Positions 1 to 64,000 of a DNA stretch of 64,000 bases are shown piece after piece; within the stretch, counting starts at the first letter, position 1; the number at the start of each line of letters is the position of its first letter. The translations under genes were made by a program, and so were the position numbers. This DNA comes from Candidatus Saccharimonadota bacterium. GTDB lineage: Bacteria; Patescibacteriota; Saccharimonadia; Saccharimonadales; Saccharimonadaceae. Below the pieces are notes generated by a model. The model was not told the origin of the DNA and did not search any database. It was given only the letters and a program-made list of their open reading frames with translations. The stretch is taken from positions 372,001 to 436,000 of the forward strand of contig JAUCSD010000001.1 of NCBI GenBank assembly GCA_030445245.1. The letters are read 5' to 3'.

Positions 1-252
1 ACCCATTTTTACATCTGCTGGCTTGCGCGTAACAGGTGTGTGTGGGAAGATGCGGATCCAGATTTTACCACCACGCTTGATGTGACGGGTCATCGCTTGA
101 CGTGAAGCCTCGATTTGGCGGCTCGTGATACGTTCGTTGCTTTGTGATTGGAGACCATAGTCACCAAAAGCTACATAGTTACCACGTGTCGCGTTACCAC
201 GGTTCTTACCTTTGCGAACTTTTCGATGTGCCATTTTTTTAGGAAGTAACAT
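1..252 (-). CDS. rplP: 50S ribosomal protein L16 (uL16), C-terminus beyond window
   Basis: This is the first 84 residues of uL16, a large-subunit protein near the A site and central protuberance. The start MLLPKK and the segments [34 protein letters not shown] and [10 protein letters not shown] follow the family closely; the C-terminal half lies off the left edge. The ATG (250-252) overlaps the rpsC stop by one base (TAATG), so translation is probably coupled. It is the last visible gene of the S10 operon. Confidence 0.96.
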
Positions 253-893
253 TATCGATCTGCCCTTTCACCTTTGTAAATCCATACCTTAACGCCTACG
301 ATACCACCGGTACCTGGCATTTGAGCACGAGCACTGTGGAAGTCGATGTCTGCACGTAGTGTGTGAAGAGGCACTGAACCTTCAATGACCTTCTCTTTAC
401 GTGCCATTTCGGCGTTGTTCAATCGTCCGGCAACCTGGATACGAATACCCTTGGCACCAGCGGCGATTGTGTTCTGTGCAGTCATCTTGGTTGCGCGGCG
501 GAAGTTGATGCGGCGTTCAAGCTGACGAGCGATGTTTTCAGCAACAAGCTTTGCAGCAAGTTCTGGACGTTTAACTTCTTCAATGTTAATACGAACTGGT
601 AGGCTGGCAATCTTTTCGATTTGAGCTTTAAGTTCAGTGACGCCTGCACCACCACGACCAATCACAACACCAGCTTTGGCAGTATGAATAGTAATAGTGA
701 TAAGGTTAGCTGAACGTTCGATTTCAACACCGTTGATTGTTGGACGAGAAATGAACTTCTTTTCGATCAGATCACGAATATGGATGTCTTCGGCAAGCCA
801 CTTAGCAAAATCTTTCTTGCTAGCGAACCAACGTGAACTCCAGTTTTTGTGAACTTGCAAACGGAAGCTAATTGGGTTTACTTTTTGTCCCAT
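252..893 (-). CDS. rpsC: 30S ribosomal protein S3 (uS3)
   Basis: This 213-residue protein is uS3 of the small-subunit head, at the mRNA entry channel. The start [12 protein letters not shown] is diagnostic. A type 2 KH domain with the GRGG loop lies near residues 79-82, and the C-terminal domain contains [10 protein letters not shown] and [16 protein letters not shown]. Length is normal. The stop overlaps the rplP start and the ATG overlaps the rplV stop by one base, as in a tightly coupled operon. Confidence 0.97.
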
Positions 894-1297
894 TAGTTGG
901 TCTCCTCTGCGACAGCTTCGCTAACTGGCTTAGCGGCAGCTTTCTTAGGTTTTTCACTACCAGTTACTTCTACAAGGATGTGGCTGCTCTTCTTTTGGAA
1001 TGGCAGTGCACGACCACGTGAAGCTGGTTTGAATCGCTTGAGGCGAGGACCGGCAGTTACGCTCAAAGTCGTAATCTCAAGTGTCTTACCGTCAAGATTG
1101 TGGTTATTGGTAGCGTTCGCTTTAGCGCTCTCAATTGCCTTAATTACAGGCTGAGCGGCGCGTTTAGGAACGTGTTCCAAGATAACAAGCGCATCGGCAA
1201 CAGTTCGGCCACGGACAAGGCTAGCAACAAGGCTAACTTTACGTGGCGTCTGGTCAACACCCTTAGCGTAAGAACGTACGGTATATTGCTGTGCCAT
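893..1297 (-). CDS. rplV: 50S ribosomal protein L22 (uL22)
   Basis: This 134-residue uL22 lines the peptide exit tunnel. The core QTPRKVSLVASLVRGRTVADAL and the beta-hairpin region LKRFKPASRGRALPFQKKSSHILVEV are recognisable. An extra C-terminal tail of about 20 residues, rich in Lys, Ala and Glu, extends past the usual end. One-base overlaps with rpsS and rpsC place it firmly in the operon. Confidence 0.97.
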   Translation of the reverse strand: MAQQYTVRSYAKGVDQTPRKVSLVASLVRGRTVADALVILEHVPKRAAQPVIKAIESAKANATNNHNLDGKTLEITTLSVTAGPRLKRFKPASRGRALPFQKKSSHILVEVTGSEKPKKAAAKPVSEAVAEETN

Positions 1298-1563
1298 TAC
1301 TTCTTATCCTTTCCGCCGTGTTTGCGGAATTTACGAGTTGGGCTAAACTCACCGAGTTTGTGGCCAACCATATTTTCCGAAACAAGGACAGGTACGTGTA
1401 CACGACCGTTGTGAACAGCGATCGTTCGGCTTACCATCTCTGGGGTAATCGTGCTAGCACGAGCCCAAGTTTTGATGATAGTACGATCATCAGATGTCAA
1501 AGCTGCCACTTTACGAGCAAGCTTGAAATCGATGAATGGGCCTTTTTTAAGTGATCGACTCAT
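1297..1563 (-). CDS. rpsS: 30S ribosomal protein S19 (uS19)
   Basis: This 88-residue uS19 contacts tRNA and the large subunit from the head of the small subunit. [12 protein letters not shown] at the start and [22 protein letters not shown] at the end are the family signatures. Length is typical. It starts 3 bp after the rplB stop and overlaps rplV by one base. Confidence 0.97.
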
Positions 1564-1566
1564 ATA

Positions 1567-2406
1567 CTACTTCTTCCTCTTCGCTTCATGGCGACTTTTA
1601 ACAATCAACTTACTGACGTCTTTACGACGACGAGTACGGTAACCAAGCGTCAACTGACCCCATGGTGTACGAGGCGTTCGTCCGACACCGTGAGCACCAC
1701 CATCACCACCACCATGTGGGTGGTCAACTGCGTTCATGGCGATACCACGAACACTTGGACGGATACCCTTACGGCGGTTTCGACCGGCAGAACCAATCTT
1801 AACGTTTTGGTGCTGGACGTTACCAACGACACCGATAGCTGCGGTCGCTTCCAAACGGAAACGGCGAACTTCACCAGATGGCATACGAATCTGTGCATAG
1901 TCACCCTCTTTAGCCATGAGCTGTGCCTTAGTACCAGCGGAACGAACCATCTGAGCACCTTTACCTGGGTAGATTTCAATTGCGTAGATCTGTGTACCAA
2001 TTGGGATGTTAGCAAGTGGCATACGGTTTGAGCTTTCGATAGGAGCTTCAGGGCCGCTAACGATAACCTTACCTTTAACCATTTGCGTGTCAGCAAGGAT
2101 GTAGTGGTAGAGACCGTGCTGGTCTTTAACACGTGCAATACGAGCTGAACGGTTTGGGTCGTATTCGATTTCTTCAACCGTTACCGTGAGGCCTGGTGCC
2201 AACTTGTGGTTAACCAGACGGTAGTGTCGTTTAACACCACCACCACGGTGACGAACAGTAATGCGACCAGTGTTGTTTCGGCCGGCATTTTGTTTCTTGC
2301 TTTTGATGAGACTTTTTAGTGGCTTACGAGTTGTAATTTCACTATAGTCTTCGCTAGTCATACCACGGCGAGCAGGAGTAGTAGGATTATAGGCTTTGAT
2401 TGGCAT
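1567..2406 (-). CDS. rplB: 50S ribosomal protein L2 (uL2)
   Basis: This 279-residue uL2 is needed for subunit association and peptidyl-transferase centre assembly. The motifs GRNNTGRITVRHRGGG, the SH3-like core and the C-terminal GIAMNAVDHPHGGGDG containing the conserved histidine are all present. The start codon overlaps the rplW stop by one base. Nothing unusual is seen. Confidence 0.98.
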   Translation of the reverse strand: MPIKAYNPTTPARRGMTSEDYSEITTRKPLKSLIKSKKQNAGRNNTGRITVRHRGGGVKRHYRLVNHKLAPGLTVTVEEIEYDPNRSARIARVKDQHGLYHYILADTQMVKGKVIVSGPEAPIESSNRMPLANIPIGTQIYAIEIYPGKGAQMVRSAGTKAQLMAKEGDYAQIRMPSGEVRRFRLEATAAIGVVGNVQHQNVKIGSAGRNRRKGIRPSVRGIAMNAVDHPHGGGDGGAHGVGRTPRTPWGQLTLGYRTRRRKDVSKLIVKSRHEAKRKK

Positions 2407-2726
2407 TACTTCTTCTCCTCTTCTGCTGTGGGCTGATCAAATACTTGGATACTGTCACCCTTGGCAAGCGTTACGTAGGCTTTTTTAGCGTCCTTACGTG
2501 TCGTTGTACCTGGGTAGCGGTTTTTGCCTCGAGAGAATCGAACGGCTTTACCGCTTTGTACCAGTGTTTTGATAGCGGTTACTTTAACATTGAATTGGGT
2601 TTCCACTGCGGCAACAACTTGTTGTTTGTTAGCAGTAAGTGGAACATTAAATACGTAAGTGTTGTTTTGCGACTGAGCGTAGGCCTTCTCAGTTGCGCGT
2701 GGGATAACGCTAATTGCAGCAGTCAT
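2406..2726 (-). CDS. rplW: 50S ribosomal protein L23 (uL23)
   Basis: This 106-residue uL23 sits at the exit-tunnel rim, the docking point for trigger factor, which is encoded in this window at 26378. It has the usual start (VIPRATEKA, NTYVFNVPLTANKQQV) and the RFSRGKNRYPGTTTRKDAKKAYVTL block. The acidic C-terminal tail is short. It lies 1 bp after rplD and overlaps rplB by one base. Confidence 0.96.
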   Translation of the reverse strand: MTAAISVIPRATEKAYAQSQNNTYVFNVPLTANKQQVVAAVETQFNVKVTAIKTLVQSGKAVRFSRGKNRYPGTTTRKDAKKAYVTLAKGDSIQVFDQPTAEEEKK

Positions 2727-2727
2727 A

Positions 2728-3345
2728 TTACGCCTCCTCCTTTACGAGCCAGTTTTTGATCACATCAACTGAATCAGTTGAAAGAACAATCTTGTCTGCG
2801 TTTAGAATGTGGTAGACGCTTAGGTACATTGCTCGCGTTAGAAGTACCTGTTGAAGGTTACTTGTTGCACGAATGATCTCGTTAGTCTTTTCATCAACAA
2901 CGATCAGGACCTTACGGTCAAGCTTGTTGTCAGCGAGGAACTTAACGATTTCTGCAGTTTTACCAGTTGTCTTAACATCACTGACGATGATCTTGCCAGC
3001 TTGGTCAGCCAACGTAAGTGCTTGGCGAAGTGCCACACGCTTGCTCGTTGTGCTGATCTTCTTGGTGTAGTTTTCGTTGCCACGAGGACCGAATACAATA
3101 CCACCACCACGCCAGATTGGGTTACGTGATGAACCGAAACGTGCTCGGCCGGTACCTTTTTGCTTCCAAGGCTTCTTACCACCACCGCGGACTTCGCCAC
3201 GCTGCTTGGTAGTTGCACTTGCAAGACGGTTGTTGGCAAGGAATGCATCATATGCAAGCTTCAACAGCTCGTGGTTTGGAACCTCGACTGCGAAGACTTC
3301 TTTAGGTAGAACAGCTGTCTTAGCTGTTTTAGTAGTCTCAGCCAT
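2728..3345 (-). CDS. rplD: 50S ribosomal protein L4 (uL4)
   Basis: This 205-residue uL4 has a globular domain and a tunnel-facing extended loop. The loop signature KQRGEVRGGGKKPWKQKGTGRARFGSSRNPIWRGGG is intact. In E. coli uL4 represses its own operon; whether the structured leader at 3982-4035 serves that role here is unknown. The ATG overlaps the rplC stop. Confidence 0.97.
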   Translation of the reverse strand: MAETTKTAKTAVLPKEVFAVEVPNHELLKLAYDAFLANNRLASATTKQRGEVRGGGKKPWKQKGTGRARFGSSRNPIWRGGGIVFGPRGNENYTKKISTTSKRVALRQALTLADQAGKIIVSDVKTTGKTAEIVKFLADNKLDRKVLIVVDEKTNEIIRATSNLQQVLLTRAMYLSVYHILNADKIVLSTDSVDVIKNWLVKEEA

Positions 3346-3959
3346 TATGCCTTCCCTCCGATAATAATCAGACCTTTTTTCGGACCAGGAACTGCGCCCT
3401 TAAGGCCGATCAGGTTACTAGCGGCGTCAACGTAGGCCACTTCAAGATTCTTAACGGTTACGCGATCAGCACCCATACGGCCTGCCATTCGCTTACCCTT
3501 AAATACTTTTTGTGGATACATTGATCCGATTGAGCCCGGCTTACGAACGTTACCGTTACCACCGTGAGTGCTCTTACTTGTATTGAAGTTGTGTCGTTTT
3601 ACAGTTCCTGCAAAACCTTTGCCTTTACTTGTACCGGTGGCATCGACGATATCACCCAAGTTAAAAGTTGTTACGTCGATCGTGCTTCCTACCAAGAGGC
3701 CTTCTGGTAGTTCTTCAACACGAAATTCCCGAATGTGTTTCGGGGTCACTTTGGCTGGACTTGTGTGTCCAGCAACGGCCTTGCTCAAGTTCTTACCCTC
3801 ACCATATGCCACCTGGACTGCGTTGTAGCCGTCGGATTCGACAGACTTAACTTGAGTCACAGTCACGGGGCCAGCTTGAATTAGCGTGACAGGAATTGCC
3901 TCGCCGCTCTCGCTGATGATTTGGGTCATACCAATTTTGGTACCGAGAAGTGCTTTCAT
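3345..3959 (-). CDS. rplC: 50S ribosomal protein L3 (uL3)
   Basis: This 204-residue uL3 helps nucleate 23S rRNA folding. MKALLGTKIGMTQI, KGKGFAGTVKRHNF and SIGSMYPQKVFKGKRMAGRMGADRVTVKNLEV are hallmark segments. It is the first gene of the operon here: rpsJ, normally immediately upstream, lies 2.3 kb away, and rplC has its own promoter and leader. Confidence 0.98.
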   Translation of the reverse strand: MKALLGTKIGMTQIISESGEAIPVTLIQAGPVTVTQVKSVESDGYNAVQVAYGEGKNLSKAVAGHTSPAKVTPKHIREFRVEELPEGLLVGSTIDVTTFNLGDIVDATGTSKGKGFAGTVKRHNFNTSKSTHGGNGNVRKPGSIGSMYPQKVFKGKRMAGRMGADRVTVKNLEVAYVDAASNLIGLKGAVPGPKKGLIIIGGKA

Positions 3960-3981
3960 TGCCCTACTGCTCCCACTTAAA

Positions 3982-4035
3982 ATTCTTGGTGGAAGGTGGT
4001 TTCTACCGGGGCAGACCTACCAATTCACCAAGAAT
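3982..4035 (-). promoter_or_regulatory. structured leader of the rplC operon
   Basis: The 5' UTR of rplC contains a perfect 10-bp stem, ATTCTTGGTG with CACCAAGAAT, enclosing about 34 nt with internal complementarity. A second perfect palindrome, TTATTACGTAATAA, lies upstream at 4042-4055. Such leaders often bind a ribosomal protein for autoregulation; this is inference. Confidence 0.5.
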
Positions 4036-4066
4036 GAGTTGTTATTACGTAATAAGTTACCATCTA

Positions 4067-4095
4067 AATGTAACACACTATCTGTTACGCGTCAA
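4067..4095 (-). promoter_or_regulatory. rplC operon promoter
   Basis: A -35 box TTGACG (4090-4095) and a -10 box TACATT (4067-4072) are separated by 17 bp on the minus strand. This gives rplC a leader of about 100 nt. Confidence 0.6.
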
Positions 4096-4119
4096 TAATA
4101 CCGGGGTGAGTTTCTACGC

Positions 4120-4154
4120 GTCCATAGTAGTGCCGTTTTGGCACTACTATGGAC
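4120..4154 (-). terminator. perfect 15-bp hairpin after the 4172 lipoprotein gene
   Basis: Arms GTCCATAGTAGTGCC (4120-4134) and its exact complement (4140-4154) flank a 5-nt loop. It starts 17 nt after the lipoprotein stop codon. No U-tract follows. It is one of the repeated hairpin-after-stop structures in this window. Confidence 0.6.
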
Positions 4155-4171
4155 GACTTCTAGGTGGCAGA

Positions 4172-4702
4172 CTACTTCACGAGAGTCTTGCAGTCAGGCG
4201 CTAGCTTGCCTTCACCCCCTGTTAGCCAGGAGATACCGACGTATCCGAGGTAGCCACCAGTTACCTTAGTGGCTTGCTTGTCTGCACCAGGCTCGAGCTT
4301 GTCGGTGGGCACCAGGATCCCGTACCAGTTCGACACCGTCTGACCGGCCGGATTCTGATACGATCCGCCGACTGTCTGGCAGAGGACGCGAACGGCGTCT
4401 CCTTCCATCGGCCAGATGCCCTGCCTGGAGACCGAGACGTCGTTGACGAGCTTCGTGGTGAACTGCGTCGGGAGCCAGCAGCGAACCTTTGCACAGTCGG
4501 GAAGGTCTGTAAGACTCACCTTCCCAGTAAAGAACGGCACGGGTGTCGGCCGCACAGCTGCTGTCGTTGATGATGACGTCACTAGCGGACTCGACGCAGC
4601 TGTTGACGATGCGTCAGGCTGTTCGCCTCCACCCCTACTACAGGCGGTAAGCAACAGTACAACGACCGCAGTTCCCGCAATTGCTCGGCGTAGAGAATAC
4701 AC
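4172..4702 (-). CDS. putative secreted lipoprotein, GC-rich solitary gene
   Basis: This 176-residue protein has an n-region with Arg-Arg, a hydrophobic stretch and the lipobox LLTAC with Cys at residue 21, followed by a Ser/Thr/Ala/Pro-rich linker (about 22-55), then a globular part with paired cysteines (DCAKVRCW; later single Cys residues). I do not recognise the family; low-complexity-linker lipoproteins of this style are common in Actinobacteria. The GTG start at 4702 is chosen because GAGGAGG precedes it by about 8 nt; an ATG 5 bp upstream is in another frame. A TATACT box lies near 4749. GC content and codon use are visibly higher than in neighbouring ribosomal genes, suggesting transfer. 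Confidence 0.7.
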   Translation of the reverse strand: MYSLRRAIAGTAVVVLLLTACSRGGGEQPDASSTAASSPLVTSSSTTAAVRPTPVPFFTGKVSLTDLPDCAKVRCWLPTQFTTKLVNDVSVSRQGIWPMEGDAVRVLCQTVGGSYQNPAGQTVSNWYGILVPTDKLEPGADKQATKVTGGYLGYVGISWLTGGEGKLAPDCKTLVK

Positions 4703-4765
4703 CGCATGACCTCCTCGATCCGAAAAGAACGGTAATCCACCGCCTCGTATAAGTATACGCGCTTG

Positions 4766-5098
4766 CTAGATGACGATGCCAGCAGGGACGAAGTAACTAA
4801 TGATCGTTACGACTACGAGCGTTGCGTACCAGATCTTACGATCCGACTGGAGCTTCTCAAAGCGATTGACTAGGATAAGACCAACAAGAAAACCAGCTGG
4901 GATACCACCAAGTGGGATGCCCTGCCATGAAACTGGCTGACCAAACTTTATCCATAGAGTACCAAGCAGTACAAGAATAACTAGTTTCAGAAAATAAGTG
5001 CTGTCGGATTCAACGACCTTTTCGTAACCGCGTCGACTGATGGTAGCAGCTCGGTTACGCGCATAGGTTCGGGAACGTGTTTGTTTTTCTTTTGCCAT
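4766..5098 (-). CDS. small integral membrane protein, unknown
   Basis: This 110-residue protein has a basic cytoplasmic N-terminus (KEKQTRSRTYARNRAA), then about three hydrophobic segments (FLKLVILVLLGTLWIKF; GIPAGFLVGLILV; WYATLVVVTIISYFVPAGIVI). No family is recognised. Base composition matches the host. The ATG at 5098 is preferred to an in-frame TTG six bases upstream because an extended -10 box (TGATATACT, 5107-5115) ends 8 nt before it, implying an mRNA with almost no leader. Confidence 0.7.
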   Translation of the reverse strand: MAKEKQTRSRTYARNRAATISRRGYEKVVESDSTYFLKLVILVLLGTLWIKFGQPVSWQGIPLGGIPAGFLVGLILVNRFEKLQSDRKIWYATLVVVTIISYFVPAGIVI

Positions 5099-5106
5099 TT
5101 CCAATT

Positions 5107-5112
5107 AGTATA
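5107..5112 (-). promoter_or_regulatory. -10 box giving a leaderless transcript
   Basis: TATACT, preceded by TGA (extended -10), ends 8 nt before the ATG of the 4766 membrane protein gene, and no Shine-Dalgarno fits. It is one of several such promoters in the window. Confidence 0.5.
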
Positions 5113-5202
5113 TCAAAGCTAAAACCATAAGTACAATGGTCTTGCATAGCACGCGTTGATGAGCCATACTACAAGTAATGTTAACTTTCTAGAGGAAGTA
5201 TT

Positions 5203-5469
5203 ATGGCCAAAGCTAAAACTGCTACAAAGAAAAGTTCAAGTTCTAAATCAAAACAGGCTCCTATGCGTTCATTTCACCGTTCGCCTGACCAGCCACCGTT
5301 TTTTAGCTATCGAATTACCCAGCAAAGCATCTATTGGCTTATCCTCTGTCTTCTTGTACTCGCACTCGGTATCTGGGTTATCACACTCAGTGTTAGGGTT
5401 CAATCATTGTACGATCAAGTCGAGACCACCTCTTCTCAACTCGACGCTTCTCCTAGTACTAAAAATTAA
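5203..5469 (+). CDS. small single-pass membrane protein, unknown
   Basis: This 88-residue protein has a Lys/Ser/Ala-rich N-terminus (MAKAKTATKKSSSSKSK), one transmembrane helix near residues 46-65 (YWLILCLLVLALGIWVITLSV) and a short tail that may form a coiled coil (VQSLYDQVETTSSQLD). The start is supported by AGAGGAAG 8 nt upstream. Function is unknown. It is divergent from the 4766 gene and host-like in composition. Confidence 0.7.
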   Translation: MAKAKTATKKSSSSKSKQAPMRSFHRSPDQPPFFSYRITQQSIYWLILCLLVLALGIWVITLSVRVQSLYDQVETTSSQLDASPSTKN

Positions 5470-5557
5470 TCAGTACTCATAAGCGTATTCACCTTCACTC
5501 GTAGGTGTGTTACTATTCATAGCGGTCCTCCATCCGAGAGAAGAGAGCAGATAACAC

Positions 5558-6094
5558 ATGTCCAGAGCCATCCGCACTATATGCGCACTGCTCGGGTGTG
5601 CAATCGCTGCAAGCAGCGTTCTAGTCTACGTCATTGTGCAATCACCCCACAAGGGCGTGCCGGTCTCGTACGGCTACGTGTTTCTGTTTGTCGTTGCATC
5701 CCTCGCTTTCCTCAAGGCAACCATGCTGTTTCGTCAGTACCTGCCCAGTCCTCAACATGTCGCGGAGCTTGCCTGCGCGATTCATGCGGAGGTGTGTAAG
5801 TACAAAGGGAACGGCTTCACAAAACTCAGCTTTCCCACCGCTCACAAGCAAACTACCTGTCTATTCATCTACGTGATGAATGGCGCGGCCGTTATCCGCA
5901 GCGTCGACAGAGAAACGGGATTCTCTCGTCGGGTTGATATTGAACCTACGGGTTTGATCATCCGGCACAGTGACGATCGAGGTTGGCTAACGGCCCCTCT
6001 CGTCCCTCAGCTACGAGACCTGCTGTTGGCGCTGCGTTGCAAGGAGAATGAGCCTAGTTTCGAGGCAAGTTGGGTGCGTCGTGAGGACCTGTAG
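5558..6094 (+). CDS. membrane-anchored protein of unknown function, GC-rich solitary gene
   Basis: This 178-residue protein has two N-terminal transmembrane helices (about 7-28 and 39-58), then a soluble domain of about 120 residues with no motif I recognise. A purine-rich GAGAGAAGAGAG precedes the ATG and an extended -10 (TGTTACTAT) lies upstream near 5508. GC content is visibly above that of rpsJ next door. The gene is followed directly by hairpins, as in the other GC-rich solitary genes. Confidence 0.65.
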   Translation: MSRAIRTICALLGCAIAASSVLVYVIVQSPHKGVPVSYGYVFLFVVASLAFLKATMLFRQYLPSPQHVAELACAIHAEVCKYKGNGFTKLSFPTAHKQTTCLFIYVMNGAAVIRSVDRETGFSRRVDIEPTGLIIRHSDDRGWLTAPLVPQLRDLLLALRCKENEPSFEASWVRREDL

Positions 6095-6133
6095 TCTTTT
6101 CCCTGCGGAAAAGCTCGCTGACCGAGTACGGTT

Positions 6134-6165
6134 GGCCGCGGTTCGTATCACACGAAGCCGCGGTC
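6134..6165 (+). terminator. GC-rich hairpin after the 5558 gene
   Basis: CCGCGG-TTCG pairs with CGAA-CCGCGG around a 7-nt loop with one bulged base; a smaller hairpin (CTTTTCC/GGAAAAG) lies immediately after the stop at 6094. No U-tract follows until the shared terminator at 6183-6216. Confidence 0.55.
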
Positions 6166-6182
6166 TGATCCTTGCTTATATT

Positions 6183-6216
6183 AAAAAAACCCCGCTCTTA
6201 CGAACGGGGTATTTTT
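6183..6216 (-). terminator. rpsJ terminator (bidirectional)
   Basis: The ACCCCG/CGGGGT stem is flanked by A-runs and T-runs on both sides, so it can serve rpsJ on the minus strand and the 5558 gene on the plus strand. Confidence 0.8.
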
Positions 6217-6230
6217 AATTGCGCTTACAA

Positions 6231-6563
6231 TTACATACGAATTTCTGCGTCAACGCCAGCTGGAAGACTGAGGTTCTGCAGACTGTCGATTGTCTTTGGT
6301 GTTGCGTTAGTAATATCGATAAGGCGTTTGTGAATACGCATTTCGAATGTTTCACCACCAGTTTTGTAAACGTGTGGTGATTTCACGACAGTAAAGCTAC
6401 TGCGACGAGTTGGCAATGGCACAGGACCTGCAATGCTCGCACCAGTACGGATAGCCGTATCAATGATTTGCTTTGCTGACTGGTCAATAACCTTGTGGTC
6501 ATAAGCTTTTAGGCGAATACGAATACGTAAACCCGCTGTTGTTGCTTCTTTTTTCTCTACCAT
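6231..6563 (-). CDS. rpsJ: 30S ribosomal protein S10 (uS10)
   Basis: This 110-residue uS10 of the small-subunit head also acts in antitermination with NusB in other bacteria. [28 protein letters not shown] and [19 protein letters not shown] are diagnostic. The ATG at 6563 (MVEKKEATT) is chosen over a longer reading because AAAGGGAG lies 8-9 nt upstream. It is detached from rplC by three genes and has its own promoter (TTGTCT-17-TAGACT near 6660-6690) and terminator. Confidence 0.96.
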
Positions 6564-6761
6564 AGTGGTAACTCCCTTTATGTACAACGCCCGTAACCTT
6601 GAGTTGGAGTGGTTACCAAACAAGTTCTCGGATGTAAATTTAATAATACCTTTGTAGTCTATCAAAAAATGGATAATAAGACAACTTTCCACGATAAAGT
6701 AAACATGTTGCTATACTTGCGGATACCATTGTATGATGGTCTAACGAAGAGGATAGAAGAG

Positions 6762-7063
6762 GTGAACCAGCAAGTCTTTCTTTTCTGCTGATGATGAAAC
6801 AGCGCGAGACGCGGCCATATACGGTCCTCCCGAACACCGAACGAAGGCTGAGCTGTTCGCGTGAGAGATTGCTCCCGCCGTCATCGAGAAGCTGAAGCGG
6901 CTCCGTGCGGGCACCAAGAACATCACAATGGTCGTGGTTGACGTCAAAGAGCTCGAACCGATTACCGAGTTTTACGTTGCAGACAAGGTCGTCGAAGAAG
7001 CGGTACGTCCGGGTGGATTTCAAGGATCCTTCTTACCTGATCCAAACCTCGCCAACCCGTTAA
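6762..7063 (+). pseudogene. broken GC-rich solitary gene
   Basis: A coding-like stretch starts at GTG 6762 (MNQQVFLF) but needs a frame change near 6785, then carries an in-frame TGA at 6862-6864 (AELFA*EIAPAVIEKLKRL), and needs another frame change near 7010 to reach the reading VDFKDPSYLIQTSPTR and stop TAA 7061-7063. A hairpin follows this last stop exactly as in intact solitary genes, which supports the reconstruction. An extended -10 (TGCTATACT, near 6710) lies upstream. No family is recognised. Sequencing error is an alternative to decay. Confidence 0.5.
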
Positions 7064-7108
7064 GCAGCACCCTACCGACGTCTTCGGGCATCTGGTGGGG
7101 TGTTTGCT
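7063..7108 (+). terminator. hairpin after the broken gene
   Basis: AGCA and CACCCTACC pair with GGTGGGGTG and TGCT (one G-U pair), beginning at the last base of the reconstructed stop codon. Confidence 0.5.
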
Positions 7109-7118
7109 TTCTGGCGCC

Positions 7119-7544
7119 CTATCCTTGTATAAGGAAGTGAGGCTTTGCAATGTACATGAATACTTTTGGCCTATTATTATCGGCTTTAATAAGGTGTGTA
7201 TGTTGATGTTTGACTGAACGTGTCACGCTTCCAACACCACGAGCATATATATTAAAGCCGTTTGCTTCATATTCGCCAGCAATCGTCATCTGGTCGATCT
7301 TCTCTTTGTCCGTGAACTCAACGATTGTTTCAACATGTCGTTTCGGAATAACCATCAAATGTTCGATGACACGACGACCTTCGAAGATGTCATACGATAC
7401 GCGATTAGGTATAACAAACATCGTTTCGTTTTCCGCAGTAATGTTTGCCCCACCAACTTCATTGCAAAAGGTGCATACCGATCGATGCACATCAGCTTTA
7501 TTCAGCTTTTTGTATGTCTGTATTGTTTTTCGATAGTGATACAT
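7119..7544 (-). CDS. HIT family nucleotide hydrolase/transferase
   Basis: This 141-residue cytosolic protein carries the histidine-triad motif HQHTH near residues 113-117 (SVKHQHTHLIK), with a second conserved block HLMVIPKRHVETI. HIT proteins hydrolyse or transfer nucleoside monophosphates from phosphoramidates or dinucleotides. Two cysteines (CTFC) near residue 20 could bind metal as in some HIT proteins. AAAGGAG lies just upstream of the ATG. It follows tuf and its terminator and may depend on read-through. Confidence 0.85.
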   Translation of the reverse strand: MYHYRKTIQTYKKLNKADVHRSVCTFCNEVGGANITAENETMFVIPNRVSYDIFEGRRVIEHLMVIPKRHVETIVEFTDKEKIDQMTIAGEYEANGFNIYARGVGSVTRSVKHQHTHLIKADNNRPKVFMYIAKPHFLIQG

Positions 7545-7577
7545 ACATCTCCTTTGTTGTTATTCATATTACGAAAA

Positions 7578-7599
7578 CGACCCCGATTCCTCGGGGTCG
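7578..7599 (-). terminator. tuf terminator
   Basis: A perfect 9-bp stem CGACCCCGA/TCGGGGTCG with a 4-nt loop is followed on the minus strand by TTTTCG. It lies 24 bp after the tuf stop. Confidence 0.85.
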
Positions 7600-7622
7600 C
7601 AAACGACGATTTGGTAAATCGA

Positions 7623-8804
7623 TTACTTAGTGATGCTTGTTACAACACCAGCACCAACAGTACGGCCACCTTCGCGGATAGCGAAGTTTAGACCTTGTTC
7701 CATGGCAATTGGAGCGAGCAGTTTAACTTTGAAAGTCAAAGTGTCACCAGGCATAACCATTTCTTTGTCAGCTGGAAGTTCAACTTCACCAGTTACGTCA
7801 GTAGTACGGAAGTAGAACTGAGGTTTGTAACCCTTTGTGAATGGTGTGTGACGGCCACCTTCTTCTTTTTTCAAGATATATACTTCAGCGTCAAACTCAG
7901 TGTGTGGAGTGATTGAACCTGGCTTAGCAAGAACCTGACCACGTTCGATTTGTGAACGCTCGATACCACGAAGGAGAAGACCAGCGTTGTCGCCAGCTTG
8001 ACCCTGGTTAAGGTTCTTCTTGAATGCTTCGATACCAGTAACAACTGATTGCTGTGAAGCGTGTACACCAACGATTTCAACTGGGTCGTTGATCTTGATA
8101 ACACCCTGTTCGATACGACCAGTGGCAACCGTACCACGACCCTTGATTGAGAATACGTCCTCAATAGGCATAAGGAAAGGCTTGTCTAGGTCACGAGTTG
8201 GCTCTGGAACGTAGCTGTCGAGTGCGTCAACAAGTTCCATGATAGCGTCTTCGTTTGCTGGGTCACCTTCAAGTGCCTTAGTAGCAGAACCCTTGATGAT
8301 AGGAGCGTCTTCGTCGAAGCCGTTCTTAGCAAGAAGCTCACGAATGTCCATTTCAACTAGTTCAACTAGTTCAGGATCAGCAAGGTCCATCTTGTTAAGG
8401 AAGACAACGATTTTAGGCACACCAACTTGCTTAGCAAGCAATACGTGCTCACGAGTTTGTGGAAGTGGGCCATCGTTTGCAGCAACTACAAGAATCGCAC
8501 CGTCGATTTGGGCAGCACCGGTGATCATGTTCTTAACGTAATCGGCGTGTCCTGGCATGTCTACGTGAGCGTAGTGACGAGCCTTAGATTCGTATTCCTG
8601 GTGAGAAGATGCAATGGTAATACCACGTGCACGCTCTTCAGGTGCGTTGTCGATTTGTGCGTAATCAACTTTTTTGTTTGTGTCGCTTGGAAGACGCTTT
8701 GCAAGTACAGCTGTGATTGCAGCTGTTAAAGTTGTCTTACCGTGGTCAACGTGACCCATAGTACCGACGTTGACGTGGGGCTTAGTTCGATCGAAATCTG
8801 CCAT
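7623..8804 (-). CDS. tuf: elongation factor Tu
   Basis: This 393-residue translation GTPase delivers aminoacyl-tRNA to the ribosome. P-loop GHVDHGKT (17-24), switch [13 protein letters not shown] and the NKMD nucleotide-specificity motif are intact, followed by domains II and III. Length is standard. It is transcribed alone, separated from fusA by about 3.5 kb, unlike the usual str operon. Confidence 0.99.
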
Positions 8805-8872
8805 TGTGGAAATTCTCCTATTAATTATATTTCGTACGGCAGTCTATAACAGACTCCACGACGTATGTGTTA

Positions 8873-8901
8873 ATTATACAGCGAAAAAAGTGGTTAGTAA
8901 A
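8873..8901 (-). promoter_or_regulatory. tuf promoter
   Basis: -35 TTTACT (8896-8901), 17-bp spacer, -10 TATAAT (8873-8878) on the minus strand give a leader of about 60 nt. The rest of 8902-9114 holds a small CGAGC/GCTCG hairpin near 8931 and a weak TACACC/GGTGTA hairpin near 9029, but no convincing gene other than the doubtful ORF at 8973. Confidence 0.65.
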
Positions 8902-8972
8902 GGGTGTTGAGCGATAATCTTTTGTAGCGAGCACTAGCTCGTATCTGTATGTAGTTATGCTATAACATAAAC

Positions 8973-9134
8973 ATGACGGGTCGGCTACTTATTGATAAGA
9001 AGAGGACGTATCAAATAGTGGTCAGTATCCAAACGTACACCTGTCGTACCGGTGTATATTCATCTATCGGATCAATTCTACTCCCTTCCGTCCATGTTCT
9101 TGTAAATGTATTCACTAGACGAAGATCTCCTTAG
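8973..9134 (+). CDS. possible small protein, doubtful
   Basis: This 53-codon ORF starts with ATG six bases after an extended -10-like sequence (TGCTATAAC), the arrangement used by leaderless genes here. The product is basic and not recognised, and the 3' end overlaps the end of the convergent lysA gene by 20 bp. It may be chance. Confidence 0.25.
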   Translation: MTGRLLIDKKRTYQIVVSIQTYTCRTGVYSSIGSILLPSVHVLVNVFTRRRSP

Positions 9135-10278
9135 CGGAGGGGTATGAATTATAACCATGAACCGCAAAACTTGCACAATACGCTCCGGCATCATAAATCA
9201 CTACGATATCGTCTATGTGAGCCTTCGGGAGCAATCGTGCTTCAAGCCCTTCAGGGTCACCTGGAGCAGGTGTCAGTATGTCACCCGTTTCGCAGTTATG
9301 GCCGACAATCACATACTCCTCTCGTTCGCTACTGTCTGACAGAACGCCTATCCGGTGCTGTGCGCCGTACATGCTTGGACGAATGATGTCGTTCATGCCT
9401 GTGTTCAGGCGCAAAAAGACATGACCGTCAGCACCTGTATCAACGATATCAACAACTTTGGCGAGTAATACACCAGCATGGGCAATGAGCCACGTACCAG
9501 GTTCTATCTCAAGATGAAGTTGACGACCCGTTCTATCAGCAAATAGTTTCAACTCTTTGCTAAAAACTTCTCCGATCTCTACCATATCAGCTTCATGCTC
9601 ATCTCCGTATCGATGAATTTTAAATCCACCACCAATATCGAGTGAGGTGACGTTTGGCATTAGCTCAGCTATAGCGAGCGATGTCTTCATTACCTCGCCC
9701 CACATTTTCGGATCAGCACCTGAGCCTATATGGATATGAAGCCGGTCAACCACTATGTTAGCGTCACTAGCAAGTTTTAGTGCTTGAGGAATGTACGTGT
9801 TCCATAGACCAAAGCTCGAATTTGCCCCACCAGTTGTCGTGCGATTATTGTGTCCGGCACCAAGTCCCGGGTTTACGCGTAGTCCCACGGTCGAGCCCTT
9901 CGGCGCCTGCGCAATAAATAGTTCAAGTTGATGAAGTGAGGTTGCCACATATTTAATACCGGATGCAACAAGTTCTGGTAGGTTATGCGCGGGTTGCTGA
10001 CTTGAAAGACTAACCTTAGTCGGATCAATTCCCTGTCCTAATAGCTCGACTACTTCATAGCTTGAACTAGCATCAAACGAGAGTCCTATTTCATCAAGAA
10101 GGGCTGTGATTCGAGGGTTGTTATTTGCTTTTACTGCATATCGCGCAGTAAGGCCGTAGGGCAATTGAAGATCTACTAGTTGCTGCGCTCGTCCACTGAG
10201 GTAGCTAAGGTCGTAAACAAAGAGAGGTGTACTATGTTCGGTTGCAAGCGTACGGAGAGCGTCTGTCGATAATTCCAT
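9115..10278 (-). CDS. lysA: PLP-dependent decarboxylase, diaminopimelate decarboxylase-like
   Basis: This 387-residue fold type III PLP enzyme resembles LysA, which converts meso-diaminopimelate to lysine. Visible features are YAVKANNNP with the PLP lysine (about residue 50), HIHIGSGADP, the glycine-rich phosphate loop LDIGGGF, the EPGTWLIAHAG segment and the active-site Cys in GHNCETGD near the C-terminus. No other lysine gene is in view, so the true substrate could differ (for example another D-amino acid). The ATG follows TATAAT by 7 nt, implying a leaderless mRNA. Confidence 0.85.
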   Translation of the reverse strand: MELSTDALRTLATEHSTPLFVYDLSYLSGRAQQLVDLQLPYGLTARYAVKANNNPRITALLDEIGLSFDASSSYEVVELLGQGIDPTKVSLSSQQPAHNLPELVASGIKYVATSLHQLELFIAQAPKGSTVGLRVNPGLGAGHNNRTTTGGANSSFGLWNTYIPQALKLASDANIVVDRLHIHIGSGADPKMWGEVMKTSLAIAELMPNVTSLDIGGGFKIHRYGDEHEADMVEIGEVFSKELKLFADRTGRQLHLEIEPGTWLIAHAGVLLAKVVDIVDTGADGHVFLRLNTGMNDIIRPSMYGAQHRIGVLSDSSEREEYVIVGHNCETGDILTPAPGDPEGLEARLLPKAHIDDIVVIYDAGAYCASFAVHGYNSYPSAKEIFV

Positions 10279-10306
10279 TACTCTGATTATACAAACTTTT
10301 TATAAA

Positions 10307-11137
10307 TCACGCACTCAGTAATGAGCCTAGACCTCCTATTTCTCCTAATCCGCTACGAGCATCCATTCGTTCTAGAGCTTCAGCTTCCAGTTGTTTTAAG
10401 ATTTCGATGATCTCTTCACGTATCTTGCCGATCACAAGACTATCTTCTCGTTCGAGTCCTGCTATGTGGAGGGCGTACGCTCCGATTTGCTTTGGATCAA
10501 GCTGTGCACGTTTATGCTTATTCTCAAGTTCAAGTGGCGTGTGCGTATTATCTATAAAGTCAGCATGTTTAATTATTCGGGCACGAGCGTCGCCTGTCTC
10601 CATGATTCTCGCTGTATACCCTAGGTAAGCTTGAATCTTAGCGGCCCTCGTTGACGAAGATGACACAGGCAGTATTGACAACTCGAAGACAAGATCTGCG
10701 ACATCATTCTCGCCGTAACTTGAGGCAAATTGCTGAAGTGCTTGATGTCCCATAGCGCGCTTTATCCGAGGATCAACAGGTATTGGCGTCTCAGGAGATT
10801 GGTGTTGAATTAATTTATCAGCTTTGTCTTCTAAGCTATCGTGAAGAACTGCCGCTGCTATAATATCGGGGTCTGTGATTCCAAATTGTTCAATAAGGCG
10901 TATGGTGACGCGGAGTACGTGGTTGACGTAGAGTTCATAGGTACGCTTTTGCCCCTCGTGGAGGCTAAGGGCCAGCCTGATACTGTTCTGGACAAGCTCG
11001 TTGTCTATCAATCCAATTTCATTCAGATCATCTTGCAGACGTTGCTCGAGTATGCCAGTACTTTCTTCTCCAGTCACTTCTATCAGAGGCATCCTCTGAA
11101 TGTCGGTCTTGACTGAATGACGCTCCGATCGTGACAT
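10307..11137 (-). CDS. HD-domain phosphohydrolase, SpoT/RelA hydrolase-like
   Basis: This 276-residue protein contains HVLRVTIRLIEQFGITDPDIIAAAVLHDSLEDK, the spaced His and His-Asp metal ligands of HD hydrolases, in the style of the ppGpp hydrolase half of RelA/SpoT; a later HADFIDNTHTP supplies a further His/Asp pair. There is no synthetase or TGS domain. Small alarmone hydrolase activity is plausible but unproven. It lies 28 bp upstream of lysA on the same strand. Confidence 0.7.
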   Translation of the reverse strand: MSRSERHSVKTDIQRMPLIEVTGEESTGILEQRLQDDLNEIGLIDNELVQNSIRLALSLHEGQKRTYELYVNHVLRVTIRLIEQFGITDPDIIAAAVLHDSLEDKADKLIQHQSPETPIPVDPRIKRAMGHQALQQFASSYGENDVADLVFELSILPVSSSSTRAAKIQAYLGYTARIMETGDARARIIKHADFIDNTHTPLELENKHKRAQLDPKQIGAYALHIAGLEREDSLVIGKIREEIIEILKQLEAEALERMDARSGLGEIGGLGSLLSA

Positions 11138-11195
11138 GAGTTTATGCTAACACGCCATATGTGTATATACAAATATGGCTTTACTTCCATATTAA

Positions 11196-11221
11196 AATAT
11201 ACACCTCAAGAGATGTATATT
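11196..11221 (-). terminator. second hairpin, terminator of the 11280 gene
   Basis: A 12-bp arm AATATACACCTC pairs with GAGATGTATATT (one wobble) and is followed on the minus strand by TTTTAAT. It lies after the GC-rich hairpin at 11238-11272. Confidence 0.6.
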
Positions 11222-11237
11222 GCTATACGGAAACAGG

Positions 11238-11272
11238 GCTGACGCCCTGTCCCATACAGAGTGGGCGTCAGC
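11238..11272 (-). terminator. perfect 10-bp hairpin after the 11280 gene
   Basis: GCTGACGCCC and GGGCGTCAGC flank a 15-nt loop, starting 7 nt after the stop. The paralogous gene at 11798 has the same stem length, loop length and spacing with different sequence. Confidence 0.65.
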
Positions 11273-11279
11273 AATCGGC

Positions 11280-11666
11280 TCAGTTGACGACCTCTTGCGT
11301 GTCGACGAACTCAGTAGTCGCCACGGCAGCGAGCTGAAGGAGTACGGACCGTGTTTCGATAGCCATCTCCTTTTCTCGGCCGCGAAGCTTGTAGAGTTGG
11401 AGCTTGACACGCAAGCTCAGTAAGCGCTGGCTGCTTGGCAAAACAATCTGACCGATTTCCATTTCCATTCGTCGCTTCATCGGAGTGCTCAGGATGATTC
11501 GTGGATCGTGGATTGCCTCCCAAATGGCTGAATAGAGTTCATGGAGGTATTGAAGCTGTTTGAAATCCGCTTCAGATACCCAGGCAAGCTCTTTTGCACC
11601 GGTGAATCCTCGCCGATACGTAATTCTGGCCTTGCCAACCCTGCCGATTACATTACGATTCGCCAT
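11280..11666 (-). CDS. small protein, paralogue of the 11798 product, unknown
   Basis: This 128-residue protein starts with an N-terminal module IGRVGKARITYRRGFTGAKE...VSEADFKQL that is repeated in the next gene (IGQVGTVVITYR...VSKQDFDRL); the remainder, basic and mostly helical, is not shared. ATG 11666 is chosen over an upstream TTG because GAGGGG lies 8-9 nt before it. GC-rich codon use contrasts with fusA and the HD gene. No known domain is recognised; the N-terminal module looks like a small beta-barrel but that is a guess. Confidence 0.65.
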   Translation of the reverse strand: MANRNVIGRVGKARITYRRGFTGAKELAWVSEADFKQLQYLHELYSAIWEAIHDPRIILSTPMKRRMEMEIGQIVLPSSQRLLSLRVKLQLYKLRGREKEMAIETRSVLLQLAAVATTEFVDTQEVVN

Positions 11667-11755
11667 GCCAGCACCCCTCGTCAATGTGAACCTGTAATAA
11701 ATATACTCTTTTTGTGGATTATTATAAATATCTCATAGTCTATATAAAAAACAGA

Positions 11756-11790
11756 GCCGAAGCCCTGCCTTTTACAGGTTGGGCTTCGGC
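11756..11790 (-). terminator. perfect 10-bp hairpin after the 11798 gene
   Basis: GCCGAAGCCC/GGGCTTCGGC with a 15-nt loop lies 7 nt after the stop and is followed on the minus strand by TCTGTTTTTT, so this copy can act as a normal intrinsic terminator. Confidence 0.75.
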
Positions 11791-11797
11791 GACAGAC

Positions 11798-12088
11798 TCA
11801 GTTTGCGACATGTATCGGGCGCGTGAACTCGACGCGCTTGATGTGGTTGGGTTTAAGGGTGTCTTTCTTGCCTTCGACAGCAGACCTCCTGATAAAACCT
11901 CCGAGTGTGTATGTGAAGAACTCGAACTTCTCCGATAACGTGCGTGGACGTGGAGACGGTTTGACGAGTGCGGCCAGTCTGTCGAAGTCTTGCTTTGACA
12001 CCAGCTGCACTCTCTTTGGGCCGTCATGACCAAGCCGATAGGTGATTACCACCGTACCTACCTGCCCAATTCTTTCGGGTGATGGCAT
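11798..12088 (-). CDS. small protein, paralogue of the 11280 product, unknown
   Basis: This 96-residue protein shares its first 40 residues with the 11280 product (IG-VG---ITYR-G--G-K----VS--DF--L) and then diverges into a basic C-terminus (KDTLKPNHIKRVEF). ATG 12088 has GAGAGG 8 nt upstream; an extended -10 TGATATAAT lies near 12125. Tandem position, shared module and matching 3' hairpin geometry indicate duplication and divergence. Confidence 0.65.
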   Translation of the reverse strand: MPSPERIGQVGTVVITYRLGHDGPKRVQLVSKQDFDRLAALVKPSPRPRTLSEKFEFFTYTLGGFIRRSAVEGKKDTLKPNHIKRVEFTRPIHVAN

Positions 12089-12167
12089 TTCCCTCACCTC
12101 TCATCATCTCTGAATCTTACTATTATTATATCACTTTTAAGCACGATTGGGAATGATTGCATATGAT

Positions 12168-12240
12168 ACGCACACTACTAGAGACGAGGCCTCATTGATA
12201 GACAGCTCAACTCTATAATGTAGCCGATAGTAGTATGCGT
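12168..12240. repeat. inverted repeat, possible structured RNA
   Basis: ACGCACACTACTA (12168-12180) and TAGTAGTATGCGT (12228-12240) are complementary with one mismatch (G-U on the minus strand) around a 47-nt insert containing the palindrome GAGGCCTC. It lies upstream of the 11798 promoter and downstream of the fusA terminator. It could be a structured RNA or a small palindromic element. Confidence 0.4.
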
Positions 12241-12269
12241 AGCCATTCTCAACACTTCTTGCTAAGAAT

Positions 12270-12305
12270 ATAGAAAACACCGCATGAACCTGCGGTGTTT
12301 TCTAT
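12270..12305 (-). terminator. fusA terminator
   Basis: A 15-bp stem ATAGAAAACACCGCA/TGCGGTGTTTTCTAT with a 6-nt loop gives T-runs in both orientations, 15 bp after the fusA stop. Confidence 0.85.
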
Positions 12306-12320
12306 ATCGATCAGTGTCTA

Positions 12321-14417
12321 CTACTTGCTAGAACGCTTTTCGATGATTTCCTGTGCCACGTTTGGTGGTACTTCCTCATACTGAGCAAGCTCCATTGTGC
12401 TAGCTGCACGACCTTGGCTCATTGAGCGAATATCACCCGTGTAGCCAAACATGCTTGCTAGTGGAACGATTGCACGTACTAACTTAGCACCGCCCATAAG
12501 ATCGTCCATAGACTCAATACGGCCACGGCGAGAGTTGAGGTCACCGATGATATCACCCATGAATTCCTCAGGAGTTGTTACTTCAACTTTCATAACAGGC
12601 TCAAGGAGGATTGGCTTAGCAGCCCTAATACCTTCACGTGTTGCAAGTGCACCTGCCAATTTGAAGGCAAGTTCACTTGAGTCCACGTCGTGGTAACTAC
12701 CATCGTAGAGTGTTGCTTTGATGTCTACGACTGGGTAACCAGCAATAACACCGCCGTCGAGTGTTTCACGAATACCCTGTTCAACAGGTTTACGGTACTC
12801 TTGTGGAACCACACCACCCTTAATAGCGTCAGTAAACTCAAAGCCTTTGCCTGTTTCGTTTGGCTCGAAACGAACCCAAACGTCACCATACTGACCACGT
12901 CCACCAGATTGCTTCGCGTGCTTACCTTGAACTTCAGAAGTTCCCTTAATTGATTCACGGAATGCAACTTGAGGTTCACCGATGTTTGCTTCAACATTGA
13001 ATTCACGTTTCATACGGTCGATGAGGATATCAAGGTGAAGCTCACCCATTCCTGACATAATCGTCTGGCCAGTTTCTTCGTCGGTGTGAACACGGAACGT
13101 CGGGTCTTCTTCAGAAAGACGTTGCAATGCAATGCCCATCTTTTCTTGGTCGGCCTTTGTCTTAGGCTCAACAGCGATTGATACAGGTGGATCTGGGAAT
13201 ACGATTGATTCGAGCGCAATAGGATGTGCAACATCAGATAGAGTGTGTCCTGTGAAGGTACTCTTAAGACCAACGACAGCGGCGATGTCGCCGGCAGTCA
13301 CCTTGTCGATATCCTCACGCTTGTCGGCGTGCATACGAACGATACGGCCGATACGTTCCTTCTCGCCAGTTGTCGTGTTGAGAATGTAGCTACCTGCTGT
13401 AAGAACACCAGAGTAGACACGAACGAAGATTAGTTTACCAACAAAAGGATCGGCTGCGATCTTAAATGCTAGTGCGGCAAGAGGTTCTGAATCGTCAGGC
13501 TGACGACTGATCTTTTCACCAGTCTTAGGGTTTTCACCCCAGATACCTTCAACGTCAAGAGGACTTGGGAGGTAGTCGGTCATGATATCAAGAAGCTTCT
13601 CAACAATCACGCCACGACCATCACCACCTGAAACAAGGTAGAAGTCACCAGCAAGTACTCGCTTACGAAGCGCTGACTTAAGTTCATCAATAGTAATTGA
13701 TTCTTCACCTTTTTCAAGGAATCGTTCGAAGAGTTCGTCATCGGCTTCAACTGCAGCTTCAACAAGAAGACTACGCGCGTTCTTTGCTTTATCAAGCATA
13801 TCTGCAGGAATCTCACCCTGAACAAGCTCTTTGTCGGTGTAATCGCTGTATGTGTATGCCTTCATGTCAACAAGATCAACAACACCATTGATTTCTTTTT
13901 CAAAGCCAATTGGTAAGTGGACAGGAAGAGCATTTTTAGAAAGACGATGGTGGATACTATCAAGAGATTTGTAGAAATCACCACCGGTTTGGTTAATCTT
14001 GTTGATGAAACAAATACGAGGCACGCCGTACTTGTTTGCCTGGCGCCAAACAGTTTCAGACTGTGCTTCAACGCCCATCTTACCGTCGAAGATAGTTACC
14101 GCGCCGTCAAGCACACGAAGAGAACGTTCAACTTCAGCAGTGAAGTCGATGTGGCCGGGGGTGTCAATGATGTTAATCTTGTGACCCTTCCAAAAACACG
14201 TAACAGCAGCAGAAGTAATCGTGATACCACGTTCTTTTTCCTGAGCCATCCAGTCAGTCGTTGCGCTATCACCGTTATCACCACGAACTTCACCGATCTT
14301 GTGGTTAATACCAGTACGGTACAGAATACCTTCAGTTGTCGTAGTCTTACCTGCGTCAATGTGGGCGATGATACCGATGTTACGTAGGTCCTTTAGTTGG
14401 ACGTTCTTTTGTGCCAT
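12321..14417 (-). CDS. fusA: elongation factor G
   Basis: This 698-residue translocation GTPase has P-loop AHIDAGKT (about 16-23), RGITITSAA switch I, DTPGHIDFTAEVERSLRVLDG switch II, and domains II-V ending in the EFMGDIIGDLNSRRGRI and GYTGDIRSMSQGRA segments. Length is normal. AAGGAAAGAG precedes the ATG. It is a separate unit with its own promoter (14483-14511) rather than part of an rpsL-rpsG-fusA-tuf operon. Confidence 0.99.
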   Translation of the reverse strand: MAQKNVQLKDLRNIGIIAHIDAGKTTTTEGILYRTGINHKIGEVRGDNGDSATTDWMAQEKERGITITSAAVTCFWKGHKINIIDTPGHIDFTAEVERSLRVLDGAVTIFDGKMGVEAQSETVWRQANKYGVPRICFINKINQTGGDFYKSLDSIHHRLSKNALPVHLPIGFEKEINGVVDLVDMKAYTYSDYTDKELVQGEIPADMLDKAKNARSLLVEAAVEADDELFERFLEKGEESITIDELKSALRKRVLAGDFYLVSGGDGRGVIVEKLLDIMTDYLPSPLDVEGIWGENPKTGEKISRQPDDSEPLAALAFKIAADPFVGKLIFVRVYSGVLTAGSYILNTTTGEKERIGRIVRMHADKREDIDKVTAGDIAAVVGLKSTFTGHTLSDVAHPIALESIVFPDPPVSIAVEPKTKADQEKMGIALQRLSEEDPTFRVHTDEETGQTIMSGMGELHLDILIDRMKREFNVEANIGEPQVAFRESIKGTSEVQGKHAKQSGGRGQYGDVWVRFEPNETGKGFEFTDAIKGGVVPQEYRKPVEQGIRETLDGGVIAGYPVVDIKATLYDGSYHDVDSSELAFKLAGALATREGIRAAKPILLEPVMKVEVTTPEEFMGDIIGDLNSRRGRIESMDDLMGGAKLVRAIVPLASMFGYTGDIRSMSQGRAASTMELAQYEEVPPNVAQEIIEKRSSK

Positions 14418-14482
14418 TGGGCGTTTCTCTTTCCTTATCGTTATGTATAAATTTTTGCCATCAAAAATAGCGCTTCCTTAAT

Positions 14483-14511
14483 ATTTTAACAGAAGTGGGT
14501 GTAAATGTCAC
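14483..14511 (-). promoter_or_regulatory. fusA promoter
   Basis: -35 GTGACA (14506-14511), 17 bp, extended -10 TGTTAAAAT with TAAAAT at 14483-14488, on the minus strand. Confidence 0.6.
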
Positions 14512-14563
14512 TCCCCTTGCCACTGCGATTCATTAGAGATATACCCGACATTCTGACTCTAAC

Positions 14564-14592
14564 TGTATAATACCTCGCAGATATATTATACA
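14564..14592. promoter_or_regulatory. face-to-face -10 boxes in an inverted repeat
   Basis: TGTATAAT (14564-14571) and ATTATACA (14585-14592) form a perfect 8-bp inverted repeat with a 13-bp spacer, so a TATAAT box reads inward on each strand. The minus-strand box could add a second fusA promoter; the plus-strand box would drive a short RNA towards the terminator at 14701. The symmetry also suits a regulator. Confidence 0.4.
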
Positions 14593-14733
14593 TTCAAAAA
14601 AATGTGTCGTGGCTACGTATTAGTCTAGAGCAACGAGCGCTAGGGGCTCTTTGCGCATAAGTAAACAGAGCCAGATGAGCAAAGTATCGCTACAAGGCAT
14701 AAAAAAAGACTCCCTTGGACGGGAGCCTTTTTT
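14580..14733 (+). ncRNA. candidate small RNA with an H-type pseudoknot
   Basis: Between the plus-strand TATAAT (14566-14571) and the bidirectional terminator there is no ORF, but GGCTC (14645-14649) pairs with GAGCC (14668-14672) and TTTGC (14650-14654) pairs with GCAAA (14679-14683) in pseudoknot order. The reverse strand has the equivalent fold, so the strand is uncertain. No known RNA family is recognised. Confidence 0.3.
14701..14733 (-). terminator. rpsG terminator (bidirectional)
   Basis: The CTCCC/GGGAG stem extended by seven A-T pairs (one mismatch) with A- and T-runs lies 16 bp after rpsG. Confidence 0.85.
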
Positions 14734-14748
14734 GAAAACGAGTACGAA

Positions 14749-15228
14749 TTAGGTACGTGCAAAGTGAGCGAAAGCGCGGTTGGCTTCGGCCATTTTGTGA
14801 GTGTCTTCTTTTTTCTTGTATGCGCTACCGGCTTCGTTATGAGCATCGATAATCTCAAGTGCAAGACGCTGAGAATAAGGCATGCCTTTACGAGCACGGG
14901 CAGCTTGAACCAACCATGTAAATGCATAGTGCAATTGACGGTGTCCTTGTACAGGAAATGGAATTTGGTAGTTTGCACCACCAACACGGCGAGACTTTAC
15001 TTCGAAGTTTGGAGCGACGTTTTTAAGCGCACGTTCGAAAACAGCTAGTGGATCTTCGCTACCAAGCTTTTTAGCAGCCTGCTCAAGAGCATCGTATACT
15101 GCGCGTTCAGCAAGAAGTTTCTTGCCATCAAGCATGGTTTTGTTGATCAGACGCTGAACAAGTACGCTTTGGTACTTACGGTCTGGTTTTAGTTCACGTT
15201 GAAGTGATTTAGTTACTTTACGAGGCAT
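14749..15228 (-). CDS. rpsG: 30S ribosomal protein S7 (uS7)
   Basis: This 159-residue uS7 initiates assembly of the 3' domain of 16S rRNA. MPRKVTKSLQRELKPDRKYQSVLVQRLINKTMLDGKK, GGANYQIPFPV and the C-terminal AEANRAFAHFART identify it. It is 2 bp downstream of rpsL and closes the two-gene operon. Confidence 0.97.
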   Translation of the reverse strand: MPRKVTKSLQRELKPDRKYQSVLVQRLINKTMLDGKKLLAERAVYDALEQAAKKLGSEDPLAVFERALKNVAPNFEVKSRRVGGANYQIPFPVQGHRQLHYAFTWLVQAARARKGMPYSQRLALEIIDAHNEAGSAYKKKEDTHKMAEANRAFAHFART

Positions 15229-15230
15229 GA

Positions 15231-15644
15231 CTACTTATCTTCTTTCTTAGCACCGTACTTTGAACGGCCTTGTTTGCGCTTTGCAACACCTTGAAGGTCG
15301 AGTGCGCCACGAACGATGTGATAACGAACACCTGGGAGGTCTGGCACACGGCCACCACGGACAAGCACAACGGCGTGTTCCTGGAGGTTGTGACCTTCGC
15401 CACCAATGTACGCCCAAACTTCTTGGTTGTTAGTAAGACGAACACGAGCAACCTTACGGAGTGCTGAGTTTGGCTTTTTAGGTGTCTTGGTTGTTACTTT
15501 AATACATACACCACGCTTCAATGGACCAGTTTGGTCAGAGTAGCGAGTTTTAAGTGCGTTGTGAATACGGCCAAGCGCTGGGGACTTCGATTTCTTGATC
15601 GCCGTCTTGCGTGGCTTTCGCACCAATTGGTTGATTGTTGGCAT
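15231..15644 (-). CDS. rpsL: 30S ribosomal protein S12 (uS12)
   Basis: This 137-residue uS12 is the decoding-centre protein and streptomycin-response locus. [32 protein letters not shown] (with the lysine matching E. coli K42) and [14 protein letters not shown] are intact. In the second decoding loop the usual RVKDLPG reads RVPDLPG, with proline at residue 101 replacing the lysine known as K87/K88 in E. coli numbering. The 13-residue insert before KRGVC is also common in Gram-positives. Confidence 0.98.
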
Positions 15645-15727
15645 TAAAACTCCTGTTATTCAATTTAATGAGGCAAGGGTGCCTCGGCTTGTACGATTTG
15701 GACTCAGCATGTCCGCTTCGTGTCATA

Positions 15728-15782
15728 CTTTTTAGCGTCCAAGCAATGTGTACACATTCAATTCATCGCTTGATCTAAAAAG
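15728..15782 (-). promoter_or_regulatory. structured rpsL leader
   Basis: In the ~148-nt rpsL 5' UTR, CTTTTTAG pairs with CTAAAAAG (8 bp), closing over AAGC/GCTT and the palindrome AATGTGTACACATT. A further GAGGCA/TGCCTC hairpin lies nearer the start, about 15672-15687. A ribosomal protein or other ligand site is plausible but unproven. Confidence 0.5.
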
Positions 15783-15787
15783 AGGAA

Positions 15788-15827
15788 ACTCATCAGTTAG
15801 TGTAACAGATGAGTCAGATAAATTCAA
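15788..15827 (-). promoter_or_regulatory. rpsL-rpsG promoter with overlapping palindrome
   Basis: -35 TTGAAT (15822-15827), 17 bp, -10 TACACT (15799-15804). A 27-bp near-palindrome with perfect outer arms ACTCATC/GATGAGT (15788-15814) is centred on the -10 box, the position of a repressor operator. Confidence 0.6.
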
Positions 15828-15830
15828 GTT

Positions 15831-15856
15831 GTTGAGCTCGGTGGGGCGAGCTCAAC
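15831..15856 (-). terminator. perfect 10-bp hairpin downstream of the 15917 gene
   Basis: GTTGAGCTCG/CGAGCTCAAC with a 6-nt loop, 60 nt after the stop and 4 bp upstream of the rpsL -35 box. It probably isolates rpsL from the upstream gene. No U-tract is present. Confidence 0.55.
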
Positions 15857-15916
15857 TGGAACAGTGTCGTTCCTGTCGAGCGTTGCCCTACCGAGGCGTC
15901 CGCTGCATCGCGGGGT

Positions 15917-16291
15917 CTATCGAGGCGTAGCCTCGAGGAGTTCAAGGCAGAAGATGCCATGAGCGATGATGGCGACCTCCTCCGGGAGGCACCTGATGGC
16001 CTCGTTGAGCTCAAGCTGGAGCTCAACGAGTTCGTCATCGAACAGGTCGAGCGGCTCGCCCTCGAGCGACGCTTCACGCTTGGCTGCGGACGTTGTTGCA
16101 ATCAGACCGTTGACCCTGATGACATCCTGGCTGAGGACGGCCCGCGCGGCCCGAAGACTCTCCAGAGCCATCGTCTGCTCGCGCGCTTCCAGGTAGCGCT
16201 TGGCTTCTGGAACGAGTGCAGCAGCAGCTCCCAGAGGTTCCGAGAACTGTGTCGCCGCAGACGAGTGGTCGACTGACATAACTGCCGTCAT
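15917..16291 (-). CDS. helical acidic protein of unknown function, GC-rich solitary gene
   Basis: This 124-residue, strongly helical, Ala/Glu/Leu-rich protein contains ALESLRAARAVLSQDVIRVN and FDDELVELQLELNEAIRCLPEEV, which suggest two long amphipathic helices. No family is recognised. The ATG at 16291 has AGAAAGAAG at 9 nt; an in-frame ATG at 16300 is the alternative. Composition is visibly GC-richer than the flanking rpsL and rpoC. Confidence 0.6.
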   Translation of the reverse strand: MTAVMSVDHSSAATQFSEPLGAAAALVPEAKRYLEAREQTMALESLRAARAVLSQDVIRVNGLIATTSAAKREASLEGEPLDLFDDELVELQLELNEAIRCLPEEVAIIAHGIFCLELLEATPR

Positions 16292-16337
16292 GCAAATCAT
16301 CTTCTTTCTGGACTTGCTGCGTGCGAATGTTGACTAG

Positions 16338-16352
16338 GCGCATATAATGCGC
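16338..16352. promoter_or_regulatory. 15-bp palindrome upstream of the 15917 gene
   Basis: GCGCATATAATGCGC is an almost perfect palindrome with AT-rich centre that contains -10-like hexamers on both strands, about 47 bp upstream of the 15917 start. A nearby GTTGAC/GTCAAC repeat lies around 16380-16396. The rest of 16301-16416 holds no gene. Confidence 0.35.
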
Positions 16353-16416
16353 GGAGTGCATTTTTTATAATAAACCTATGTTGACTAGGTGTCAACAGTA
16401 TCGTAAAAAGAAAAGC

Positions 16417-16474
16417 GCCCGCCGGGAGCACTCGGTTGAAAAGGGTGGTCTCAACCGTATACTCCCGAACGGGC
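16417..16474 (-). terminator. two-tier hairpin after the 16502 gene
   Basis: GCCCG and CGGGAG pair with CTCCCG and CGGGC, and an inner CGGTTGA/TCAACCG stem stacks inside. On the minus strand GCTTTTCTTTTT follows, so termination is likely. Confidence 0.7.
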
Positions 16475-16501
16475 CTGCTTCAGTGGAATTGTGCCCGGCG
16501 C

Positions 16502-16636
16502 CTAGCGCGTGAAGCGCTTTGCAGCGTAGAACTCCTCGGGGTCGTCGGTGTGGAACGCCACCATGTCCGCTTCCGAAGAAGTGGTGATGCGTGCCACGTT
16601 GAGGTATCCGAGAAGACTAAGAATGTGACGGAACAT
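16502..16636 (-). CDS. 44-residue protein, unknown
   Basis: The short ORF starts MFRHILSLLGYLNVARI and ends DDPEEFYAAKRFTR. An in-frame upstream extension reaches an ATG overlapping a TATAAT box near 16692, so the start is uncertain. It is followed by a strong hairpin as in the other solitary GC-rich genes. No family is recognised. Confidence 0.45.
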   Translation of the reverse strand: MFRHILSLLGYLNVARITTSSEADMVAFHTDDPEEFYAAKRFTR

Positions 16637-16729
16637 GTTATCCCAATCTCTGAAACTAGTCCACAGCGCCTGTGAACATAAGAATAATATCATATTATAA
16701 GCATAATTGCAATACCCCTTCCCTGTATC

Positions 16730-16763
16730 AAAAACACCCCGTTGCAATGAACGGGGTGTTTTT
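16730..16763 (-). terminator. rpoC terminator
   Basis: A 14-bp stem AAAAACACCCCGTT/AACGGGGTGTTTTT with a 6-nt loop, 20 bp after the rpoC stop. Confidence 0.9.
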
Positions 16764-16782
16764 TGGCTTTATATCTGTCTAG

Positions 16783-19700
16783 CTATTCAGCTAGTTCGAT
16801 ATCTTCAGCGATTTCGCTGACAAGGTCTTCGTCGATTTCATCTGGCTTAGCACCGGTTCCTACTGGAATCTTGCGGCCGATGATAACGTTTTCCTTTAGT
16901 CCGTTAAGACGGTCAGCACGACCACTTGTTGCAGCGTTGATCAATACACGAGTTGTGTCTTGGAACGATGCGGCAGATAGCCAGCTGTCACTCCAGATTG
17001 ATACCTTGGTAATACCAAGAAGCAATTGAGTGTACTGAGCTAGTTCTTTACCTTCACTAGCGAGTCGAGTGTTTGCGTCTACAACGGCAGCCTTAGATAT
17101 GATGTCACCCATCACAAATGAGCTGTCGCCTGGATCTTCAACTTGGATACGGCTAAACATCTGGCGCACGATGATCTCAAGGTGCTTGTCAGCAACGTCT
17201 TGACCCTGTGCAGCATAGATTCGCAGTACTTCGTTGATGATGTAACGCTGAGTTGTCTCAGTACCCTTAAGGCGCATCAAATCGTGAAGATTCAATGAAC
17301 CGATCGTCAGACGGTCACCAGCAACAACTGTGTCACCTGCTCGTACGACTAACTGGGTTGAACCAGGGATTTCGTAGCGAACTGGTGCACCGGCGTTAGC
17401 AGCAAGAACGAGGGTGTCTTCAGCGATCTCAACAACACCGTCAAATGGCGCAACGAGTGGCTTTGACTGACCTTCGAGTGTTGCAAGCACGTCACCAACT
17501 TTTACGTTGCTGCCGGCCTTTACCATAACGAGGCGTCCTTCGAGTGGAATACGTTCAACGTTTCCAGCAGAAGGTGTTACTTGAACGATGTACTTCTTGC
17601 CATCTTCCCATACGTCTACGAGTCCTGAAACTTCAGACATGAAGGCTTGTCCCTTTGGTGAACGAGCTTCGAACAATTCTTCAACACGAGGCAGACCCTG
17701 GGTAATGTCTCCACCGGCTACACCACCGGCGTGGAAGGTCTTCAGCGTTAGCTGAGTTCCTGGCTCACCAACAGACTGGGCAGCGATAACACCAACAGGT
17801 TGAGCTTTAGCGACGAGACGGCCTGTAGCCATGTCGATACCGTAACTCTTTTGTGGGATACCACGGAGGTTCTTCGTAGAGAGAACACTCTGGATTTTAA
17901 CGCTTTCGATGCTTTCATCGGCGTGAATCGCATCTGCGACTTCACGAGTGATTAGCTCATCTTTAGCGATAATACCAGGGATATTTTCAGCAGTGAAGCG
18001 ACCGAATAGTCGGTTACCGAAGTCGATCATAGTAAGTTCTGATTCTTTACGATAAATCGAGAAGCCATCATCATCACCATCTGCGTCACCTACGGTAAAG
18101 ACGTCTTGAGACACATCAACGAGACGACGAGTCAGGTAACCTGAGTCAGCTGTCTTAAGAGCGGTGTCGATCAGACCCTTACGAGCACCACGTGTTGCCA
18201 CGAACTGTTCAAGGGAGCTGAGTCCATCTTTATAGTTAGAACGGATTGGAAGCTCAATCTCACGGTTAGCTGCGTCCACCATGATACCTACCATGGCACT
18301 TGCAAGCTTAACGTTTGAGATATCACCACGAGCACCTGAGTTCACCATCACACTAATGCTGGTGTCCATATCCTTTAGCTTGTCCTGAAGAAATTCAGTT
18401 ACTCGGCGGTCTACTGCACGCCATGCGGCAACAGTGAGGCTGTATCGTTCTTCTTCGGTGATAAGACCTTGATCGAACTGTTCTGAGATGAGCGCAGTCT
18501 TTGCGTCACCTTCAGCTACGAATTCGCTGATCTCTTCAAACTGAACGTAGTCATCTTTACCTGTTGATACAGCGGCAATGGTTGCAAACCTAAAGGCAAG
18601 GCCTTTCATACGGTCAGCAGTCTTTGCTGTTTCTTCTGGGCCATACTTGTTAAAGATCTTAGCAAGTACTTTCTTTAGCTGCTTCTTGTTCTGAATAGAG
18701 TTATCAAACGCCATGTCAGCAGGAAGGATTTCGTTGAAGAATACACGTCCAAGTGTTGTCTCACGAAGTTCACCCTTAGCAAGCACACGGATAGGCGTCT
18801 GGAGCTGAAGGACCTTAGCGTCGTATGCCATTTCAGCTTCGTATACAGAGCTGTATGACTTAACGTTCTTAGTCTGAGCACTTGGCTTTTCGTATGTTAG
18901 GTAGTAGTTACCAAGCACAACGTCCTGACCGATGTTAAGCACTGGTGCGCCATCGGCAGGTTTAAGTAAGTTGTTTGTTGCAGACATCAGTTCACGAGCT
19001 TCACGCTGTGCGTCGTCTGAAAGTGGAAGGTGAACAGCCATCTGGTCACCGTCGTAGTCGGCGTTGAATCCGTTTGCGACGAGTGGGTGAAGTTGGATTG
19101 CCTTACCTTCTACAAGTACCGGCTGGAAAGCCTGGATTGAAAGACGGTGAAGTGATGGTGCACGGTTAAGAAGCACGTACTTACCAGCGATTACTGCATC
19201 AAGCGCGTCCCATACAAGTGCGTCACCTGCCTCGATTAAACGAGTAGCTGAACGGATGTTGTGGGCGTGTTCATTGCGGATCAACCAGCTAATAACAAAT
19301 GGCTTGAATAGTTCAAGTGCCATCTGCTTAGGAAGACCACACTGGCTAATCTTAAGCTTTGGACCAACAACAATAACTGAACGACCTGAGTAGTCTACAC
19401 GCTTACCAAGAAGGTTCTGGCGGAAACGACCCTGCTTGCCCTTTAGCATATCGCTAATTGATTTCAGACGACGTCGGCCACCAGTTGCGTTAACGGCACG
19501 GCCACCACGGGCAGCACTGTTATCAACAAGGGCGTCAACTGCTTCTTGAAGCATACGCATTTCGTTGCGACGAATTACTTCTGGCGCGTTGAGATCGATA
19601 AGCTTCTTAAGACGGTTGTTACGGTTAATGACACGACGGTAAAGGTCGTTGAGGTCACTTGTAGCGAAGCGGCCACCAGTTAGCTGCACCATTGGACGAA

Positions 19701-20613
19701 GGTCTGGAGGAATAACTGGTAAAACAGTTAGCGTTAGGCTGCTTGGCTTAATACCAGCGGCAAACATTCCTTCAAGTACCTTAAGACGTTTTAGAAGTTT
19801 CTTTTCGCGCTGACCCTTGGCACCTTCAACTTCAGCTGAAAGTTCCGCAATCAGGATAGGCAGATCGATTTCGTCAAGCAATGCTTTCATAGCCGTACCA
19901 CCCATGCCAACTGAAGCGAGTTCTTCGTATTCTTCAGGAAGGCTACGGAAGTCAGTTTCGCTAATGAGCGCACCCTTAACGAGGCTCTCAAGCTGGGCTT
20001 TCTTTACAGTGTAGCTTTCGTTAAGCTCTTCAACTTCGCGTGACTGCTGTTCAGCAAGTGATTTAACATCAGCATTTTCAGCTTCAGCTTCACGTTCGAA
20101 ACGGATTTTGATCGCAGCACGACCAGCTTCAGTCTCAGCCTCAAGATCCGCCAAGTACTGATCTCGTTTTGTTTCGTCTACTTTAAGAACAACATATGTT
20201 GCAAAGTAAGCGATACGTTCAAGGTTACGAACGGTAATACCAAGAAGCAAGCTCATTGCTGATGGTGTACCACGCATAAACCAGATGTGGGCTACAGGGG
20301 CTGCAAGGTTAATGTGACCCATTCGTTCACGACGAACGATAGATTTAGTAACGATGTCACCATTCTTATCTACGGCAGCTTCGCGTGAGCGAACACCCTT
20401 TAGCTTGTTATCGTGAATATTTACGTCTTTAACTGGGCCAAAGATACGTTCACAGAACAAACCGTCGCGCTCAGGTTTCTGAGTACGGTAGTTAATCGTT
20501 TCAGGCTTCGTTACTTCCCCGTGGCTCCATTTGAGCATATCTTCAGGGCTAGCGATAGCAAGACGAACTGCGTCAAAATCTGCGATGCCGTTGTTTGCAA
20601 TAACTCGACTCAT
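16783..20613 (-). CDS. rpoC: RNA polymerase subunit beta'
   Basis: This 1276-residue catalytic subunit of RNA polymerase has RRERMGHI (near 94), the lid/rudder region, the bridge helix and trigger loop (GVIAAQSVGEPGTQLTLKTFH). The catalytic aspartate loop reads NADYDGDQM (about 517-525) instead of the usual NADFDGDQM. The first zinc site (four Cys in E. coli, here about residues 61-90) has no cysteines, and the second site (SVLSTKNLRGIPQKSYGID, about 905-925) also lacks its cysteines. It follows rpoB by 1 bp. Confidence 0.98.
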   Translation of the reverse strand: MSRVIANNGIADFDAVRLAIASPEDMLKWSHGEVTKPETINYRTQKPERDGLFCERIFGPVKDVNIHDNKLKGVRSREAAVDKNGDIVTKSIVRRERMGHINLAAPVAHIWFMRGTPSAMSLLLGITVRNLERIAYFATYVVLKVDETKRDQYLADLEAETEAGRAAIKIRFEREAEAENADVKSLAEQQSREVEELNESYTVKKAQLESLVKGALISETDFRSLPEEYEELASVGMGGTAMKALLDEIDLPILIAELSAEVEGAKGQREKKLLKRLKVLEGMFAAGIKPSSLTLTVLPVIPPDLRPMVQLTGGRFATSDLNDLYRRVINRNNRLKKLIDLNAPEVIRRNEMRMLQEAVDALVDNSAARGGRAVNATGGRRRLKSISDMLKGKQGRFRQNLLGKRVDYSGRSVIVVGPKLKISQCGLPKQMALELFKPFVISWLIRNEHAHNIRSATRLIEAGDALVWDALDAVIAGKYVLLNRAPSLHRLSIQAFQPVLVEGKAIQLHPLVANGFNADYDGDQMAVHLPLSDDAQREARELMSATNNLLKPADGAPVLNIGQDVVLGNYYLTYEKPSAQTKNVKSYSSVYEAEMAYDAKVLQLQTPIRVLAKGELRETTLGRVFFNEILPADMAFDNSIQNKKQLKKVLAKIFNKYGPEETAKTADRMKGLAFRFATIAAVSTGKDDYVQFEEISEFVAEGDAKTALISEQFDQGLITEEERYSLTVAAWRAVDRRVTEFLQDKLKDMDTSISVMVNSGARGDISNVKLASAMVGIMVDAANREIELPIRSNYKDGLSSLEQFVATRGARKGLIDTALKTADSGYLTRRLVDVSQDVFTVGDADGDDDGFSIYRKESELTMIDFGNRLFGRFTAENIPGIIAKDELITREVADAIHADESIESVKIQSVLSTKNLRGIPQKSYGIDMATGRLVAKAQPVGVIAAQSVGEPGTQLTLKTFHAGGVAGGDITQGLPRVEELFEARSPKGQAFMSEVSGLVDVWEDGKKYIVQVTPSAGNVERIPLEGRLVMVKAGSNVKVGDVLATLEGQSKPLVAPFDGVVEIAEDTLVLAANAGAPVRYEIPGSTQLVVRAGDTVVAGDRLTIGSLNLHDLMRLKGTETTQRYIINEVLRIYAAQGQDVADKHLEIIVRQMFSRIQVEDPGDSSFVMGDIISKAAVVDANTRLASEGKELAQYTQLLLGITKVSIWSDSWLSAASFQDTTRVLINAATSGRADRLNGLKENVIIGRKIPVGTGAKPDEIDEDLVSEIAEDIELAE

Positions 20614-20614
20614 A

Positions 20615-23600
20615 TTACGCCTCTTTCCTTTCTACTTCTTCAATTTCATCAATATCCTGGATACTTATACCGTCTTCGTCATTAATGTCGCCAAGTTCGT
20701 CGGCTTCATCAAGGACTGTTTCGATTTCATCATCTTCATCGCTTACTACACTTGCGGCTGGAATCGTTTTATCAGCAGGACCGCTGCTTGCAATGACTTG
20801 CTCAGCATCAACAACTGCATCTTCAGACTCATCAAGAAGGTCGACACGAAGTCCTAGTCCTTGAAGTTCTTTTACGAGCACGTTGAAGCTTTCTGGTAGT
20901 TTCGGACCAACAATTGGTTCGTTTTTAATGATCGATTCGTATGCCTTTGCACGTCCGTAAACGTCGTCTGACTTGATAGTAAGCATTTCCTGAAGCGTTG
21001 TGGCTGCGCCATATGCTTCAAGTGCCCATACTTCCATCTCTCCGAATCGCTGACCACCGTTTTGGGCTTTACCGCCAAGTGGCTGCTGGGTAACCATTGT
21101 GTATGGGCCAGTCGATCGAGCGTGAATCTTGTCGCTTACCATGTGGTGAAGCTTAATGATATGCATGACACCAACAGTTGTGCGCTCTTCGAATGCTTCA
21201 CCATTACGGCCATCGTATAGCTGACTCTTGCCGTCTCGGGCATAGCCTGCTTTTTCAAGCTCGTTGCTGATTGTTTCGTCGGTTACACCGTTAAATGGTG
21301 GCGTTGCTACCTTGTATCCAAGGGCGCGCGCTGCCATACCAAGGTGTGTTTCAAATAGCTGACCGATGTTCATACGACTTGGTACACCGAGCGGGTTCAA
21401 GATCACGTCAACAGCAGTACCGTCTTCCATGAATGGCATATCCTCAACAGGGAGAATCCTTGCAACAACACCCTTGTTACCGTGACGACCTGCAAGCTTG
21501 TCTCCTACAGAGATCTTACGAAGCTGTGCAACGAAGATCTGGATCTGCATCAACACACCAGCTTTTAGTTCATGCCCGTTCTCACGAGAGAAGATCTTAA
21601 CGCCAACCACTTTACCACCACCAGCGTTGTTCATACGCTGAGAAGTATCACGAACGTCTTTAGCTTTTTCACCAAAGATCGCACGAAGGAGGCGCTCTTC
21701 TGAACTTAGTTCTTGTTCACCCTTAGGGGTAATCTTGCCAACAAGAACATCGCCAGATTTAACTTCGCTACCAACTTGAACGATACCGTTTTCGTCGAGG
21801 TGACGAAGTGATTCTTCGCTAACATTAGGGATGTCACGGGTGACAATCTCAGGACCAAGCTTTGTTTCACGAACTTCAACGGTGTAGTCCTTGATGTTGA
21901 TACTTGTAAGGGCGTCTTCTTGTACGATACGGCTCGAAAGCACGATCGCGTCGTCCATGTTGTAGCCACCCCATGGCATGAAGGCCACGGTAAGGTCACG
22001 ACCAAGAGCGATTTCACCATCAGCAATTGAGGCACCTTCGATAAGAATGTCACCTTCTGATACTTTGTCGCCACGAAGAACACGGGTCTTCTGGTTGATA
22101 GAACGGTCGTCGTTTGACTTAGCAAAGTGTGTCAGTGGGTAAATCTTTACGCCATCTTTGTACTTAACGTGAATTTCATCACCATCAGCACGAACAACTT
22201 CACCATCACCCTCAGCAAGCGTTAGCTGGCTGGTGTTTTTAGCGATTTCTGCTTCGATACCTGTTCCAACAGTTGGAGATTCAGGAGTGAGCAGTGGTAC
22301 AGCTTGCTTCTGCATGTTCGTACCCGTAAGTGAACGGTCAACACGGTTCTTTTCAATGAATGGGATGAGGCTATCTGGTGGCCCAAGAATCTGCTTGTTG
22401 GCAGCATCCATGTAGGTCACTTCAGATGCGTCTACCTGTTCTGGGTTCAGGCTGTTACGAGCACTCACACGCTCTTCAGAGAATGAGCCATCTTCGTTTA
22501 GCTTAGCGCCGGCATCAGCGATTACTTCAGTAAGTTCCTGGGCTGCGTCTAGGAAGACGATCTCACCAGTTACCTTACCGTCAACTACCTTACGGTAAGG
22601 TGTTTCGATGAAACCATACTCGTTAACACGAGCATAGGTAGCGAGGTTCAGTACGAGTCCAATGTTGGCACCTTCTGGAGTTTCAACGGCACTGAGGCGA
22701 CCATAGTGAGTTGGGTGCGCGTCACGGACATCAAAGCCAGCACGTTCGCGTGAAAGACCACCAGGTCCCATTGAGCTTAGGCGTCGTTTGTGCGAAAGCT
22801 CTGAGAGTGGGTTAACTTCGTCCATAAGCTGTGAAAGCTGAGAGCTTGCGAAGAATTCGCGAACAGCAGCAACAACTGGACGGGCGTTAATGAGCTGACC
22901 AGGAGTAACAGCTTCGATGTCACTCATGCTCATACGGTCCATAGCGTTACGCTGCATACGGAGCATACCAACACGGAATTGACGAGCAACAAGCTCACCA
23001 ACTAATTTAACGCGACGGTTAGATAGTGCGTCGATGTCGTCTTGTGCTTCCTGAGTATTATTCAAGCGAACAATTTCACGAATGATGGCGATAAGATCGC
23101 TCATCTGGAAGACACGGTTTTCAGTCGTGTTAGGCATATCAAGAGCTAAACGTTGGTTAAGCTTGTAACGGCCGACACGAGAGTAGTCAAAGCGCTTGAA
23201 GTCGAAGAACATACGTTCGATCATGCTGCGAGCGTTATCAACAGTTGCAAGGTCACCTGGTCGAAGACGACGGTATACCTCAATCAAAGCTTCGTTTGAA
23301 CCACGAGCTGGATCTTTTTCGAGTGTTGCATCGATGTATTTAACATCGCCAGTGTCGATATCAGCAAAGAGCGCTTTAATCTCACTCGTCTTGTTGTGTC
23401 CAAGAGCACGAAGAAGTGTCGTAACAGGCAGTTTACGACGACGGTCGATCTTTACATAGATAGTACCGTTACTTGCGGTCTCGAACTCAAGCCATGCACC
23501 ACGGCCAGGAATAAGTTTCGCACCGTAGTAGTTTCGGCCTACAGCCTTGTCAGCGGTGAAGAAAACACCAGCTGAACGAATAAGCTGAGAAACAACGACA

Positions 23601-23989
23601 CGTTCAGTACCGTTGATCACGAAAGTTCCGCGATCGGTCATCCATGGGTAGTCGCCAAGGTAAATCTCTTGCTCTTTAACTTCGCCGGTAACCTTGTTGG
23701 TTAGTTCAACAGTCGCATGAAGCGGTGCGTCGAAGGTGAGGTTGTTTTCCTTTGCGTCTTTTTCCGTTGTTTTAGGGCTTTGGAATTCGTAGCCTTTAAA
23801 ACGTAATTCGAGTTTTTGACCAGTGTAGTCCTCGATTGGGTTAAGTTCTGCAAATATTTCGCTCAAGCCAGTCTCGACGAATTCACGCCAAGAGTTTCTC
23901 TGGTGAGCGATGAGATTAGGTATCGGTAAAGCGGTGTCGTCTTGAGTAAAGAATACACGCTTAGCCGCAGTAGCCTTGGTTTTTGCCAT
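20615..23989 (-). CDS. rpoB: RNA polymerase subunit beta
   Basis: This 1124-residue subunit forms the other half of the polymerase active-site cleft. The rifampicin-pocket segment (SQLSQLMDEVNPLSELSHKRRLSSMGPGGL), GDKLAGRHGNKGVV and the C-terminal EMEVWALEAYGAATTLQEMLTIKSDD are conserved. An acidic C-terminal tail of about 70 residues rich in Asp/Glu follows. rpoBC form a two-gene operon not preceded by rplJL here. Confidence 0.99.
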   Translation of the reverse strand: MAKTKATAAKRVFFTQDDTALPIPNLIAHQRNSWREFVETGLSEIFAELNPIEDYTGQKLELRFKGYEFQSPKTTEKDAKENNLTFDAPLHATVELTNKVTGEVKEQEIYLGDYPWMTDRGTFVINGTERVVVSQLIRSAGVFFTADKAVGRNYYGAKLIPGRGAWLEFETASNGTIYVKIDRRRKLPVTTLLRALGHNKTSEIKALFADIDTGDVKYIDATLEKDPARGSNEALIEVYRRLRPGDLATVDNARSMIERMFFDFKRFDYSRVGRYKLNQRLALDMPNTTENRVFQMSDLIAIIREIVRLNNTQEAQDDIDALSNRRVKLVGELVARQFRVGMLRMQRNAMDRMSMSDIEAVTPGQLINARPVVAAVREFFASSQLSQLMDEVNPLSELSHKRRLSSMGPGGLSRERAGFDVRDAHPTHYGRLSAVETPEGANIGLVLNLATYARVNEYGFIETPYRKVVDGKVTGEIVFLDAAQELTEVIADAGAKLNEDGSFSEERVSARNSLNPEQVDASEVTYMDAANKQILGPPDSLIPFIEKNRVDRSLTGTNMQKQAVPLLTPESPTVGTGIEAEIAKNTSQLTLAEGDGEVVRADGDEIHVKYKDGVKIYPLTHFAKSNDDRSINQKTRVLRGDKVSEGDILIEGASIADGEIALGRDLTVAFMPWGGYNMDDAIVLSSRIVQEDALTSINIKDYTVEVRETKLGPEIVTRDIPNVSEESLRHLDENGIVQVGSEVKSGDVLVGKITPKGEQELSSEERLLRAIFGEKAKDVRDTSQRMNNAGGGKVVGVKIFSRENGHELKAGVLMQIQIFVAQLRKISVGDKLAGRHGNKGVVARILPVEDMPFMEDGTAVDVILNPLGVPSRMNIGQLFETHLGMAARALGYKVATPPFNGVTDETISNELEKAGYARDGKSQLYDGRNGEAFEERTTVGVMHIIKLHHMVSDKIHARSTGPYTMVTQQPLGGKAQNGGQRFGEMEVWALEAYGAATTLQEMLTIKSDDVYGRAKAYESIIKNEPIVGPKLPESFNVLVKELQGLGLRVDLLDESEDAVVDAEQVIASSGPADKTIPAASVVSDEDDEIETVLDEADELGDINDEDGISIQDIDEIEEVERKEA

Positions 23990-24119
23990 GCTTTGCTCCT
24001 CGCATTTAATTGTTTAGTGTGGACTCGGCGCCGAAGATTCCCTGTTGTGATTAGCCATAAAGACGCTGCCAGCCATCTAAAGACATAAGTAACCACAACT
24101 ACACTACTTCTTAAGTACC

Positions 24120-24148
24120 ATTGTGCGCCTGAAAATGCAAATAGTCAA
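24120..24148 (-). promoter_or_regulatory. rpoBC promoter
   Basis: -35 TTGACT (24143-24148), 17-bp spacer, -10 CACAAT (24120-24125). The ~120-nt leader contains a GTTGTG/CACAAC closing stem and other complementary segments. The gap 23990-24237 holds no gene. Confidence 0.6.
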
Positions 24149-24237
24149 TATGTTTTTATGCCAAAGAGAAGGGGTGTTCACATGGATCGCCCAAGTAGAT
24201 CTTCTCTCGATAGTTAACCCCTTGCTGCGCAGTCGTT

Positions 24238-24834
24238 CTATGCTTTCGTAATAACTTCGTCGATAAGACCATACTTCACTGCTTCTTCTCCGCCCATCCA
24301 GAAGTCACGCTCCATATCTTTTTCGATCTTCGATAGCTTCTGTCCTGTGTTTTTAGCTAAAATTTCATTCAAACGCTGCTTGAGGTAGAGTCCTTCGCGA
24401 AGGGTAATCTCCTGATCGGTCATTTTACCCTGGGTACCACCTGAAGGTTGGTGAATCATGATGCGGCTGTTAGGCAATGCGAAACGTTTGCCCTTAGCGC
24501 CACTACTCAGAAGGAATGCACCCATGCTCGCCTGAAGGCCAATGCCGATCGTCATAACGTCAGGTGCAATGTATTGAATCGTGTCATAAATCGCGAGACC
24601 GTCGTATACAGCGCCACCAGGGCTGTTGATATAGAGCTTAATGTCTTTCTTTGAGTCTTCGTACGCTAGATGCAGGAGCTGAGCTACGACGATACTGGCT
24701 GTATGCTCGTTCACATCTTCATTAAGGAAAATGATACGTTCATTTAAAAGACGTGAGTAAATATCAAAAGCACGCTCACCATCGTGCGTCTTTTCAATAA
24801 CGGTTGGGACAAGATAGTTTGTTGGCTTATTCAT
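24238..24834 (-). CDS. clpP: ATP-dependent Clp protease proteolytic subunit
   Basis: This 198-residue serine protease subunit assembles into the barrel served by Clp ATPases such as ClpC (50748). The catalytic Ser lies in [14 protein letters not shown], the His in [12 protein letters not shown] and the Asp in [18 protein letters not shown]. The ATG at 24834 ([14 protein letters not shown]) is chosen over an upstream reading because TATACT ends 6 nt before it. The CIRCE operator upstream indicates HrcA control. Confidence 0.97.
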
Positions 24835-24840
24835 ATATAT

Positions 24841-24881
24841 AGTATATACAAAAACTAGCACTCGATGCAATAGAGTGCTAG
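24841..24881 (-). promoter_or_regulatory. clpP promoter with CIRCE (HrcA) operator
   Basis: CTAGCACTC-N9-GAGTGCTAG (24855-24881) differs from the CIRCE consensus TTAGCACTC-N9-GAGTGCTAA only in the outermost base pair. The -10 box TATACT (24841-24846) lies just downstream and a -35-like TTGCAT (24865-24870) sits in the N9 spacer, so bound HrcA would occlude polymerase. Confidence 0.92.
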
Positions 24882-24996
24882 TTTTATTTGGAAGAATATA
24901 AAATATATAACTACGATTAATACTCTTCGAACCATCTGACCAGGAATGCGCACAGAATACAAGAAACACCGATCACTTCGATTTAGTTTAGAGTCA

Positions 24997-25028
24997 GCCC
25001 TCCCTATTCGTTCTGGAATAAGGAGGGC
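24997..25028 (-). terminator. hairpin between the 25107 gene and clpP
   Basis: GCCCTCCCTATTC pairs with GAATAAGGAGGGC (one mismatch) around a 6-nt loop. It lies about 80 nt after the 25107 stop, further than in the other solitary genes. Confidence 0.5.
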
Positions 25029-25106
25029 GTGGATGGATGTGCTTGGGAATTCTTAGATAAAAGAACTCAACCATGATACGAAGTAGCGGGGCTTATAAAG
25101 AATTAT

Positions 25107-25454
25107 TTACTTTTTCTTCATTATCTCCGCGAGGTACTCACCCATTGCCTCGTACGGCGTATCGTGACGGGCGTATTCGATGATGACCTCGTAGAAAATA
25201 GCGATGTCCGCATCTGTATGGGGGAGTCCGTGGGCTCTTAGCGTATTGCGAGTTTGCTCACGAAGCTTACGCACGATCTTCACTTCGTCCTGGGTCCTCC
25301 GCCCTTGCTGCAGTTTGATGAGCTCACCGATCGTAAATATAATCGGACCCGCCGCAGCGGCGTACACGCTTCCCATTGCCACACCGGCAATGCCAACATT
25401 GATGCCAACAGCGGTAAGCGCACGGGCAAACTTGGTTCGATTAATACTGGACAT
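25107..25454 (-). CDS. small membrane protein of unknown function
   Basis: This 115-residue protein has a hydrophobic region of roughly residues 14-50 (ALTAVGINVGIAGVAMGSVYAAAAGPIIFTIGEL), probably one or two helices, then a basic helical segment (QGRRTQDEVKIVRKLREQTRN) and an acidic C-terminal part. ATG 25454 is preceded by GAGG at about 11 nt. Composition is intermediate between host and GC-rich solitary genes. No family is recognised. Confidence 0.6.
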   Translation of the reverse strand: MSSINRTKFARALTAVGINVGIAGVAMGSVYAAAAGPIIFTIGELIKLQQGRRTQDEVKIVRKLREQTRNTLRAHGLPHTDADIAIFYEVIIEYARHDTPYEAMGEYLAEIMKKK

Positions 25455-25731
25455 AACGCCCCACCTCAATAGATAGTGAACATCCTATTAATATCATAAA
25501 CTATTTTATATGACACGTAAATACTTCTATCTAGCGTATGTATCGTGCAGTTTTATTCATCTACATATTAAATTAGCCCACACTATGTGAATCAATTTAG
25601 CTGTAGTACTGGCTATATATTTTACTCATTTACATTTATCTTCTTTATGTTATAATCATACGCATTGTCGTAGCTTACAAAGTACGGCAGGCCCAGCAAC
25701 AAACCGATACTCACGAGTTAGGGTATTCACC

Positions 25732-26196
25732 ATGACGCTGTTCGACATCCACGTTATCGATCTTCGCACCCCTTGGAGACGTGCCCAGGATGCGATCGGC
25801 GACATTGCCATTGCAGCGATGTCCCGTACGCTCACCCAAGCCAACCTTCACGTGGATCGGCGTCACGCCATTAAGCCCCTCACCATGGGACCGTGGGCGC
25901 ATTCAACCGTATCGACCGTGGACACGCTCGAACGTGGGGTCTACACAACGGATCAGTTGCGCGTGCGGCTTGCGCTGACACGTAGCAACCAGGTCGGCGG
26001 GATCGGCTGGCAGATCAGCTTCACGATCTCGGGTCGCAGCCTCATGAACGCGCGCCAGCTCCTTCGCATTCAGCGAGCGCTGGAGACGATCGTTCACGAG
26101 CGAGAGCACCTGAGTAACCTGGTGATCACGCCCTATCTCGACCACATCGTGGTCAATATGAGCGTCCAGATCGGCGACCTCATCGAACCGATGTAG
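25732..26196 (+). CDS. unknown protein with hammerhead ribozyme in its 3' UTR
   Basis: This 154-residue soluble protein, clearly GC-richer than clpP and tig around it, has no motif I recognise (central TTDQLRVRLALTRSNQVGGIGWQISFTISGRS; C-terminal TPYLDHIVVNMSVQIGDLIEPM). Codon periodicity (G/C at third positions) supports translation. An extended -10 TGTTATAAT lies near 25650 and AGGGT precedes the ATG. After the stop come a perfect 13-bp hairpin, a hammerhead ribozyme and a terminator, all on the same strand. The 262-bp AT-rich gap on its left (25470-25731) holds only divergent promoter signals. Confidence 0.65.
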   Translation: MTLFDIHVIDLRTPWRRAQDAIGDIAIAAMSRTLTQANLHVDRRHAIKPLTMGPWAHSTVSTVDTLERGVYTTDQLRVRLALTRSNQVGGIGWQISFTISGRSLMNARQLLRIQRALETIVHEREHLSNLVITPYLDHIVVNMSVQIGDLIEPM

Positions 26197-26209
26197 ATCC
26201 TCTGACTTG

Positions 26210-26241
26210 GAGTCGCGGTGCATGTGCGTGCACCGCGACTC
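26210..26241 (+). terminator. perfect 13-bp hairpin after the 25732 gene
   Basis: GAGTCGCGGTGCA and TGCACCGCGACTC flank a 6-nt loop, 13 nt after the stop. No U-tract follows; the next element is the hammerhead at 26261. Confidence 0.65.
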
Positions 26242-26260
26242 AGTGGGACGGTTTGTTGCA

Positions 26261-26315
26261 ATACGTTCTATATCTATTGAGATATACTGACGAGTCTAAA
26301 AGGACGAAAACGTGT
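26261..26315 (+). ncRNA. type III hammerhead self-cleaving ribozyme
   Basis: All core elements occur in order: stem III 5' arm ATACGTT (26261-26267); cleavage-site C26268 in an allowed NUH triplet (UUC); stem I TATATCT/AGATATA (26269-26275 with 26280-26286, loop ATTG); CTGACGA (26287-26293, matching CUGANGA); stem II GTCT/GGAC (26294-26297 with 26302-26305, loop AAAA); GAA (26306-26308); stem III 3' arm AACGTGT (26309-26315). Stem III has seven pairs including the required A15.1-U16.1. A downstream palindrome ACGTGTATACACGT could compete with stem III. It lies on the mRNA strand of the 25732 gene. Confidence 0.88.
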
Positions 26316-26328
26316 ATACACGTACATT

Positions 26329-26360
26329 AAAAAACGACCTGTATTTCTCAGGTCGCTTTT
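26329..26360 (-). terminator. tig terminator (bidirectional)
   Basis: CGACCTG/CAGGTCG stem with a 7-nt loop; T-run GTTTTTT on the minus strand for tig and CTTTTAT on the plus strand for the 25732 transcript. Confidence 0.8.
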
Positions 26361-26377
26361 ATATGAAATACCTATTG

Positions 26378-27664
26378 CTATTTCGTGTTTAACTCAACGA
26401 GACGCGTAACCGTCTTTTCGGTGAGAAGACGGTTGGCGACATCACGGCGAGCTTCTGGCTGATCAAACTGAGCCACCATCTGTGGATTATTAGCATACTG
26501 CTTTTTATACAGCTCAACATGCGCAGCAAGTTCTTCGTTGGTTGCTTCAATCTTTTCAGCTTTGCTGAGTTCAGCGAGAGCAAGTCCTGCTTGGACGCGC
26601 TTCTTCGCAGCTTCAGCAACTTCAGTATCAAGCCATTTTTCTTTAGTCTCAAAACCCTTGTTCTCAAGATATTGATCAAGTGTCAGGCCTTGATACATAA
26701 GGTTCTGTGTCATATCACGCTCGATAGACTCAGCCTGATCCTTAACCAACACATCAGGTACCGGTACGGTACTGATTTCAACAAGTTGCTTTACGAGATC
26801 ATCTTTAAGGTTCTCGCCTGCTTCGCGCTCTTTTTGGGCGGTCAGCTCACGTTTGATATCCTCTTTGAGCTCAGCAACAGTCTTAAACGGACCAGCTTTT
26901 GCAGCAAGTTCGTCATTAATCTCAGGCAGTACTACTTCTTTAAGGCTCTTCAGGGTAGTTGTAAAGACAACTCTCTGACCCTTAAGGTCAGCAACATGAT
27001 ATGTTTCAGGGAATGTTAACTCAAGATCGAACGTCTCACCTGGTTTTTTACCAACGATACCCTCTTCGAAGCCTGGAATGAATGAATCGCTTCCAAGTGT
27101 CAAATCGTAATCAGTACCGGTACCACCGTCAACCGCAACACCATCTTTCTTACCAATAAAATCAATTGTTGTTTCATCGCCATTTTTCGCAGCTCGTTTT
27201 ACTTCTTTTTTCTCAGCAAAGCCAGCACGCATGCGTTCGATGATCTCATCAATATCTTTAGCTGCAACAGCTACCTTTTTCGTGGTAACTTTTAGCTTTT
27301 TATAATCACCGAGGGTAACTTTTGGTAGAATTTCGGCCTCAGCCGTAAACTCAAGTTCCTGGCCTGGAACATATTTCTTTACTTCAACAGCTGGACGATC
27401 AAGCGCTTGAATGTTCTCATTCATGTAGCTTTCAGCAACAGCCTTAGACAGAGCGTCTTCAAGCGTCTGCTGAGCTAACATCTCTGGGTCTACATGCTTA
27501 GCAGCAACGCTTGCAGGTACGTTTCCTTTACGGAAACCAGGAACTTTAACAGATTTAGCAAGCTTGGAAAGTGCAACATGCTCTGCGGCTTTTAGGTCTT
27601 TTTGGTCAAGGCTAATCGTTAGCTCAACTTTGGTGTCGGATAGGTGTTTTACAATTGTCTTCAT
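26378..27664 (-). CDS. tig: trigger factor
   Basis: This 428-residue ribosome-bound chaperone and prolyl isomerase starts with the ribosome-docking segment VPGFRKGNVPASV (near 42), then the FKBP-type domain (GDETTIDFIGKKDGVAVDGG ... GSDSFIPGFEEGIVGKKPGETF) and the helical C-terminal domain. An extended -10 TGTTATACT lies 10 nt before the ATG, so the leader is only a few bases. It is separate from clpP, unlike the usual tig-clpP pairing with clpX. Confidence 0.97.
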   Translation of the reverse strand: MKTIVKHLSDTKVELTISLDQKDLKAAEHVALSKLAKSVKVPGFRKGNVPASVAAKHVDPEMLAQQTLEDALSKAVAESYMNENIQALDRPAVEVKKYVPGQELEFTAEAEILPKVTLGDYKKLKVTTKKVAVAAKDIDEIIERMRAGFAEKKEVKRAAKNGDETTIDFIGKKDGVAVDGGTGTDYDLTLGSDSFIPGFEEGIVGKKPGETFDLELTFPETYHVADLKGQRVVFTTTLKSLKEVVLPEINDELAAKAGPFKTVAELKEDIKRELTAQKEREAGENLKDDLVKQLVEISTVPVPDVLVKDQAESIERDMTQNLMYQGLTLDQYLENKGFETKEKWLDTEVAEAAKKRVQAGLALAELSKAEKIEATNEELAAHVELYKKQYANNPQMVAQFDQPEARRDVANRLLTEKTVTRLVELNTK

Positions 27665-27691
27665 ACTGTAATCGAGTATAACAGATGTGGA

Positions 27692-29083
27692 CTAGGCGAA
27701 CAAATCGTCTGGATCATCTAAATGACTTCGACGACGATCTTTAACACTACTCACAATTCGTTCAAAACTAAGCTTTTGTTCTTCGCTTGACGTTGTATCT
27801 TTAAATGAATATATCTCCGTCTTAATCTCATCTTCGCCAACAAAGACAATAAAAGGAATGTCTTTTTTAACAGCCGTTTTTAATTGTTTATCGAGTTTTC
27901 GAGCGGTAATATCAAGCTCAACATTAACACCTTCCTCTCGAAGGTTGGCTGCAAACTTCGTAGCCTCCTTGAGAGTATCACCGAGTACAACCACGTATAC
28001 ATCAGTTGTTGACGGGAGTTTAGGTACGAGATTGTGTGTCTCTAAAAATAACTCGGTCATCGTCAAACCAGGTGCCATACCAACGGCGGAAATAGGTTCA
28101 GCACCAAATAAACCAACCAAACCGTCATATCGGCCGCCGCCATAAAGCGAACGACTATTTTCCTTGTTCGTATCAAAGAATTCGAATACCGTACCGGTAT
28201 AGTAATCAAGACCACGCATCAAAGTGATGTCAAAAATGGCATTCTTAACTCCACTGCGCTCAAGCAGCGTAAACAGTTGCTGTATCTCCTTAACGGCAGC
28301 ACTTTCACGGATGTCCTCAGGTAGCTCGCCCATACTTTTAGCCGCAAGGATTGCTGAAATTCGCTTCAACCCAGCCGGAGCCGCCTGTTGGCCAAAGATG
28401 TCGATCGCCTGATCACGAAAATCTTCTGGCGCAATCTTATTCTTTCGGTCAAACAACTTGATCATCAGCTGTGCCTGCACAGCATCAAGGCCAAGATATT
28501 GCGCCATCATGTAGTTAATAACCTGACGGTTGTTAATCTTAATAATGAACATATCGTCAGTTGCACCAAATTGTTTAAGGAACTGTGCTCCCATCGCAAT
28601 AATTTCAGCTTCAGGTAACGCACCCTCCACGCCGAAGATATCGACATTAAGCTGCCAGAACTCACGCTCACGACCACGCTGAGGACGCTCGTAGCGCATA
28701 AAGTTTGCTACCGAGAAAAGGCGTGCTGGATAGGCCATCTCTTGACGACGGGCAGCTACCATACGGGACACTGATGGAGTCATCTCAGGACGGATTGCTA
28801 CCGTACGGTCACCACGATCCATAAATGTATATGTTTGTTCGCTCGCAAGCTCTTGACCTGATTTAGCGGCATAAACCTCAAGCGGCTCAAGAAGTGGCGT
28901 ACCATACTCCTCATACCCCCAACTTCTGGCAACACGCTTCCAGTTAGCAAAGATATAATTTTGCACACGCTTGTCGGCGGGATAATAGTCTCGAGTACCT
29001 TTATAAGGTTGTGATGATAACGTGCTCATAGGGGTTATTGTTGCATTTTTGTCTTCATATTGCAAGCGTAACCGTTTTGCCAT
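27692..29083 (-). CDS. hisS: histidyl-tRNA synthetase
   Basis: This 463-residue class II synthetase has motif 2 (RPEMTPSVSR; NFMRYERPQRGREREFWQLNVDIFG), the histidine-specific GLDYYTGTVFEF, motif 3 region GGRYDGLVGLFG and a C-terminal anticodon-binding domain (DVYVVVLGDTLKEATKFAANLREEGV). The ATG at 29083 is supported by AGGAG 7 nt upstream, giving an N-terminal extension of 18 residues relative to the next ATG. The leader encodes a His-rich peptide and an attenuator (29113-29233). Confidence 0.97.
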   Translation of the reverse strand: MAKRLRLQYEDKNATITPMSTLSSQPYKGTRDYYPADKRVQNYIFANWKRVARSWGYEEYGTPLLEPLEVYAAKSGQELASEQTYTFMDRGDRTVAIRPEMTPSVSRMVAARRQEMAYPARLFSVANFMRYERPQRGREREFWQLNVDIFGVEGALPEAEIIAMGAQFLKQFGATDDMFIIKINNRQVINYMMAQYLGLDAVQAQLMIKLFDRKNKIAPEDFRDQAIDIFGQQAAPAGLKRISAILAAKSMGELPEDIRESAAVKEIQQLFTLLERSGVKNAIFDITLMRGLDYYTGTVFEFFDTNKENSRSLYGGGRYDGLVGLFGAEPISAVGMAPGLTMTELFLETHNLVPKLPSTTDVYVVVLGDTLKEATKFAANLREEGVNVELDITARKLDKQLKTAVKKDIPFIVFVGEDEIKTEIYSFKDTTSSEEQKLSFERIVSSVKDRRRSHLDDPDDLFA

Positions 29084-29112
29084 AAGAGTCTCCTGAAGTG
29101 TTAATTAATAAA

Positions 29113-29150
29113 ATATAAAACTGCCGAAACGATGTCCGGCAGTTTTATAT
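29113..29150 (-). terminator. hisS attenuator terminator
   Basis: A 14-bp stem (29113-29126 with 29137-29150) around a 10-nt loop is followed by TTTATT on the minus strand, 30 nt upstream of the hisS ATG. GCCGGAACGA in the leader (29176-29185) can pair over 10 positions (one G-U) with TCGTTTCGGC (29123-29132), which includes the terminator loop and 3' arm, forming an antiterminator. Confidence 0.8.
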
Positions 29151-29166
29151 TTCGACAATAAGAAAG

Positions 29167-29220
29167 CTATCCGACTCGTTCCGGCGACAGATGCAGATGA
29201 TGGATAGCTAGGACTAACAT
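29167..29220 (-). CDS. hisS leader peptide
   Basis: The 17-residue ORF reads MLVLAIHHLHLSPERVG: three of five consecutive codons are CAT. Its ATG lies 7 nt after the -10 box, so it is translated from a leaderless transcript like many genes here. The stop codon falls in the 3' arm of a stem AGCTATCC/GGATAGCT (29202-29209 with 29165-29172) that would be blocked when ribosomes stall at His codons. This is the architecture of classical amino-acid attenuation. Confidence 0.8.
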   Translation of the reverse strand: MLVLAIHHLHLSPERVG

Positions 29221-29227
29221 AGACTTC

Positions 29228-29233
29228 ATTATA
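29228..29233 (-). promoter_or_regulatory. hisS promoter, extended -10
   Basis: TGATATAAT on the minus strand (TATAAT at 29228-29233). No strong -35 is visible. Predicted start of transcription coincides with the leader-peptide ATG. Confidence 0.65.
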
Positions 29234-29329
29234 TCATTTGCATGAATTGTCATAAAGCAGAAAAACCTCCCAATAAACTAATGATGTCAACCGATCATTT
29301 TGTACCTCGGTATCGTATACTGAGTGTAG

Positions 29330-30397
29330 ATGCCCCAGCAAATCCTTAAGACAGATACTGTCGCTCTCGTTAATCAGGCACTTGATGGTTTCTTCGAGCG
29401 ATCTATTGTGCATGCTACCCTTATCGACCCCTCATACCAGCAACTGTGGGAAAATCTTTACAATTTCATCCGTTCAGGAGGCAAACGTCTCCGCCCTCAG
29501 ATGACCATGCTCGCATACGAAGCATTTGACGGTAAGGATAGCTCGATGGTTATCCCAGTAGCAGCCGCGCAGGAGTTACTTCATTTCTGCTTACTAATCC
29601 ACGATGACATTATTGACCGCGACTACGTACGCTACGGCATACCAAACGTTGCTGGACGCTACAAAAAAGCGTATAAAGCATTCGTCTCCGATCCTACTGA
29701 TCAAATCCATTATGCCAACAGCGCAGCACTTCTTGGAGGCGATCTTATGCTTTCTGGCGCCTACCAGCTCATTACGTCATGCTCACTACCGCCAGAAGAT
29801 AAGATAGTCGCTCAAGGGCTGCTTGGTCACAGCACCTTTGAAGTTGCCGGGGGTGAATTACTCGATACCGAATCAAGTTTCGTGCCCTACACTGCCGGTA
29901 ATGCGCTTAAAATTGCACGCTATAAAACAGCCAGTTATTCATTTATTACACCTCTCGTTACTGGTGCGACTCTTGCTGGCGCTAGTAGCGCGCAACTCCA
30001 TATTCTCCGTTCCTACGCTATATCGCTTGGTGTCGCCTATCAGCTTGTCGACGATATCCTCGGCACCTTTGGATCTGAAAAAGAAATCGGTAAGTCAACT
30101 TCAGGTGATATTCGAGAAGGCAAACGAACATACATAGTAGAGCACGCGGTAGCAGCGATGAGCCCTAACGACAAAAAGATATTCGATCGTTCTTTTGGGA
30201 ATCCTGCCATAACGCCCGCGGAGATAACAGTTATTAGAGAGTTACTGGTCTCAACAGGAGCACGGGCCGAAACTGAAAACACCATCGACCACTATGCTGC
30301 GGAAGCTCGTGAAGCACTTACCCTCCTTCAGCTTGATAATGAATATCATGACAAATTCGAAGCCCTTATTCTTAAGGTTACAAAGCGATCATTCTAA
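29330..30397 (+). CDS. polyprenyl diphosphate synthase
   Basis: This 355-residue trans-prenyltransferase elongates isoprenoid chains. GGKRLRP (about 51), the first aspartate-rich motif in LLIHDDIIDRD (about 89-99) and the second, LVDDILGTFG, are present with GDIREGKRTY between. The family makes geranylgeranyl or longer diphosphates; the chain length cannot be told here, and undecaprenyl-type synthases are a different fold. TATACT (29316-29321) ends 8 nt before the ATG (near-leaderless). Confidence 0.9.
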   Translation: MPQQILKTDTVALVNQALDGFFERSIVHATLIDPSYQQLWENLYNFIRSGGKRLRPQMTMLAYEAFDGKDSSMVIPVAAAQELLHFCLLIHDDIIDRDYVRYGIPNVAGRYKKAYKAFVSDPTDQIHYANSAALLGGDLMLSGAYQLITSCSLPPEDKIVAQGLLGHSTFEVAGGELLDTESSFVPYTAGNALKIARYKTASYSFITPLVTGATLAGASSAQLHILRSYAISLGVAYQLVDDILGTFGSEKEIGKSTSGDIREGKRTYIVEHAVAAMSPNDKKIFDRSFGNPAITPAEITVIRELLVSTGARAETENTIDHYAAEAREALTLLQLDNEYHDKFEALILKVTKRSF

Positions 30398-30930
30398 GAC
30401 TTGAGCAGTATGTCTTTCGAGACTAATCGTGGAGTGCCGACACGCATTTGCTTTTCAGTATGTGGATCACGCAATTGACCCATTAACTGACGAGCTGCTT
30501 CGCGTCGTCGTTCGACACTTTTAGCCAAGCTTGTCCGTGCAATCTGGACGTATAACCCTCTTGGAGCCACAGGTTCCCATTCAATCTCGTCTAAAGCATT
30601 GATCATGGTGGTTAGATGCGGCTGATCCAATTCTGCGACGTCGAATAATAATGTGAGGTTTTCTTCATGCGTACGCACTCGAACCGTGGAAGCGAGGGCG
30701 AGTGTTCGGTTGCCCATTTGCCGCAATCGCTGTTCGGCTGCTCGTATGTATATTTGATTAGCTTCACGATGGTATTCTTCAGTCGAGACAACTCGGTTGG
30801 CCTGTGTATAGAATCTGTGTTCGTTTTTGGGATCTTCTAAGAATAAATCGAGTGCCGCTTGGAGCGAACCAGACGGCACAAGTTCCTCGTGAACACGCGT
30901 CATATGTTTTAGTGAGGTAGTATCGCCCAT
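30394..30930 (-). CDS. conserved-looking protein of unknown function
   Basis: This 178-residue soluble protein has no domain I recognise. It is rich in Arg and Glu, with helices such as SVERRREAARQLMGQLRDP and a central LTLLFDVAELDQPHLTTMINALDEIEWEPV that looks like an alpha/beta unit. It overlaps the end of the convergent polyprenyl synthase gene by 4 bp. CATACT ends 6 nt before the ATG, suggesting a leaderless mRNA. Composition is host-like. Confidence 0.7.
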   Translation of the reverse strand: MGDTTSLKHMTRVHEELVPSGSLQAALDLFLEDPKNEHRFYTQANRVVSTEEYHREANQIYIRAAEQRLRQMGNRTLALASTVRVRTHEENLTLLFDVAELDQPHLTTMINALDEIEWEPVAPRGLYVQIARTSLAKSVERRREAARQLMGQLRDPHTEKQMRVGTPRLVSKDILLKS

Positions 30931-30954
30931 GCTTATAGTATGATGAGGCTAATC

Positions 30955-31560
30955 TTATAAATCAAGTACGTACTGGCGTATCCAGGCATACATAACAATA
31001 CCTGAGGCAACGCCAACATTGACTGATCGCGTGCTGCCTAGTTGTTCAATCATGACCATCCTCTGAGCGGCAGCCTGCATCGCCTCGCTAAGACCCGGTC
31101 CTTCACCACCGAATACAAGTACTGCCTTCTTGGGTAAGCTTGTCTGAGCTAGCGGTATGGCACCCGGCATATTATCGATCGCTATCACTTCACGTCCATC
31201 TACCGCAGTCATAAAGGCTTCGACCGATTCGTGATGAAAGATATCAAGGTAGCGATCAGTAACCATGGCACCTCGTCTGTTCCAGTGACGCTTGCCTATG
31301 ATATGAACTGCGGCTACATTAAAGGCGTTTGCGTTACGAACGATTGTCCCGATATTAAGATCATGCTGCCAGTTTTCAATAGCCACATGGAGATCAACTC
31401 GATTTTTATCTAAATCTTCCTTAATTGCCTCAACGCTCATATAGCGATATTTATCCTCGACATTACGACGATCACCCTCGGCAAGGAGGATCAGATCGTA
31501 CTCCAAACCGACCGGCCACGGCTTTGCATGAGGACCAACACCTATCTCAGTAGTATCCAT
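30955..31560 (-). CDS. SpoU/TrmH family RNA 2'-O-methyltransferase
   Basis: This 201-residue protein has the SPOUT motifs: motif 1 NIGTIVRNANAFNVAAVHI, motif 2 VLVFGGEGPGLSEAM and motif 3 GSTRSVNVGVASGIVMYAW, the knot that binds AdoMet. The target (tRNA or rRNA ribose) cannot be assigned. The ATG at 31560 (MDTTEIGVG) is chosen because TATAAT (31571-31576) lies 10 nt upstream; longer readings run into the promoter. It is divergent from the M13 peptidase gene. Confidence 0.88.
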   Translation of the reverse strand: MDTTEIGVGPHAKPWPVGLEYDLILLAEGDRRNVEDKYRYMSVEAIKEDLDKNRVDLHVAIENWQHDLNIGTIVRNANAFNVAAVHIIGKRHWNRRGAMVTDRYLDIFHHESVEAFMTAVDGREVIAIDNMPGAIPLAQTSLPKKAVLVFGGEGPGLSEAMQAAAQRMVMIEQLGSTRSVNVGVASGIVMYAWIRQYVLDL

Positions 31561-31606
31561 TATGTAATTCATTATACATGAGCGATGCCTGAGGCCTCTC
31601 TGATGG

Positions 31607-31612
31607 TATACT
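31607..31612 (+). promoter_or_regulatory. leaderless promoter of the M13 peptidase
   Basis: Extended -10 TGGTATACT (TATACT at 31607-31612), then 7 nt to the ATG; no Shine-Dalgarno. Confidence 0.6.
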
Positions 31613-31619
31613 AGCATCT

Positions 31620-33575
31620 ATGAACCAACCTGACACAACTACTCCACAAGATATTATTTTTGACGACAGTGTGCGACCACAAGATGACTTTTTCCAATAC
31701 GTGAATGGAAGATGGCTCGAATCTCACCCTATCCCTGAGAGTGAGACGCGCTGGGGAACGTTTAATATTTTACGTGACGAGGCATGGCGAGCTATGCGTA
31801 CAATCTATCAGGATATCCAAACGCTCACACCGGAAGTAGGCAGTATTGAACAACAAGCACGTGACTTCTACTTTTCAGGTATGCATTTCAATGAATTCGA
31901 CGCCACACATAGGCAGCTCGTACTGGCTATGTATCAGGACATTGATGCTATCGAAACGACAAAGGACCTGTCGCATGTAATCGGCTCGCTCCACTCACGT
32001 GACATCAGCGGCCCTTGGCAGACGTACGTTGACTCTGACCACGAAGACAGTTCAAAACATGTCTTCTCTTTCCGCCAATCTGGCATTACGCTTCCAAATC
32101 GTGATTATTATCTTGATGATAGTAGTAAAATGCAGGAAATTCGCAAAGCGTATCAAGTACATGTTCAGAAAGTATATAAGCAGTTTCCAGCACTTAGCGA
32201 GGACTCTTCAACCTTCTGGGATATGCTTATCAGCTTCGAAACGGCCCTTGCTACCATTTCACGCTCGTCTGCTGATCTCCGTGACGTAGAGAAAAACTAC
32301 AATAAAATGTCTTTTGACATGGTTATTAAAACGTACCCAGCAATTGATTGGCTTGCATATGCCGACGGGCTTGGCTGGCATCCAACTGATCAAATTAGCA
32401 TTGAACAGCCAGAGTTTTTCGCCGCGATTAACGACGCCTTCGTTTCTCGTTCACTTGATGAGTGGAAGTTATACCTTAAATGGCGTGTCACGAGTCAGTG
32501 CCTTAGCAAAATTAACAGTAGTCTAGCCCAGTTACACTTTGAGTTCTTTGGCAAGACACTGAGCGGCACAACAGAGATCATGCCGCTGTGGAAACGTGTT
32601 GTCCTTGCGGCTGAATACACTATCGGCGAAGGTACTGGAAGGCTCTATGCTGAGCGTTACTTTCCAGAAAGCTCTAAAAAACAAGTACTCTCCCTCGTTG
32701 ATGCACTCCGTGAGGCTTACGACGAGCGACTTCAGCAGCTTGACTGGATGAGTCCGGCCACTAAAGAACATGCCCGCAAGAAACTCGCCAACATGAAAGT
32801 CCTCATTGGTTATCCTGATGCTTGGCGAGACTTTTCGGGACTTACTATCACTCGCGACTCGTACCTTGGTAACATATTAGCGGCCCAAGCATATGAAGTA
32901 GCCTACTGGCTCGAACGACTTCACGAGCCCACCTCACGTGAGGAGTGGTTCATGACGCCACAGACCGTCAATGCCTACCACGATCCGAATCGTCTTGTCA
33001 TCTGCTTCCCTGCCGGCATTTTGCAAAAACCGTTCTTTGACCCGACAGCGGCACTTGCCATTAACATGGGTGGGATCGGCATCGTTATCGGACATGAGTT
33101 AACTCATGGTTTCGACGATCAGGGCTGTATGTTTGACGCCGAAGGCAACGTACGTACCTGGCAAACACAAGAAGAACGGGACGCGTTTACGAAAAAAGCC
33201 CAAGTTATTGTTGATCAAGCAGATATTTTTGAAGTACTTCCAGGTCTGACGCTAAAGGGCAACTTGGTGCTAGGAGAAAGTATCGCTGATCTTGGCGGAC
33301 TTGAGCTAGCCCTTTACGCTCTAAAAAAACAATTAGACGATGTGACTGACAAGAAGTTGGCTATCGAGCAATTCCTTATTAATTACGCCTACACGGAATG
33401 TAGTAGCGTTCGAGAAGAGAAACTGCGAGAGTTTACACTTACCGACCCACACCCCGCTTCTGAATTCCGAGTCAATGGTATGATTCGACATGTTGATGAT
33501 TTCTACGAGGCATTCGACGTAACCGAACAAGACAAGCTCTACCTCACCCCTGATAAGCGAGCACGAATCTGGTAA
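31620..33575 (+). CDS. pepO: M13 family zinc metallopeptidase (PepO/neprilysin-like)
   Basis: This 651-residue zinc endopeptidase has the zinc site GHELTH (His492, Glu493, His496), the third ligand in GESIADLGG (Glu553) and the substrate-binding NAYHDPNRLVICFPAGIL (NAYY-like) motif. C-terminal DPHPASEFRVNG with ADFFxxFxC-like end replaced by VDDFYEAFDV and a final W is typical. No signal peptide or membrane anchor is visible, so a cytosolic oligopeptidase as in lactobacilli is likely. Confidence 0.95.
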   Translation: MNQPDTTTPQDIIFDDSVRPQDDFFQYVNGRWLESHPIPESETRWGTFNILRDEAWRAMRTIYQDIQTLTPEVGSIEQQARDFYFSGMHFNEFDATHRQLVLAMYQDIDAIETTKDLSHVIGSLHSRDISGPWQTYVDSDHEDSSKHVFSFRQSGITLPNRDYYLDDSSKMQEIRKAYQVHVQKVYKQFPALSEDSSTFWDMLISFETALATISRSSADLRDVEKNYNKMSFDMVIKTYPAIDWLAYADGLGWHPTDQISIEQPEFFAAINDAFVSRSLDEWKLYLKWRVTSQCLSKINSSLAQLHFEFFGKTLSGTTEIMPLWKRVVLAAEYTIGEGTGRLYAERYFPESSKKQVLSLVDALREAYDERLQQLDWMSPATKEHARKKLANMKVLIGYPDAWRDFSGLTITRDSYLGNILAAQAYEVAYWLERLHEPTSREEWFMTPQTVNAYHDPNRLVICFPAGILQKPFFDPTAALAINMGGIGIVIGHELTHGFDDQGCMFDAEGNVRTWQTQEERDAFTKKAQVIVDQADIFEVLPGLTLKGNLVLGESIADLGGLELALYALKKQLDDVTDKKLAIEQFLINYAYTECSSVREEKLREFTLTDPHPASEFRVNGMIRHVDDFYEAFDVTEQDKLYLTPDKRARIW

Positions 33576-33594
33576 AACCATAAAGGAGATCCGG

Positions 33595-33629
33595 GTCTTC
33601 GCGGTGCACAGATCGCACATCGCGAAGAC
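33595..33629 (-). terminator. hairpin after the 33643 gene
   Basis: GTCTTCGCG/CGCGAAGAC with an inner GTGC/GCAC stem begins 13 nt after the stop. It also lies 20 bp past the end of the convergent M13 gene and could serve both. Confidence 0.6.
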
Positions 33630-33642
33630 TCCGAACTTATCC

Positions 33643-34020
33643 TCACCCCTTGCTTCGCCAGGGAGTACCCGTCGGCCTTCTCGCCCTGCTCGGAGCCAGA
33701 TAGCGACTGGATTGGATCGTCTGAATCCATACCGTGCCGTCACTCTTGATACTGACCTGGCAGTCATTGCTCATGAAGAACGTCCCGAGTACAACGACAT
33801 TCGGTTTGGCGAGCGGACGGGAACTCGGACGGCGCTGCTTACAGAAGAGAGAAACCTCAGTGCCAGCCGGTATGGCTAGATCACATGACACACCCATCCG
33901 TATGTACCTGATTTTGAAAACCGTGGCGAGCTTGATGTTTATGGCACCAGAAGTTCGAACCAAACTTTCCCAGGCATTGATGGTACGCGCGTCAAGCTTG
34001 CCTGTAAGTGCTTGCGTCAT
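33643..34020 (-). CDS. protein of unknown function, GC-rich solitary gene
   Basis: This 125-residue basic protein has beta-like segments (VRTSGAINIKLATVFKIRYIRMGV; PNVVVLGTFFMSNDCQVSIKSDGTVWIQT) and an Arg/Pro-rich tail. No family is recognised. ATG 34020 has AGGAAAGG 7 nt upstream and a promoter TTGACG-17-TTAAAT lies near 34050-34080. Several overlapping antisense readings exist, but this frame has the ribosome site, the promoter and the hairpin after its stop. Confidence 0.55.
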   Translation of the reverse strand: MTQALTGKLDARTINAWESLVRTSGAINIKLATVFKIRYIRMGVSCDLAIPAGTEVSLFCKQRRPSSRPLAKPNVVVLGTFFMSNDCQVSIKSDGTVWIQTIQSSRYLAPSRARRPTGTPWRSKG

Positions 34021-34103
34021 GGCTACACCTTTCCTAAGGGGAGGACTGGAAATATTTAACACCAGTTGCCTGTATACGTCAAATAGGTAAGACACCGGTG
34101 CAA

Positions 34104-34154
34104 AAGGAGAGGGCCTTCCTCTCCTTACGAGTGTCTATCAAATATCTGATAGAC
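34104..34154 (-). terminator. two hairpins after tRNA-Leu(CAG)
   Basis: GTCTATC/GATAGAC (34133-34154) is followed on the minus strand by AAGGAGAGG/CCTCTCCTT (34104-34126) and TTTT, forming the likely end of the tRNA transcript. Confidence 0.55.
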
Positions 34155-34184
34155 CCGTTTTTATAATGCACATAAAATAAATTC

Positions 34185-34270
34185 TGGTACGCGAGAGAGG
34201 ACTCGAACCTCCACATCCCGAAGGACACTAGCACCTGAAGCTAGCGCGTCTACCATTCCGCCACTCGCGC
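34185..34270 (-). tRNA. tRNA-Leu (anticodon CAG)
   Basis: An 86-nt cloverleaf with acceptor GCGCGAG/CTCGCGT, anticodon stem CTAGC/GCTAG with loop TTCAGGT (anticodon CAG), a variable arm with a short stem, T-arm GGTTCGAGTCC and encoded CCA. It reads CUG codons. Confidence 0.95.
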
Positions 34271-34341
34271 TCGTACTAAAACGTATTATATCATCAAGTA
34301 GTTGCTGGACACTAGTGGCATGGATACTTATTTCAATCGTG

Positions 34342-35973
34342 CTAATTGTACGGAACGTAATTTGCGCCAAGACCCATGTCGTAGTCTGCGCGAAGATGTG
34401 AGACGAGTTGACGAATATCAACCGTCTGTTTGACACCAGGATTTAAAATACCGAATGGATCAAAAATAGTCTTTATATCCTTGAAGAGCTCGAGCACCTC
34501 CGGATCAAGTGGTGCGTATGCATATCGCGCCTTTACTCGTCCTTCACCGTCCTCAGCAATCAGATGACCACCGTGAGCGTCGACAAGAACGCTATACTCA
34601 TCAAGTATCTTGAATACTTTCTGTTTATCACTTACTTTCTTCAATTCCAACGAAGGACGGGCGTAAAGGATATTCTCAAGCGCTCGTGTATGAATCGGCA
34701 TCTCGACATGATACTTAGCTGCAAGCGCGGCCACGGCAAGAGAGAACTCTTCAAATCGTCCCTTAGGAACGTAGGCACCATCAATAAGTGGCGGCGCTGA
34801 GACGTCTTTGTCTGCAGGAACGAGTGAATATGCTGAGACTTCACGCACAACCATCAGTTCGATAGCAGCTTCTCCGTCGGCACTTTCAACCTTTGCGTCG
34901 AATTTTTTAAGAAGCTTCTCCACCTTCTTTGTCTTTTTAATACGGACACGCTCATTAAAGTCATCGAATCCGATTGCAATGACAGCTTCTGGAGCGTCTG
35001 CTCCCGCCTGGTTGAAACTATATCGTTTACCCTGAGCAGCGGCTTGAGCGAAGAGCCCACCATCAAAGTATTCCAAAAAGACAGGACCAAGTACTACAAG
35101 CTCGTCTAGCGCATCGCGTGCTGCGTCTTTGCTTGAGAACGCCGCTATCGCAACGGACGTGCGTGCACTCATGAATTCACTTTTTAAGATCATCTCTGAA
35201 ATAATGCCGAGCGTTCCTTGGCTCCCGACAATAAGGGGTGTCAGGTCGAACGAACCATCTTTGTACTTTACATTAGCTACTGATGAATAACCGACATTGT
35301 CACGAACATCAGAAACGAGTTTTTCTTTGATCAGTTGCTTTTTATCTTCAATGAGATTATCAAGACTTCGATAGATCTCACCTTCAAACGTTTGCTTACC
35401 CTTACGCTTATTGAGTTCGCGCTTACTAATACGTCCTGTCTGGAGTACGTCACCGTTAGCAAGAACAACTTCAAGCTGGTGTACCCATGAGCTCATATCA
35501 CCGTGACGACCCGAAAGAGGACCACTCGCGTTGTTTGCTACCGCTCCACCGATAGTACTCGAAGCAGCAGAATGTGGAACAGCTGGTATGCCGACTCCAT
35601 GAAGAAAGAGTGCGTCATTAAGTGACTGTGCATTAGCACCAGGCTGGAGCCGTATGAGTTTTTGTTTGACATCGAATTCAAATAGACGGTTCATATGAGC
35701 CGGAAACGAAAGAATGACACCTGTACCAATAGCCGCTCCTGTTTCATCGGTACCATTACCACGAGCTGTTATTGGCAAAACATGCCCTTTTTCAGCAAGC
35801 TGCCATGCGAATCGAGCAACCTTGCGAATGTCGCTAGTAACACGTGGGTACACGACCATCTCTGGTCGCATTTCAAGCACGCTGCCATCATGACTCATTG
35901 CCGAAAGAATGGCGGGGTTAGTCGAGACTTCACCTAAAATATGCTCCTGCAAATACGATGCAACCTTGCTCAT
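34342..35973 (-). CDS. FAD-binding oxidoreductase, GlcD/D-lactate dehydrogenase-like
   Basis: This 543-residue protein has a PCMH-type FAD domain: PITARGNGTDETGAAIGTGVILSF (about 68-91), PGANAQSLNDAL, HSAASSTIGGAVANNASGPLSGRHGDM and GSQGTLGIISEMIL. The second half is the substrate/cap domain, ending with the family's DPFGILNPG. It may oxidise D-lactate or a similar 2-hydroxy acid, passing electrons to quinone; no Fe-S domain or partner gene is present. AAGGAGC precedes the ATG. Confidence 0.88.
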   Translation of the reverse strand: MSKVASYLQEHILGEVSTNPAILSAMSHDGSVLEMRPEMVVYPRVTSDIRKVARFAWQLAEKGHVLPITARGNGTDETGAAIGTGVILSFPAHMNRLFEFDVKQKLIRLQPGANAQSLNDALFLHGVGIPAVPHSAASSTIGGAVANNASGPLSGRHGDMSSWVHQLEVVLANGDVLQTGRISKRELNKRKGKQTFEGEIYRSLDNLIEDKKQLIKEKLVSDVRDNVGYSSVANVKYKDGSFDLTPLIVGSQGTLGIISEMILKSEFMSARTSVAIAAFSSKDAARDALDELVVLGPVFLEYFDGGLFAQAAAQGKRYSFNQAGADAPEAVIAIGFDDFNERVRIKKTKKVEKLLKKFDAKVESADGEAAIELMVVREVSAYSLVPADKDVSAPPLIDGAYVPKGRFEEFSLAVAALAAKYHVEMPIHTRALENILYARPSLELKKVSDKQKVFKILDEYSVLVDAHGGHLIAEDGEGRVKARYAYAPLDPEVLELFKDIKTIFDPFGILNPGVKQTVDIRQLVSHLRADYDMGLGANYVPYN

Positions 35974-36143
35974 AATCCGTGCTCCTTATAACCCCTTGTA
36001 CTCATTTTCTTTAATGATAGCACAAGCATCATGATTTTACAGCTGTATAAATTTAGGTAGCCATCGTTAGAAAAGTTGCTTTCTACAAATAAATACGGTA
36101 AATTCTTATTGTACGAGTTACATCGATCGGATTGGAGACCGAG

Positions 36144-36440
36144 ATGGGGTCAACACTCATCGAGATCGTCATCGAAGACGCTGAAGCTTGGACTGACGGC
36201 CTGCTAGACGAAGGGCTGTCGGATGAGGCCATCGTCAAAGCTATGACCGAGAAGGTCAAGATGTACAGGCCACGAACCACAATCCCCATCAAGGAGAAGA
36301 CGTGGCGTCTCAAGCGCCGCAGCACTGGCAAGGGCCATGCACCCGTCATCTTCAAGGGGGACACGCCACTCAGGACAATGGTCGTCTCCAGCGGCAAACG
36401 CGGGAATGACGAGTTCATGATTCTCAGAGTCTGGCACTGA
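36144..36440 (+). CDS. 98-residue protein, GC-rich solitary gene
   Basis: An acidic N-terminus (IEIVIEDAEAWTDGLLDEGLSDEAIVKAM) is followed by a basic beta-rich C-terminus (KEKTWRLKRRSTGKGHAPVIFKG). No family is recognised. ATG 36144 has GGAG at 6 nt; an in-frame TTG at 36132 is less likely. The gene is GC-richer than its surroundings and ends in a hairpin after the stop. Confidence 0.6.
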   Translation: MGSTLIEIVIEDAEAWTDGLLDEGLSDEAIVKAMTEKVKMYRPRTTIPIKEKTWRLKRRSTGKGHAPVIFKGDTPLRTMVVSSGKRGNDEFMILRVWH

Positions 36441-36459
36441 CAGGAGGCCACGTACGCAT

Positions 36460-36496
36460 GTCTGGCGTCCTAGGTAGATAACCTGGGACGCCAGAC
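36460..36496 (+). terminator. hairpin after the 36144 gene
   Basis: GTCTGGCGTCC pairs with GGACGCCAGAC and an inner AGGT/ACCT extends the stem; it starts 19 nt after the stop. No immediate U-tract. The gap 36497-36644 shows nothing else. Confidence 0.6.
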
Positions 36497-36644
36497 GGGA
36501 ATCTACGTATCGCTCAGGGTCTATTTTTACACACAGAAATATATGCTCAAACAAAAGTAACAATATCCGTATTGCAAGCTAGAAGTCTTTTGTCCTTTAT
36601 TTTTCCGCTGTTATTTGATAAAGTAATAAAGCTACACAAAATTT

Positions 36645-36729
36645 GCGCGAGTGGTGGAATTGGTAGACACGCTAGCCTTAGGAGCTAGTGCTTTCGGGCG
36701 TGGAGGTTCAAGTCCTCTCTCGCGTACCA
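36645..36729 (+). tRNA. tRNA-Leu (anticodon TAG)
   Basis: An 85-nt tRNA with acceptor GCGCGAG/CTCGCGT, anticodon loop CTTAGGA (anticodon UAG), variable arm, T-arm GGTTCAAGTCC and encoded CCA. It reads CUA and is very similar to the CAG tRNA at 34185 but in opposite orientation. Confidence 0.96.
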
Positions 36730-36768
36730 AATAGAAAAGACAGATCGGCTGGTCTGTCTTTTCTATTT
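36729..36768 (+). terminator. terminator of tRNA-Leu(TAG)
   Basis: A perfect 16-bp stem starting at the terminal A of CCA (36729-36744 with 36753-36768), rich in A-T at the base. Confidence 0.85.
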
Positions 36769-36789
36769 GGTATAAATGGGAAGACGTGC

Positions 36790-36860
36790 TATAGTACATA
36801 CATAACATGTCCTACGTTATGACCGCATTTCCTCAAAGAGCAATCTTTGGGGATTTTGCT
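36790..36860 (+). ncRNA. candidate short RNA
   Basis: Extended -10 TGCTATAGT (TATAGT 36790-36795) is followed by hairpin CATAAC/GTTATG, then CCTCAAAGA-GCAA-TCTTTGGGG with ATTTTGC, a terminator-like hairpin with a GNRA loop. A 22-codon ORF (36807-36875) crosses the second hairpin, so a peptide reading is possible. The rest of 36861-36949 holds nothing clear. Confidence 0.3.
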
Positions 36861-36949
36861 TATCCAATTAAATAAATGTCCATTATTCTGAGTATAAAAA
36901 ATACCCATAAGATTTCTCTCAAAGGCTCGCCATTATAGTTCTATGCTAA

Positions 36950-36987
36950 GGGCGAACCTGGATTCTATTTCACAATCCAGGCTGCCC
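36950..36987 (-). terminator. hairpin after the 37001 gene
   Basis: GGGC and CCTGGATT pair with AATCCAGG and GCCC around a 9-nt loop, 13 nt after the stop; no U-tract. Confidence 0.6.
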
Positions 36988-37000
36988 ATCGCACCAATCC

Positions 37001-37939
37001 TTACTCCACGGTGTATCCCATGAGACCCAGCATCTGGACACGCGCCTTGCGCCACCAGATATGCTTCTCAACGACCTGCGTGTGACCGCCTTGGACGCTC
37101 ATCGTGCCGATGAGCGATGCTCCGCACAGCTCACGCACGTCGTTGAACGCTGCGGGGCCGTCGATGACCTCGTCATGGTCGCACATCATGTAGGCAGTTT
37201 CCATGTCGGTGATCTTCTCGAGTTCGGGCAGGTTGATGATCGCCACGACCTGCTCAACCAAAGCGGAGAGCGTCAGACGCCACATCGCTTCCATGTGCAG
37301 GGTCAACTGGTTCTCGTCGGCCTGGTCCTCTTCGATCAGCCTCATCTTCTTGAACACGGCGCTCATGATGGGCGCCGAGAGCAGGTTGAACAGAGGACCG
37401 ACGTGGACGTGCTTCACGATCCATCGAAGCCAAGCGTGCGGCAACTGCAGCAGTCGTCGCCCACTGAGCGGCATGTCGCTGAGGAGTGCCTTGAGGACAG
37501 GGGTATATCCGCGACGAGGGCGAGAGCAGCGGCCCTTTGTGGGTCGCTGCAGTCCGGCCTGCGTGCGGATATGCGCGTGGAGCCGAAGCGCCGTCCCTCC
37601 TCCGAGAGACTGGCCGTCGAGGATGATGGTGTCGTACTTGTCCCTCATACTGAGGGCGTAGTCGTATGCCACAAGCATCGCTTGATCCGCATCGTACCGC
37701 TTCTTCGGGTGGCGGACGGCGCAAACGGCGCCCACCTGCTGAAGAACAGGGATCTGGCGTGCGGACTGAATCATGACGTCATTGAAGGCGCCTGTCCACA
37801 TGAACACGAGTGTTCGTCCGTCACCGCCAGTCGCGGGGTAATGATGCAGAGTGGGCTTGGTCTCCCACCTACTGCGCCAAATACGTCCATTGAGCCAGAG
37901 AAGGAGAACAACGAGCGCTGCGGCCAGTACATAATACAC
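37001..37939 (-). CDS. membrane-anchored alpha/beta-hydrolase-like protein, GC-rich solitary gene
   Basis: This 312-residue protein has one N-terminal transmembrane helix (about 2-15), then an alpha/beta hydrolase core: oxyanion strand region TLVFMWTGAFNDV, the nucleophile elbow GQSLGGG with Ser at about 110, a likely acid Asp in MCDHDEVIDG and His in VQGGHTQVVE. The substrate is unknown. GTG 37939 is preceded by GGAGGTGATC, a near-perfect ribosome site, and by TTGACT-17-TATAGT (extended). Strong GC bias separates it from rsmD. It is the largest of the solitary GC-rich genes. Confidence 0.75.
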   Translation of the reverse strand: MYYVLAAALVVLLLWLNGRIWRSRWETKPTLHHYPATGGDGRTLVFMWTGAFNDVMIQSARQIPVLQQVGAVCAVRHPKKRYDADQAMLVAYDYALSMRDKYDTIILDGQSLGGGTALRLHAHIRTQAGLQRPTKGRCSRPRRGYTPVLKALLSDMPLSGRRLLQLPHAWLRWIVKHVHVGPLFNLLSAPIMSAVFKKMRLIEEDQADENQLTLHMEAMWRLTLSALVEQVVAIINLPELEKITDMETAYMMCDHDEVIDGPAAFNDVRELCGASLIGTMSVQGGHTQVVEKHIWWRKARVQMLGLMGYTVE

Positions 37940-38120
37940 CTGCGATCACCTCCAGGTGATACATCGAATTGGATAGGTTCGGATAGGTGCTTGTAAACTA
38001 TAGCATTATTTTAGTTAATAGTCAAGTTATTTTTACTATACTACCTCTGTAGATCGCAAGTTATGTACCGTAGTGACGTCGCTTGGTTTTAATTAAATTC
38101 AGACAAACAAAAAAACGCTT

Positions 38121-38666
38121 TTAAGCGTCTTCACGGCGGTAGAAGGTGAGATATGCATTTCCATAACTACGATTGTCCACCACAACAACTCCCGTTTTGG
38201 TCGGTATCTCACCCCTACCTGGATGTGATAATACCATAAGAGCATTAGGTTTTAATAGTCCAAAAAGTTGACTGACTGTGGAAAACTGAGTATCACCGTA
38301 CGGTGGATCGGCGAATATAAGATCATATAGACCGTCATCTCTTGTGGTCAGCCAGTTCTCTACGTTCGTTCGCGCAATTACAACTCGATTTTCAACATTG
38401 AGTGTCGTAACGTTCTTTGCAAGAACTTGTTGCGCCGTACGATCTCGTTCGACAAAGGTCACATCATGAGCACCACGGCTCAGCGCCTCGAGACCAATAG
38501 CACCAGTACCGGCAAAGACATCAAGTACCTTAGCGCCTTCGATATGATGGGCGATGCTGTTAAATAAGGCGTTCCTCGCTCGTTCGCTCATAGGATGTGT
38601 CTTATCCGTATCAGGAGCTTCTATTTTCCTGCCACCAAATTCACCGCTAATGATTCGGATGTTCAT
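38121..38666 (-). CDS. rsmD: 16S rRNA m2G966 methyltransferase RsmD
   Basis: This 181-residue AdoMet enzyme starts MNIRIISGEFGGRKI; AdoMet motif I is VLDVFAGTGAIGLEALSRGA and the catalytic NPPY-type motif reads DLIFADPPYG. It methylates the 2-amino group of G966 in 16S rRNA in other bacteria. ATG 38666 overlaps the upstream gene's stop (ATGA), implying translational coupling. A GACGCTT/AAGCGT terminator overlaps its 3' end near 38110-38130. Confidence 0.94.
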   Translation of the reverse strand: MNIRIISGEFGGRKIEAPDTDKTHPMSERARNALFNSIAHHIEGAKVLDVFAGTGAIGLEALSRGAHDVTFVERDRTAQQVLAKNVTTLNVENRVVIARTNVENWLTTRDDGLYDLIFADPPYGDTQFSTVSQLFGLLKPNALMVLSHPGRGEIPTKTGVVVVDNRSYGNAYLTFYRREDA

Positions 38667-39478
38667 ACAGGCTCTTTTGCCATAACGACCGCCTGATACC
38701 AAGCAAGTGTCACCGCCCTAATAATATCCGGGATGAGCTCAGCTCTTGTCTCACGGGCAAGTTCTCGGGTCCAACCTAGCTTCGTAAACTGCTCGTACAT
38801 GTTCATATCAGCAATGTGATGTAGTGTTTCAATATAGACAGCCTCAAAACCATCGCGCGCAACATGAGCAAGGTCCTCACTCGTTGGGGCACTCGACTCA
38901 AACCTCAAAGGAGCGATACATGTCGCAACGCCAAGCTCAAATGCAAGATGGGTTGTCATGACACCCTTAGCACCCCAATATTCCCAGTTATTGCTAAATT
39001 GTTGTCGTCTGTTTTCACCAGGAAGAATTATTTTATCTTTTTTGGTAATACGCGTATCAAGACCTTCGCCTCCACGAAGCTCTTCGAGTTTCTCTTCAAG
39101 TGGATAGTGGTGGGCTGGCGTGAGACCGTCAACAATAGCATGGGCAACCCAGGCCATCTCAAAGGCGGCACGCTCATGATTTTTTGTCCTGAATGATTCA
39201 GCAAGATTAAAGATGTGATCATTAATCATATCAATGATTGCACGATCATCAGGATTTCGTGGATCAATATAATGCCAAGGCTCGTCCCTGCCTGGGCTTT
39301 TTCGCTTAATACCATCAGGACCGTTCAAGCCTTCAAAATGAAGTACTTCATGGATACTGGGTATTACAAAGCTCTTTGGCACATGACTTTCAATATGACG
39401 GTGAGCGACACGGTCAATTTTTTGGTGCACACCCATCATGCGACCTGATTTTGTACGAAATGTTGTTCCAGAATACAT
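38663..39478 (-). CDS. zinc-dependent phospholipase C / S1-P1-like fold protein
   Basis: This 271-residue protein contains the spaced ligands of the Zn-PLC/S1 nuclease fold: HRHIE (about 27-31), SFVIPSIHEVLHFEG, EPWHYIDP (about 66-73) and AWVAHAIVDGLTPAHHYPLEE (about 109-129). No signal peptide is seen, unusual for a fold that is normally secreted, so it probably works inside the cell on an unknown phosphodiester. It is the third gene of pgm-recG-this-rsmD, coupled to rsmD by an ATGA overlap. Confidence 0.6.
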   Translation of the reverse strand: MYSGTTFRTKSGRMMGVHQKIDRVAHRHIESHVPKSFVIPSIHEVLHFEGLNGPDGIKRKSPGRDEPWHYIDPRNPDDRAIIDMINDHIFNLAESFRTKNHERAAFEMAWVAHAIVDGLTPAHHYPLEEKLEELRGGEGLDTRITKKDKIILPGENRRQQFSNNWEYWGAKGVMTTHLAFELGVATCIAPLRFESSAPTSEDLAHVARDGFEAVYIETLHHIADMNMYEQFTKLGWTRELARETRAELIPDIIRAVTLAWYQAVVMAKEPV

Positions 39479-39480
39479 AG

Positions 39481-41511
39481 TTAATTTAACGTGGTTAGCC
39501 GTTGATATTGTTCCACCTGTCCAGCTAATTGTTTATATTGTAACAGATCATCACCACGCGAAACGAACAATTTAGCTTCTTTTTGCGCCCGAGCGATCAG
39601 TTTTGTGTCCGATAACGTCGCTATCTGCAAGTTGAGCGCGCCGTGTTGGGCACGACCGTAAATTTCACCAGGGCCACGCATCTTAAGGTCAACCTCGGCT
39701 AAATAGAAGCCGTCGTTCGATTTTTCAATCTCCTTAAGACGTGGACTCGGCTTACTGCTGCCGGAAGTAATGAGATAGCAGTAACTCTGATGTGTCGAGC
39801 GCCCGACACGGCCACGCAGCTGGTGCAGCTGGCTCAAACCGAACCTGTCGGCATCTTCGATGAGCATGACCGTCGCGTTTGGAACGTCAACCCCCACCTC
39901 GACGACTGTCGTACTTACAAGAATATCAAGTTCATTCTTCGCGAATTGAGTCATAACGGCATCTTTTTCTTCGGATTTGAGCTTGCCGTGGAGTAGGCCA
40001 ATGCGTCGATGCTTGAAGATTGAGTTTTGCAGTTTTTTATATTCCGCGGTCACACTCTTAATCTCATTGTCCGCATTCTCATCGATGAGGCTGCAGATGA
40101 CATAACATTGTCGTCCCTGCTTTAATTCGGCGTCTACAAGCTCATACAATTGGGCTTGGCTATTCGGTGACCAGATCTTAGTCTTTATAGGCAAACGGCC
40201 CTTTGGCAATTCATCTAGAATGCTTACATCAAGCTCACCGTATACCGTCAGTGCCAAACTACGAGGAATAGGTGTTGCTGTCATAGCAAGCAGATGAGGC
40301 ATGTGTTTGGACTTGCCGAGCAATTGCTGGCGTTGCTTAACTCCGAAACGATGTTGTTCGTCGATTACTACAAAGCCAAGTTTATGAAACTTAACCATAT
40401 CTTGAATGAGTGCGTGCGTACCTACGACCACATCAACAGAACCATTATATATTTGCTCGTATAGTGTCTTACGGGCTGTTCCCTTAACGCTACCTGTGAG
40501 CAACCCGACTGTTACACCAAATGGTGTTAGGAGGGTCGCCAACGTTTCGGCATGTTGTGAAGCCAAGATCTCAGTTGGCGCCATCAAAGCCGTTTGAAAT
40601 CCCGAATGAGCAGCCTGCCGGGCAGCGAGTCCCGCGACGACCGTTTTACCGGAGCCGACATCACCTTGCAGCAATCGATTCATTGGCGTCTTGCGTTCAA
40701 AGTCTTGAATGATATCCCATGCCGCCCGACGCTGAGCTCCCGTTAAATCAAACGGCAACAGCTTCACAAAATCCGCCACGATCGTTTGCTCAAAGGGGAT
40801 ATGCCAGCCGGTTAGCTTGGCATTTTCTTGGCGGTTAAGTTGACTCGCTAGGAGTAGCTGAAACAGTTCCTCAAATGCAAGTCGTTCTCGTCCCCGGGCA
40901 ATATCTTCACTTGTTTTTGGAAAATGCATACCGAGGACGGCATCTGCACGGGAAAGAAGCTTCTCGTTTTTGACAATTTCCGCAGGCAGGGTTTCGGGCA
41001 GCATCGTAATAAGCGGACGAAGTTCAGACAGAATCTTACGTACGACCTGACTCTTGAGACCCTTGATTGCCCGATAGACCGGTAGCAGCCGATCGGTCTG
41101 CACCGGCATATCACTTACCTTTTCAGCACTTGGATTGGTTAGTTGGTATTTATTATAGTTAAATTCGAATTCGCCAGAGAAATAGAACTCTTCACCGCTT
41201 TTTAGCTGTGTTTCACGGTACGGCTGATTGAACCACACAGCTTGGAGCTTACCGCTGTCATCGGCGAGTGTAGCCGTGGTAATACGTAGCCCGCGTCGTA
41301 CCGGACGCGTCTCGATCTTCTCGCAGCGTGCTTTAATCGTCATTTTGCCCGGATGGATATCGGCAATCGCAACCACCTCCGAAAAGTCTTCATGAGCACG
41401 AGGCAGAAAATCAATAAGCTCACCGACCGTATGGAGCCCCGCCAAAGCAAATTGCTCGCCAGTCTTAGCGCCGACACCTTTTACTTTTTCAAGCGGTGAA
41501 ATCAGATTCAT
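39481..41511 (-). CDS. recG: ATP-dependent DNA helicase RecG
   Basis: This 676-residue fork-reversal helicase has an N-terminal wedge/OB domain, Walker A GDVGSGKTVVAG (about 276), DEQHRFGVKQR (motif II), ATPIPRSLA (III) and a C-terminal helicase half with VVEVGVDVPNATVM and QLHQLRGRVGRS. Length is normal. It starts 6 bp after pgm and is 2 bp from the next gene, within one operon. Confidence 0.97.
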   Translation of the reverse strand: MNLISPLEKVKGVGAKTGEQFALAGLHTVGELIDFLPRAHEDFSEVVAIADIHPGKMTIKARCEKIETRPVRRGLRITTATLADDSGKLQAVWFNQPYRETQLKSGEEFYFSGEFEFNYNKYQLTNPSAEKVSDMPVQTDRLLPVYRAIKGLKSQVVRKILSELRPLITMLPETLPAEIVKNEKLLSRADAVLGMHFPKTSEDIARGRERLAFEELFQLLLASQLNRQENAKLTGWHIPFEQTIVADFVKLLPFDLTGAQRRAAWDIIQDFERKTPMNRLLQGDVGSGKTVVAGLAARQAAHSGFQTALMAPTEILASQHAETLATLLTPFGVTVGLLTGSVKGTARKTLYEQIYNGSVDVVVGTHALIQDMVKFHKLGFVVIDEQHRFGVKQRQQLLGKSKHMPHLLAMTATPIPRSLALTVYGELDVSILDELPKGRLPIKTKIWSPNSQAQLYELVDAELKQGRQCYVICSLIDENADNEIKSVTAEYKKLQNSIFKHRRIGLLHGKLKSEEKDAVMTQFAKNELDILVSTTVVEVGVDVPNATVMLIEDADRFGLSQLHQLRGRVGRSTHQSYCYLITSGSSKPSPRLKEIEKSNDGFYLAEVDLKMRGPGEIYGRAQHGALNLQIATLSDTKLIARAQKEAKLFVSRGDDLLQYKQLAGQVEQYQRLTTLN

Positions 41512-41517
41512 ACAGTT

Positions 41518-43296
41518 CTATTTTAACAGCATACTCTCGAGCGTCTTCGAAAGAGCGACGAGTTGCGTCTCAACGTCGGCATATTGCTGACGAATATTGT
41601 CTGTCTTTACGACAGTTTCAAACCACTGGATATAGAACTTTAGCTTAGGTTCCGTACCACTTGGTCGGATTGTGAGTTGCCGACGTGAATCGCCATCAAA
41701 CTCAAGCATGATCACGTTACCTTTAGCGCAGTCAATTGGCGTCACGTCACCTGTTGAGAGGTCGCGACGTTCAAGAACCTGATAATCAAGAATGGCAGTA
41801 ACGACGTGTTCACCAACACGTTTGGGTGGCGTCGTGCGCAGTTCGTTCATAACCGCTTGCATAGCGCTAAAGCCACGTGCACCCGTAAAATAGACGTTGT
41901 CGAGTCGTTCTACATATAAGCCATGTTGAATATAGAGTTCAAGAAGTCGATCATACAGTGTCTTACCCTGTACCTTCAGCTCGGCGGCATACTCAGCAAG
42001 CGGCAGAGCACCAGTCGCACCGTCTTTATCGCGAGCATAATCACCCTTAAGCAGGCCGAAACTCTCTTCACTGCCGGTCACGAAGATCTCGTCTGTGTTT
42101 TCCTTTTTTAATATCAACTCACCAATGTATTTGAAGCCTACGAGCATATTTGTATACATCGTCACATTGTAAAAATGAGCGAGAGCACCGAGCATATTAG
42201 TCGTAACGATCGTTTTTGCGATATAGTGACGTGGTGTCAGAATTCCTTTTGCCTGAAGCTTCATAAGTGAATAATCAGTCGCAAGAACCGCAGCCTGGTT
42301 TCCGCTAAGATAAACAACTTCGTCGCCTTGACGTACCATAACGCCAACGCGATCTGCGTCAGGATCATTAGTGATGGCAATATCTGCTCCTTCACTCAAT
42401 AATTGGGCTACGGCTAACGCATTGGCTTTTTTCTCTTCTGGATTTGGCTTACCACCTTCAACAGTCGGAAAGTTCCCGTCCGGAACCATCTGTGGCTCGA
42501 CGAGGGAGATGTTCTTAAAGCCTGCAGCGCGAAGACTTGGCAATACATTTGTCTGCCCTGCACCATGCAGGGGTGAATACACGATACTAAGATCACGTTC
42601 AGTGCCTTCGGCCTGATCAACGATAGCCGCGATATAACTATCATCTACTTCCTTGCCGAGGACTACGATTTGTCCGTTATTTATAGCCTGATCATAGTCC
42701 ACCACCTCAATTTCGGTAATTTCCGCAGCAACAGCCAAAACACCCTTATCGTGCGGCGCAACAAGCTGGGCGCCATCAGACCAATAGGCCTTAAAACCAT
42801 TGTCTACTGGTGGATTATGGCTGGCGCTGATAACGATACCGGCAGCTGCACCAAGATGACGAACAGCGAAACTAAGTTCGGGGGTTGAGCGAAAATCGTC
42901 AAATATGTATGTCTTAAAGCCCGTGGCAGCACAAACTTGGGCAGTATATTTACTCAGTTCCGGTGAGCTCAATCGAGTATCGCAGGCGATAACAATCCCT
43001 TTTCCAGGTGCAGACTCATCAAACGATCGTGCATAGTCACACAAGGATTTAGCAGATTCACCGATAGTGACACGATTAATTCGATTCGAACCGATACCTG
43101 TCGTTCCACGGCGGCCTGCTGTTCCAAACTCGATTACCTTGAAGAAAGCATCTTCAAGTTCCTGCCATTTTTCAGCTTCAATCATAGAAACTAACTCATC
43201 ACGATACTGCGCGTACTTAGATTCGTTAAGCCATGACGTGACATTTTTTACGGCTTCCACCGATAAGTGATTTGATAAAGATTCAGTAAAAGGCAT
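41518..43296 (-). CDS. pgm: phosphoglucomutase/phosphomannomutase
   Basis: This 592-residue alpha-D-phosphohexomutase interconverts hexose 1- and 6-phosphates. The phosphoserine loop is VISASHNPPVDNGFKAYW, the metal loop DPDADRVG, the sugar-binding loop GSEESFGLL and the phosphate-binding loop RPSGTEPKLKFYI. The length matches the long PgcA type. TATAAT (near 43328) and GGGGAG precede the ATG. It heads the operon with recG, the PLC-like gene and rsmD. Confidence 0.96.
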   Translation of the reverse strand: MPFTESLSNHLSVEAVKNVTSWLNESKYAQYRDELVSMIEAEKWQELEDAFFKVIEFGTAGRRGTTGIGSNRINRVTIGESAKSLCDYARSFDESAPGKGIVIACDTRLSSPELSKYTAQVCAATGFKTYIFDDFRSTPELSFAVRHLGAAAGIVISASHNPPVDNGFKAYWSDGAQLVAPHDKGVLAVAAEITEIEVVDYDQAINNGQIVVLGKEVDDSYIAAIVDQAEGTERDLSIVYSPLHGAGQTNVLPSLRAAGFKNISLVEPQMVPDGNFPTVEGGKPNPEEKKANALAVAQLLSEGADIAITNDPDADRVGVMVRQGDEVVYLSGNQAAVLATDYSLMKLQAKGILTPRHYIAKTIVTTNMLGALAHFYNVTMYTNMLVGFKYIGELILKKENTDEIFVTGSEESFGLLKGDYARDKDGATGALPLAEYAAELKVQGKTLYDRLLELYIQHGLYVERLDNVYFTGARGFSAMQAVMNELRTTPPKRVGEHVVTAILDYQVLERRDLSTGDVTPIDCAKGNVIMLEFDGDSRRQLTIRPSGTEPKLKFYIQWFETVVKTDNIRQQYADVETQLVALSKTLESMLLK

Positions 43297-43335
43297 ACGC
43301 TCCCCTTCATTAGTTGGAGTCTTTATTATACCACC

Positions 43336-44553
43336 TTAGGAACGAACGAGGATGAAGCTGTTCTTACCCTTCTTAAGCAGGATAGGCTTATCAAGAACTA
43401 TGTTCTCAGTTACCTTTTCACCATTTACAGAAACGGCACCACTTTCAATCAGACGACGAGCCTCGCCATTACTAGCCACAACGTGAGCTTCAACCAAACT
43501 TTCGACTACAGTCTTACCGGTATCCACCGTTGGGATCTCTTCGCTCAGTGCATCAATATCTTCCGGTGTAAGGTCACTAAAAGATGCTTCACCGAATAGA
43601 ACACCTGTTACACGCTCTACCGACTCAGTACGCTCTTTGCCATGTACAAGTGTCGTTACCTCATGAGCAAGCGTCTTCTGCGCCAAGCGTGCGCTTGGGT
43701 TTGCGCGGTGCTTTTCATCAAGTGCTTCGATTTCTTCGCGAGAAAGCAGTGTGTACACTTTCGTGTAGTCAATCACTCCATCATCATCAAGATTAAGCCA
43801 GAATTGGTAGAATTTGTAGACACTGGTTTTCTTTGGATTAAGCCAAATTGCACCACCTTCAGACTTACCAAACTTTACCCCAGTAGCCTTATTGATGACA
43901 AGCGGCGCTGAATAGACATGTGCCTCACCGCCTTCAAGTCGACGAATAAGATCGACGCCGGCAATTGAGTTGCCCCATTGATCCGCACCACAAACCTGAA
44001 GCGTAACACGATGCTCGCGGTAGAGATGCAGGAAGTCGTATCCTTGCATCAAAGCGTAGCTAAACTCGGCATAACTAATGCCGTTGCCACCCTCACCAAG
44101 CCGTGATTGAACAAACTCACGCCCAAGCATTTGACTCATTGGTACGTGCTTACCGACATTTCTCAAAAAATCGATAAAGCCAATAGGCTCGAACCAGTCA
44201 TAATTATCGACAACTTCAAATTCCTGACCAGCAAAAATTCTTCGATATTCTGAAGCAATTCCTTGTTTATTCTTCTCTATCTCCTCAAGTGTCTTTATTG
44301 GACGCTCTTCAGCCTTACCGTCTGGATCACCAATCATAACCGTCGCGCCACCTACGAGCAGGTATGCTTTATGTCCATGGTCGATAAAGTGACGCACCAT
44401 CATAGCAGAGGCGAAGTTGCCAATAGTCATACTGTCACTGCTTGGCTCCACGCCAAAATAGAAAGAGATAGGTTCCTGATCAAGTTCGGTCAAGTCTTTG
44501 AATGTAGTTTGGTTAACAAACCCACGCCACTGCAGTTCTTCGGAAAGTTTCAT
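43336..44553 (-). CDS. tyrS: tyrosyl-tRNA synthetase
   Basis: This 405-residue class I synthetase has the nucleotide-binding motif near residue 45 reading SSDSMTIGNF, so the HIGH motif is TIGN with both histidines replaced. LVGGATVMIGDPDGK, QVCGADQWGNSIAG and the KMSKS equivalent KFGKS follow, then a C-terminal S4 domain (ESGAVSVNGEKV). AAGGAG and TATACT precede the ATG. It is divergent from the PBP gene. Confidence 0.96.
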   Translation of the reverse strand: MKLSEELQWRGFVNQTTFKDLTELDQEPISFYFGVEPSSDSMTIGNFASAMMVRHFIDHGHKAYLLVGGATVMIGDPDGKAEERPIKTLEEIEKNKQGIASEYRRIFAGQEFEVVDNYDWFEPIGFIDFLRNVGKHVPMSQMLGREFVQSRLGEGGNGISYAEFSYALMQGYDFLHLYREHRVTLQVCGADQWGNSIAGVDLIRRLEGGEAHVYSAPLVINKATGVKFGKSEGGAIWLNPKKTSVYKFYQFWLNLDDDGVIDYTKVYTLLSREEIEALDEKHRANPSARLAQKTLAHEVTTLVHGKERTESVERVTGVLFGEASFSDLTPEDIDALSEEIPTVDTGKTVVESLVEAHVVASNGEARRLIESGAVSVNGEKVTENIVLDKPILLKKGKNSFILVRS

Positions 44554-44665
44554 TCCTATCTCCTTATCTGTTATTACTCTGGTCAGTATACCAGAAAATA
44601 GTACCTAGCGCGACAAAAAACAATGCTATAATAGTGAGTAATATTGCTTATGGGAAGAAAATTAC

Positions 44666-47347
44666 GTGGCTAAAAAACCATCAAAATCACGCAATATGAG
44701 CGTGTACTCGAACTTAGCGCATAAGCGCAAAACCAAGAAAGACTCACAAGCTCGTAAAAAAGCTGAGTATTTAGCCAGCCTTCCAAAGCATCCTGTTAAG
44801 CGGATTCTCTATCGCATGCACCCTAAACGCGTTTGGGGCTATTGGTTTAGTAAAAAAGGCGCATTCATGGCACTTAAAGTCTTCGGCGTAGCCGTCCTGC
44901 TTGTTGTTCTTAGTACCGGCGCACTCTTCGCATATTTCCGAAAAGACCTTGATTCTATTCGCCCAGGCGAACTTGCCAAACGCGTCCAGACAACAGTCAC
45001 TAAGTACTATGACCGAAATAATGTCCTCCTCTGGGAAGATAAGGGTGATGGAGATTACACTCTTGTTGTCGATGGAAATAACATCAACAAATATATGAAA
45101 GAGGCTACTGTTGCCGTTGAAGACAAAGACTTCTACCAACACGGCGGTATCAGTGTCTCTGGTCTCGCCCGTGCGCTCGTTAGCAACACGAGTGGTGGTA
45201 GCACTCAAGGTGGTTCGACATTAACCCAGCAACTCGTTAAGCAAGTGTTCTTCGCCGACGAGGCACAAAAGCGTGGGCTCGATGGTGTACCGCGCAAGAT
45301 TAAAGAAATGATCTTAGCTATTGAAGTTGAACGTATGTACAACAAAGACCAGATTCTTGATCTATATTTGAATGAATCACCATATGGTGGTCGCCGTAAC
45401 GGTGTCGAGTCGGCAGCTCAAACCTACTTTGGTAAATCATCTAAAGATCTGACTCTTGCCGAGGCAGCCCTCCTTGCTGGTATCCCAAACCAGCCTGGTC
45501 TCTATGACCCATACAATATTGAGGGGCATGAGGCACTCATCGCTCGTCAGCACAAAGTGCTCGACAACATGCAGGAGCAAGGCTACGTAACAGCAGCCGA
45601 GGTTGCTGAAGCAAAGAAATACCCAATCCTCGATAATATTAAACCAGTCTCTGACCAGTATAAGGACATCAAAGCGCCACACTTCGTTCAAATGGTCCGA
45701 AGCAACTTGGAAAAAGAGCTCGGTAAAGCAACTGTTGGGCGTGGTGGACTAACCGTCAAGACGACGCTTGATTACCGTGTACAGAGCAAACTTGAAGAAG
45801 CCATGACCGATATGTTCAACTCCAGCGTCCCTAAGGTAAACGGATTCACTAACGGTGCTGGTACGGTTGAGGATAATACAACTGGTCAGGTCATTGCTAT
45901 GCTCGGTAGCCGAAGCTTCGATTACCCAGGATACGGTCAAGATAATGCCGCTACGGCGTTCATCCAGCCGGGCTCGAGCATCAAGCCACTCGTGTATGCC
46001 CAGCTATTCGCTCAAAAGCCAAATGGTCAAGCAAACTACGGTAGCGGTTCGGTACTCTCAGATACGAAAACAACCTTTGATGGTAACTACACGCCAAACA
46101 ACGCAGACAAGACATTTAAGGGTAATATAACTATCCGTTCCGCTCTTGCTACGTCTCGTAACATCCCAGCCATTAAGGCGATGGCTGTTGCCGGCGTCCA
46201 GCCGACACTTGCAGCAATCCGTGATGACGGTGACAAAGAATATTGTACGCAAGGTGCCGATGCCCAGGCAGGGCTATCATCAGCAATTGGTGGTTGTGGT
46301 ACAAAACAAACTGACCATGTTAACGCATTCTCAACACTTGCTCGTGGAGGTGTCTACAAGCCACAAACAAGTGTTCTCGAAGTAACGAACAGCCAGGGTG
46401 AAACGCTCAAGAAATGGAAAGATGAAAGCAAGCAAGTGATTGACCCTCAAGTCGCCTACATCCTTAGCGACATACTCGGTGATGCAAATGCACGTAAGCC
46501 GCTCTTCGGCAGCATCACTGCTGGACTCAGTTACGGCAACACAGGTATCCGCACCGCTACAAAGACTGGTACATCCGACATCGGTGGCGATAAAGCAAAA
46601 GATATTTGGATGATGACCTACAGTCCTGCTGTCTCAATGGGTATATGGCTCGGTAACCCAGATACGACCCCGCTCAAGAGTGGTAACTCGACCCTCCCTG
46701 GACCAATCATCGATAAGGTTATGCGCTTTATTCACCAGGACATATACGGCACCGATGGCCGTTGGAAACCAAACGACTGGTTCACTCAACCAGCTGGCGT
46801 TCAAAAGATCAATAACGAACTATACCCATCTTGGTACGACAAAAACCAGAACAAGCCAAACGCTAAATTAACATTTGATAAAGTCTCTAAGAAAAAAGCT
46901 ACAGATTGTACGCCTGACAGCGCTAAGATCGAAATTGATGTTAACAAGACGACCGATCCTATTTCGAAAAAGGATGTCTACATCGCTCCTGATGGCTATG
47001 ATGCCACTAAGGATGACGACGTACATAAGTGTGACGACGTGAAGCCTGCGGTCGGCGCAATTAGTATAACGGGCAAGACGCAGATTAATGTAAGTGTCGT
47101 TGCAGGAACACATCCGCTTCAACAACTCGAGATAAAGGTAGGCGATACCATTGTCGCAACACTACCTATCACTACGAGCGGTACCTACTCAACGACGTAC
47201 ACCTTCACTGGTACGTCACAGACAATTACTGCGACGCTAACCGATGATGCACTCTACACGAGTGTTGGTACGAAGACTGCCGATGTGTCCTATTTGCCAA
47301 ACAGCAATAGGACCACGGAGCTCGCAAGCAGCCGACGGCGCCGATAG
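44666..47347 (+). CDS. class A penicillin-binding protein (PBP1a-like)
   Basis: This 893-residue bifunctional peptidoglycan synthase has a long basic cytoplasmic tail (1-70), one transmembrane helix (about 75-95), a glycosyltransferase domain (AVEDKDFYQHGG; GGSTLTQQLVKQVFF; YLNESPYGGRRNGVESAAQTYFGK) and a transpeptidase domain with SSIK (in QPGSSIKPLVYA), the SxN region and KTGTS. An Ig-like module (about 795-875) and an Arg-rich end follow. GTG 44666 has GGGAAG upstream and TATAAT at about 44629. Confidence 0.95.
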   Translation: MAKKPSKSRNMSVYSNLAHKRKTKKDSQARKKAEYLASLPKHPVKRILYRMHPKRVWGYWFSKKGAFMALKVFGVAVLLVVLSTGALFAYFRKDLDSIRPGELAKRVQTTVTKYYDRNNVLLWEDKGDGDYTLVVDGNNINKYMKEATVAVEDKDFYQHGGISVSGLARALVSNTSGGSTQGGSTLTQQLVKQVFFADEAQKRGLDGVPRKIKEMILAIEVERMYNKDQILDLYLNESPYGGRRNGVESAAQTYFGKSSKDLTLAEAALLAGIPNQPGLYDPYNIEGHEALIARQHKVLDNMQEQGYVTAAEVAEAKKYPILDNIKPVSDQYKDIKAPHFVQMVRSNLEKELGKATVGRGGLTVKTTLDYRVQSKLEEAMTDMFNSSVPKVNGFTNGAGTVEDNTTGQVIAMLGSRSFDYPGYGQDNAATAFIQPGSSIKPLVYAQLFAQKPNGQANYGSGSVLSDTKTTFDGNYTPNNADKTFKGNITIRSALATSRNIPAIKAMAVAGVQPTLAAIRDDGDKEYCTQGADAQAGLSSAIGGCGTKQTDHVNAFSTLARGGVYKPQTSVLEVTNSQGETLKKWKDESKQVIDPQVAYILSDILGDANARKPLFGSITAGLSYGNTGIRTATKTGTSDIGGDKAKDIWMMTYSPAVSMGIWLGNPDTTPLKSGNSTLPGPIIDKVMRFIHQDIYGTDGRWKPNDWFTQPAGVQKINNELYPSWYDKNQNKPNAKLTFDKVSKKKATDCTPDSAKIEIDVNKTTDPISKKDVYIAPDGYDATKDDDVHKCDDVKPAVGAISITGKTQINVSVVAGTHPLQQLEIKVGDTIVATLPITTSGTYSTTYTFTGTSQTITATLTDDALYTSVGTKTADVSYLPNSNRTTELASSRRRR

Positions 47348-47370
47348 CCAAAGCGGCAGCATAAGAATAC

Positions 47371-47401
47371 AATATCACCCCGATTGTCTCGGGGTGATAT
47401 T
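47371..47401 (+). terminator. PBP gene terminator
   Basis: A perfect 13-bp stem AATATCACCCCGA/TCGGGGTGATATT with a 5-nt loop, followed by TTTTC. Confidence 0.9.
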
Positions 47402-47422
47402 TTTCATAGGTGCTATCCGAAT

Positions 47423-48388
47423 CTACTGTTTGTCTACAAGATCAATCAAAGATGCTTCACGATCAGCTGAAGTGCGGGGCTTCTTTGTGTATTGACGCTG
47501 GGGCTGTGGACGTGGCGGGCGTTGTTCAACGTGTTGCTTCTTCTCAGGCCGCTGACGCGCATTTTTATCGCTATCACTGTGATAGACGGTTGGAGCTGGT
47601 TTAGGCTCATGTACGGGCTGCTGAGCCTCTCGTACAGGTTTTTTACCAGCAGGCTTATGAAGTGGCTGCGGTTTTGGTGGCGTAGAGCGCTCAGTTGGCT
47701 TTGCAAACATCATTTTGCCAGCTGCTGTTTGCAAGCTGCGGATAAATTCAATCTCAACCGTTTGACCGACTTGTTTTGAGGCATTTTCCACCACAACCAT
47801 GGTACCGTCAGTAAGGTAGCCGACACCCTGATGAGAATCCTGACCTTTTTGAACGAGTTCGAGGAGCATCTTTTCACCCGGAAGATATGCCATGCGAAGA
47901 CTCTGGGCCAGCTCGTTAACATTAAGGACGGTGATCCCCTCAACAACAGCTACCTTGTTTAGGTTATAGTCGATAGTACATACGGCAGCTGAGTATTTTT
48001 TAGCCAGTGTTAATAGTCGCTCATCAACACCTTCCTCGGCTTTACTGCCATCTTGAAGGATCTCGACAACCATATGAGGCATGTTCTGAAGTTCTTTGAC
48101 TACATCAAGACCATAGCGGGCTCGAGTTCGTTTGTCGTGATCCGCATTGTCAGCAAGGAACTGGAGTTCTCCAATGACACTGCGGGGGATGACAAGAGTA
48201 TCACCGATAAAACCTGACTTAGCTACAGAGATAATACGTCCGTCGATAAGCACAGATGTATCTACGAGGATAGGTCGACCAGCTCGTTTTGATATATTTT
48301 GTCGTGGTAATTTTACCACGAGGTATGTTACTTCAGCGAGGATAGCAAGGGCTGTCACAGCAAGCAGAAGTTGTATTGTTTTTTCCAT
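47423..48388 (-). CDS. membrane-anchored PIN-TRAM domain protein (YacL-like)
   Basis: This 321-residue protein has an N-terminal transmembrane helix (4-26), a PIN nuclease domain (VDTSVLIDGRI near 42; acidic residues in RARYGLDVV and TIDYNLNKVA), a TRAM RNA-binding domain (about 190-240, GVGYLTDGTMVVVENASKQVGQ) and a disordered Pro/Lys/Arg-rich tail of about 80 residues. It probably acts on RNA at the membrane. clpC-radA-PIN/TRAM synteny is known from Gram-positives. Confidence 0.88.
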   Translation of the reverse strand: MEKTIQLLLAVTALAILAEVTYLVVKLPRQNISKRAGRPILVDTSVLIDGRIISVAKSGFIGDTLVIPRSVIGELQFLADNADHDKRTRARYGLDVVKELQNMPHMVVEILQDGSKAEEGVDERLLTLAKKYSAAVCTIDYNLNKVAVVEGITVLNVNELAQSLRMAYLPGEKMLLELVQKGQDSHQGVGYLTDGTMVVVENASKQVGQTVEIEFIRSLQTAAGKMMFAKPTERSTPPKPQPLHKPAGKKPVREAQQPVHEPKPAPTVYHSDSDKNARQRPEKKQHVEQRPPRPQPQRQYTKKPRTSADREASLIDLVDKQ

Positions 48389-48407
48389 TTTTTATTCTTT
48401 CTCCTAC

Positions 48408-49760
48408 TTATTGTAGGTAGTCTATAAGTGCTTGGCGCAAATCACCAACACCTTTAATGAATGAGTCCTTTTGGGCTGACTTGGGTGCGATCGCCTGGGT
48501 GAAGCCTAATTTTTTAGCTTCAGCTATACGACGATCACTACTGTGAACGCTTCGTATTTCACCACCAAGTCCCACCTCACCAAACACGACTAGTTCGTCA
48601 CTTAGGCGCTTGCCCGCAGCGGCACTAGCAATTGCCATACAGATGGCAAGATCCGCCGCCGGATCAGCCAGCCTCAATCCTCCGACGACATTGATATAAA
48701 TATCTTTGTCCGATAAATTCAGTTTCGTTCGTCGCTCAAGCACAGCGATTAAAAGATTGAGTCGGTTCAGGTCGAATCCCGAGGCTGTACGTTTAGGATA
48801 CCCGAAACTGGTCGGATTGACAAGTGCTTGGATCTCCACGAGCAGTGGTCGAGTGCCCTCAAGTGTTGCCATGACAACTGATCCGTCAGCATTCTGGCGT
48901 TCAGCCAGAAGTGCTGCCGAAGGATTTTCAACCACGCGTAGACCCTGTTCGTACATTTCAAAAATTGCCGCTTCGTTTGTTGATCCAAATCGGTTCTTAA
49001 CCGCTCGGACTACCTTGAAGCCTCCGTAACGGTCGCCTTCAAATTGTAAAACAACATCAACAAGGTGTTCAAGCACTTTCGGGCCAGCGATACTGCCTTC
49101 TTTGGTAACGTGACCAACGAGTACTACGGCGGCACCAGCCTCTTTGGCGGCTCGAATAATAACATTACTGCTGTTGGTGATCTGACTAACTGTACCAGGT
49201 GCTGAGGTAATTTCATCGAGGCTCAGTGTTTGGATTGAGTCAATAATTACAAATGTGTATGCGCCAGAACGAATCGTTGCAGCAATATCATCTGCGCTTG
49301 TACTCGCAATAAAGTGAAGATGCTCGCGAGTATTAGCGCCAAGCCGTTCAGCGCGAAGTTTTACCTGAGAAGCAGATTCCTCACCACTGGCATAGAGTAC
49401 CGGTTGTGTCTTGCCGACTTCACTTGCTACTTGCAGCAGTAACGTGCTCTTGCCGATTCCCGGCTGTCCCGCCATAAGCATTACGCCGCCCGGCAGGATT
49501 CCACCACCAAGTACCGCATCGAGATCTGAGTAGCCGGTTGTCATGCGTTTTGCTGTTTCTTCAATCGAAATTGATTGCATCGTTTGCGGCGAAAGAACCC
49601 GGCCGCTACTTGCACTTTTAGAGACAGCCGACTTGCCACTCGAGACTGGCGCCTGTTCAACGAGCGTATTCCACTCGCCACAATTATCACACTTACCTGT
49701 CCATTTTGGATAACTTGCCCCACAGTTTTGGCAGATAAATAGAGTCTTACTTTTTACCAT
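48408..49760 (-). CDS. radA: DNA repair protein RadA (Sms)
   Basis: This 450-residue branch-migration helicase has a C4 zinc finger (CQNCGASYPKWTGKCDNCGEW, residues 10-30), Walker A GQPGIGKST, the RadA-specific KNRFGSTNE and a C-terminal Lon-like domain (GGLRLADPAADLAICMAIASAA). It lies between the metallopeptidase and PIN genes, 19-20 bp from each, in the clpC operon. Confidence 0.97.
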   Translation of the reverse strand: MVKSKTLFICQNCGASYPKWTGKCDNCGEWNTLVEQAPVSSGKSAVSKSASSGRVLSPQTMQSISIEETAKRMTTGYSDLDAVLGGGILPGGVMLMAGQPGIGKSTLLLQVASEVGKTQPVLYASGEESASQVKLRAERLGANTREHLHFIASTSADDIAATIRSGAYTFVIIDSIQTLSLDEITSAPGTVSQITNSSNVIIRAAKEAGAAVVLVGHVTKEGSIAGPKVLEHLVDVVLQFEGDRYGGFKVVRAVKNRFGSTNEAAIFEMYEQGLRVVENPSAALLAERQNADGSVVMATLEGTRPLLVEIQALVNPTSFGYPKRTASGFDLNRLNLLIAVLERRTKLNLSDKDIYINVVGGLRLADPAADLAICMAIASAAAGKRLSDELVVFGEVGLGGEIRSVHSSDRRIAEAKKLGFTQAIAPKSAQKDSFIKGVGDLRQALIDYLQ

Positions 49761-49768
49761 TACGCTTA

Positions 49769-50770
49769 TTATAGACTAGGTGCCGGTGCCAGGCTACTGT
49801 CGATACTCCTGTTTAGTGCTTCGGACTGGCTCGAGATACTCATAAGCTCATCACGTATGCTGTTATAGTTGCTCACTTCGTCGTTAATCGCTTGACGACT
49901 GATGTCCAACTGATCGGCACGACCAAGAAGCGCGTTACGCTCCTTGTTGAGTTCAGCCTGGGTCGAGAAGGCACCACTCTTAGCTCGCCGTTCAAACTCA
50001 CTGACATCCTGATTGAACTGAGTGATTGATTTATTGTACATAACCGATTCGGACTCAATTTTATCACCAAGCTGGGTGAGCTGAGCAGATAACGTATCAG
50101 CTCGCGTTTGTAGATCTGAAAAGACGGTGGCATATTTTTGATGAAGTGCGACAACTTTACCTCGATCAGAGAAGTACTTTGAGTAGTGCGCCTCAAGCTC
50201 TGGACTGATGTCGGCAACTTCCGTTCCAATCACTGAGTGCAACTCATTATCACGTTCACCTGGTTCAGTACGTGCGTAAAAGGCCATCCGTTCACTAAAG
50301 TCCTTATTGTCGCGCAGCTTGGCATACTCTTGTTCAAGCAAGCTATTCACCTTCTGTTTTTCAGTCTGGTCCATGCGATCATATGCCGCATGCAGCATTT
50401 CATGAGTAGCCGTTACTTCGCGAATGCCATCAAGATCCTTGTTCGGTACATTGTAGATATAAATGGAATGTCCATTATAACAACCGAGGATTGCTGTACT
50501 TTGTTCTTTGCGATCACACTCTTTATTGAAGGTGGTCGCTTCGAGCACCGACGGATGAGTCGCATAGAAGTAAAACTTACCTGTATCGTTCAGGCCGGAG
50601 CGCTCAGCAAATGAAACGATATCGCTCGTTGGCTGGTACTGCCACACACTCAATTGGTCGAGTACCGCTTGGCGATTGATAAGAAGCAGATACGCGCCAG
50701 CGATACACAAAAAGAACGCGACAAGACTTATAAAATAACCGGCCGATTTATGCGGTTTCGTGTCGGACAT
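49769..50770 (-). CDS. membrane-anchored putative zinc metallopeptidase with coiled coil
   Basis: This 333-residue protein has one N-terminal transmembrane helix (about 13-32), an outside domain with HEMLH in EVTATHEMLHAAYDRM (about 122-137), matching HExxH, and a possible third ligand in ISPELEAHY. The C-terminal ~130 residues are coiled coil. Peptidase function is inferred from the motif only. ATG 50770 lies inside the end of clpC (23-bp overlap), so it is coupled to clpC and shares its HrcA control. Confidence 0.65.
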   Translation of the reverse strand: MSDTKPHKSAGYFISLVAFFLCIAGAYLLLINRQAVLDQLSVWQYQPTSDIVSFAERSGLNDTGKFYFYATHPSVLEATTFNKECDRKEQSTAILGCYNGHSIYIYNVPNKDLDGIREVTATHEMLHAAYDRMDQTEKQKVNSLLEQEYAKLRDNKDFSERMAFYARTEPGERDNELHSVIGTEVADISPELEAHYSKYFSDRGKVVALHQKYATVFSDLQTRADTLSAQLTQLGDKIESESVMYNKSITQFNQDVSEFERRAKSGAFSTQAELNKERNALLGRADQLDISRQAINDEVSNYNSIRDELMSISSQSEALNRSIDSSLAPAPSL

Positions 50771-53228
50771 CAACCGTTACGCTACCCTTTCGCGCGCCGA
50801 TTTCAAGCACGCTACCTTTTTCGTACTCGCCCGAAAGGATACCATCGGCTAACTGGTGCTCCAGTTCATCCTGCAGAGCTCGTCGGAGTGGACGGGCACC
50901 AAACTTTTCATCGTAACCTTTACTAATAAGGAGCTTCTTAGCGACAGGCTTAATAACAAGGTGAATGCCTTTACGAACCAGTCGCTGTTGTAGTTCTTCG
51001 ATCATGTTATCGAAAATCTTACTTACTTCTGTCTTCGTCAGTGCACGGAATGTCACGACGGCATCGAAACGGTTAATCAGTTCCGGACGCATCATACGCG
51101 CCAATGCCTCTTGAGCGGCAGCGGCATTCTCAGCGTGCACTTGATCAAGCTGCTTCTCGTCAGATTTACTTTTGGCGTGGAAGCCAAGACTCGATTCTTT
51201 CATCATTCGATCAGCACCAAGGTTGCTTGTGAGAATGATGATCGCGTTTGAGAAATCGACACTACGGCCTTTGGCATCGGTTAGCTTGCCATCTTCGAGA
51301 AGCTGAAGAAGCAATTGAAATACTTCGGAGTGAGCTTTCTCGATTTCGTCAAAGAGCACGACGCTGTACGGCTGACGACGAATTTTATCCGTTAGCTGTC
51401 CACCATCCTCGTATCCGACATATCCAGCTGGTGCACCGAGCAGACGGCTTGTATTGTGACGCTCACCAAACTCACTCATATCAATTTTAATGAGTGCATC
51501 GTCGCTACCGAATACTTCACGGGCAAGTACTTTAGCAAGTTCCGTCTTACCAACTCCGGTTGGACCCATAAAGACAAATGAACCGATTGGACGTCTGCTA
51601 CTTGCGACGCCGCTACGACTGCGACGAATTGCACGAGCCACCTTTTCAACGGCTTCCTCTTGTCCGATAATATATTTGCCTAGGTGCTTCTCGAGCATCC
51701 GTAGGAGTTTTGCTTCGGACTTCTGCACACGCTTTACCGGAATACCGGTCATCGTAGCAATGGCATGAGCAATATCATCATCCTTGAGTTTGATCGGTGT
51801 TTTCTTCTCGTAATCTGCCTTCGTCTCCTCAAGCTTTGAAGTAATCTGGCTGATCCGAGTTTTATATAGGGCTGCTCGCTCGTAATCTTCATTAATGACA
51901 GCGTCTTCCATTTTTTCATTAAGATTCTTAAGCTGACGAGTGAAGTCACGGAGCTTGCTTGGCTTACGTCCCGCTCGTACTCGGACAAGGGCTGCCGCCT
52001 CGTCGATAACATCAATCGCTTTATCCGGCATGAATCGTTCGCTAACGTAGCGATCAGCCATATATACAGCATCTTCAAGCACTTCATCACTCATCGTGAC
52101 GCCGTGGTGTTTCTCGTAGTAGCTGCGAAGTCCCTTTACGATAGCAATCGTATCCTTCATGTTTGGTTCTGGCACGACAATCGTCTGGAAGCGACGCTCA
52201 AGTGCGGCATCTTTTTCAATATGCTTGCGATACTCATCAAGCGTTGTGGCGCCAATCATATGCAACTCTCCGCGAGCGAGCGCTGGTTTTAGCATATTAG
52301 CTGCATCAAGTGCACCTTCAGCAGCACCTGCCCCAACAAGAAGATGCAACTCATCAATAAAGATAATGATGTTCTTCTGTTCTTTCAGCTCATCGATAAC
52401 TTTCTTAAGACGCTCTTCAAACTCACCTCGGTATTTCGTGCCAGCGATCATAGCTGCAAGATCGAGCTGAATCACCCGGCGATCAAGCAAGTGATCAGGA
52501 ACGTCTTCACGGGCGATTCGCTGGGCAAGTCCTTCGACGATAGCCGTTTTACCAACGCCAGGCTCACCAATAAGAACTGGGTTATTTTTCGTACGGCGAC
52601 TTAAGATTGTCACCATTCGCTCTTCTTGGGTTTCGCGGCCAATAACAGGATCCAGTTCGCCATTGCGAGCCTTGGCCGTAAGATCGGTACCGAATGTCTC
52701 AAGCGCACCTGCACGTCCCGCTCGCTTCTTCGTTTGCGTTCCTTGGGCGTTTTCACCATCATATGCAGTGTTATTCTGGCGGTCAAAAAACTCTTCAAGA
52801 TCACCGGTGAGCTCTCCGATATCAATGCTCATATCACGAAGCAAGACGGTAGCTCGGGCATTTTTCTGTGTGAGGATACTATAAAGAATATGTTCGGTAC
52901 CAAGGTGCTCTTGGTGAAATTCCTGAGCAATTTCCCAACTCATTTTAAGAGTAAGCTTAGCAGTTTCAGATAGTCCCTTAGCGCCAGTACTTACCACGAG
53001 CGCCCGTGGTGTAAGATTAAGAGCAAGTTCAGCACGGTCGAGAGTCACGCCAGCATCGGCGAGTACTTTGGCACCTACTGAGGAGCCCTGAGCAAGTACT
53101 CCGAGGAGTAAGTGTTCAGTGCCAATATACGCACTTCCGTATCCACGAGCGATTGCATCTGCGTGCTGCAAGCTGCTGCGGGCGTTGTCGGTTAAGTGCG
53201 ACACGAATTCCGTGAAATCATCTGCCAT
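50748..53228 (-). CDS. clpC: ATP-dependent Clp protease ATPase subunit ClpC
   Basis: This 826-residue Hsp100 unfoldase has a double Clp N-domain (1-145), AAA-1 with GEPGVGKT (about 216), a middle coiled-coil domain ([29 protein letters not shown]), and AAA-2 with GPTGVGKT (about 552) and a C-terminal D2-small domain. The partner protease ClpP is at 24238. A perfect CIRCE lies upstream; there is no ctsR, mcsA or mcsB. Confidence 0.97.
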
Positions 53229-53299
53229 AATTCTATTATCAATCCTCTCTTAGTCTGGCGCAAGCACTTTGTTTTCTTTGCCTTTGCACTGCTATATTT

Positions 53300-53340
53300 A
53301 GTATATATAAAAATTAGCACTCGAGTCAAGGGAGTGCTAA
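53300..53340 (-). promoter_or_regulatory. clpC operon promoter with perfect CIRCE operator
   Basis: TTAGCACTC-N9-GAGTGCTAA (53314-53340) equals the CIRCE consensus. -35 TTGACT (53324-53329) lies in the N9 spacer and -10 TATACT (53300-53305) just downstream with an 18-bp spacer, the same layout as at clpP. Confidence 0.95.
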
Positions 53341-53400
53341 TACTATTTTTCGTAACAGAGGTCGATTAGGTTTTTAATTATAAGTGGCGCATACTAACAT

Positions 53401-53472
53401 ATGTTATCACTACCATGCGGTAAGAAAGATACCCTTATGTACAAACAATCTAACGAATTAGCGGCATTCTAA
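53401..53472 (+). CDS. possible 23-codon upstream ORF
   Basis: ATG 53401 lies 5 nt after CATACT and the ORF (MLSLPCGKKDTLMYKQSNEL...) ends in TAATG, overlapping the start of the 53472 gene. It may be a leaderless upstream ORF that couples translation of the next one. Confidence 0.35.
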   Translation: MLSLPCGKKDTLMYKQSNELAAF

Positions 53473-53681
53473 TGACACTCGACGAAATCACACTCAAGCT
53501 CGAGCAAATGCAATCTGATCCAACAATGGTCACCAAAGGAATCTACAGTCCTAGCGCAAATGAGTTTCCGGGTAATCAATTGCCTTTCGTTGAAATTCAT
53601 CTCGCTTACCTACGCAAGCACCAAAGCGTCAATCCGTCCCATTACCTTTCAAACCTACAGATCATGATCAAACAACGCTAA
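53472..53681 (+). CDS. 69-residue soluble protein, unknown
   Basis: A small protein starting MTLDEITLKLEQMQSDPTMV, host-like in composition, with no recognised family. It lacks its own Shine-Dalgarno; the start overlaps the end of an upstream ORF (TAATG), so re-initiation is likely. A terminator shared with nusA follows immediately. Confidence 0.6.
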   Translation: MTLDEITLKLEQMQSDPTMVTKGIYSPSANEFPGNQLPFVEIHLAYLRKHQSVNPSHYLSNLQIMIKQR

Positions 53682-53683
53682 TA

Positions 53684-53716
53684 AAAACTCCGCCCTGATT
53701 TCTCAAGACGGATTTT
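53684..53716 (+). terminator. terminator shared by the 53472 gene and nusA
   Basis: AAAAA-TCCG pairs with CGGA-TTTTTT (bulged C) around an AT-rich loop; T-runs occur on both strands between the two convergent genes. Confidence 0.65.
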
Positions 53717-53738
53717 TTATTATGCATTGCAGACTGAA

Positions 53739-54866
53739 TTATTCTTCAGTTGACTCTTCGACTGCATTCATCAAACTATCTTCGATGTTCTTGCGAGGTT
53801 TCGGTTCAGCAGGCTTATCATTCGCCTGGGCTGTTTCAATATCAAGTTCGTAGCCAGTCAAGTGACTTGCAAGACGAACGTTCTGACCACCACGGCCAAT
53901 CGCAATTGATTGCTGGTCTTCGTTAACGAATACCTTGGCACGTTTAGCAGCTTCGTCGATCTCAACGCGTACGACCTCAGCAGGGCTAAGTGCATTACGA
54001 ATAAACTGTTCCGAGTTTTCGTCGAAAGTGATAATGTCGATCTTCTCTTGATCACCAATTTCGTTCATAACTGCTTGGACACGAGTACCGTGGCCACCAA
54101 CGAACGTACCGACTGGGTCTACGCCAGGAACGGTACTTGCAACAGCAAGCTTCGTTCGGCGTCCAGCTTCGCGAGCAATCTTCTTAATCTCAACTGCACC
54201 AGTTTCCATTTCAGGAACTTCCTGACGGAAAAGGTATTCAACGAATGCTTCATTTCCACGAGAGAGAATAAGCTGTGGACCACGATTGTCGCGTTCGATA
54301 TCCTTAATGAATACCTTGATGCGAGAACCGACATTATAGAATTCGCCTTGGATCTGCTCGCTTTGAGGAATGATACCTGTTGCCTTGCCGAGTTCAACTC
54401 GGATGACACGCGGCTCAACTCGCTGTACTGTACCGGTAACAATCGTACCAATCTTGTCTTCGTATTCTTCAAGGACAACTTCACGTTCCGCTTCACGAAG
54501 TCGTTGCAGAACAACCTGCTTAGCCGTCTGAGCAGCTACGCGGCCGAAACTGACTACTTCGTGCTTTTCTTCGACGATATCGCCAATGACAGCATCTTTT
54601 TTAACCTTAAGAGCATCCTCAAGACTAATTTCAACTGCGTCGCTACCAACTTCCTCGACAACTTCACGAGCTACGTATACGTTAGCCGTGCCATCGTTCG
54701 TATTAAGTTCAGCGCGGACTTCTTGGTCTCGCTCGCCGTTATCTCGACGCCAAGCCGCAGCAATAGCTTGTTCAATAACCGCAAGAACAGTCTCTTCGGG
54801 TAGGTTTTTTTCCTCAGCAATCGTGCGGACTGCAAGGGTCAATTGTTTAATGTTAATATCTTCCAT
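53739..54866 (-). CDS. nusA: transcription factor NusA
   Basis: This 375-residue elongation/termination factor has the N-terminal polymerase-binding domain (about 1-125), S1 domain (GTIVTGTVQRVEPRVIRVELG), and two KH domains (GTFVGGHGTRVQAVMNEI; IGRGGQNVRLASHLTGYELDI). It lacks the acidic C-terminal repeats of E. coli NusA. ATG 54866 (MEDINIKQL) has AAAGGAAA upstream. A terminator sits in its short leader. Confidence 0.97.
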   Translation of the reverse strand: MEDINIKQLTLAVRTIAEEKNLPEETVLAVIEQAIAAAWRRDNGERDQEVRAELNTNDGTANVYVAREVVEEVGSDAVEISLEDALKVKKDAVIGDIVEEKHEVVSFGRVAAQTAKQVVLQRLREAEREVVLEEYEDKIGTIVTGTVQRVEPRVIRVELGKATGIIPQSEQIQGEFYNVGSRIKVFIKDIERDNRGPQLILSRGNEAFVEYLFRQEVPEMETGAVEIKKIAREAGRRTKLAVASTVPGVDPVGTFVGGHGTRVQAVMNEIGDQEKIDIITFDENSEQFIRNALSPAEVVRVEIDEAAKRAKVFVNEDQQSIAIGRGGQNVRLASHLTGYELDIETAQANDKPAEPKPRKNIEDSLMNAVEESTEE

Positions 54867-54888
54867 GATAATTTTCCTTTCTTCTATG

Positions 54889-54911
54889 AAAAAATCCGAC
54901 CTGCTGGCCGG
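54889..54911 (-). terminator. terminator in the nusA leader
   Basis: CCGGCC-AGCA-GGTCGG then ATTTTTT on the minus strand, ending 23 bp before the nusA ATG and only about 30 nt after the predicted start site (-10 TATACT at 54926-54931). It suits NusA-responsive attenuation or, alternatively, ends the 55050 transcript. Confidence 0.7.
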
Positions 54912-54925
54912 AATGTACTGCCTGT

Positions 54926-54931
54926 AGTATA
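54926..54931 (-). promoter_or_regulatory. nusA promoter -10 box
   Basis: TATACT preceded by TG two bases upstream (TGTATACT) on the minus strand. GTATAC occurs twice nearby (54928-54933 region and about 54940). Confidence 0.5.
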
Positions 54932-54963
54932 CAGCGCGGTATACGTATGTGCAATAGTGAATG

Positions 54964-55003
54964 TGCCGCCACCGCACTCCATGAAATGGAGGCGGTGGCG
55001 GAC
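54964..55003 (-). terminator. long GC-rich hairpin after the 55050 gene
   Basis: CCGCCACCGC and CTCCAT pair with ATGGAG and GCGGTGGCGG, 16 bp with one bulged A and a 3-nt loop; it lies 47 nt after the stop and has no U-tract. Confidence 0.6.
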
Positions 55004-55049
55004 AAAGAATCCATTCACGTTCATCGTAGAGAACATTATGTGCCAGAGG

Positions 55050-55238
55050 TCACGCAGCTCTCCTTGACGGGCGACGATCCGCGTTGATCCAGGTGAGCAC
55101 CTCCTCAGCGGCATCTGACGATGTCGTCTGGGGCAATACCCCACGGCCGTTCCCAGACGGACGTGACCTGTCGCGAGTGATCGTGCAGAAGAACAGGGCA
55201 GTCCACTGCATCAAGCTGTACATGAACACGGTACGCAC
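55050..55238 (-). CDS. 62-residue protein, GC-rich solitary gene
   Basis: GTG 55238 starts a short protein with a hydrophobic segment (MYSLMQWTALFFCTI) and a C-terminal SSDAAEEVLTWINADRRPSRRAA. No family is recognised. The promoter TTGACA-16-TATAAT lies at about 55280-55310. A reading extending 18 codons further upstream begins inside the promoter and is rejected. Confidence 0.45.
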   Translation of the reverse strand: MRTVFMYSLMQWTALFFCTITRDRSRPSGNGRGVLPQTTSSDAAEEVLTWINADRRPSRRAA

Positions 55239-55335
55239 CAGGTTTCCGTAGAGATAGCCTCGCGGATGGATCTTCGTTGGTTTATTATACAAACTTTATT
55301 ATATTTGTCAATATGCATATGGTTATACGGGCAAT

Positions 55336-55355
55336 AAAAAATAGCCTTGCGGCTA
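55336..55355 (-). terminator. intrinsic terminator of the 55451 gene
   Basis: TAGCC-GCAA-GGCTA with a GNRA loop and TTTTTT on the minus strand (stem 55342-55355). It lies downstream of the perfect hairpin at 55381. Confidence 0.8.
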
Positions 55356-55380
55356 GAAAAAGTGGCATAAAGAATTATCG

Positions 55381-55420
55381 ATTTGCCACCGACTCCCAGG
55401 ATCGGGAGTCGGTGGCAAAT
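55381..55420 (-). terminator. perfect 17-bp hairpin after the 55451 gene
   Basis: Arms 55381-55397 (ATTTGCCACCGACTCCC) and 55404-55420 are exactly complementary around a 6-nt loop. A separate true terminator follows, so this hairpin is probably not just a terminator. Confidence 0.7.
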
Positions 55421-55450
55421 GCGTCTATCAGGTGCCGACGAACGTCAGCG

Positions 55451-55591
55451 TCAGCGGAAGCTACGCCGTGCCTCGGCGGATGCCTGCCAGTGCTCGAAGG
55501 CCGGCGTCGCAAGGACGGGGGCCGAAGCGGGACTGAAGGCGGACGTGGCGGGCCGCACGGTGGGAGCCGAGCTCTGGGTGGTGGTCGGCAC
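55451..55591 (-). CDS. 46-residue Ala/Pro/Thr-rich protein, GC-rich solitary gene
   Basis: GTG 55591 is preceded by GAGGAG at 8 nt; the product is low-complexity (TTTQSSAPTVRPATSAFSPA) and not recognised. Overlapping GC-rich readings exist in all frames; this one is preferred because it has the ribosome site and ends before the hairpin. TTGACA-18-TAGTAT lies at about 55628-55657. 55652-55833 otherwise holds no gene. Confidence 0.4.
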   Translation of the reverse strand: MPTTTQSSAPTVRPATSAFSPASAPVLATPAFEHWQASAEARRSFR

Positions 55592-55833
55592 GAGATCATC
55601 TCCTCGAGAGTTGGCTGCTGACTGGGGCAGCAACCACTGGTAGCGCTGCAAGTAATACTACACCTGCTGTGTGTATAGTGTCAATACAATATTTTAGTCA
55701 TTTCGAAAAATACAACGTATATTATTTTTATCCCTGTTATATTTTAGCGAATGAATTGCGATCAAAGTTGATGTATAGACCCCAATCTCGGCATACGCAT
55801 AGTCACGCCGCTACTTCTAAGGCGTCATCAAAG

Positions 55834-56409
55834 TTATCGACTGTTACGTGAAACGTAAGGGTTATCTTTCATGTAGAATCGCCATTGTTTGTCCCTAGCT
55901 TGGCTGATTCCAATACGGGTTGACACTACAATCTCATCAGTGAGCTCGGGTTTCATGAGTAGCCGTAGAGGCGGCTTTCGTAAATCATGGCCATTTAATC
56001 TTTTATCAATATCAAGCGCCTGGCATAATTTAGCGGGTCCATTCGTAATCTCAACCCCGCTCTTATCACCGCGTCGGCGACGTAATATATGTTCACCGGA
56101 CATAGGCTCGACCGCCCGAATCAGGACGGCCGCGCCATAACCTTCTCCGCCAACCACGATGTTGCAGCAGTAATGCATACCATAAGTAAAGTAGACATAG
56201 AGATGTCCTGACGGGCCAAACATGATATCAGTCCTCGGCGTTCTTCCCTTATAACTGTGGCTTGCTGCGTCCGTTTGATCGTAAGCCTCGGTCTCGACTA
56301 TTCGAGCCCGCGTCACTTCGCCATCCATCTCACGTTCGAGCTCACAACCAAGTAGCCTGCGGGCTATCACGTCAACCGCGCCGTCTAATGTTTCGGACAA
56401 ATCGTTCAT
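55834..56409 (-). CDS. 3-methyladenine DNA glycosylase (AAG/MPG family)
   Basis: This 191-residue base-excision repair enzyme has ARRLLGCELER, the catalytic Glu in RIVETEAYDQTDAASHSYKGRTPRT, MFGPSGHLYVYFTYGMHYCCNIV and GPAKLCQALDI. It removes alkylated or deaminated purines. It is 7 bp downstream of the ChaB-like gene. Confidence 0.95.
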   Translation of the reverse strand: MNDLSETLDGAVDVIARRLLGCELEREMDGEVTRARIVETEAYDQTDAASHSYKGRTPRTDIMFGPSGHLYVYFTYGMHYCCNIVVGGEGYGAAVLIRAVEPMSGEHILRRRRGDKSGVEITNGPAKLCQALDIDKRLNGHDLRKPPLRLLMKPELTDEIVVSTRIGISQARDKQWRFYMKDNPYVSRNSR

Positions 56410-56416
56410 CTAGCTG

Positions 56417-56647
56417 TTACTGTTTTTCGTGCCACTTACCGTCGTCGCTCTTTTCATAGGTCTTTTTTACCGCGTTCCAAGCTACCCGATGCGCTACCTC
56501 TTCCCGGCTTGCGTCATCACGTCGTTCGTCTGGATCTTTGTATTCATCATAGGCACTATTGAACGCTTCTTTATAGATATCCTGTGCATGCTCAGGCAAT
56601 GCATGCCTCACTCCCTCTGGCAGTTCGCTTGTTGAATGATATGGCAT
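56417..56647 (-). CDS. ChaB family protein
   Basis: This 76-residue protein matches the ChaB domain: LPEGVRHALPEHAQDIYKEAFNSAYDEY near the start and HRVAWNAVKKTYEK at the end. ChaB proteins are small, named after a cation-transport locus, with unproven biochemical role. AGGAGG precedes the ATG. It lies between a coiled-coil gene and the glycosylase gene in one operon. Confidence 0.85.
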   Translation of the reverse strand: MPYHSTSELPEGVRHALPEHAQDIYKEAFNSAYDEYKDPDERRDDASREEVAHRVAWNAVKKTYEKSDDGKWHEKQ

Positions 56648-56669
56648 ATACTATTCCTCCTTCAATCTA

Positions 56670-57014
56670 TTATGAAAATAAACCGGTGCCGCCTCGTAAT
56701 TCGGCTTTTTTGTGTTCTATATCCTGCAATCGACGATCATGTTCTGCTTGCAGCCGCTCCTGCTCTTTCTCAAGCTCAACAGCCCGTGCCTCCTGTAGTA
56801 CGGCACCTTGGTCATGCTCCTCGGCTGCTCGTTCAGTGGCATTTGCTTCGTCGATGAGTTTTTGGGCCTCTGTACGTTCCATATCCGCCCGAGCCGTATC
56901 ATTGGCTTTGTCATAGTCGTTAGCGTTATAAGTAAACTTGTCCGCTTGTTTGCGTTTAGCTTCGGCATCAAGACGAAGCTGAAATGCTTTATCTTTTAGT
57001 TGCTTCACATTCAT
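56670..57014 (-). CDS. coiled-coil protein, unknown
   Basis: This 114-residue protein is nearly all alpha-helix, Glu/Ala/Lys/Arg-rich (LRLDAEAKRKQADKF; EQERLQAEHDRRLQDIEHKKAEL), ending in LRGGTGLFS. No family is recognised. First gene of the operon with ChaB and the glycosylase; the grouping suggests a stress role but this is a guess. Confidence 0.75.
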   Translation of the reverse strand: MNVKQLKDKAFQLRLDAEAKRKQADKFTYNANDYDKANDTARADMERTEAQKLIDEANATERAAEEHDQGAVLQEARAVELEKEQERLQAEHDRRLQDIEHKKAELRGGTGLFS

Positions 57015-57118
57015 AACGTATAGCCTCCCGTATTTCTATTTTACTATGATAATCATTGCCGTCATACCTCATAGGTGATATAGTGTTAGACATAACTGAT
57101 GAGGTCCATTTCTAAATA

Positions 57119-58108
57119 GTGAGTGCATTTCTTACAATCGCCATAGTGGTGACACTACTTGGTGTATCCGCAATTTGTTCAGGGCTGAACGTAGCGCTAA
57201 TGTCGCTTCAGCTAAAGGACTTGCAACACAAGACAAATGCAGGAAACCTCCAAGCTAAGAAGGTACTCCCTTTACGTCGCAATACCCACTTGACCCTTGC
57301 GGCTATTCTCTTAACAAACGTCGCTGCCATGTCTACGACTTCACTCGTGCTTGAGAGTGCTCTCTCGGGTCTGCTCGCTGGTATTATCACGACTCTGCTT
57401 ATGGTGACATTCGGTGAAATCTTCCCGCAGGCATTATTTAGTCGTAAGGCACTTGTTTATTGTGCCCGACTCGCTTTGGTAATGCGCTTTATGATCGTTC
57501 TCATGTACCCAATCGCTAAGCCTCTTCAGCTCTTGCTTGACCGATTGTTCACGAAAGAACAAGTATCTCTTCAAACAAGACAGGAGCTGGGCGTTATGAT
57601 TACCGAGCACCTGGGAAGTAATGTCAGCGAACTTGACGACGACGAGGTAGAGATTATTCGAGGAGCCCTGCAACTTAGCGAGAAGCGTGTTCGCGAGATC
57701 ATGACGCCCATTAAGCAAGTTTATTGGGTTACCCCAAAAACAGAACTTACTCATGAAAAAATCGATGAGATAAAAAAGATCGGACGAAGCCGTATCCCCG
57801 TTTTTAATAAAGAGCGGACACACTGTCATGGACTACTACTCATGAAAGATCTCGTTAACATGGACTTCGATGATGAGACATATACCGTACAAGATCTTAA
57901 TCTCCACTATGTCCAGCCAATTGGAAGTATGACTGCGCTTGATACGTTGCTCCGTCGCTTTATTTCGACCGGAACGCACCTACTTCCTATCGAAAAGGAT
58001 AACCGTATCGTCGGTATCGTCACGATTGAAGATGTCATCGAAGAAATTGTCGGCCACGAAATTGAAGACGAGACCGATCGTCGTAACACAAAACCAACAA
58101 CCGCCTAA
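57119..58108 (+). CDS. CNNM/DUF21-CBS membrane protein (HlyC/CorC relative)
   Basis: This 329-residue protein has a DUF21 transmembrane domain (1-about 175; four hydrophobic segments, SALLAGIITTLLMVTFGEIFPQ) and a CBS pair (IMTPIKQVYWVTPKTELTHEKIDEIKKIGRSRIPVF ... DTLLRRFISTGTHLLPIEKDNRIVGIVTIEDVIEEIVG). The C-terminal CorC_HlyC domain is absent. Relatives transport or sense Mg2+ or Co2+. GTG 57119 is the first start that keeps the first helix. Confidence 0.88.
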   Translation: MSAFLTIAIVVTLLGVSAICSGLNVALMSLQLKDLQHKTNAGNLQAKKVLPLRRNTHLTLAAILLTNVAAMSTTSLVLESALSGLLAGIITTLLMVTFGEIFPQALFSRKALVYCARLALVMRFMIVLMYPIAKPLQLLLDRLFTKEQVSLQTRQELGVMITEHLGSNVSELDDDEVEIIRGALQLSEKRVREIMTPIKQVYWVTPKTELTHEKIDEIKKIGRSRIPVFNKERTHCHGLLLMKDLVNMDFDDETYTVQDLNLHYVQPIGSMTALDTLLRRFISTGTHLLPIEKDNRIVGIVTIEDVIEEIVGHEIEDETDRRNTKPTTA

Positions 58109-58146
58109 TCGCATTCTCACCCATCCGTCTGGTATAGTAATAGGAT

Positions 58147-58536
58147 ATGAATACAGATAAATCCAACCAACTCGAAGACACAAAACTCGACAACTTCACG
58201 CCGATCCCGAACGTTACCGAACTTCAAATCATTGATACTGTTGAAGGAACGGGCGACGTCGTGCCCGAAGGCGCTAAGATCACGGCACACTATACCGGTG
58301 CACTATGTGCGGATGGCACGATCTTCCAAAGCTCACATGATTTCGGTAAGCCAATTACCTTTGGTCTTAGCCAGGTTATTGCCGGATGGACAAAAGGTGT
58401 TCCAGGCATGAAGGTCGGCGGTACACGTCGTCTTATCATTCCATCGGCTCAAGCATACGGTTCAGCTCGCGCCGCTGCTAACATTCCACCGAACTCAGAT
58501 CTCGTATTTGATATTGAACTTACGGCCATTAGCTAG
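58147..58536 (+). CDS. FKBP-type peptidyl-prolyl isomerase
   Basis: This 129-residue cytosolic protein has the FKBP core: GTGDVVPEGAKITAHYTGAL, GTIFQSS, VIAGWTKGVPGMKVGGTRRLIIP and DLVFDIEL. Extended -10 TGGTATAGT (TATAGT 58133-58138) ends 8 nt before the ATG, indicating near-leaderless expression. It is convergent with the SDR gene, 3 bp apart. Confidence 0.94.
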   Translation: MNTDKSNQLEDTKLDNFTPIPNVTELQIIDTVEGTGDVVPEGAKITAHYTGALCADGTIFQSSHDFGKPITFGLSQVIAGWTKGVPGMKVGGTRRLIIPSAQAYGSARAAANIPPNSDLVFDIELTAIS

Positions 58537-58539
58537 TAT

Positions 58540-59439
58540 CTACGGCAAATGATTGCCGCCGGTTACACCAATGACCTCTCCTGTTGTATAACTTGACTCT
58601 TGAGACGCCAAAAAAACGAATGCCGGTGCAACCTCGGCCGGCTGGCCAGGTCGGCCCATTGGTGTATTCTGGCCAAATTTCACCAGCTTCTCTTGCGGCT
58701 GTCCGTAACTTGGCTGAAGTGGTGTCCAAATAGGCCCCGGTGCGACCGCATTCACGCGGATACCCTTTGGCGCAACCTGCTTAGCTAGACCATGAGTGAA
58801 AGCGACGATCGCCGCTTTTGTCGAGGCATAGTCGAGCAGGCCTTCCGAGGGCTGATACGCCTGAATCGAGGCGGTGTTAACGATAGTACTACCTGCTGGC
58901 ATATGTTTTAACGCGGCCTTACTCAGCCAAAACATCGCAAAGATATTCGTTGCAAATGTTTTCTCGAGCTGCTCAGTAGTGAGTTCTGCGATGTCAGCAA
59001 CATAAACCTGTTTTCCAGCATTATTGACCAAGATATCAATAGAGCCAAGTTCTTTGACAGTCGCTTCAATAAGTTCATTGCAAAATGGCTCATAGCTAAT
59101 ATCTCCAGGATATGCGACCACCTTAACGCCCGCCATCTCACAAAGACGGATCGTTTCTCGAGCGTCCTTTTCTTCGACAGGTAAGTAATTTATGACAACG
59201 TCCGCACCTTCACGAGCATAGGCTATTGCCACGGCCCGACCAATTCCCGAATCTCCTCCGGTAATTAGCGCCTTCCGTCCCTTGAGACGTCCGCTACCCC
59301 GATAGGTTACCTCACCATGGTCGGCTTTTGGCTGTAGCTTAGCATCAAGACCAGGTTCAGGTTGCGTTTGCTCAGGAATATCCATCGCCGGATACTGTTT
59401 AGTAGGATCTTGCATGGTATATTGATCATTCTTATTCAT
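58540..59439 (-). CDS. short-chain dehydrogenase/reductase
   Basis: This 299-residue NAD(P)-dependent oxidoreductase has [10 protein letters not shown] (cofactor loop), NNAG, the catalytic Ser in [10 protein letters not shown] and YASTK. An N-terminal extension of about 45 residues (Gln/Pro-rich) before [13 protein letters not shown] resembles general-stress SDRs such as YhxC/YdaD of Bacillus. ATG 59439 is preceded by GGGGGGAT; longer readings are rejected. Confidence 0.93.
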
Positions 59440-59514
59440 AGCATCCCCCCATTTATATTGTCTCTCTATTATAAAACTCAATTCTTAAAGCCGTCTATAT
59501 TTTGACATAAAAAA

Positions 59515-59540
59515 AGAGCCCTCTTTACATGAGTGACTCT
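59515..59540 (-). terminator. intrinsic terminator of the 59629 gene
   Basis: AGAGTC/GGCTCT (one G-U) followed by TTTTTTT on the minus strand, downstream of the GC-rich hairpin at 59565. Confidence 0.65.
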
Positions 59541-59564
59541 GTTAAAAACAAGTTGTTGCACCCC

Positions 59565-59608
59565 GGAGGGCGCAGATGGTCCGTTAGTAGGACCACCTGC
59601 GCCACTCC
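59565..59608 (-). terminator. long GC-rich hairpin after the 59629 gene
   Basis: GGAG-GCGCAG-TGGTCC pairs with GGACCA-CTGCGC-CTCC, about 17 bp with two imperfections around a 7-nt loop, 20 nt after the stop. Confidence 0.65.
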
Positions 59609-59628
59609 GTAGGCTTCGTCGATGAAGC

Positions 59629-60054
59629 TCAGGCCGCGACGCACTTGGCGTCGAAGATGTTCGGGAACTGCGACAGCACCGGCCAGCGTGAACCCGCGAC
59701 CCTGAACACACACGTGCCCTTGGTCGGGATCTTCTGCCAGTAGTCAGCCGAGTTCTGCTTCCACCGCAGGACCGAGTCCTCGTTCGACAGCTGGCCGCAG
59801 TCGGACGTGTAGATCCGGTACGACCCGTTGTCCCCGCCGCGGTCCTTGTCGGTGACGTGGCAGGTGACCGTACGGTCGCTGCGGTAGGTGGTGCCCCAGT
59901 TGAGCAGGGACACGCCACCCACCAGCACGAAGGTGATCATCGCCACGAGGGCAACGACACCGGCGGTCACCTCGCTCGCCAACCCGAAGGCACAGGTCAG
60001 CAGGATGAGGAACACGACGATTCCACAGATGATCGCGAAAATTGCGAGACCCAT
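59629..60054 (-). CDS. two-helix membrane protein with extracytoplasmic Cys domain, GC-rich solitary gene
   Basis: This 141-residue protein has two transmembrane helices (about 3-25 and 31-52), then an ~85-residue outside domain beginning RTVTCHVTDKDRGG with YRIYTSDCGQL, GTCVFRV and a terminal FDAKCVAA (four Cys). Similar TVT-TDK-x-YTxD domains are familiar from actinobacterial and phage membrane proteins, but I cannot name the family. GAGGGAG precedes the ATG and TTGACA-16-TAAAAT (extended) lies at about 60079-60106. Strongly GC-rich. Confidence 0.7.
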   Translation of the reverse strand: MGLAIFAIICGIVVFLILLTCAFGLASEVTAGVVALVAMITFVLVGGVSLLNWGTTYRSDRTVTCHVTDKDRGGDNGSYRIYTSDCGQLSNEDSVLRWKQNSADYWQKIPTKGTCVFRVAGSRWPVLSQFPNIFDAKCVAA

Positions 60055-60189
60055 CTTCTTCTCCCTCGTGAGACATTCGACTTAGTTATTTTAGCAGAAA
60101 TACCACATTTGTCAATACTAATCTCTAATACGTACGTAGTTCTATGTTTTTTAGTTAGAATACCCTGGCAATCGACCACACAAAGCATG

Positions 60190-60195
60190 TATACT
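60190..60195 (+). promoter_or_regulatory. promoter of the 21-residue gene
   Basis: TATACT box 28 nt upstream of the ATG at 60224. Confidence 0.45.
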
Positions 60196-60223
60196 TATCT
60201 ATAGTATTTAATGGAGTTAGACC

Positions 60224-60289
60224 ATGGCAAAAGGTACAAATCAGCAAAAAGCTGTCAAAAAGAAGAAACAAGTCAAGACGGACGTATAG
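60224..60289 (+). CDS. 21-residue Lys-rich peptide
   Basis: A tiny ORF with GGAG at 8 nt, a promoter and a strong terminator immediately after its stop. The product starts MAKGTNQQKAVKKKKQ and is highly basic. The compact unit (promoter, ribosome site, ORF, terminator) supports real expression; comparable tiny Lys-rich proteins exist in other bacteria with unknown role. Confidence 0.6.
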   Translation: MAKGTNQQKAVKKKKQVKTDV

Positions 60290-60294
60290 CCTTA

Positions 60295-60321
60295 ATCGCC
60301 TCACCAACTCGGTGGGGCGAT
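60295..60321 (+). terminator. terminator of the 21-residue gene
   Basis: ATCGCCTCACC/GGTGGGGCGAT (one wobble) with a 5-nt loop followed by TTTT. Confidence 0.85.
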
Positions 60322-60365
60322 TTTTATGTATCGGCTTAACAGCGGACTGGTTATCGAAAAATAGT

Positions 60366-60971
60366 CTACCAGAGGTCTGATATCTTTACGCGAAGAAGCA
60401 TGGCAACAAAATACTGAACAACAAAGGCCACCATACTAAAACAAGCGAGCCCACAGCCTACCGTTAGGGCAATCGAATAATCAATGGGTTGTTCTTGGAG
60501 AAGTCGAGACATAACCGTCAGCGTTAGTGGTACGAGAATCAGTAGCGCTTTAAGTACAATCACTAACCGGGAGGTTATTTTAATGCGATTTCGTTTCGTA
60601 TCATGTTTATGTTGAGCTTTTATAACGATTGGCGTCATTGATTCCGCGGTCTTATATACGATTTTGTTACTCGTCTTTACGATACTTCTGGGTAGAACAA
60701 AGAAAGCATAGACCGTTATAGCAAGTGCGGCGGCGACAACTACCGTTAGAACGATAACGCCGAGTGGACCAGGCAATGTTAGGCTGAGACCGACAGGTCG
60801 TTCAACATAATGACTACTATCACTCGAAGAAATGAGCGACGTCACCGATTGAATCACACTCAAATAGAGTGCAGCCGCCCATATCCATTGTAAGAAACCA
60901 AAAAGGTATCCAAAAGAACCGAACGTATTAGCAATACCCTTCTTTACACTACGTTTCGTTTCTTGCTTCAT
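60366..60971 (-). CDS. four-helix membrane protein, unknown
   Basis: This 201-residue protein has four hydrophobic segments (about 20-45, 67-92, 136-156 and 166-192) with a basic cytoplasmic loop between helices 2 and 3 (IKAQHKHDTKRNRIK). No family is recognised. A TATGCT-like box lies 6 nt before the ATG. Host-like composition. Confidence 0.7.
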   Translation of the reverse strand: MKQETKRSVKKGIANTFGSFGYLFGFLQWIWAAALYLSVIQSVTSLISSSDSSHYVERPVGLSLTLPGPLGVIVLTVVVAAALAITVYAFFVLPRSIVKTSNKIVYKTAESMTPIVIKAQHKHDTKRNRIKITSRLVIVLKALLILVPLTLTVMSRLLQEQPIDYSIALTVGCGLACFSMVAFVVQYFVAMLLRVKISDLW

Positions 60972-61110
60972 TGGTTTAGCATACTAGATCGTGTGCAACC
61001 TTTCCAGACCCTTCCCTTTCTATGTAAATAGAATGATAGCGTAGGAACCCCTGTTTTATAGAGGTCTTCTCTAGGTAGACACGTAATACCTTAGCTTGTA
61101 TACTTACAAT

Positions 61111-61290
61111 ATGAATTTTCGAACCCTCATGCTCTATATCGGCCTCGCAGTTCTTGGCTTTTATATCATTGGATTTATACTTGATCTCGCCGCCTGGGCG
61201 CTAGATATAACCCTTACCGTTGGACTCGTCCTCGTGGTTATCGCACTCATCAATAAATTTTACGAGAGCAGAAAAGTTGCAAAAAAATAG
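61111..61290 (+). CDS. 59-residue membrane protein, unknown
   Basis: Two hydrophobic segments (LMLYIGLAVLGFYIIGFILDL; ITLTVGLVLVVIALI) and a basic C-terminus (YESRKVAKK). TATACT (61099-61104) ends 6 nt before ATG 61111, so the mRNA is leaderless and a longer reading starting upstream is rejected. Confidence 0.65.
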   Translation: MNFRTLMLYIGLAVLGFYIIGFILDLAAWALDITLTVGLVLVVIALINKFYESRKVAKK

Positions 61291-61300
61291 ATGATAGCTA

Positions 61301-61333
61301 TAAAAAGAACCGACAGCGTGTCGGTTCTTTTTA
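61301..61333 (+). terminator. bidirectional terminator
   Basis: A 15-bp stem TAAAAAGAACCGACA/TGTCGGTTCTTTTTA with a 3-nt loop between two convergent genes. Confidence 0.9.
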
Positions 61334-61349
61334 TTTGCTACATGCTCCG

Positions 61350-61565
61350 TTACATGGCAGCGTTTTTAGGAGCGGGTTCTGGCATAAGTTTCATAATCGA
61401 CACGTAGATTGCAGATAGGCCCACCAGTGAATATACGATTCGTGCTAGTACCGATCCGGTCCCAAATAATGCGTCAACTAGGTTATAGTCGAAGAAACCA
61501 ACTAGTCCCCAGTTAAGTCCACCAATAATAATTAGTGCCAATGCTGTTTGGTAGATTACTCTCAC
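61350..61565 (-). CDS. DUF378 family membrane protein
   Basis: This 71-residue protein matches DUF378: ALALIIIGGLNWGLVGFFDYNLVDALFG...LARIVYSLVGLSAIY, two transmembrane helices. Function unknown. The GTG start has GGGAGG upstream. Confidence 0.9.
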   Translation of the reverse strand: MRVIYQTALALIIIGGLNWGLVGFFDYNLVDALFGTGSVLARIVYSLVGLSAIYVSIMKLMPEPAPKNAAM

Positions 61566-61768
61566 GTTCTCTTCCTCCCGTTAAATTGTACCTTCAGTAT
61601 ATGCCTCGTTTTTCATAGGCACAACATACACTGCCCATACATATACAGGCTTTAATTCGACATCACATCAATAAGGAGATATCCTTACTACATAGCTACA
61701 TCTAAAATAGTGTCGGCAAAATTGCTAAAACGGCTGAACGAATGTTATTCGGGTAAGAGGAGACTACG

Positions 61769-63022
61769 ATGAAAACGGTAAAAGTATCGATACAAGACGA
61801 ACATACTCTTATGTTGCAAGAGGATGCACAAAAAGGCGACCTCATTGATTTAACATCTATTCACGAAATAGATATTGATAAATCGACAATCGCGAGTGTC
61901 GTCAGAACTATTAAAATGAATGAGTTCAATGCACAGCTACAAAAAGAAAAAGAAAATATCGAGCGACAGAAGGAGCTTGAAGCAAAACTAAAGGAACAAG
62001 AAATTGTGGACCGTTCACGAGAAGTTATCTCAAAAAAAGAACAAGAAATTGCAGGACTTAATTCGAAGATTGAGACGATCGCAAGACAGACAGAGTCAGA
62101 TGTGAAACTAAAGGCGCTTGAAGATAGGCAGCGGGTTGAAGAGGAATTTCGCCAGAAGCTGAGTGTCAAAGAGGCTGAGATCAATGACATTAAACACAAG
62201 AAGGAACTTGATGAGGAAAAACTCAAAGAGCAACTTAGGTCCAGTGAGACTGCCCTAGTCTCCCTCAAGGAGATGCGTTCAAAAATGAGCACTAAAATGA
62301 TCGGCGAATCTCTTGAACTGCACTGTGAAAATGAGTTTAATCGAATTCGAGCATTCGCCTTCCCTAACGCAGAATTCACAAAAGACAATAAAATATCCGG
62401 CACTGGATCAAAAGGTGACTACATCTACCGTGAAAATGACGAAAATGGTAATGAGATACTATCGATCATGTTCGAGATGAAGAATGAGGATGACAACACT
62501 GCTACCAAACATAAAAACAAAGACTTCTTTAAAGAGCTTGATAAAGATAGAAAAGAAAAAGGATGCGAGTATGCCGTACTCGTCAGTCTTCTCGAAAAGG
62601 ACAACGAATATTATGACGACATAGTTACCGTCCACGAATACCCAAACATGTACTCTATCCGACCTCAGCATTTCATTACAACAATTGGCTTTTTACGCCA
62701 AGGCAATATGAAGTCCCAAGCTCTTCGACACGAAATCCATCTATTAAATAATCAAAATATCGACGTGACAAATTTTGAAAGCAACATGCACGCATTTAAA
62801 GATGCCTTCGCACGAAACTATAATCTTGCGTCTGATCAGTTCACTAAGGCGATCGACGAGATCGATAAAACAATTGACCATTTGAACAAAGTTAAAGATA
62901 ACCTATTGAAGTCCGATAACAACTTGCGGCTCGCAAACAATAAAGCGACTGACTTATCTATAAAAAGACTCACGTCTAACAGTCCGAGTGTGGCAAAAGC
63001 ATTCGAAGAAACGAAGGATTAA
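61769..63022 (+). CDS. DUF2130 coiled-coil protein
   Basis: This 417-residue protein has a short N-terminal domain, a long coiled coil (about 48-185) and a C-terminal DUF2130 domain (MIGESLELHCENEFNRIRAFAFPNAEF; GSKGDYIYRENDENGNEILSIMFEMKNED), which resembles a nuclease-like fold with conserved Asp/Glu-Lys residues. Such proteins appear in many bacteria and in phages with unknown role. AAGAGGAGA precedes the ATG. Confidence 0.87.
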   Translation: MKTVKVSIQDEHTLMLQEDAQKGDLIDLTSIHEIDIDKSTIASVVRTIKMNEFNAQLQKEKENIERQKELEAKLKEQEIVDRSREVISKKEQEIAGLNSKIETIARQTESDVKLKALEDRQRVEEEFRQKLSVKEAEINDIKHKKELDEEKLKEQLRSSETALVSLKEMRSKMSTKMIGESLELHCENEFNRIRAFAFPNAEFTKDNKISGTGSKGDYIYRENDENGNEILSIMFEMKNEDDNTATKHKNKDFFKELDKDRKEKGCEYAVLVSLLEKDNEYYDDIVTVHEYPNMYSIRPQHFITTIGFLRQGNMKSQALRHEIHLLNNQNIDVTNFESNMHAFKDAFARNYNLASDQFTKAIDEIDKTIDHLNKVKDNLLKSDNNLRLANNKATDLSIKRLTSNSPSVAKAFEETKD

Positions 63023-63151
63023 CGATCAATATAACGTGCAATAGGTCTTCGATTCGTAAATTCACTGTTATTGACTTAACATCGTAATAGTTTTATAATA
63101 ATATTAGTCATGTCACTCGACTGACGTTCACCGACAGGAAGTGAGACACTC

Positions 63152-63409
63152 GTGCTCGTGCAAGAGACCCTCTTCTCTCTAACAGGAGTGGAGCCGCCAC
63201 GACGACTTGCGGCGAATGAACCGTTGCCCGAAGGGGCGACAACGCACACCGTCCTCATCACCGACGATTCCCAGGCGAGCCAGGAGACACTTCCTGTCGC
63301 CACGGGACCTACAGGCGATGATGACTGTGACGAATGCCCTCGCTGCGAGCAGGGCTTTCACGAGCAGTGCCGGGGAGGCAACTGCCCCCAAGCCATCACC
63401 TGGAATTGA
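63152..63409 (+). CDS. 85-residue acidic, Cys-rich-tailed protein, GC-rich solitary gene
   Basis: The C-terminal third contains five cysteines (DCDECPRCEQGFHEQCRGGNC), which could bind zinc; the N-terminal part is featureless. GTG 63152 has AGGAAG at 10 nt. TTGACT-17-TATAAT lies at about 63072-63100. The stop codon is inside the stem of the following hairpin. No family is recognised. Confidence 0.6.
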   Translation: MLVQETLFSLTGVEPPRRLAANEPLPEGATTHTVLITDDSQASQETLPVATGPTGDDDCDECPRCEQGFHEQCRGGNCPQAITWN

Positions 63410-63448
63410 AACAGCCGCGCCCCAGATCGGGGTGCGGCTGTTTCAATT
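63404..63448 (+). terminator. 20-bp hairpin including the stop codon of the 63152 gene
   Basis: AATTGAAACAGCCGC (63404-63418) pairs perfectly with 63434-63448, and CCCC/GGGG extends the stem; the TGA stop (63407-63409) lies in the 5' arm. Confidence 0.7.
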
Positions 63449-63470
63449 CTTTGCATGATCCAACAAAAAA

Positions 63471-63494
63471 GGCGGCTCTTTGTTAAGAGCCGCC
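63471..63494 (-). terminator. terminator of the 23-residue peptide gene
   Basis: A perfect 10-bp stem GGCGGCTCTT/AAGAGCCGCC with a 4-nt loop and TTTTTT on the minus strand. Confidence 0.9.
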
Positions 63495-63511
63495 ATAACT
63501 TAAAATGCTAT

Positions 63512-63583
63512 TTATTGAGCAGAGATGCCAAGAGCTATACTTACTGCAACGACTACTGAAAGACCTAATCCAGATTCTAACAT
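63512..63583 (-). CDS. 23-residue single-helix membrane peptide
   Basis: A tiny ORF starting MLESGLGLSVVVAVSIALG and ending ISAQ, almost entirely one transmembrane helix. AGGAG lies 6 nt before the ATG, a promoter with a palindromic site lies upstream and a strong terminator follows 18 nt after the stop. It resembles small membrane peptides such as toxins or pump regulators, but nothing identifies it. Confidence 0.6.
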   Translation of the reverse strand: MLESGLGLSVVVAVSIALGISAQ

Positions 63584-63615
63584 ATCGTTCTCCTTCCCTA
63601 TTAATGATTGTCTTT

Positions 63616-63643
63616 TGTGGTGCGCACCACATATGTAATTATA
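63616..63643 (-). promoter_or_regulatory. promoter with 16-bp palindrome at the start site
   Basis: Extended -10 TGATATAAT (TATAAT 63638-63643) is followed 7 nt later by the perfect palindrome TGTGGTGCGCACCACA (63616-63631), covering the predicted start of transcription of the 23-residue peptide gene: a likely repressor operator. Confidence 0.6.
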
Positions 63644-63729
63644 TCAATTACCATTCGTGACATAAGGCTTTTATAACATCAAGCCATACGCTCCCCTGTT
63701 ATAAAATGTAGTAATTTTAAATGCTCTTA

Positions 63730-64000
63730 TTAGTCACGGTTACGATCATATTTGCGTTTGTGCTGCGGCTGCCATGGTCGTCGTTCGTGTTGTTCTCTGG
63801 TGTACCCGCCTCGTTTGGTCGTTCCTAGACGAGCCATAAATGCATCGCCAAGATGGGTCTGCATCTTCCCGAGCGCCATAAGCTCACTCCGCTGCTGGCT
63901 ACTAAGCACAGTGAGCGCGATAGCGCCGTGGGTAATCGATTGTACCTGTTGCTCAAGCTGACGCAGCGGTACAGCTGGAATGCGACGATTATGGCCTTTA
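63730..64000 (-). CDS. C-terminus of an unidentified protein, start beyond window
   Basis: An open frame of 90 codons enters from the right edge and stops at TAA 63730-63732. The visible part is basic and Gln/Arg-rich (PLRQLEQQVQSITHGAI; SSQQRSELMALGKMQTHLGDAF), ending in a disordered, strongly basic tail (QHERRPWQPQHKRKYDRNRD). A nucleic-acid-binding tail is plausible. Not identified. Confidence 0.55.
   Translation of the reverse strand, partial: KGHNRRIPAVPLRQLEQQVQSITHGAIALTVLSSQQRSELMALGKMQTHLGDAFMARLGTTKRGGYTREQHERRPWQPQHKRKYDRNRD

Follow-up and report, generated by a model that had tools for sequence, protein, structure and literature searches.

Type III hammerhead ribozymes at the 3' ends of orphan-gene units in Patescibacteria, and a helix that joins leader to tail

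Background

Type III hammerhead ribozymes (HHRs) have previously been reported in bacteria and in metagenomes (PMC6155905, PMC3088659). Bacterial HHRs have been found close to small ORFs that are not conserved and whose function is unknown (PMC6155905), an enrichment near the genes of Mu-like phages has been described (PMC10085705), and the role of HHRs in bacterial chromosomes has been called an open question (PMC6155905). The HHR considered here lies in a 64-kb stretch of Saccharimonadales DNA, the whole of which is referred to as the window. It has in common with the HHRs of Rfam family RF00008 the core, the three helices, and an open-ended stem III; however, the window copy scores below the family cut-off, and the HHR is joined to a helix between the leader and the tail of the transcript. 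Furthermore, unlike the known bacterial HHRs, those of Patescibacteria regularly lie at the 3' ends of solitary orphan genes and not near Mu-like phage or integrase genes. A full-text search of open-licence papers returned none relevant that joins hammerheads and Saccharibacteria. The host is a tiny episymbiotic bacterium, and its phylum is poorly understood.

The name of RAGATH RNAs refers to their association with genes found close to hammerhead and twister ribozymes. HHR units with long leaders add a structured domain that resembles RAGATH-10 (RF03147): in three units, leaders with a TGACAAGCAGACA helix give whole-model, sub-threshold matches of 28.8-33.5 bits, the cut-off being 41.2 bits. 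The window leader gives no match to RAGATH-10 up to E 5, and, to judge from the matches in the other units, the 82-position RAGATH-10 model includes no pairing with an HHR-adjacent tail. Obelisks and other viroid-like RNAs have been described (PMC11922315, PMC12226432) that combine, as the HHR units do, a single ORF with a self-cleaving ribozyme and strong end-to-end pairing. In contrast to Obelisks, which are circular replicating RNAs that encode Oblin proteins, the HHR units are chromosomal and have promoters of their own and mutually unrelated ORFs. The gene cassettes of integrons, with their attC sites, likewise consist of unrelated small ORFs with a structured hairpin behind them and are sometimes arrayed, whereas each HHR unit has its own promoter and the units of one genome differ in their end sequences. 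No description of a helix between leader and tail was found in the literature searched, which did not include the original RAGATH papers. The ribozyme itself is of a known kind, and the end-paired unit looks new, with a partial overlap with RAGATH-10.

The hammerhead at 26261-26315

The HHR occupies positions 26261-26315 of the plus strand, where it is recognised by its core, by Rfam, and by a model of the lineage described below. Stem III (26261-26267/26309-26315) has 7 pairs, one of them G.U, and is followed by C17 at 26268, after which cleavage is predicted. Stem I (26269-26275/26280-26286) has 6-7 pairs and leads into the CTGACGA core segment (26287-26293), stem II (26294-26297/26302-26305; 4 pairs, one G.U), and the GAA core segment (26306-26308), while A26309 and U26267 form the A15.1-U16.1 pair. 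All of the invariant core (C17, CUGANGA, GAA, A15.1-U16.1) is present, the three helices are correctly ordered, and stem III is open-ended. The original prediction of a complete type III HHR was exact in coordinates, strand, and core, with 7 and 4 pairs in stems III and II and 6-7 in stem I. With regard to a possible tertiary contact between the loops of stems I and II, TGTGTA and AAAA loops recur in the relatives; the window HHR has TATTGA (or ATTG) and AAAA, and is without the TGTGTA loop on stem I that is usual in the lineage.

Scoring against Rfam had been proposed as a check, and its outcome is divided. RF00008 matches the window HHR over its full length (E 5.4e-6 for a 251-base stretch, E 6.1e-6 in a whole-genome search), but the score of 34.3 bits falls short of the gathering score of 48.5 bits, which is a curation threshold and not a structural feature. 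Matches to RF00008 above 48.5 are found in only 2 of 151 genomes of the lineage, and the Rfam HHR model has zero matches in 14 well-known control genomes.

Across relatives, the HHR helices carry pervasive compensatory changes. When 40 HHR matches from related genomes were aligned by sequence only, 93.4% of helix cells were paired, compared with 63.5% when columns were shuffled; covariation was 0.813 versus 0.230, a value reached in none of 500 shuffles, and there were 223 double changes versus 69. Controls in which the helices were slid gave pairing of at most 46% and covariation of 0.08-0.15. A score below threshold had been named as one half of what would refute the HHR; given the covariation in the relatives, it shows instead that Rfam sets its cut-off too high for these bacteria.

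A lineage model built from the same 40 matches gives the window HHR 64.4 bits (E 2.2e-16) in a search of the window genome. It finds HHRs in 54 of 151 relatives from the same family or order, in more than 100 places in total, and in 48 of 380 genomes across the phylum. The 1.16-Mb window genome itself has four, the window copy and three more on the minus strand: G000:C1:299333-299387, with a 13-bp hairpin in the upstream leader region, and G000:C1:504719-504773 and G000:C1:858482-858541, both with a clear leader-tail helix. Thus, the single chromosomal HHR first reported from a reduced genome is genuine, but it is one of four there and part of a phylum-wide series. Of the first 80 loci found when one genome per species was scanned by pattern, at least 59 have names of the candidate phyla radiation (CPR) and 10 clearly have other names. 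By the evidence of its sequence, then, the window element is a genuine type III HHR rather than a chance match, and self-cleavage is predicted.

Parts of the window unit

The HHR forms the 3' terminus of a unit that recurs and comprises a promoter, a 5' leader, an orphan ORF, a GC-rich hairpin, and the HHR. In the window these parts all lie on the plus strand. The candidate promoter (25629-25656), TTTACA and TATAAT separated by 16 nt with TG ahead of the -10, was identified by its consensus match (11 of 12 positions) and would place the start of transcription at about 25663. The leader opens with a hairpin (TGTCGTA..TACGGCA, 25666-25689) that is seen in sequence and fold; the fold of the window leader barely exceeds shuffles (z -1.45). 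A putative, weak Shine-Dalgarno region, GAGTTAGGG, lies at 25715-25723, and a cofold predicts that in the closed form it would pair with 26199-26208. The ORF (25732-26196, 154 aa) has a GC content of 0.60 and a GC3 of 0.76, compared with a GC3 of 0.37-0.48 in the neighbouring genes. It has no homologue in 150 relatives, belongs to no Pfam or PHROGs family, and has no match in phages.

Both neighbours of this gene are on the opposite strand, in agreement with the earlier placement of the HHR in the 3' untranslated region (UTR) of a solitary gene. The 3' UTR folds well beyond shuffles (z -5.1), and the stop-adjacent hairpin of 13 bp that had been claimed is present in the sequence at 26210-26222/26229-26241, between the ORF and the HHR. 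The position of the HHR fits the further proposal that the predicted cleavage would leave an mRNA ending in a hairpin. Less straightforward is the terminator said to follow the HHR. An intrinsic terminator, T-rich on both sides, is detected on the plus strand at 26335-26355; however, by inspection the longer T-run is on the minus strand, and the terminator may therefore serve chiefly the trigger-factor gene, which is convergent.

It had also been suggested that a downstream palindrome makes cleavage conditional. This suggestion is partly supported. The palindrome, ACGTGTATACACGT (26310-26323, plus strand), is evident in sequence and fold, and in silico it does compete with stem III, which it displaces as soon as the folded RNA extends beyond the HHR by more than about 5 nt; at equilibrium, folding then favours the competing hairpin whether the leader is present or absent. 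However, inspection showed no similar palindrome downstream of the relatives' HHRs. The idea that the leader licenses folding of the HHR was rejected. Across units, predicted stem III formation is 0.16 for the HHR alone, 0.35 with its own leader, and 0.19 with a foreign leader, a weak own-leader effect (p 0.015-0.026), and for the window stem III there is none in a fold that takes in 25 nt downstream. Likewise discarded was a rod structure of the whole window mRNA, the ORF alone folding like shuffles (z -0.69).

A helix between leader and tail

The original prediction missed the main partner of the HHR, which is the leader at the 5' end of its own transcript. A leader segment, GCAACAAACCG (25696-25706, plus strand), is complementary through 11 perfect Watson-Crick pairs to CGGTTTGTTGC (26249-26259, plus strand), which ends one nucleotide before stem III; the helix is referred to as P1. 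The leader copy is the sole plus-strand occurrence of its sequence in the 64 kb, and at least 11 pairs with the window tail segment were reached by 1 of 5000 shuffled leaders. When leaders were permuted among units, own-leader complementarity was matched in 0 of 20000 cases in a Saccharimonadales set (49 units) and again in 0 of 20000 in a CPR-rich set (63 units), several records being common to both sets. The segment used was the 30 nt abutting the HHR, which replaced a tail of 45 nt; hybridisation energies with the longer tail gave p 0.0045, the signal being diluted by the GC hairpin.

Strong P1 helices have 9-17 bp and mostly lie 0-2 nt from stem III. A clear ungapped P1 (score of at least 9) is found in 18 of the 49 Saccharimonadales units and 17 of the 63 CPR-rich units and is lacking in over half of the units of both sets. 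In those units the ends may pair over a shorter or interrupted stretch or not at all. In a check of 19 units that was anchored by a leader motif and not by complementarity, most P1 positions were paired in all 19, with several Watson-Crick types. Where P1 pairs of the class are not Watson-Crick, G.U was found eight times and A.C once. Deviations of the G.U type point to an RNA helix rather than to DNA repeats. Many leaders (L154, L151, L133, L048, L087, L024, and others) also have a conserved 5'-terminal element, GTTGAG..stem..CTCCGAAGG, which comes after the promoter and 5' of P1.

A viral set considered as a third test of P1 was set aside, its apparent signal consisting mostly of palindromic hairpins (GTGTCTTCAAAGACAC) within the segment. 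IMG/VR contigs (L268, L270, L243, L223, L233) carry one to four type III HHRs after a hairpin of the GTGTCTTCAAAGACAC type, an arrangement related to, yet different from, that of the chromosomal units. A different arrangement again is seen in a Candidatus Parcubacteria contig (JANLIU010000041.1; L107:2474-6529), where ten HHRs, about 135-310 nt apart, form two clusters around a helicase-like gene. A small GGGG..CCCC hairpin directly precedes each HHR, and in many of the intervals there is a structured RNA repeat, about 80 nt long (GGTCGGAGC..CTTAAGTGCATTC..CTTAAGGCAGTGC), that has no Rfam match at threshold. This locus has the appearance of a series of non-coding RNAs that ribozymes would cut apart.

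Cargo and constraint

Nearly all Saccharimonadales HHRs have a sense ORF of about 140 aa upstream at a median gap of 79 nt, and a GC-rich hairpin lies between the two in most of the Saccharimonadales units inspected. Antisense ORFs, used as a control for gene linkage, included many chance ORFs and were uninformative. The approximately 116 HHR-linked ORFs fall into about 101 clusters and are mostly unrelated, some of the pairs being duplicate records; consequently, one RNA module serves many proteins.

In a syntenic pair of units from two species of one genus (L024 and L026), the leader is 94%, the tail 90%, and the HHR 98% identical, while the ORF is 60% identical in nucleotides and 51% in amino acids, with a dN/dS of 0.16. 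The ends of the unit are thus more constrained than the ORF. Silent sites are near saturation in the ORF and also in the neighbouring genes (pS 0.54-0.78 in the latter). It follows that selection strongly constrains the conserved ends and that the ORF is a genuine, if fast-evolving, gene.

Four HHR units, each running from a promoter of its own through leader, ORF, and hairpin to the HHR, stand in tandem in one relative at L033:5951-7889 (G025:C13), and their ORFs are only weakly related. Elsewhere, a small ORF resembling ubiquitin or SAMP2 recurs before the HHR (L006, G117:C15:39865, G098:C1:6198, L120:6630); in L006 it comes after genes that resemble JAB and E1 enzymes.

Models for the function of the unit

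In the model that we favour, to which we give a slightly better than even chance, the two ends of the mRNA are zipped to each other and the HHR trims it, so that no end accessible to an exonuclease is left. Transcription would begin just 5' of the terminal hairpin of the leader. The P1 segment of the leader would wait until the end of the message has been made and would then pair with the segment before the HHR, and the resulting helix would stack on stem III across a gap of 0-2 nt. The HHR would cut after C26268 and free the downstream RNA. In the product, a hairpin would cap the 5' end of the mRNA, and the 3' tail would be zipped to the leader and finish in a 2',3'-cyclic phosphate about 9 nt beyond P1. 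The window genome has a gene for PNPase; RNase R was not found there, and the RNB exonuclease domain is absent from this genome and from 58 of 61 genomes. With PNPase as the recognisable 3' exonuclease and no RNB-family enzyme, such a product would be very long-lived. PNPase is blocked by stable hairpins and by ends that lack a 3' hydroxyl; consequently, the closed mRNA should be stable. In many members, moreover, the Shine-Dalgarno sequence lies within or next to the zipper, and the closed form therefore probably limits translation initiation too. The sequences show the architecture and covariation of the HHR, the complementarity and position of P1, ends that are more constrained than the ORF, and cargo without common ancestry, whereas cleavage, stability, and the effect on translation are inferred; the weak own-leader effect on stem III also favours the model. 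Against it stand the sub-threshold Rfam score of the window HHR and its lack of the TGTGTA loop, the predicted predominance of the competing hairpin, and the many units in which no clear ungapped P1 is seen.

This last effect could be the main one. If so, the 3' tail would act as an anti-Shine-Dalgarno sequence that shuts the ribosome-binding site on the completed transcript, and the HHR would set the end of the tail or serve as a switch. The P1 leader strand includes the Shine-Dalgarno sequence in many compact units, and Shine-Dalgarno-like sequence is seen in the P1 5' strands of several (GAACAAGGGAGAAA, TGAACAAGGAG, CAGGGAGAGAC, GAGGAGAGGA); the G025 array has the arrangement GAGCAC-AGGAGTG/CACTCCT-hairpin-GTGCTC; and some leaders match RAGATH-10, with mutually exclusive helices adjoining the start codon. 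However, P1 lies 25 nt before the start codon in the window and more than 100 nt before it in the long-leader subfamily, and we regard translational control as the main function as rather unlikely.

It is improbable that the HHR serves chiefly as insulation, parting the transcript from downstream RNA in place of a terminator, with P1 of secondary importance. Such a role would suit units with a same-strand gene directly downstream (L011, L017, L019), as well as the lack of a T-run in the hairpin ahead of the HHR, but the window HHR does have a terminator downstream, and P1 and the conservation of the leader would be left unexplained.

Still less probable is a mobile cassette or selfish element, in which the paired ends would be terminal inverted repeats or recombination sites at the level of DNA. 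Similar ends around unrelated orphan cargo might be expected of such an element, as might units that lie in tandem or near one another (G025, L154) and an ORF with a GC content above that of its flanks, which is seen in 48 of 50 units. Yet the end sequences differ among the units of the window genome, the deviations in P1 are of the G.U type, and the L024/L026 pair has stayed syntenic. Integron-like cassettes, the first idea to come from the G025 array, were not supported by the end sequences.

Finally, a circular mRNA, whose paired ends and cyclic phosphate would favour ligation, possibly with a second ribozyme in the leader, is very improbable. In its favour are a geometry like that of engineered circularisation designs and the GTTGAG..CTCCGAAGG element that many leaders have conserved at their 5' end. 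Against it, primary 5' ends are triphosphates, Rfam finds no second ribozyme, and RtcB, present in 9 of 14 controls, is absent from all 151 relatives, which makes closure by this ligase unlikely.

Implications

Returning to an mRNA that is trimmed by its own ribozyme and closed at its ends, a broader proposal, which we hold tentatively and rate a little short of even, is that Patescibacteria have a general expression module: a zipping leader and an HHR-terminated tail would host unrelated, fast-evolving orphan genes and yield self-trimmed, end-closed mRNAs that are unusually stable or self-silencing. The recurrent anatomy of the units predicts a role for the HHR in finishing and closing the mRNA. 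Cultivable, genetically tractable Saccharibacteria exist (PMC10633639), and thus this role is testable, if cultivable strains carry the units. The HHR units mark a large class of Patescibacteria orphan genes with a common control module at the level of RNA, and this module provides a handle on genes for which homology is uninformative.
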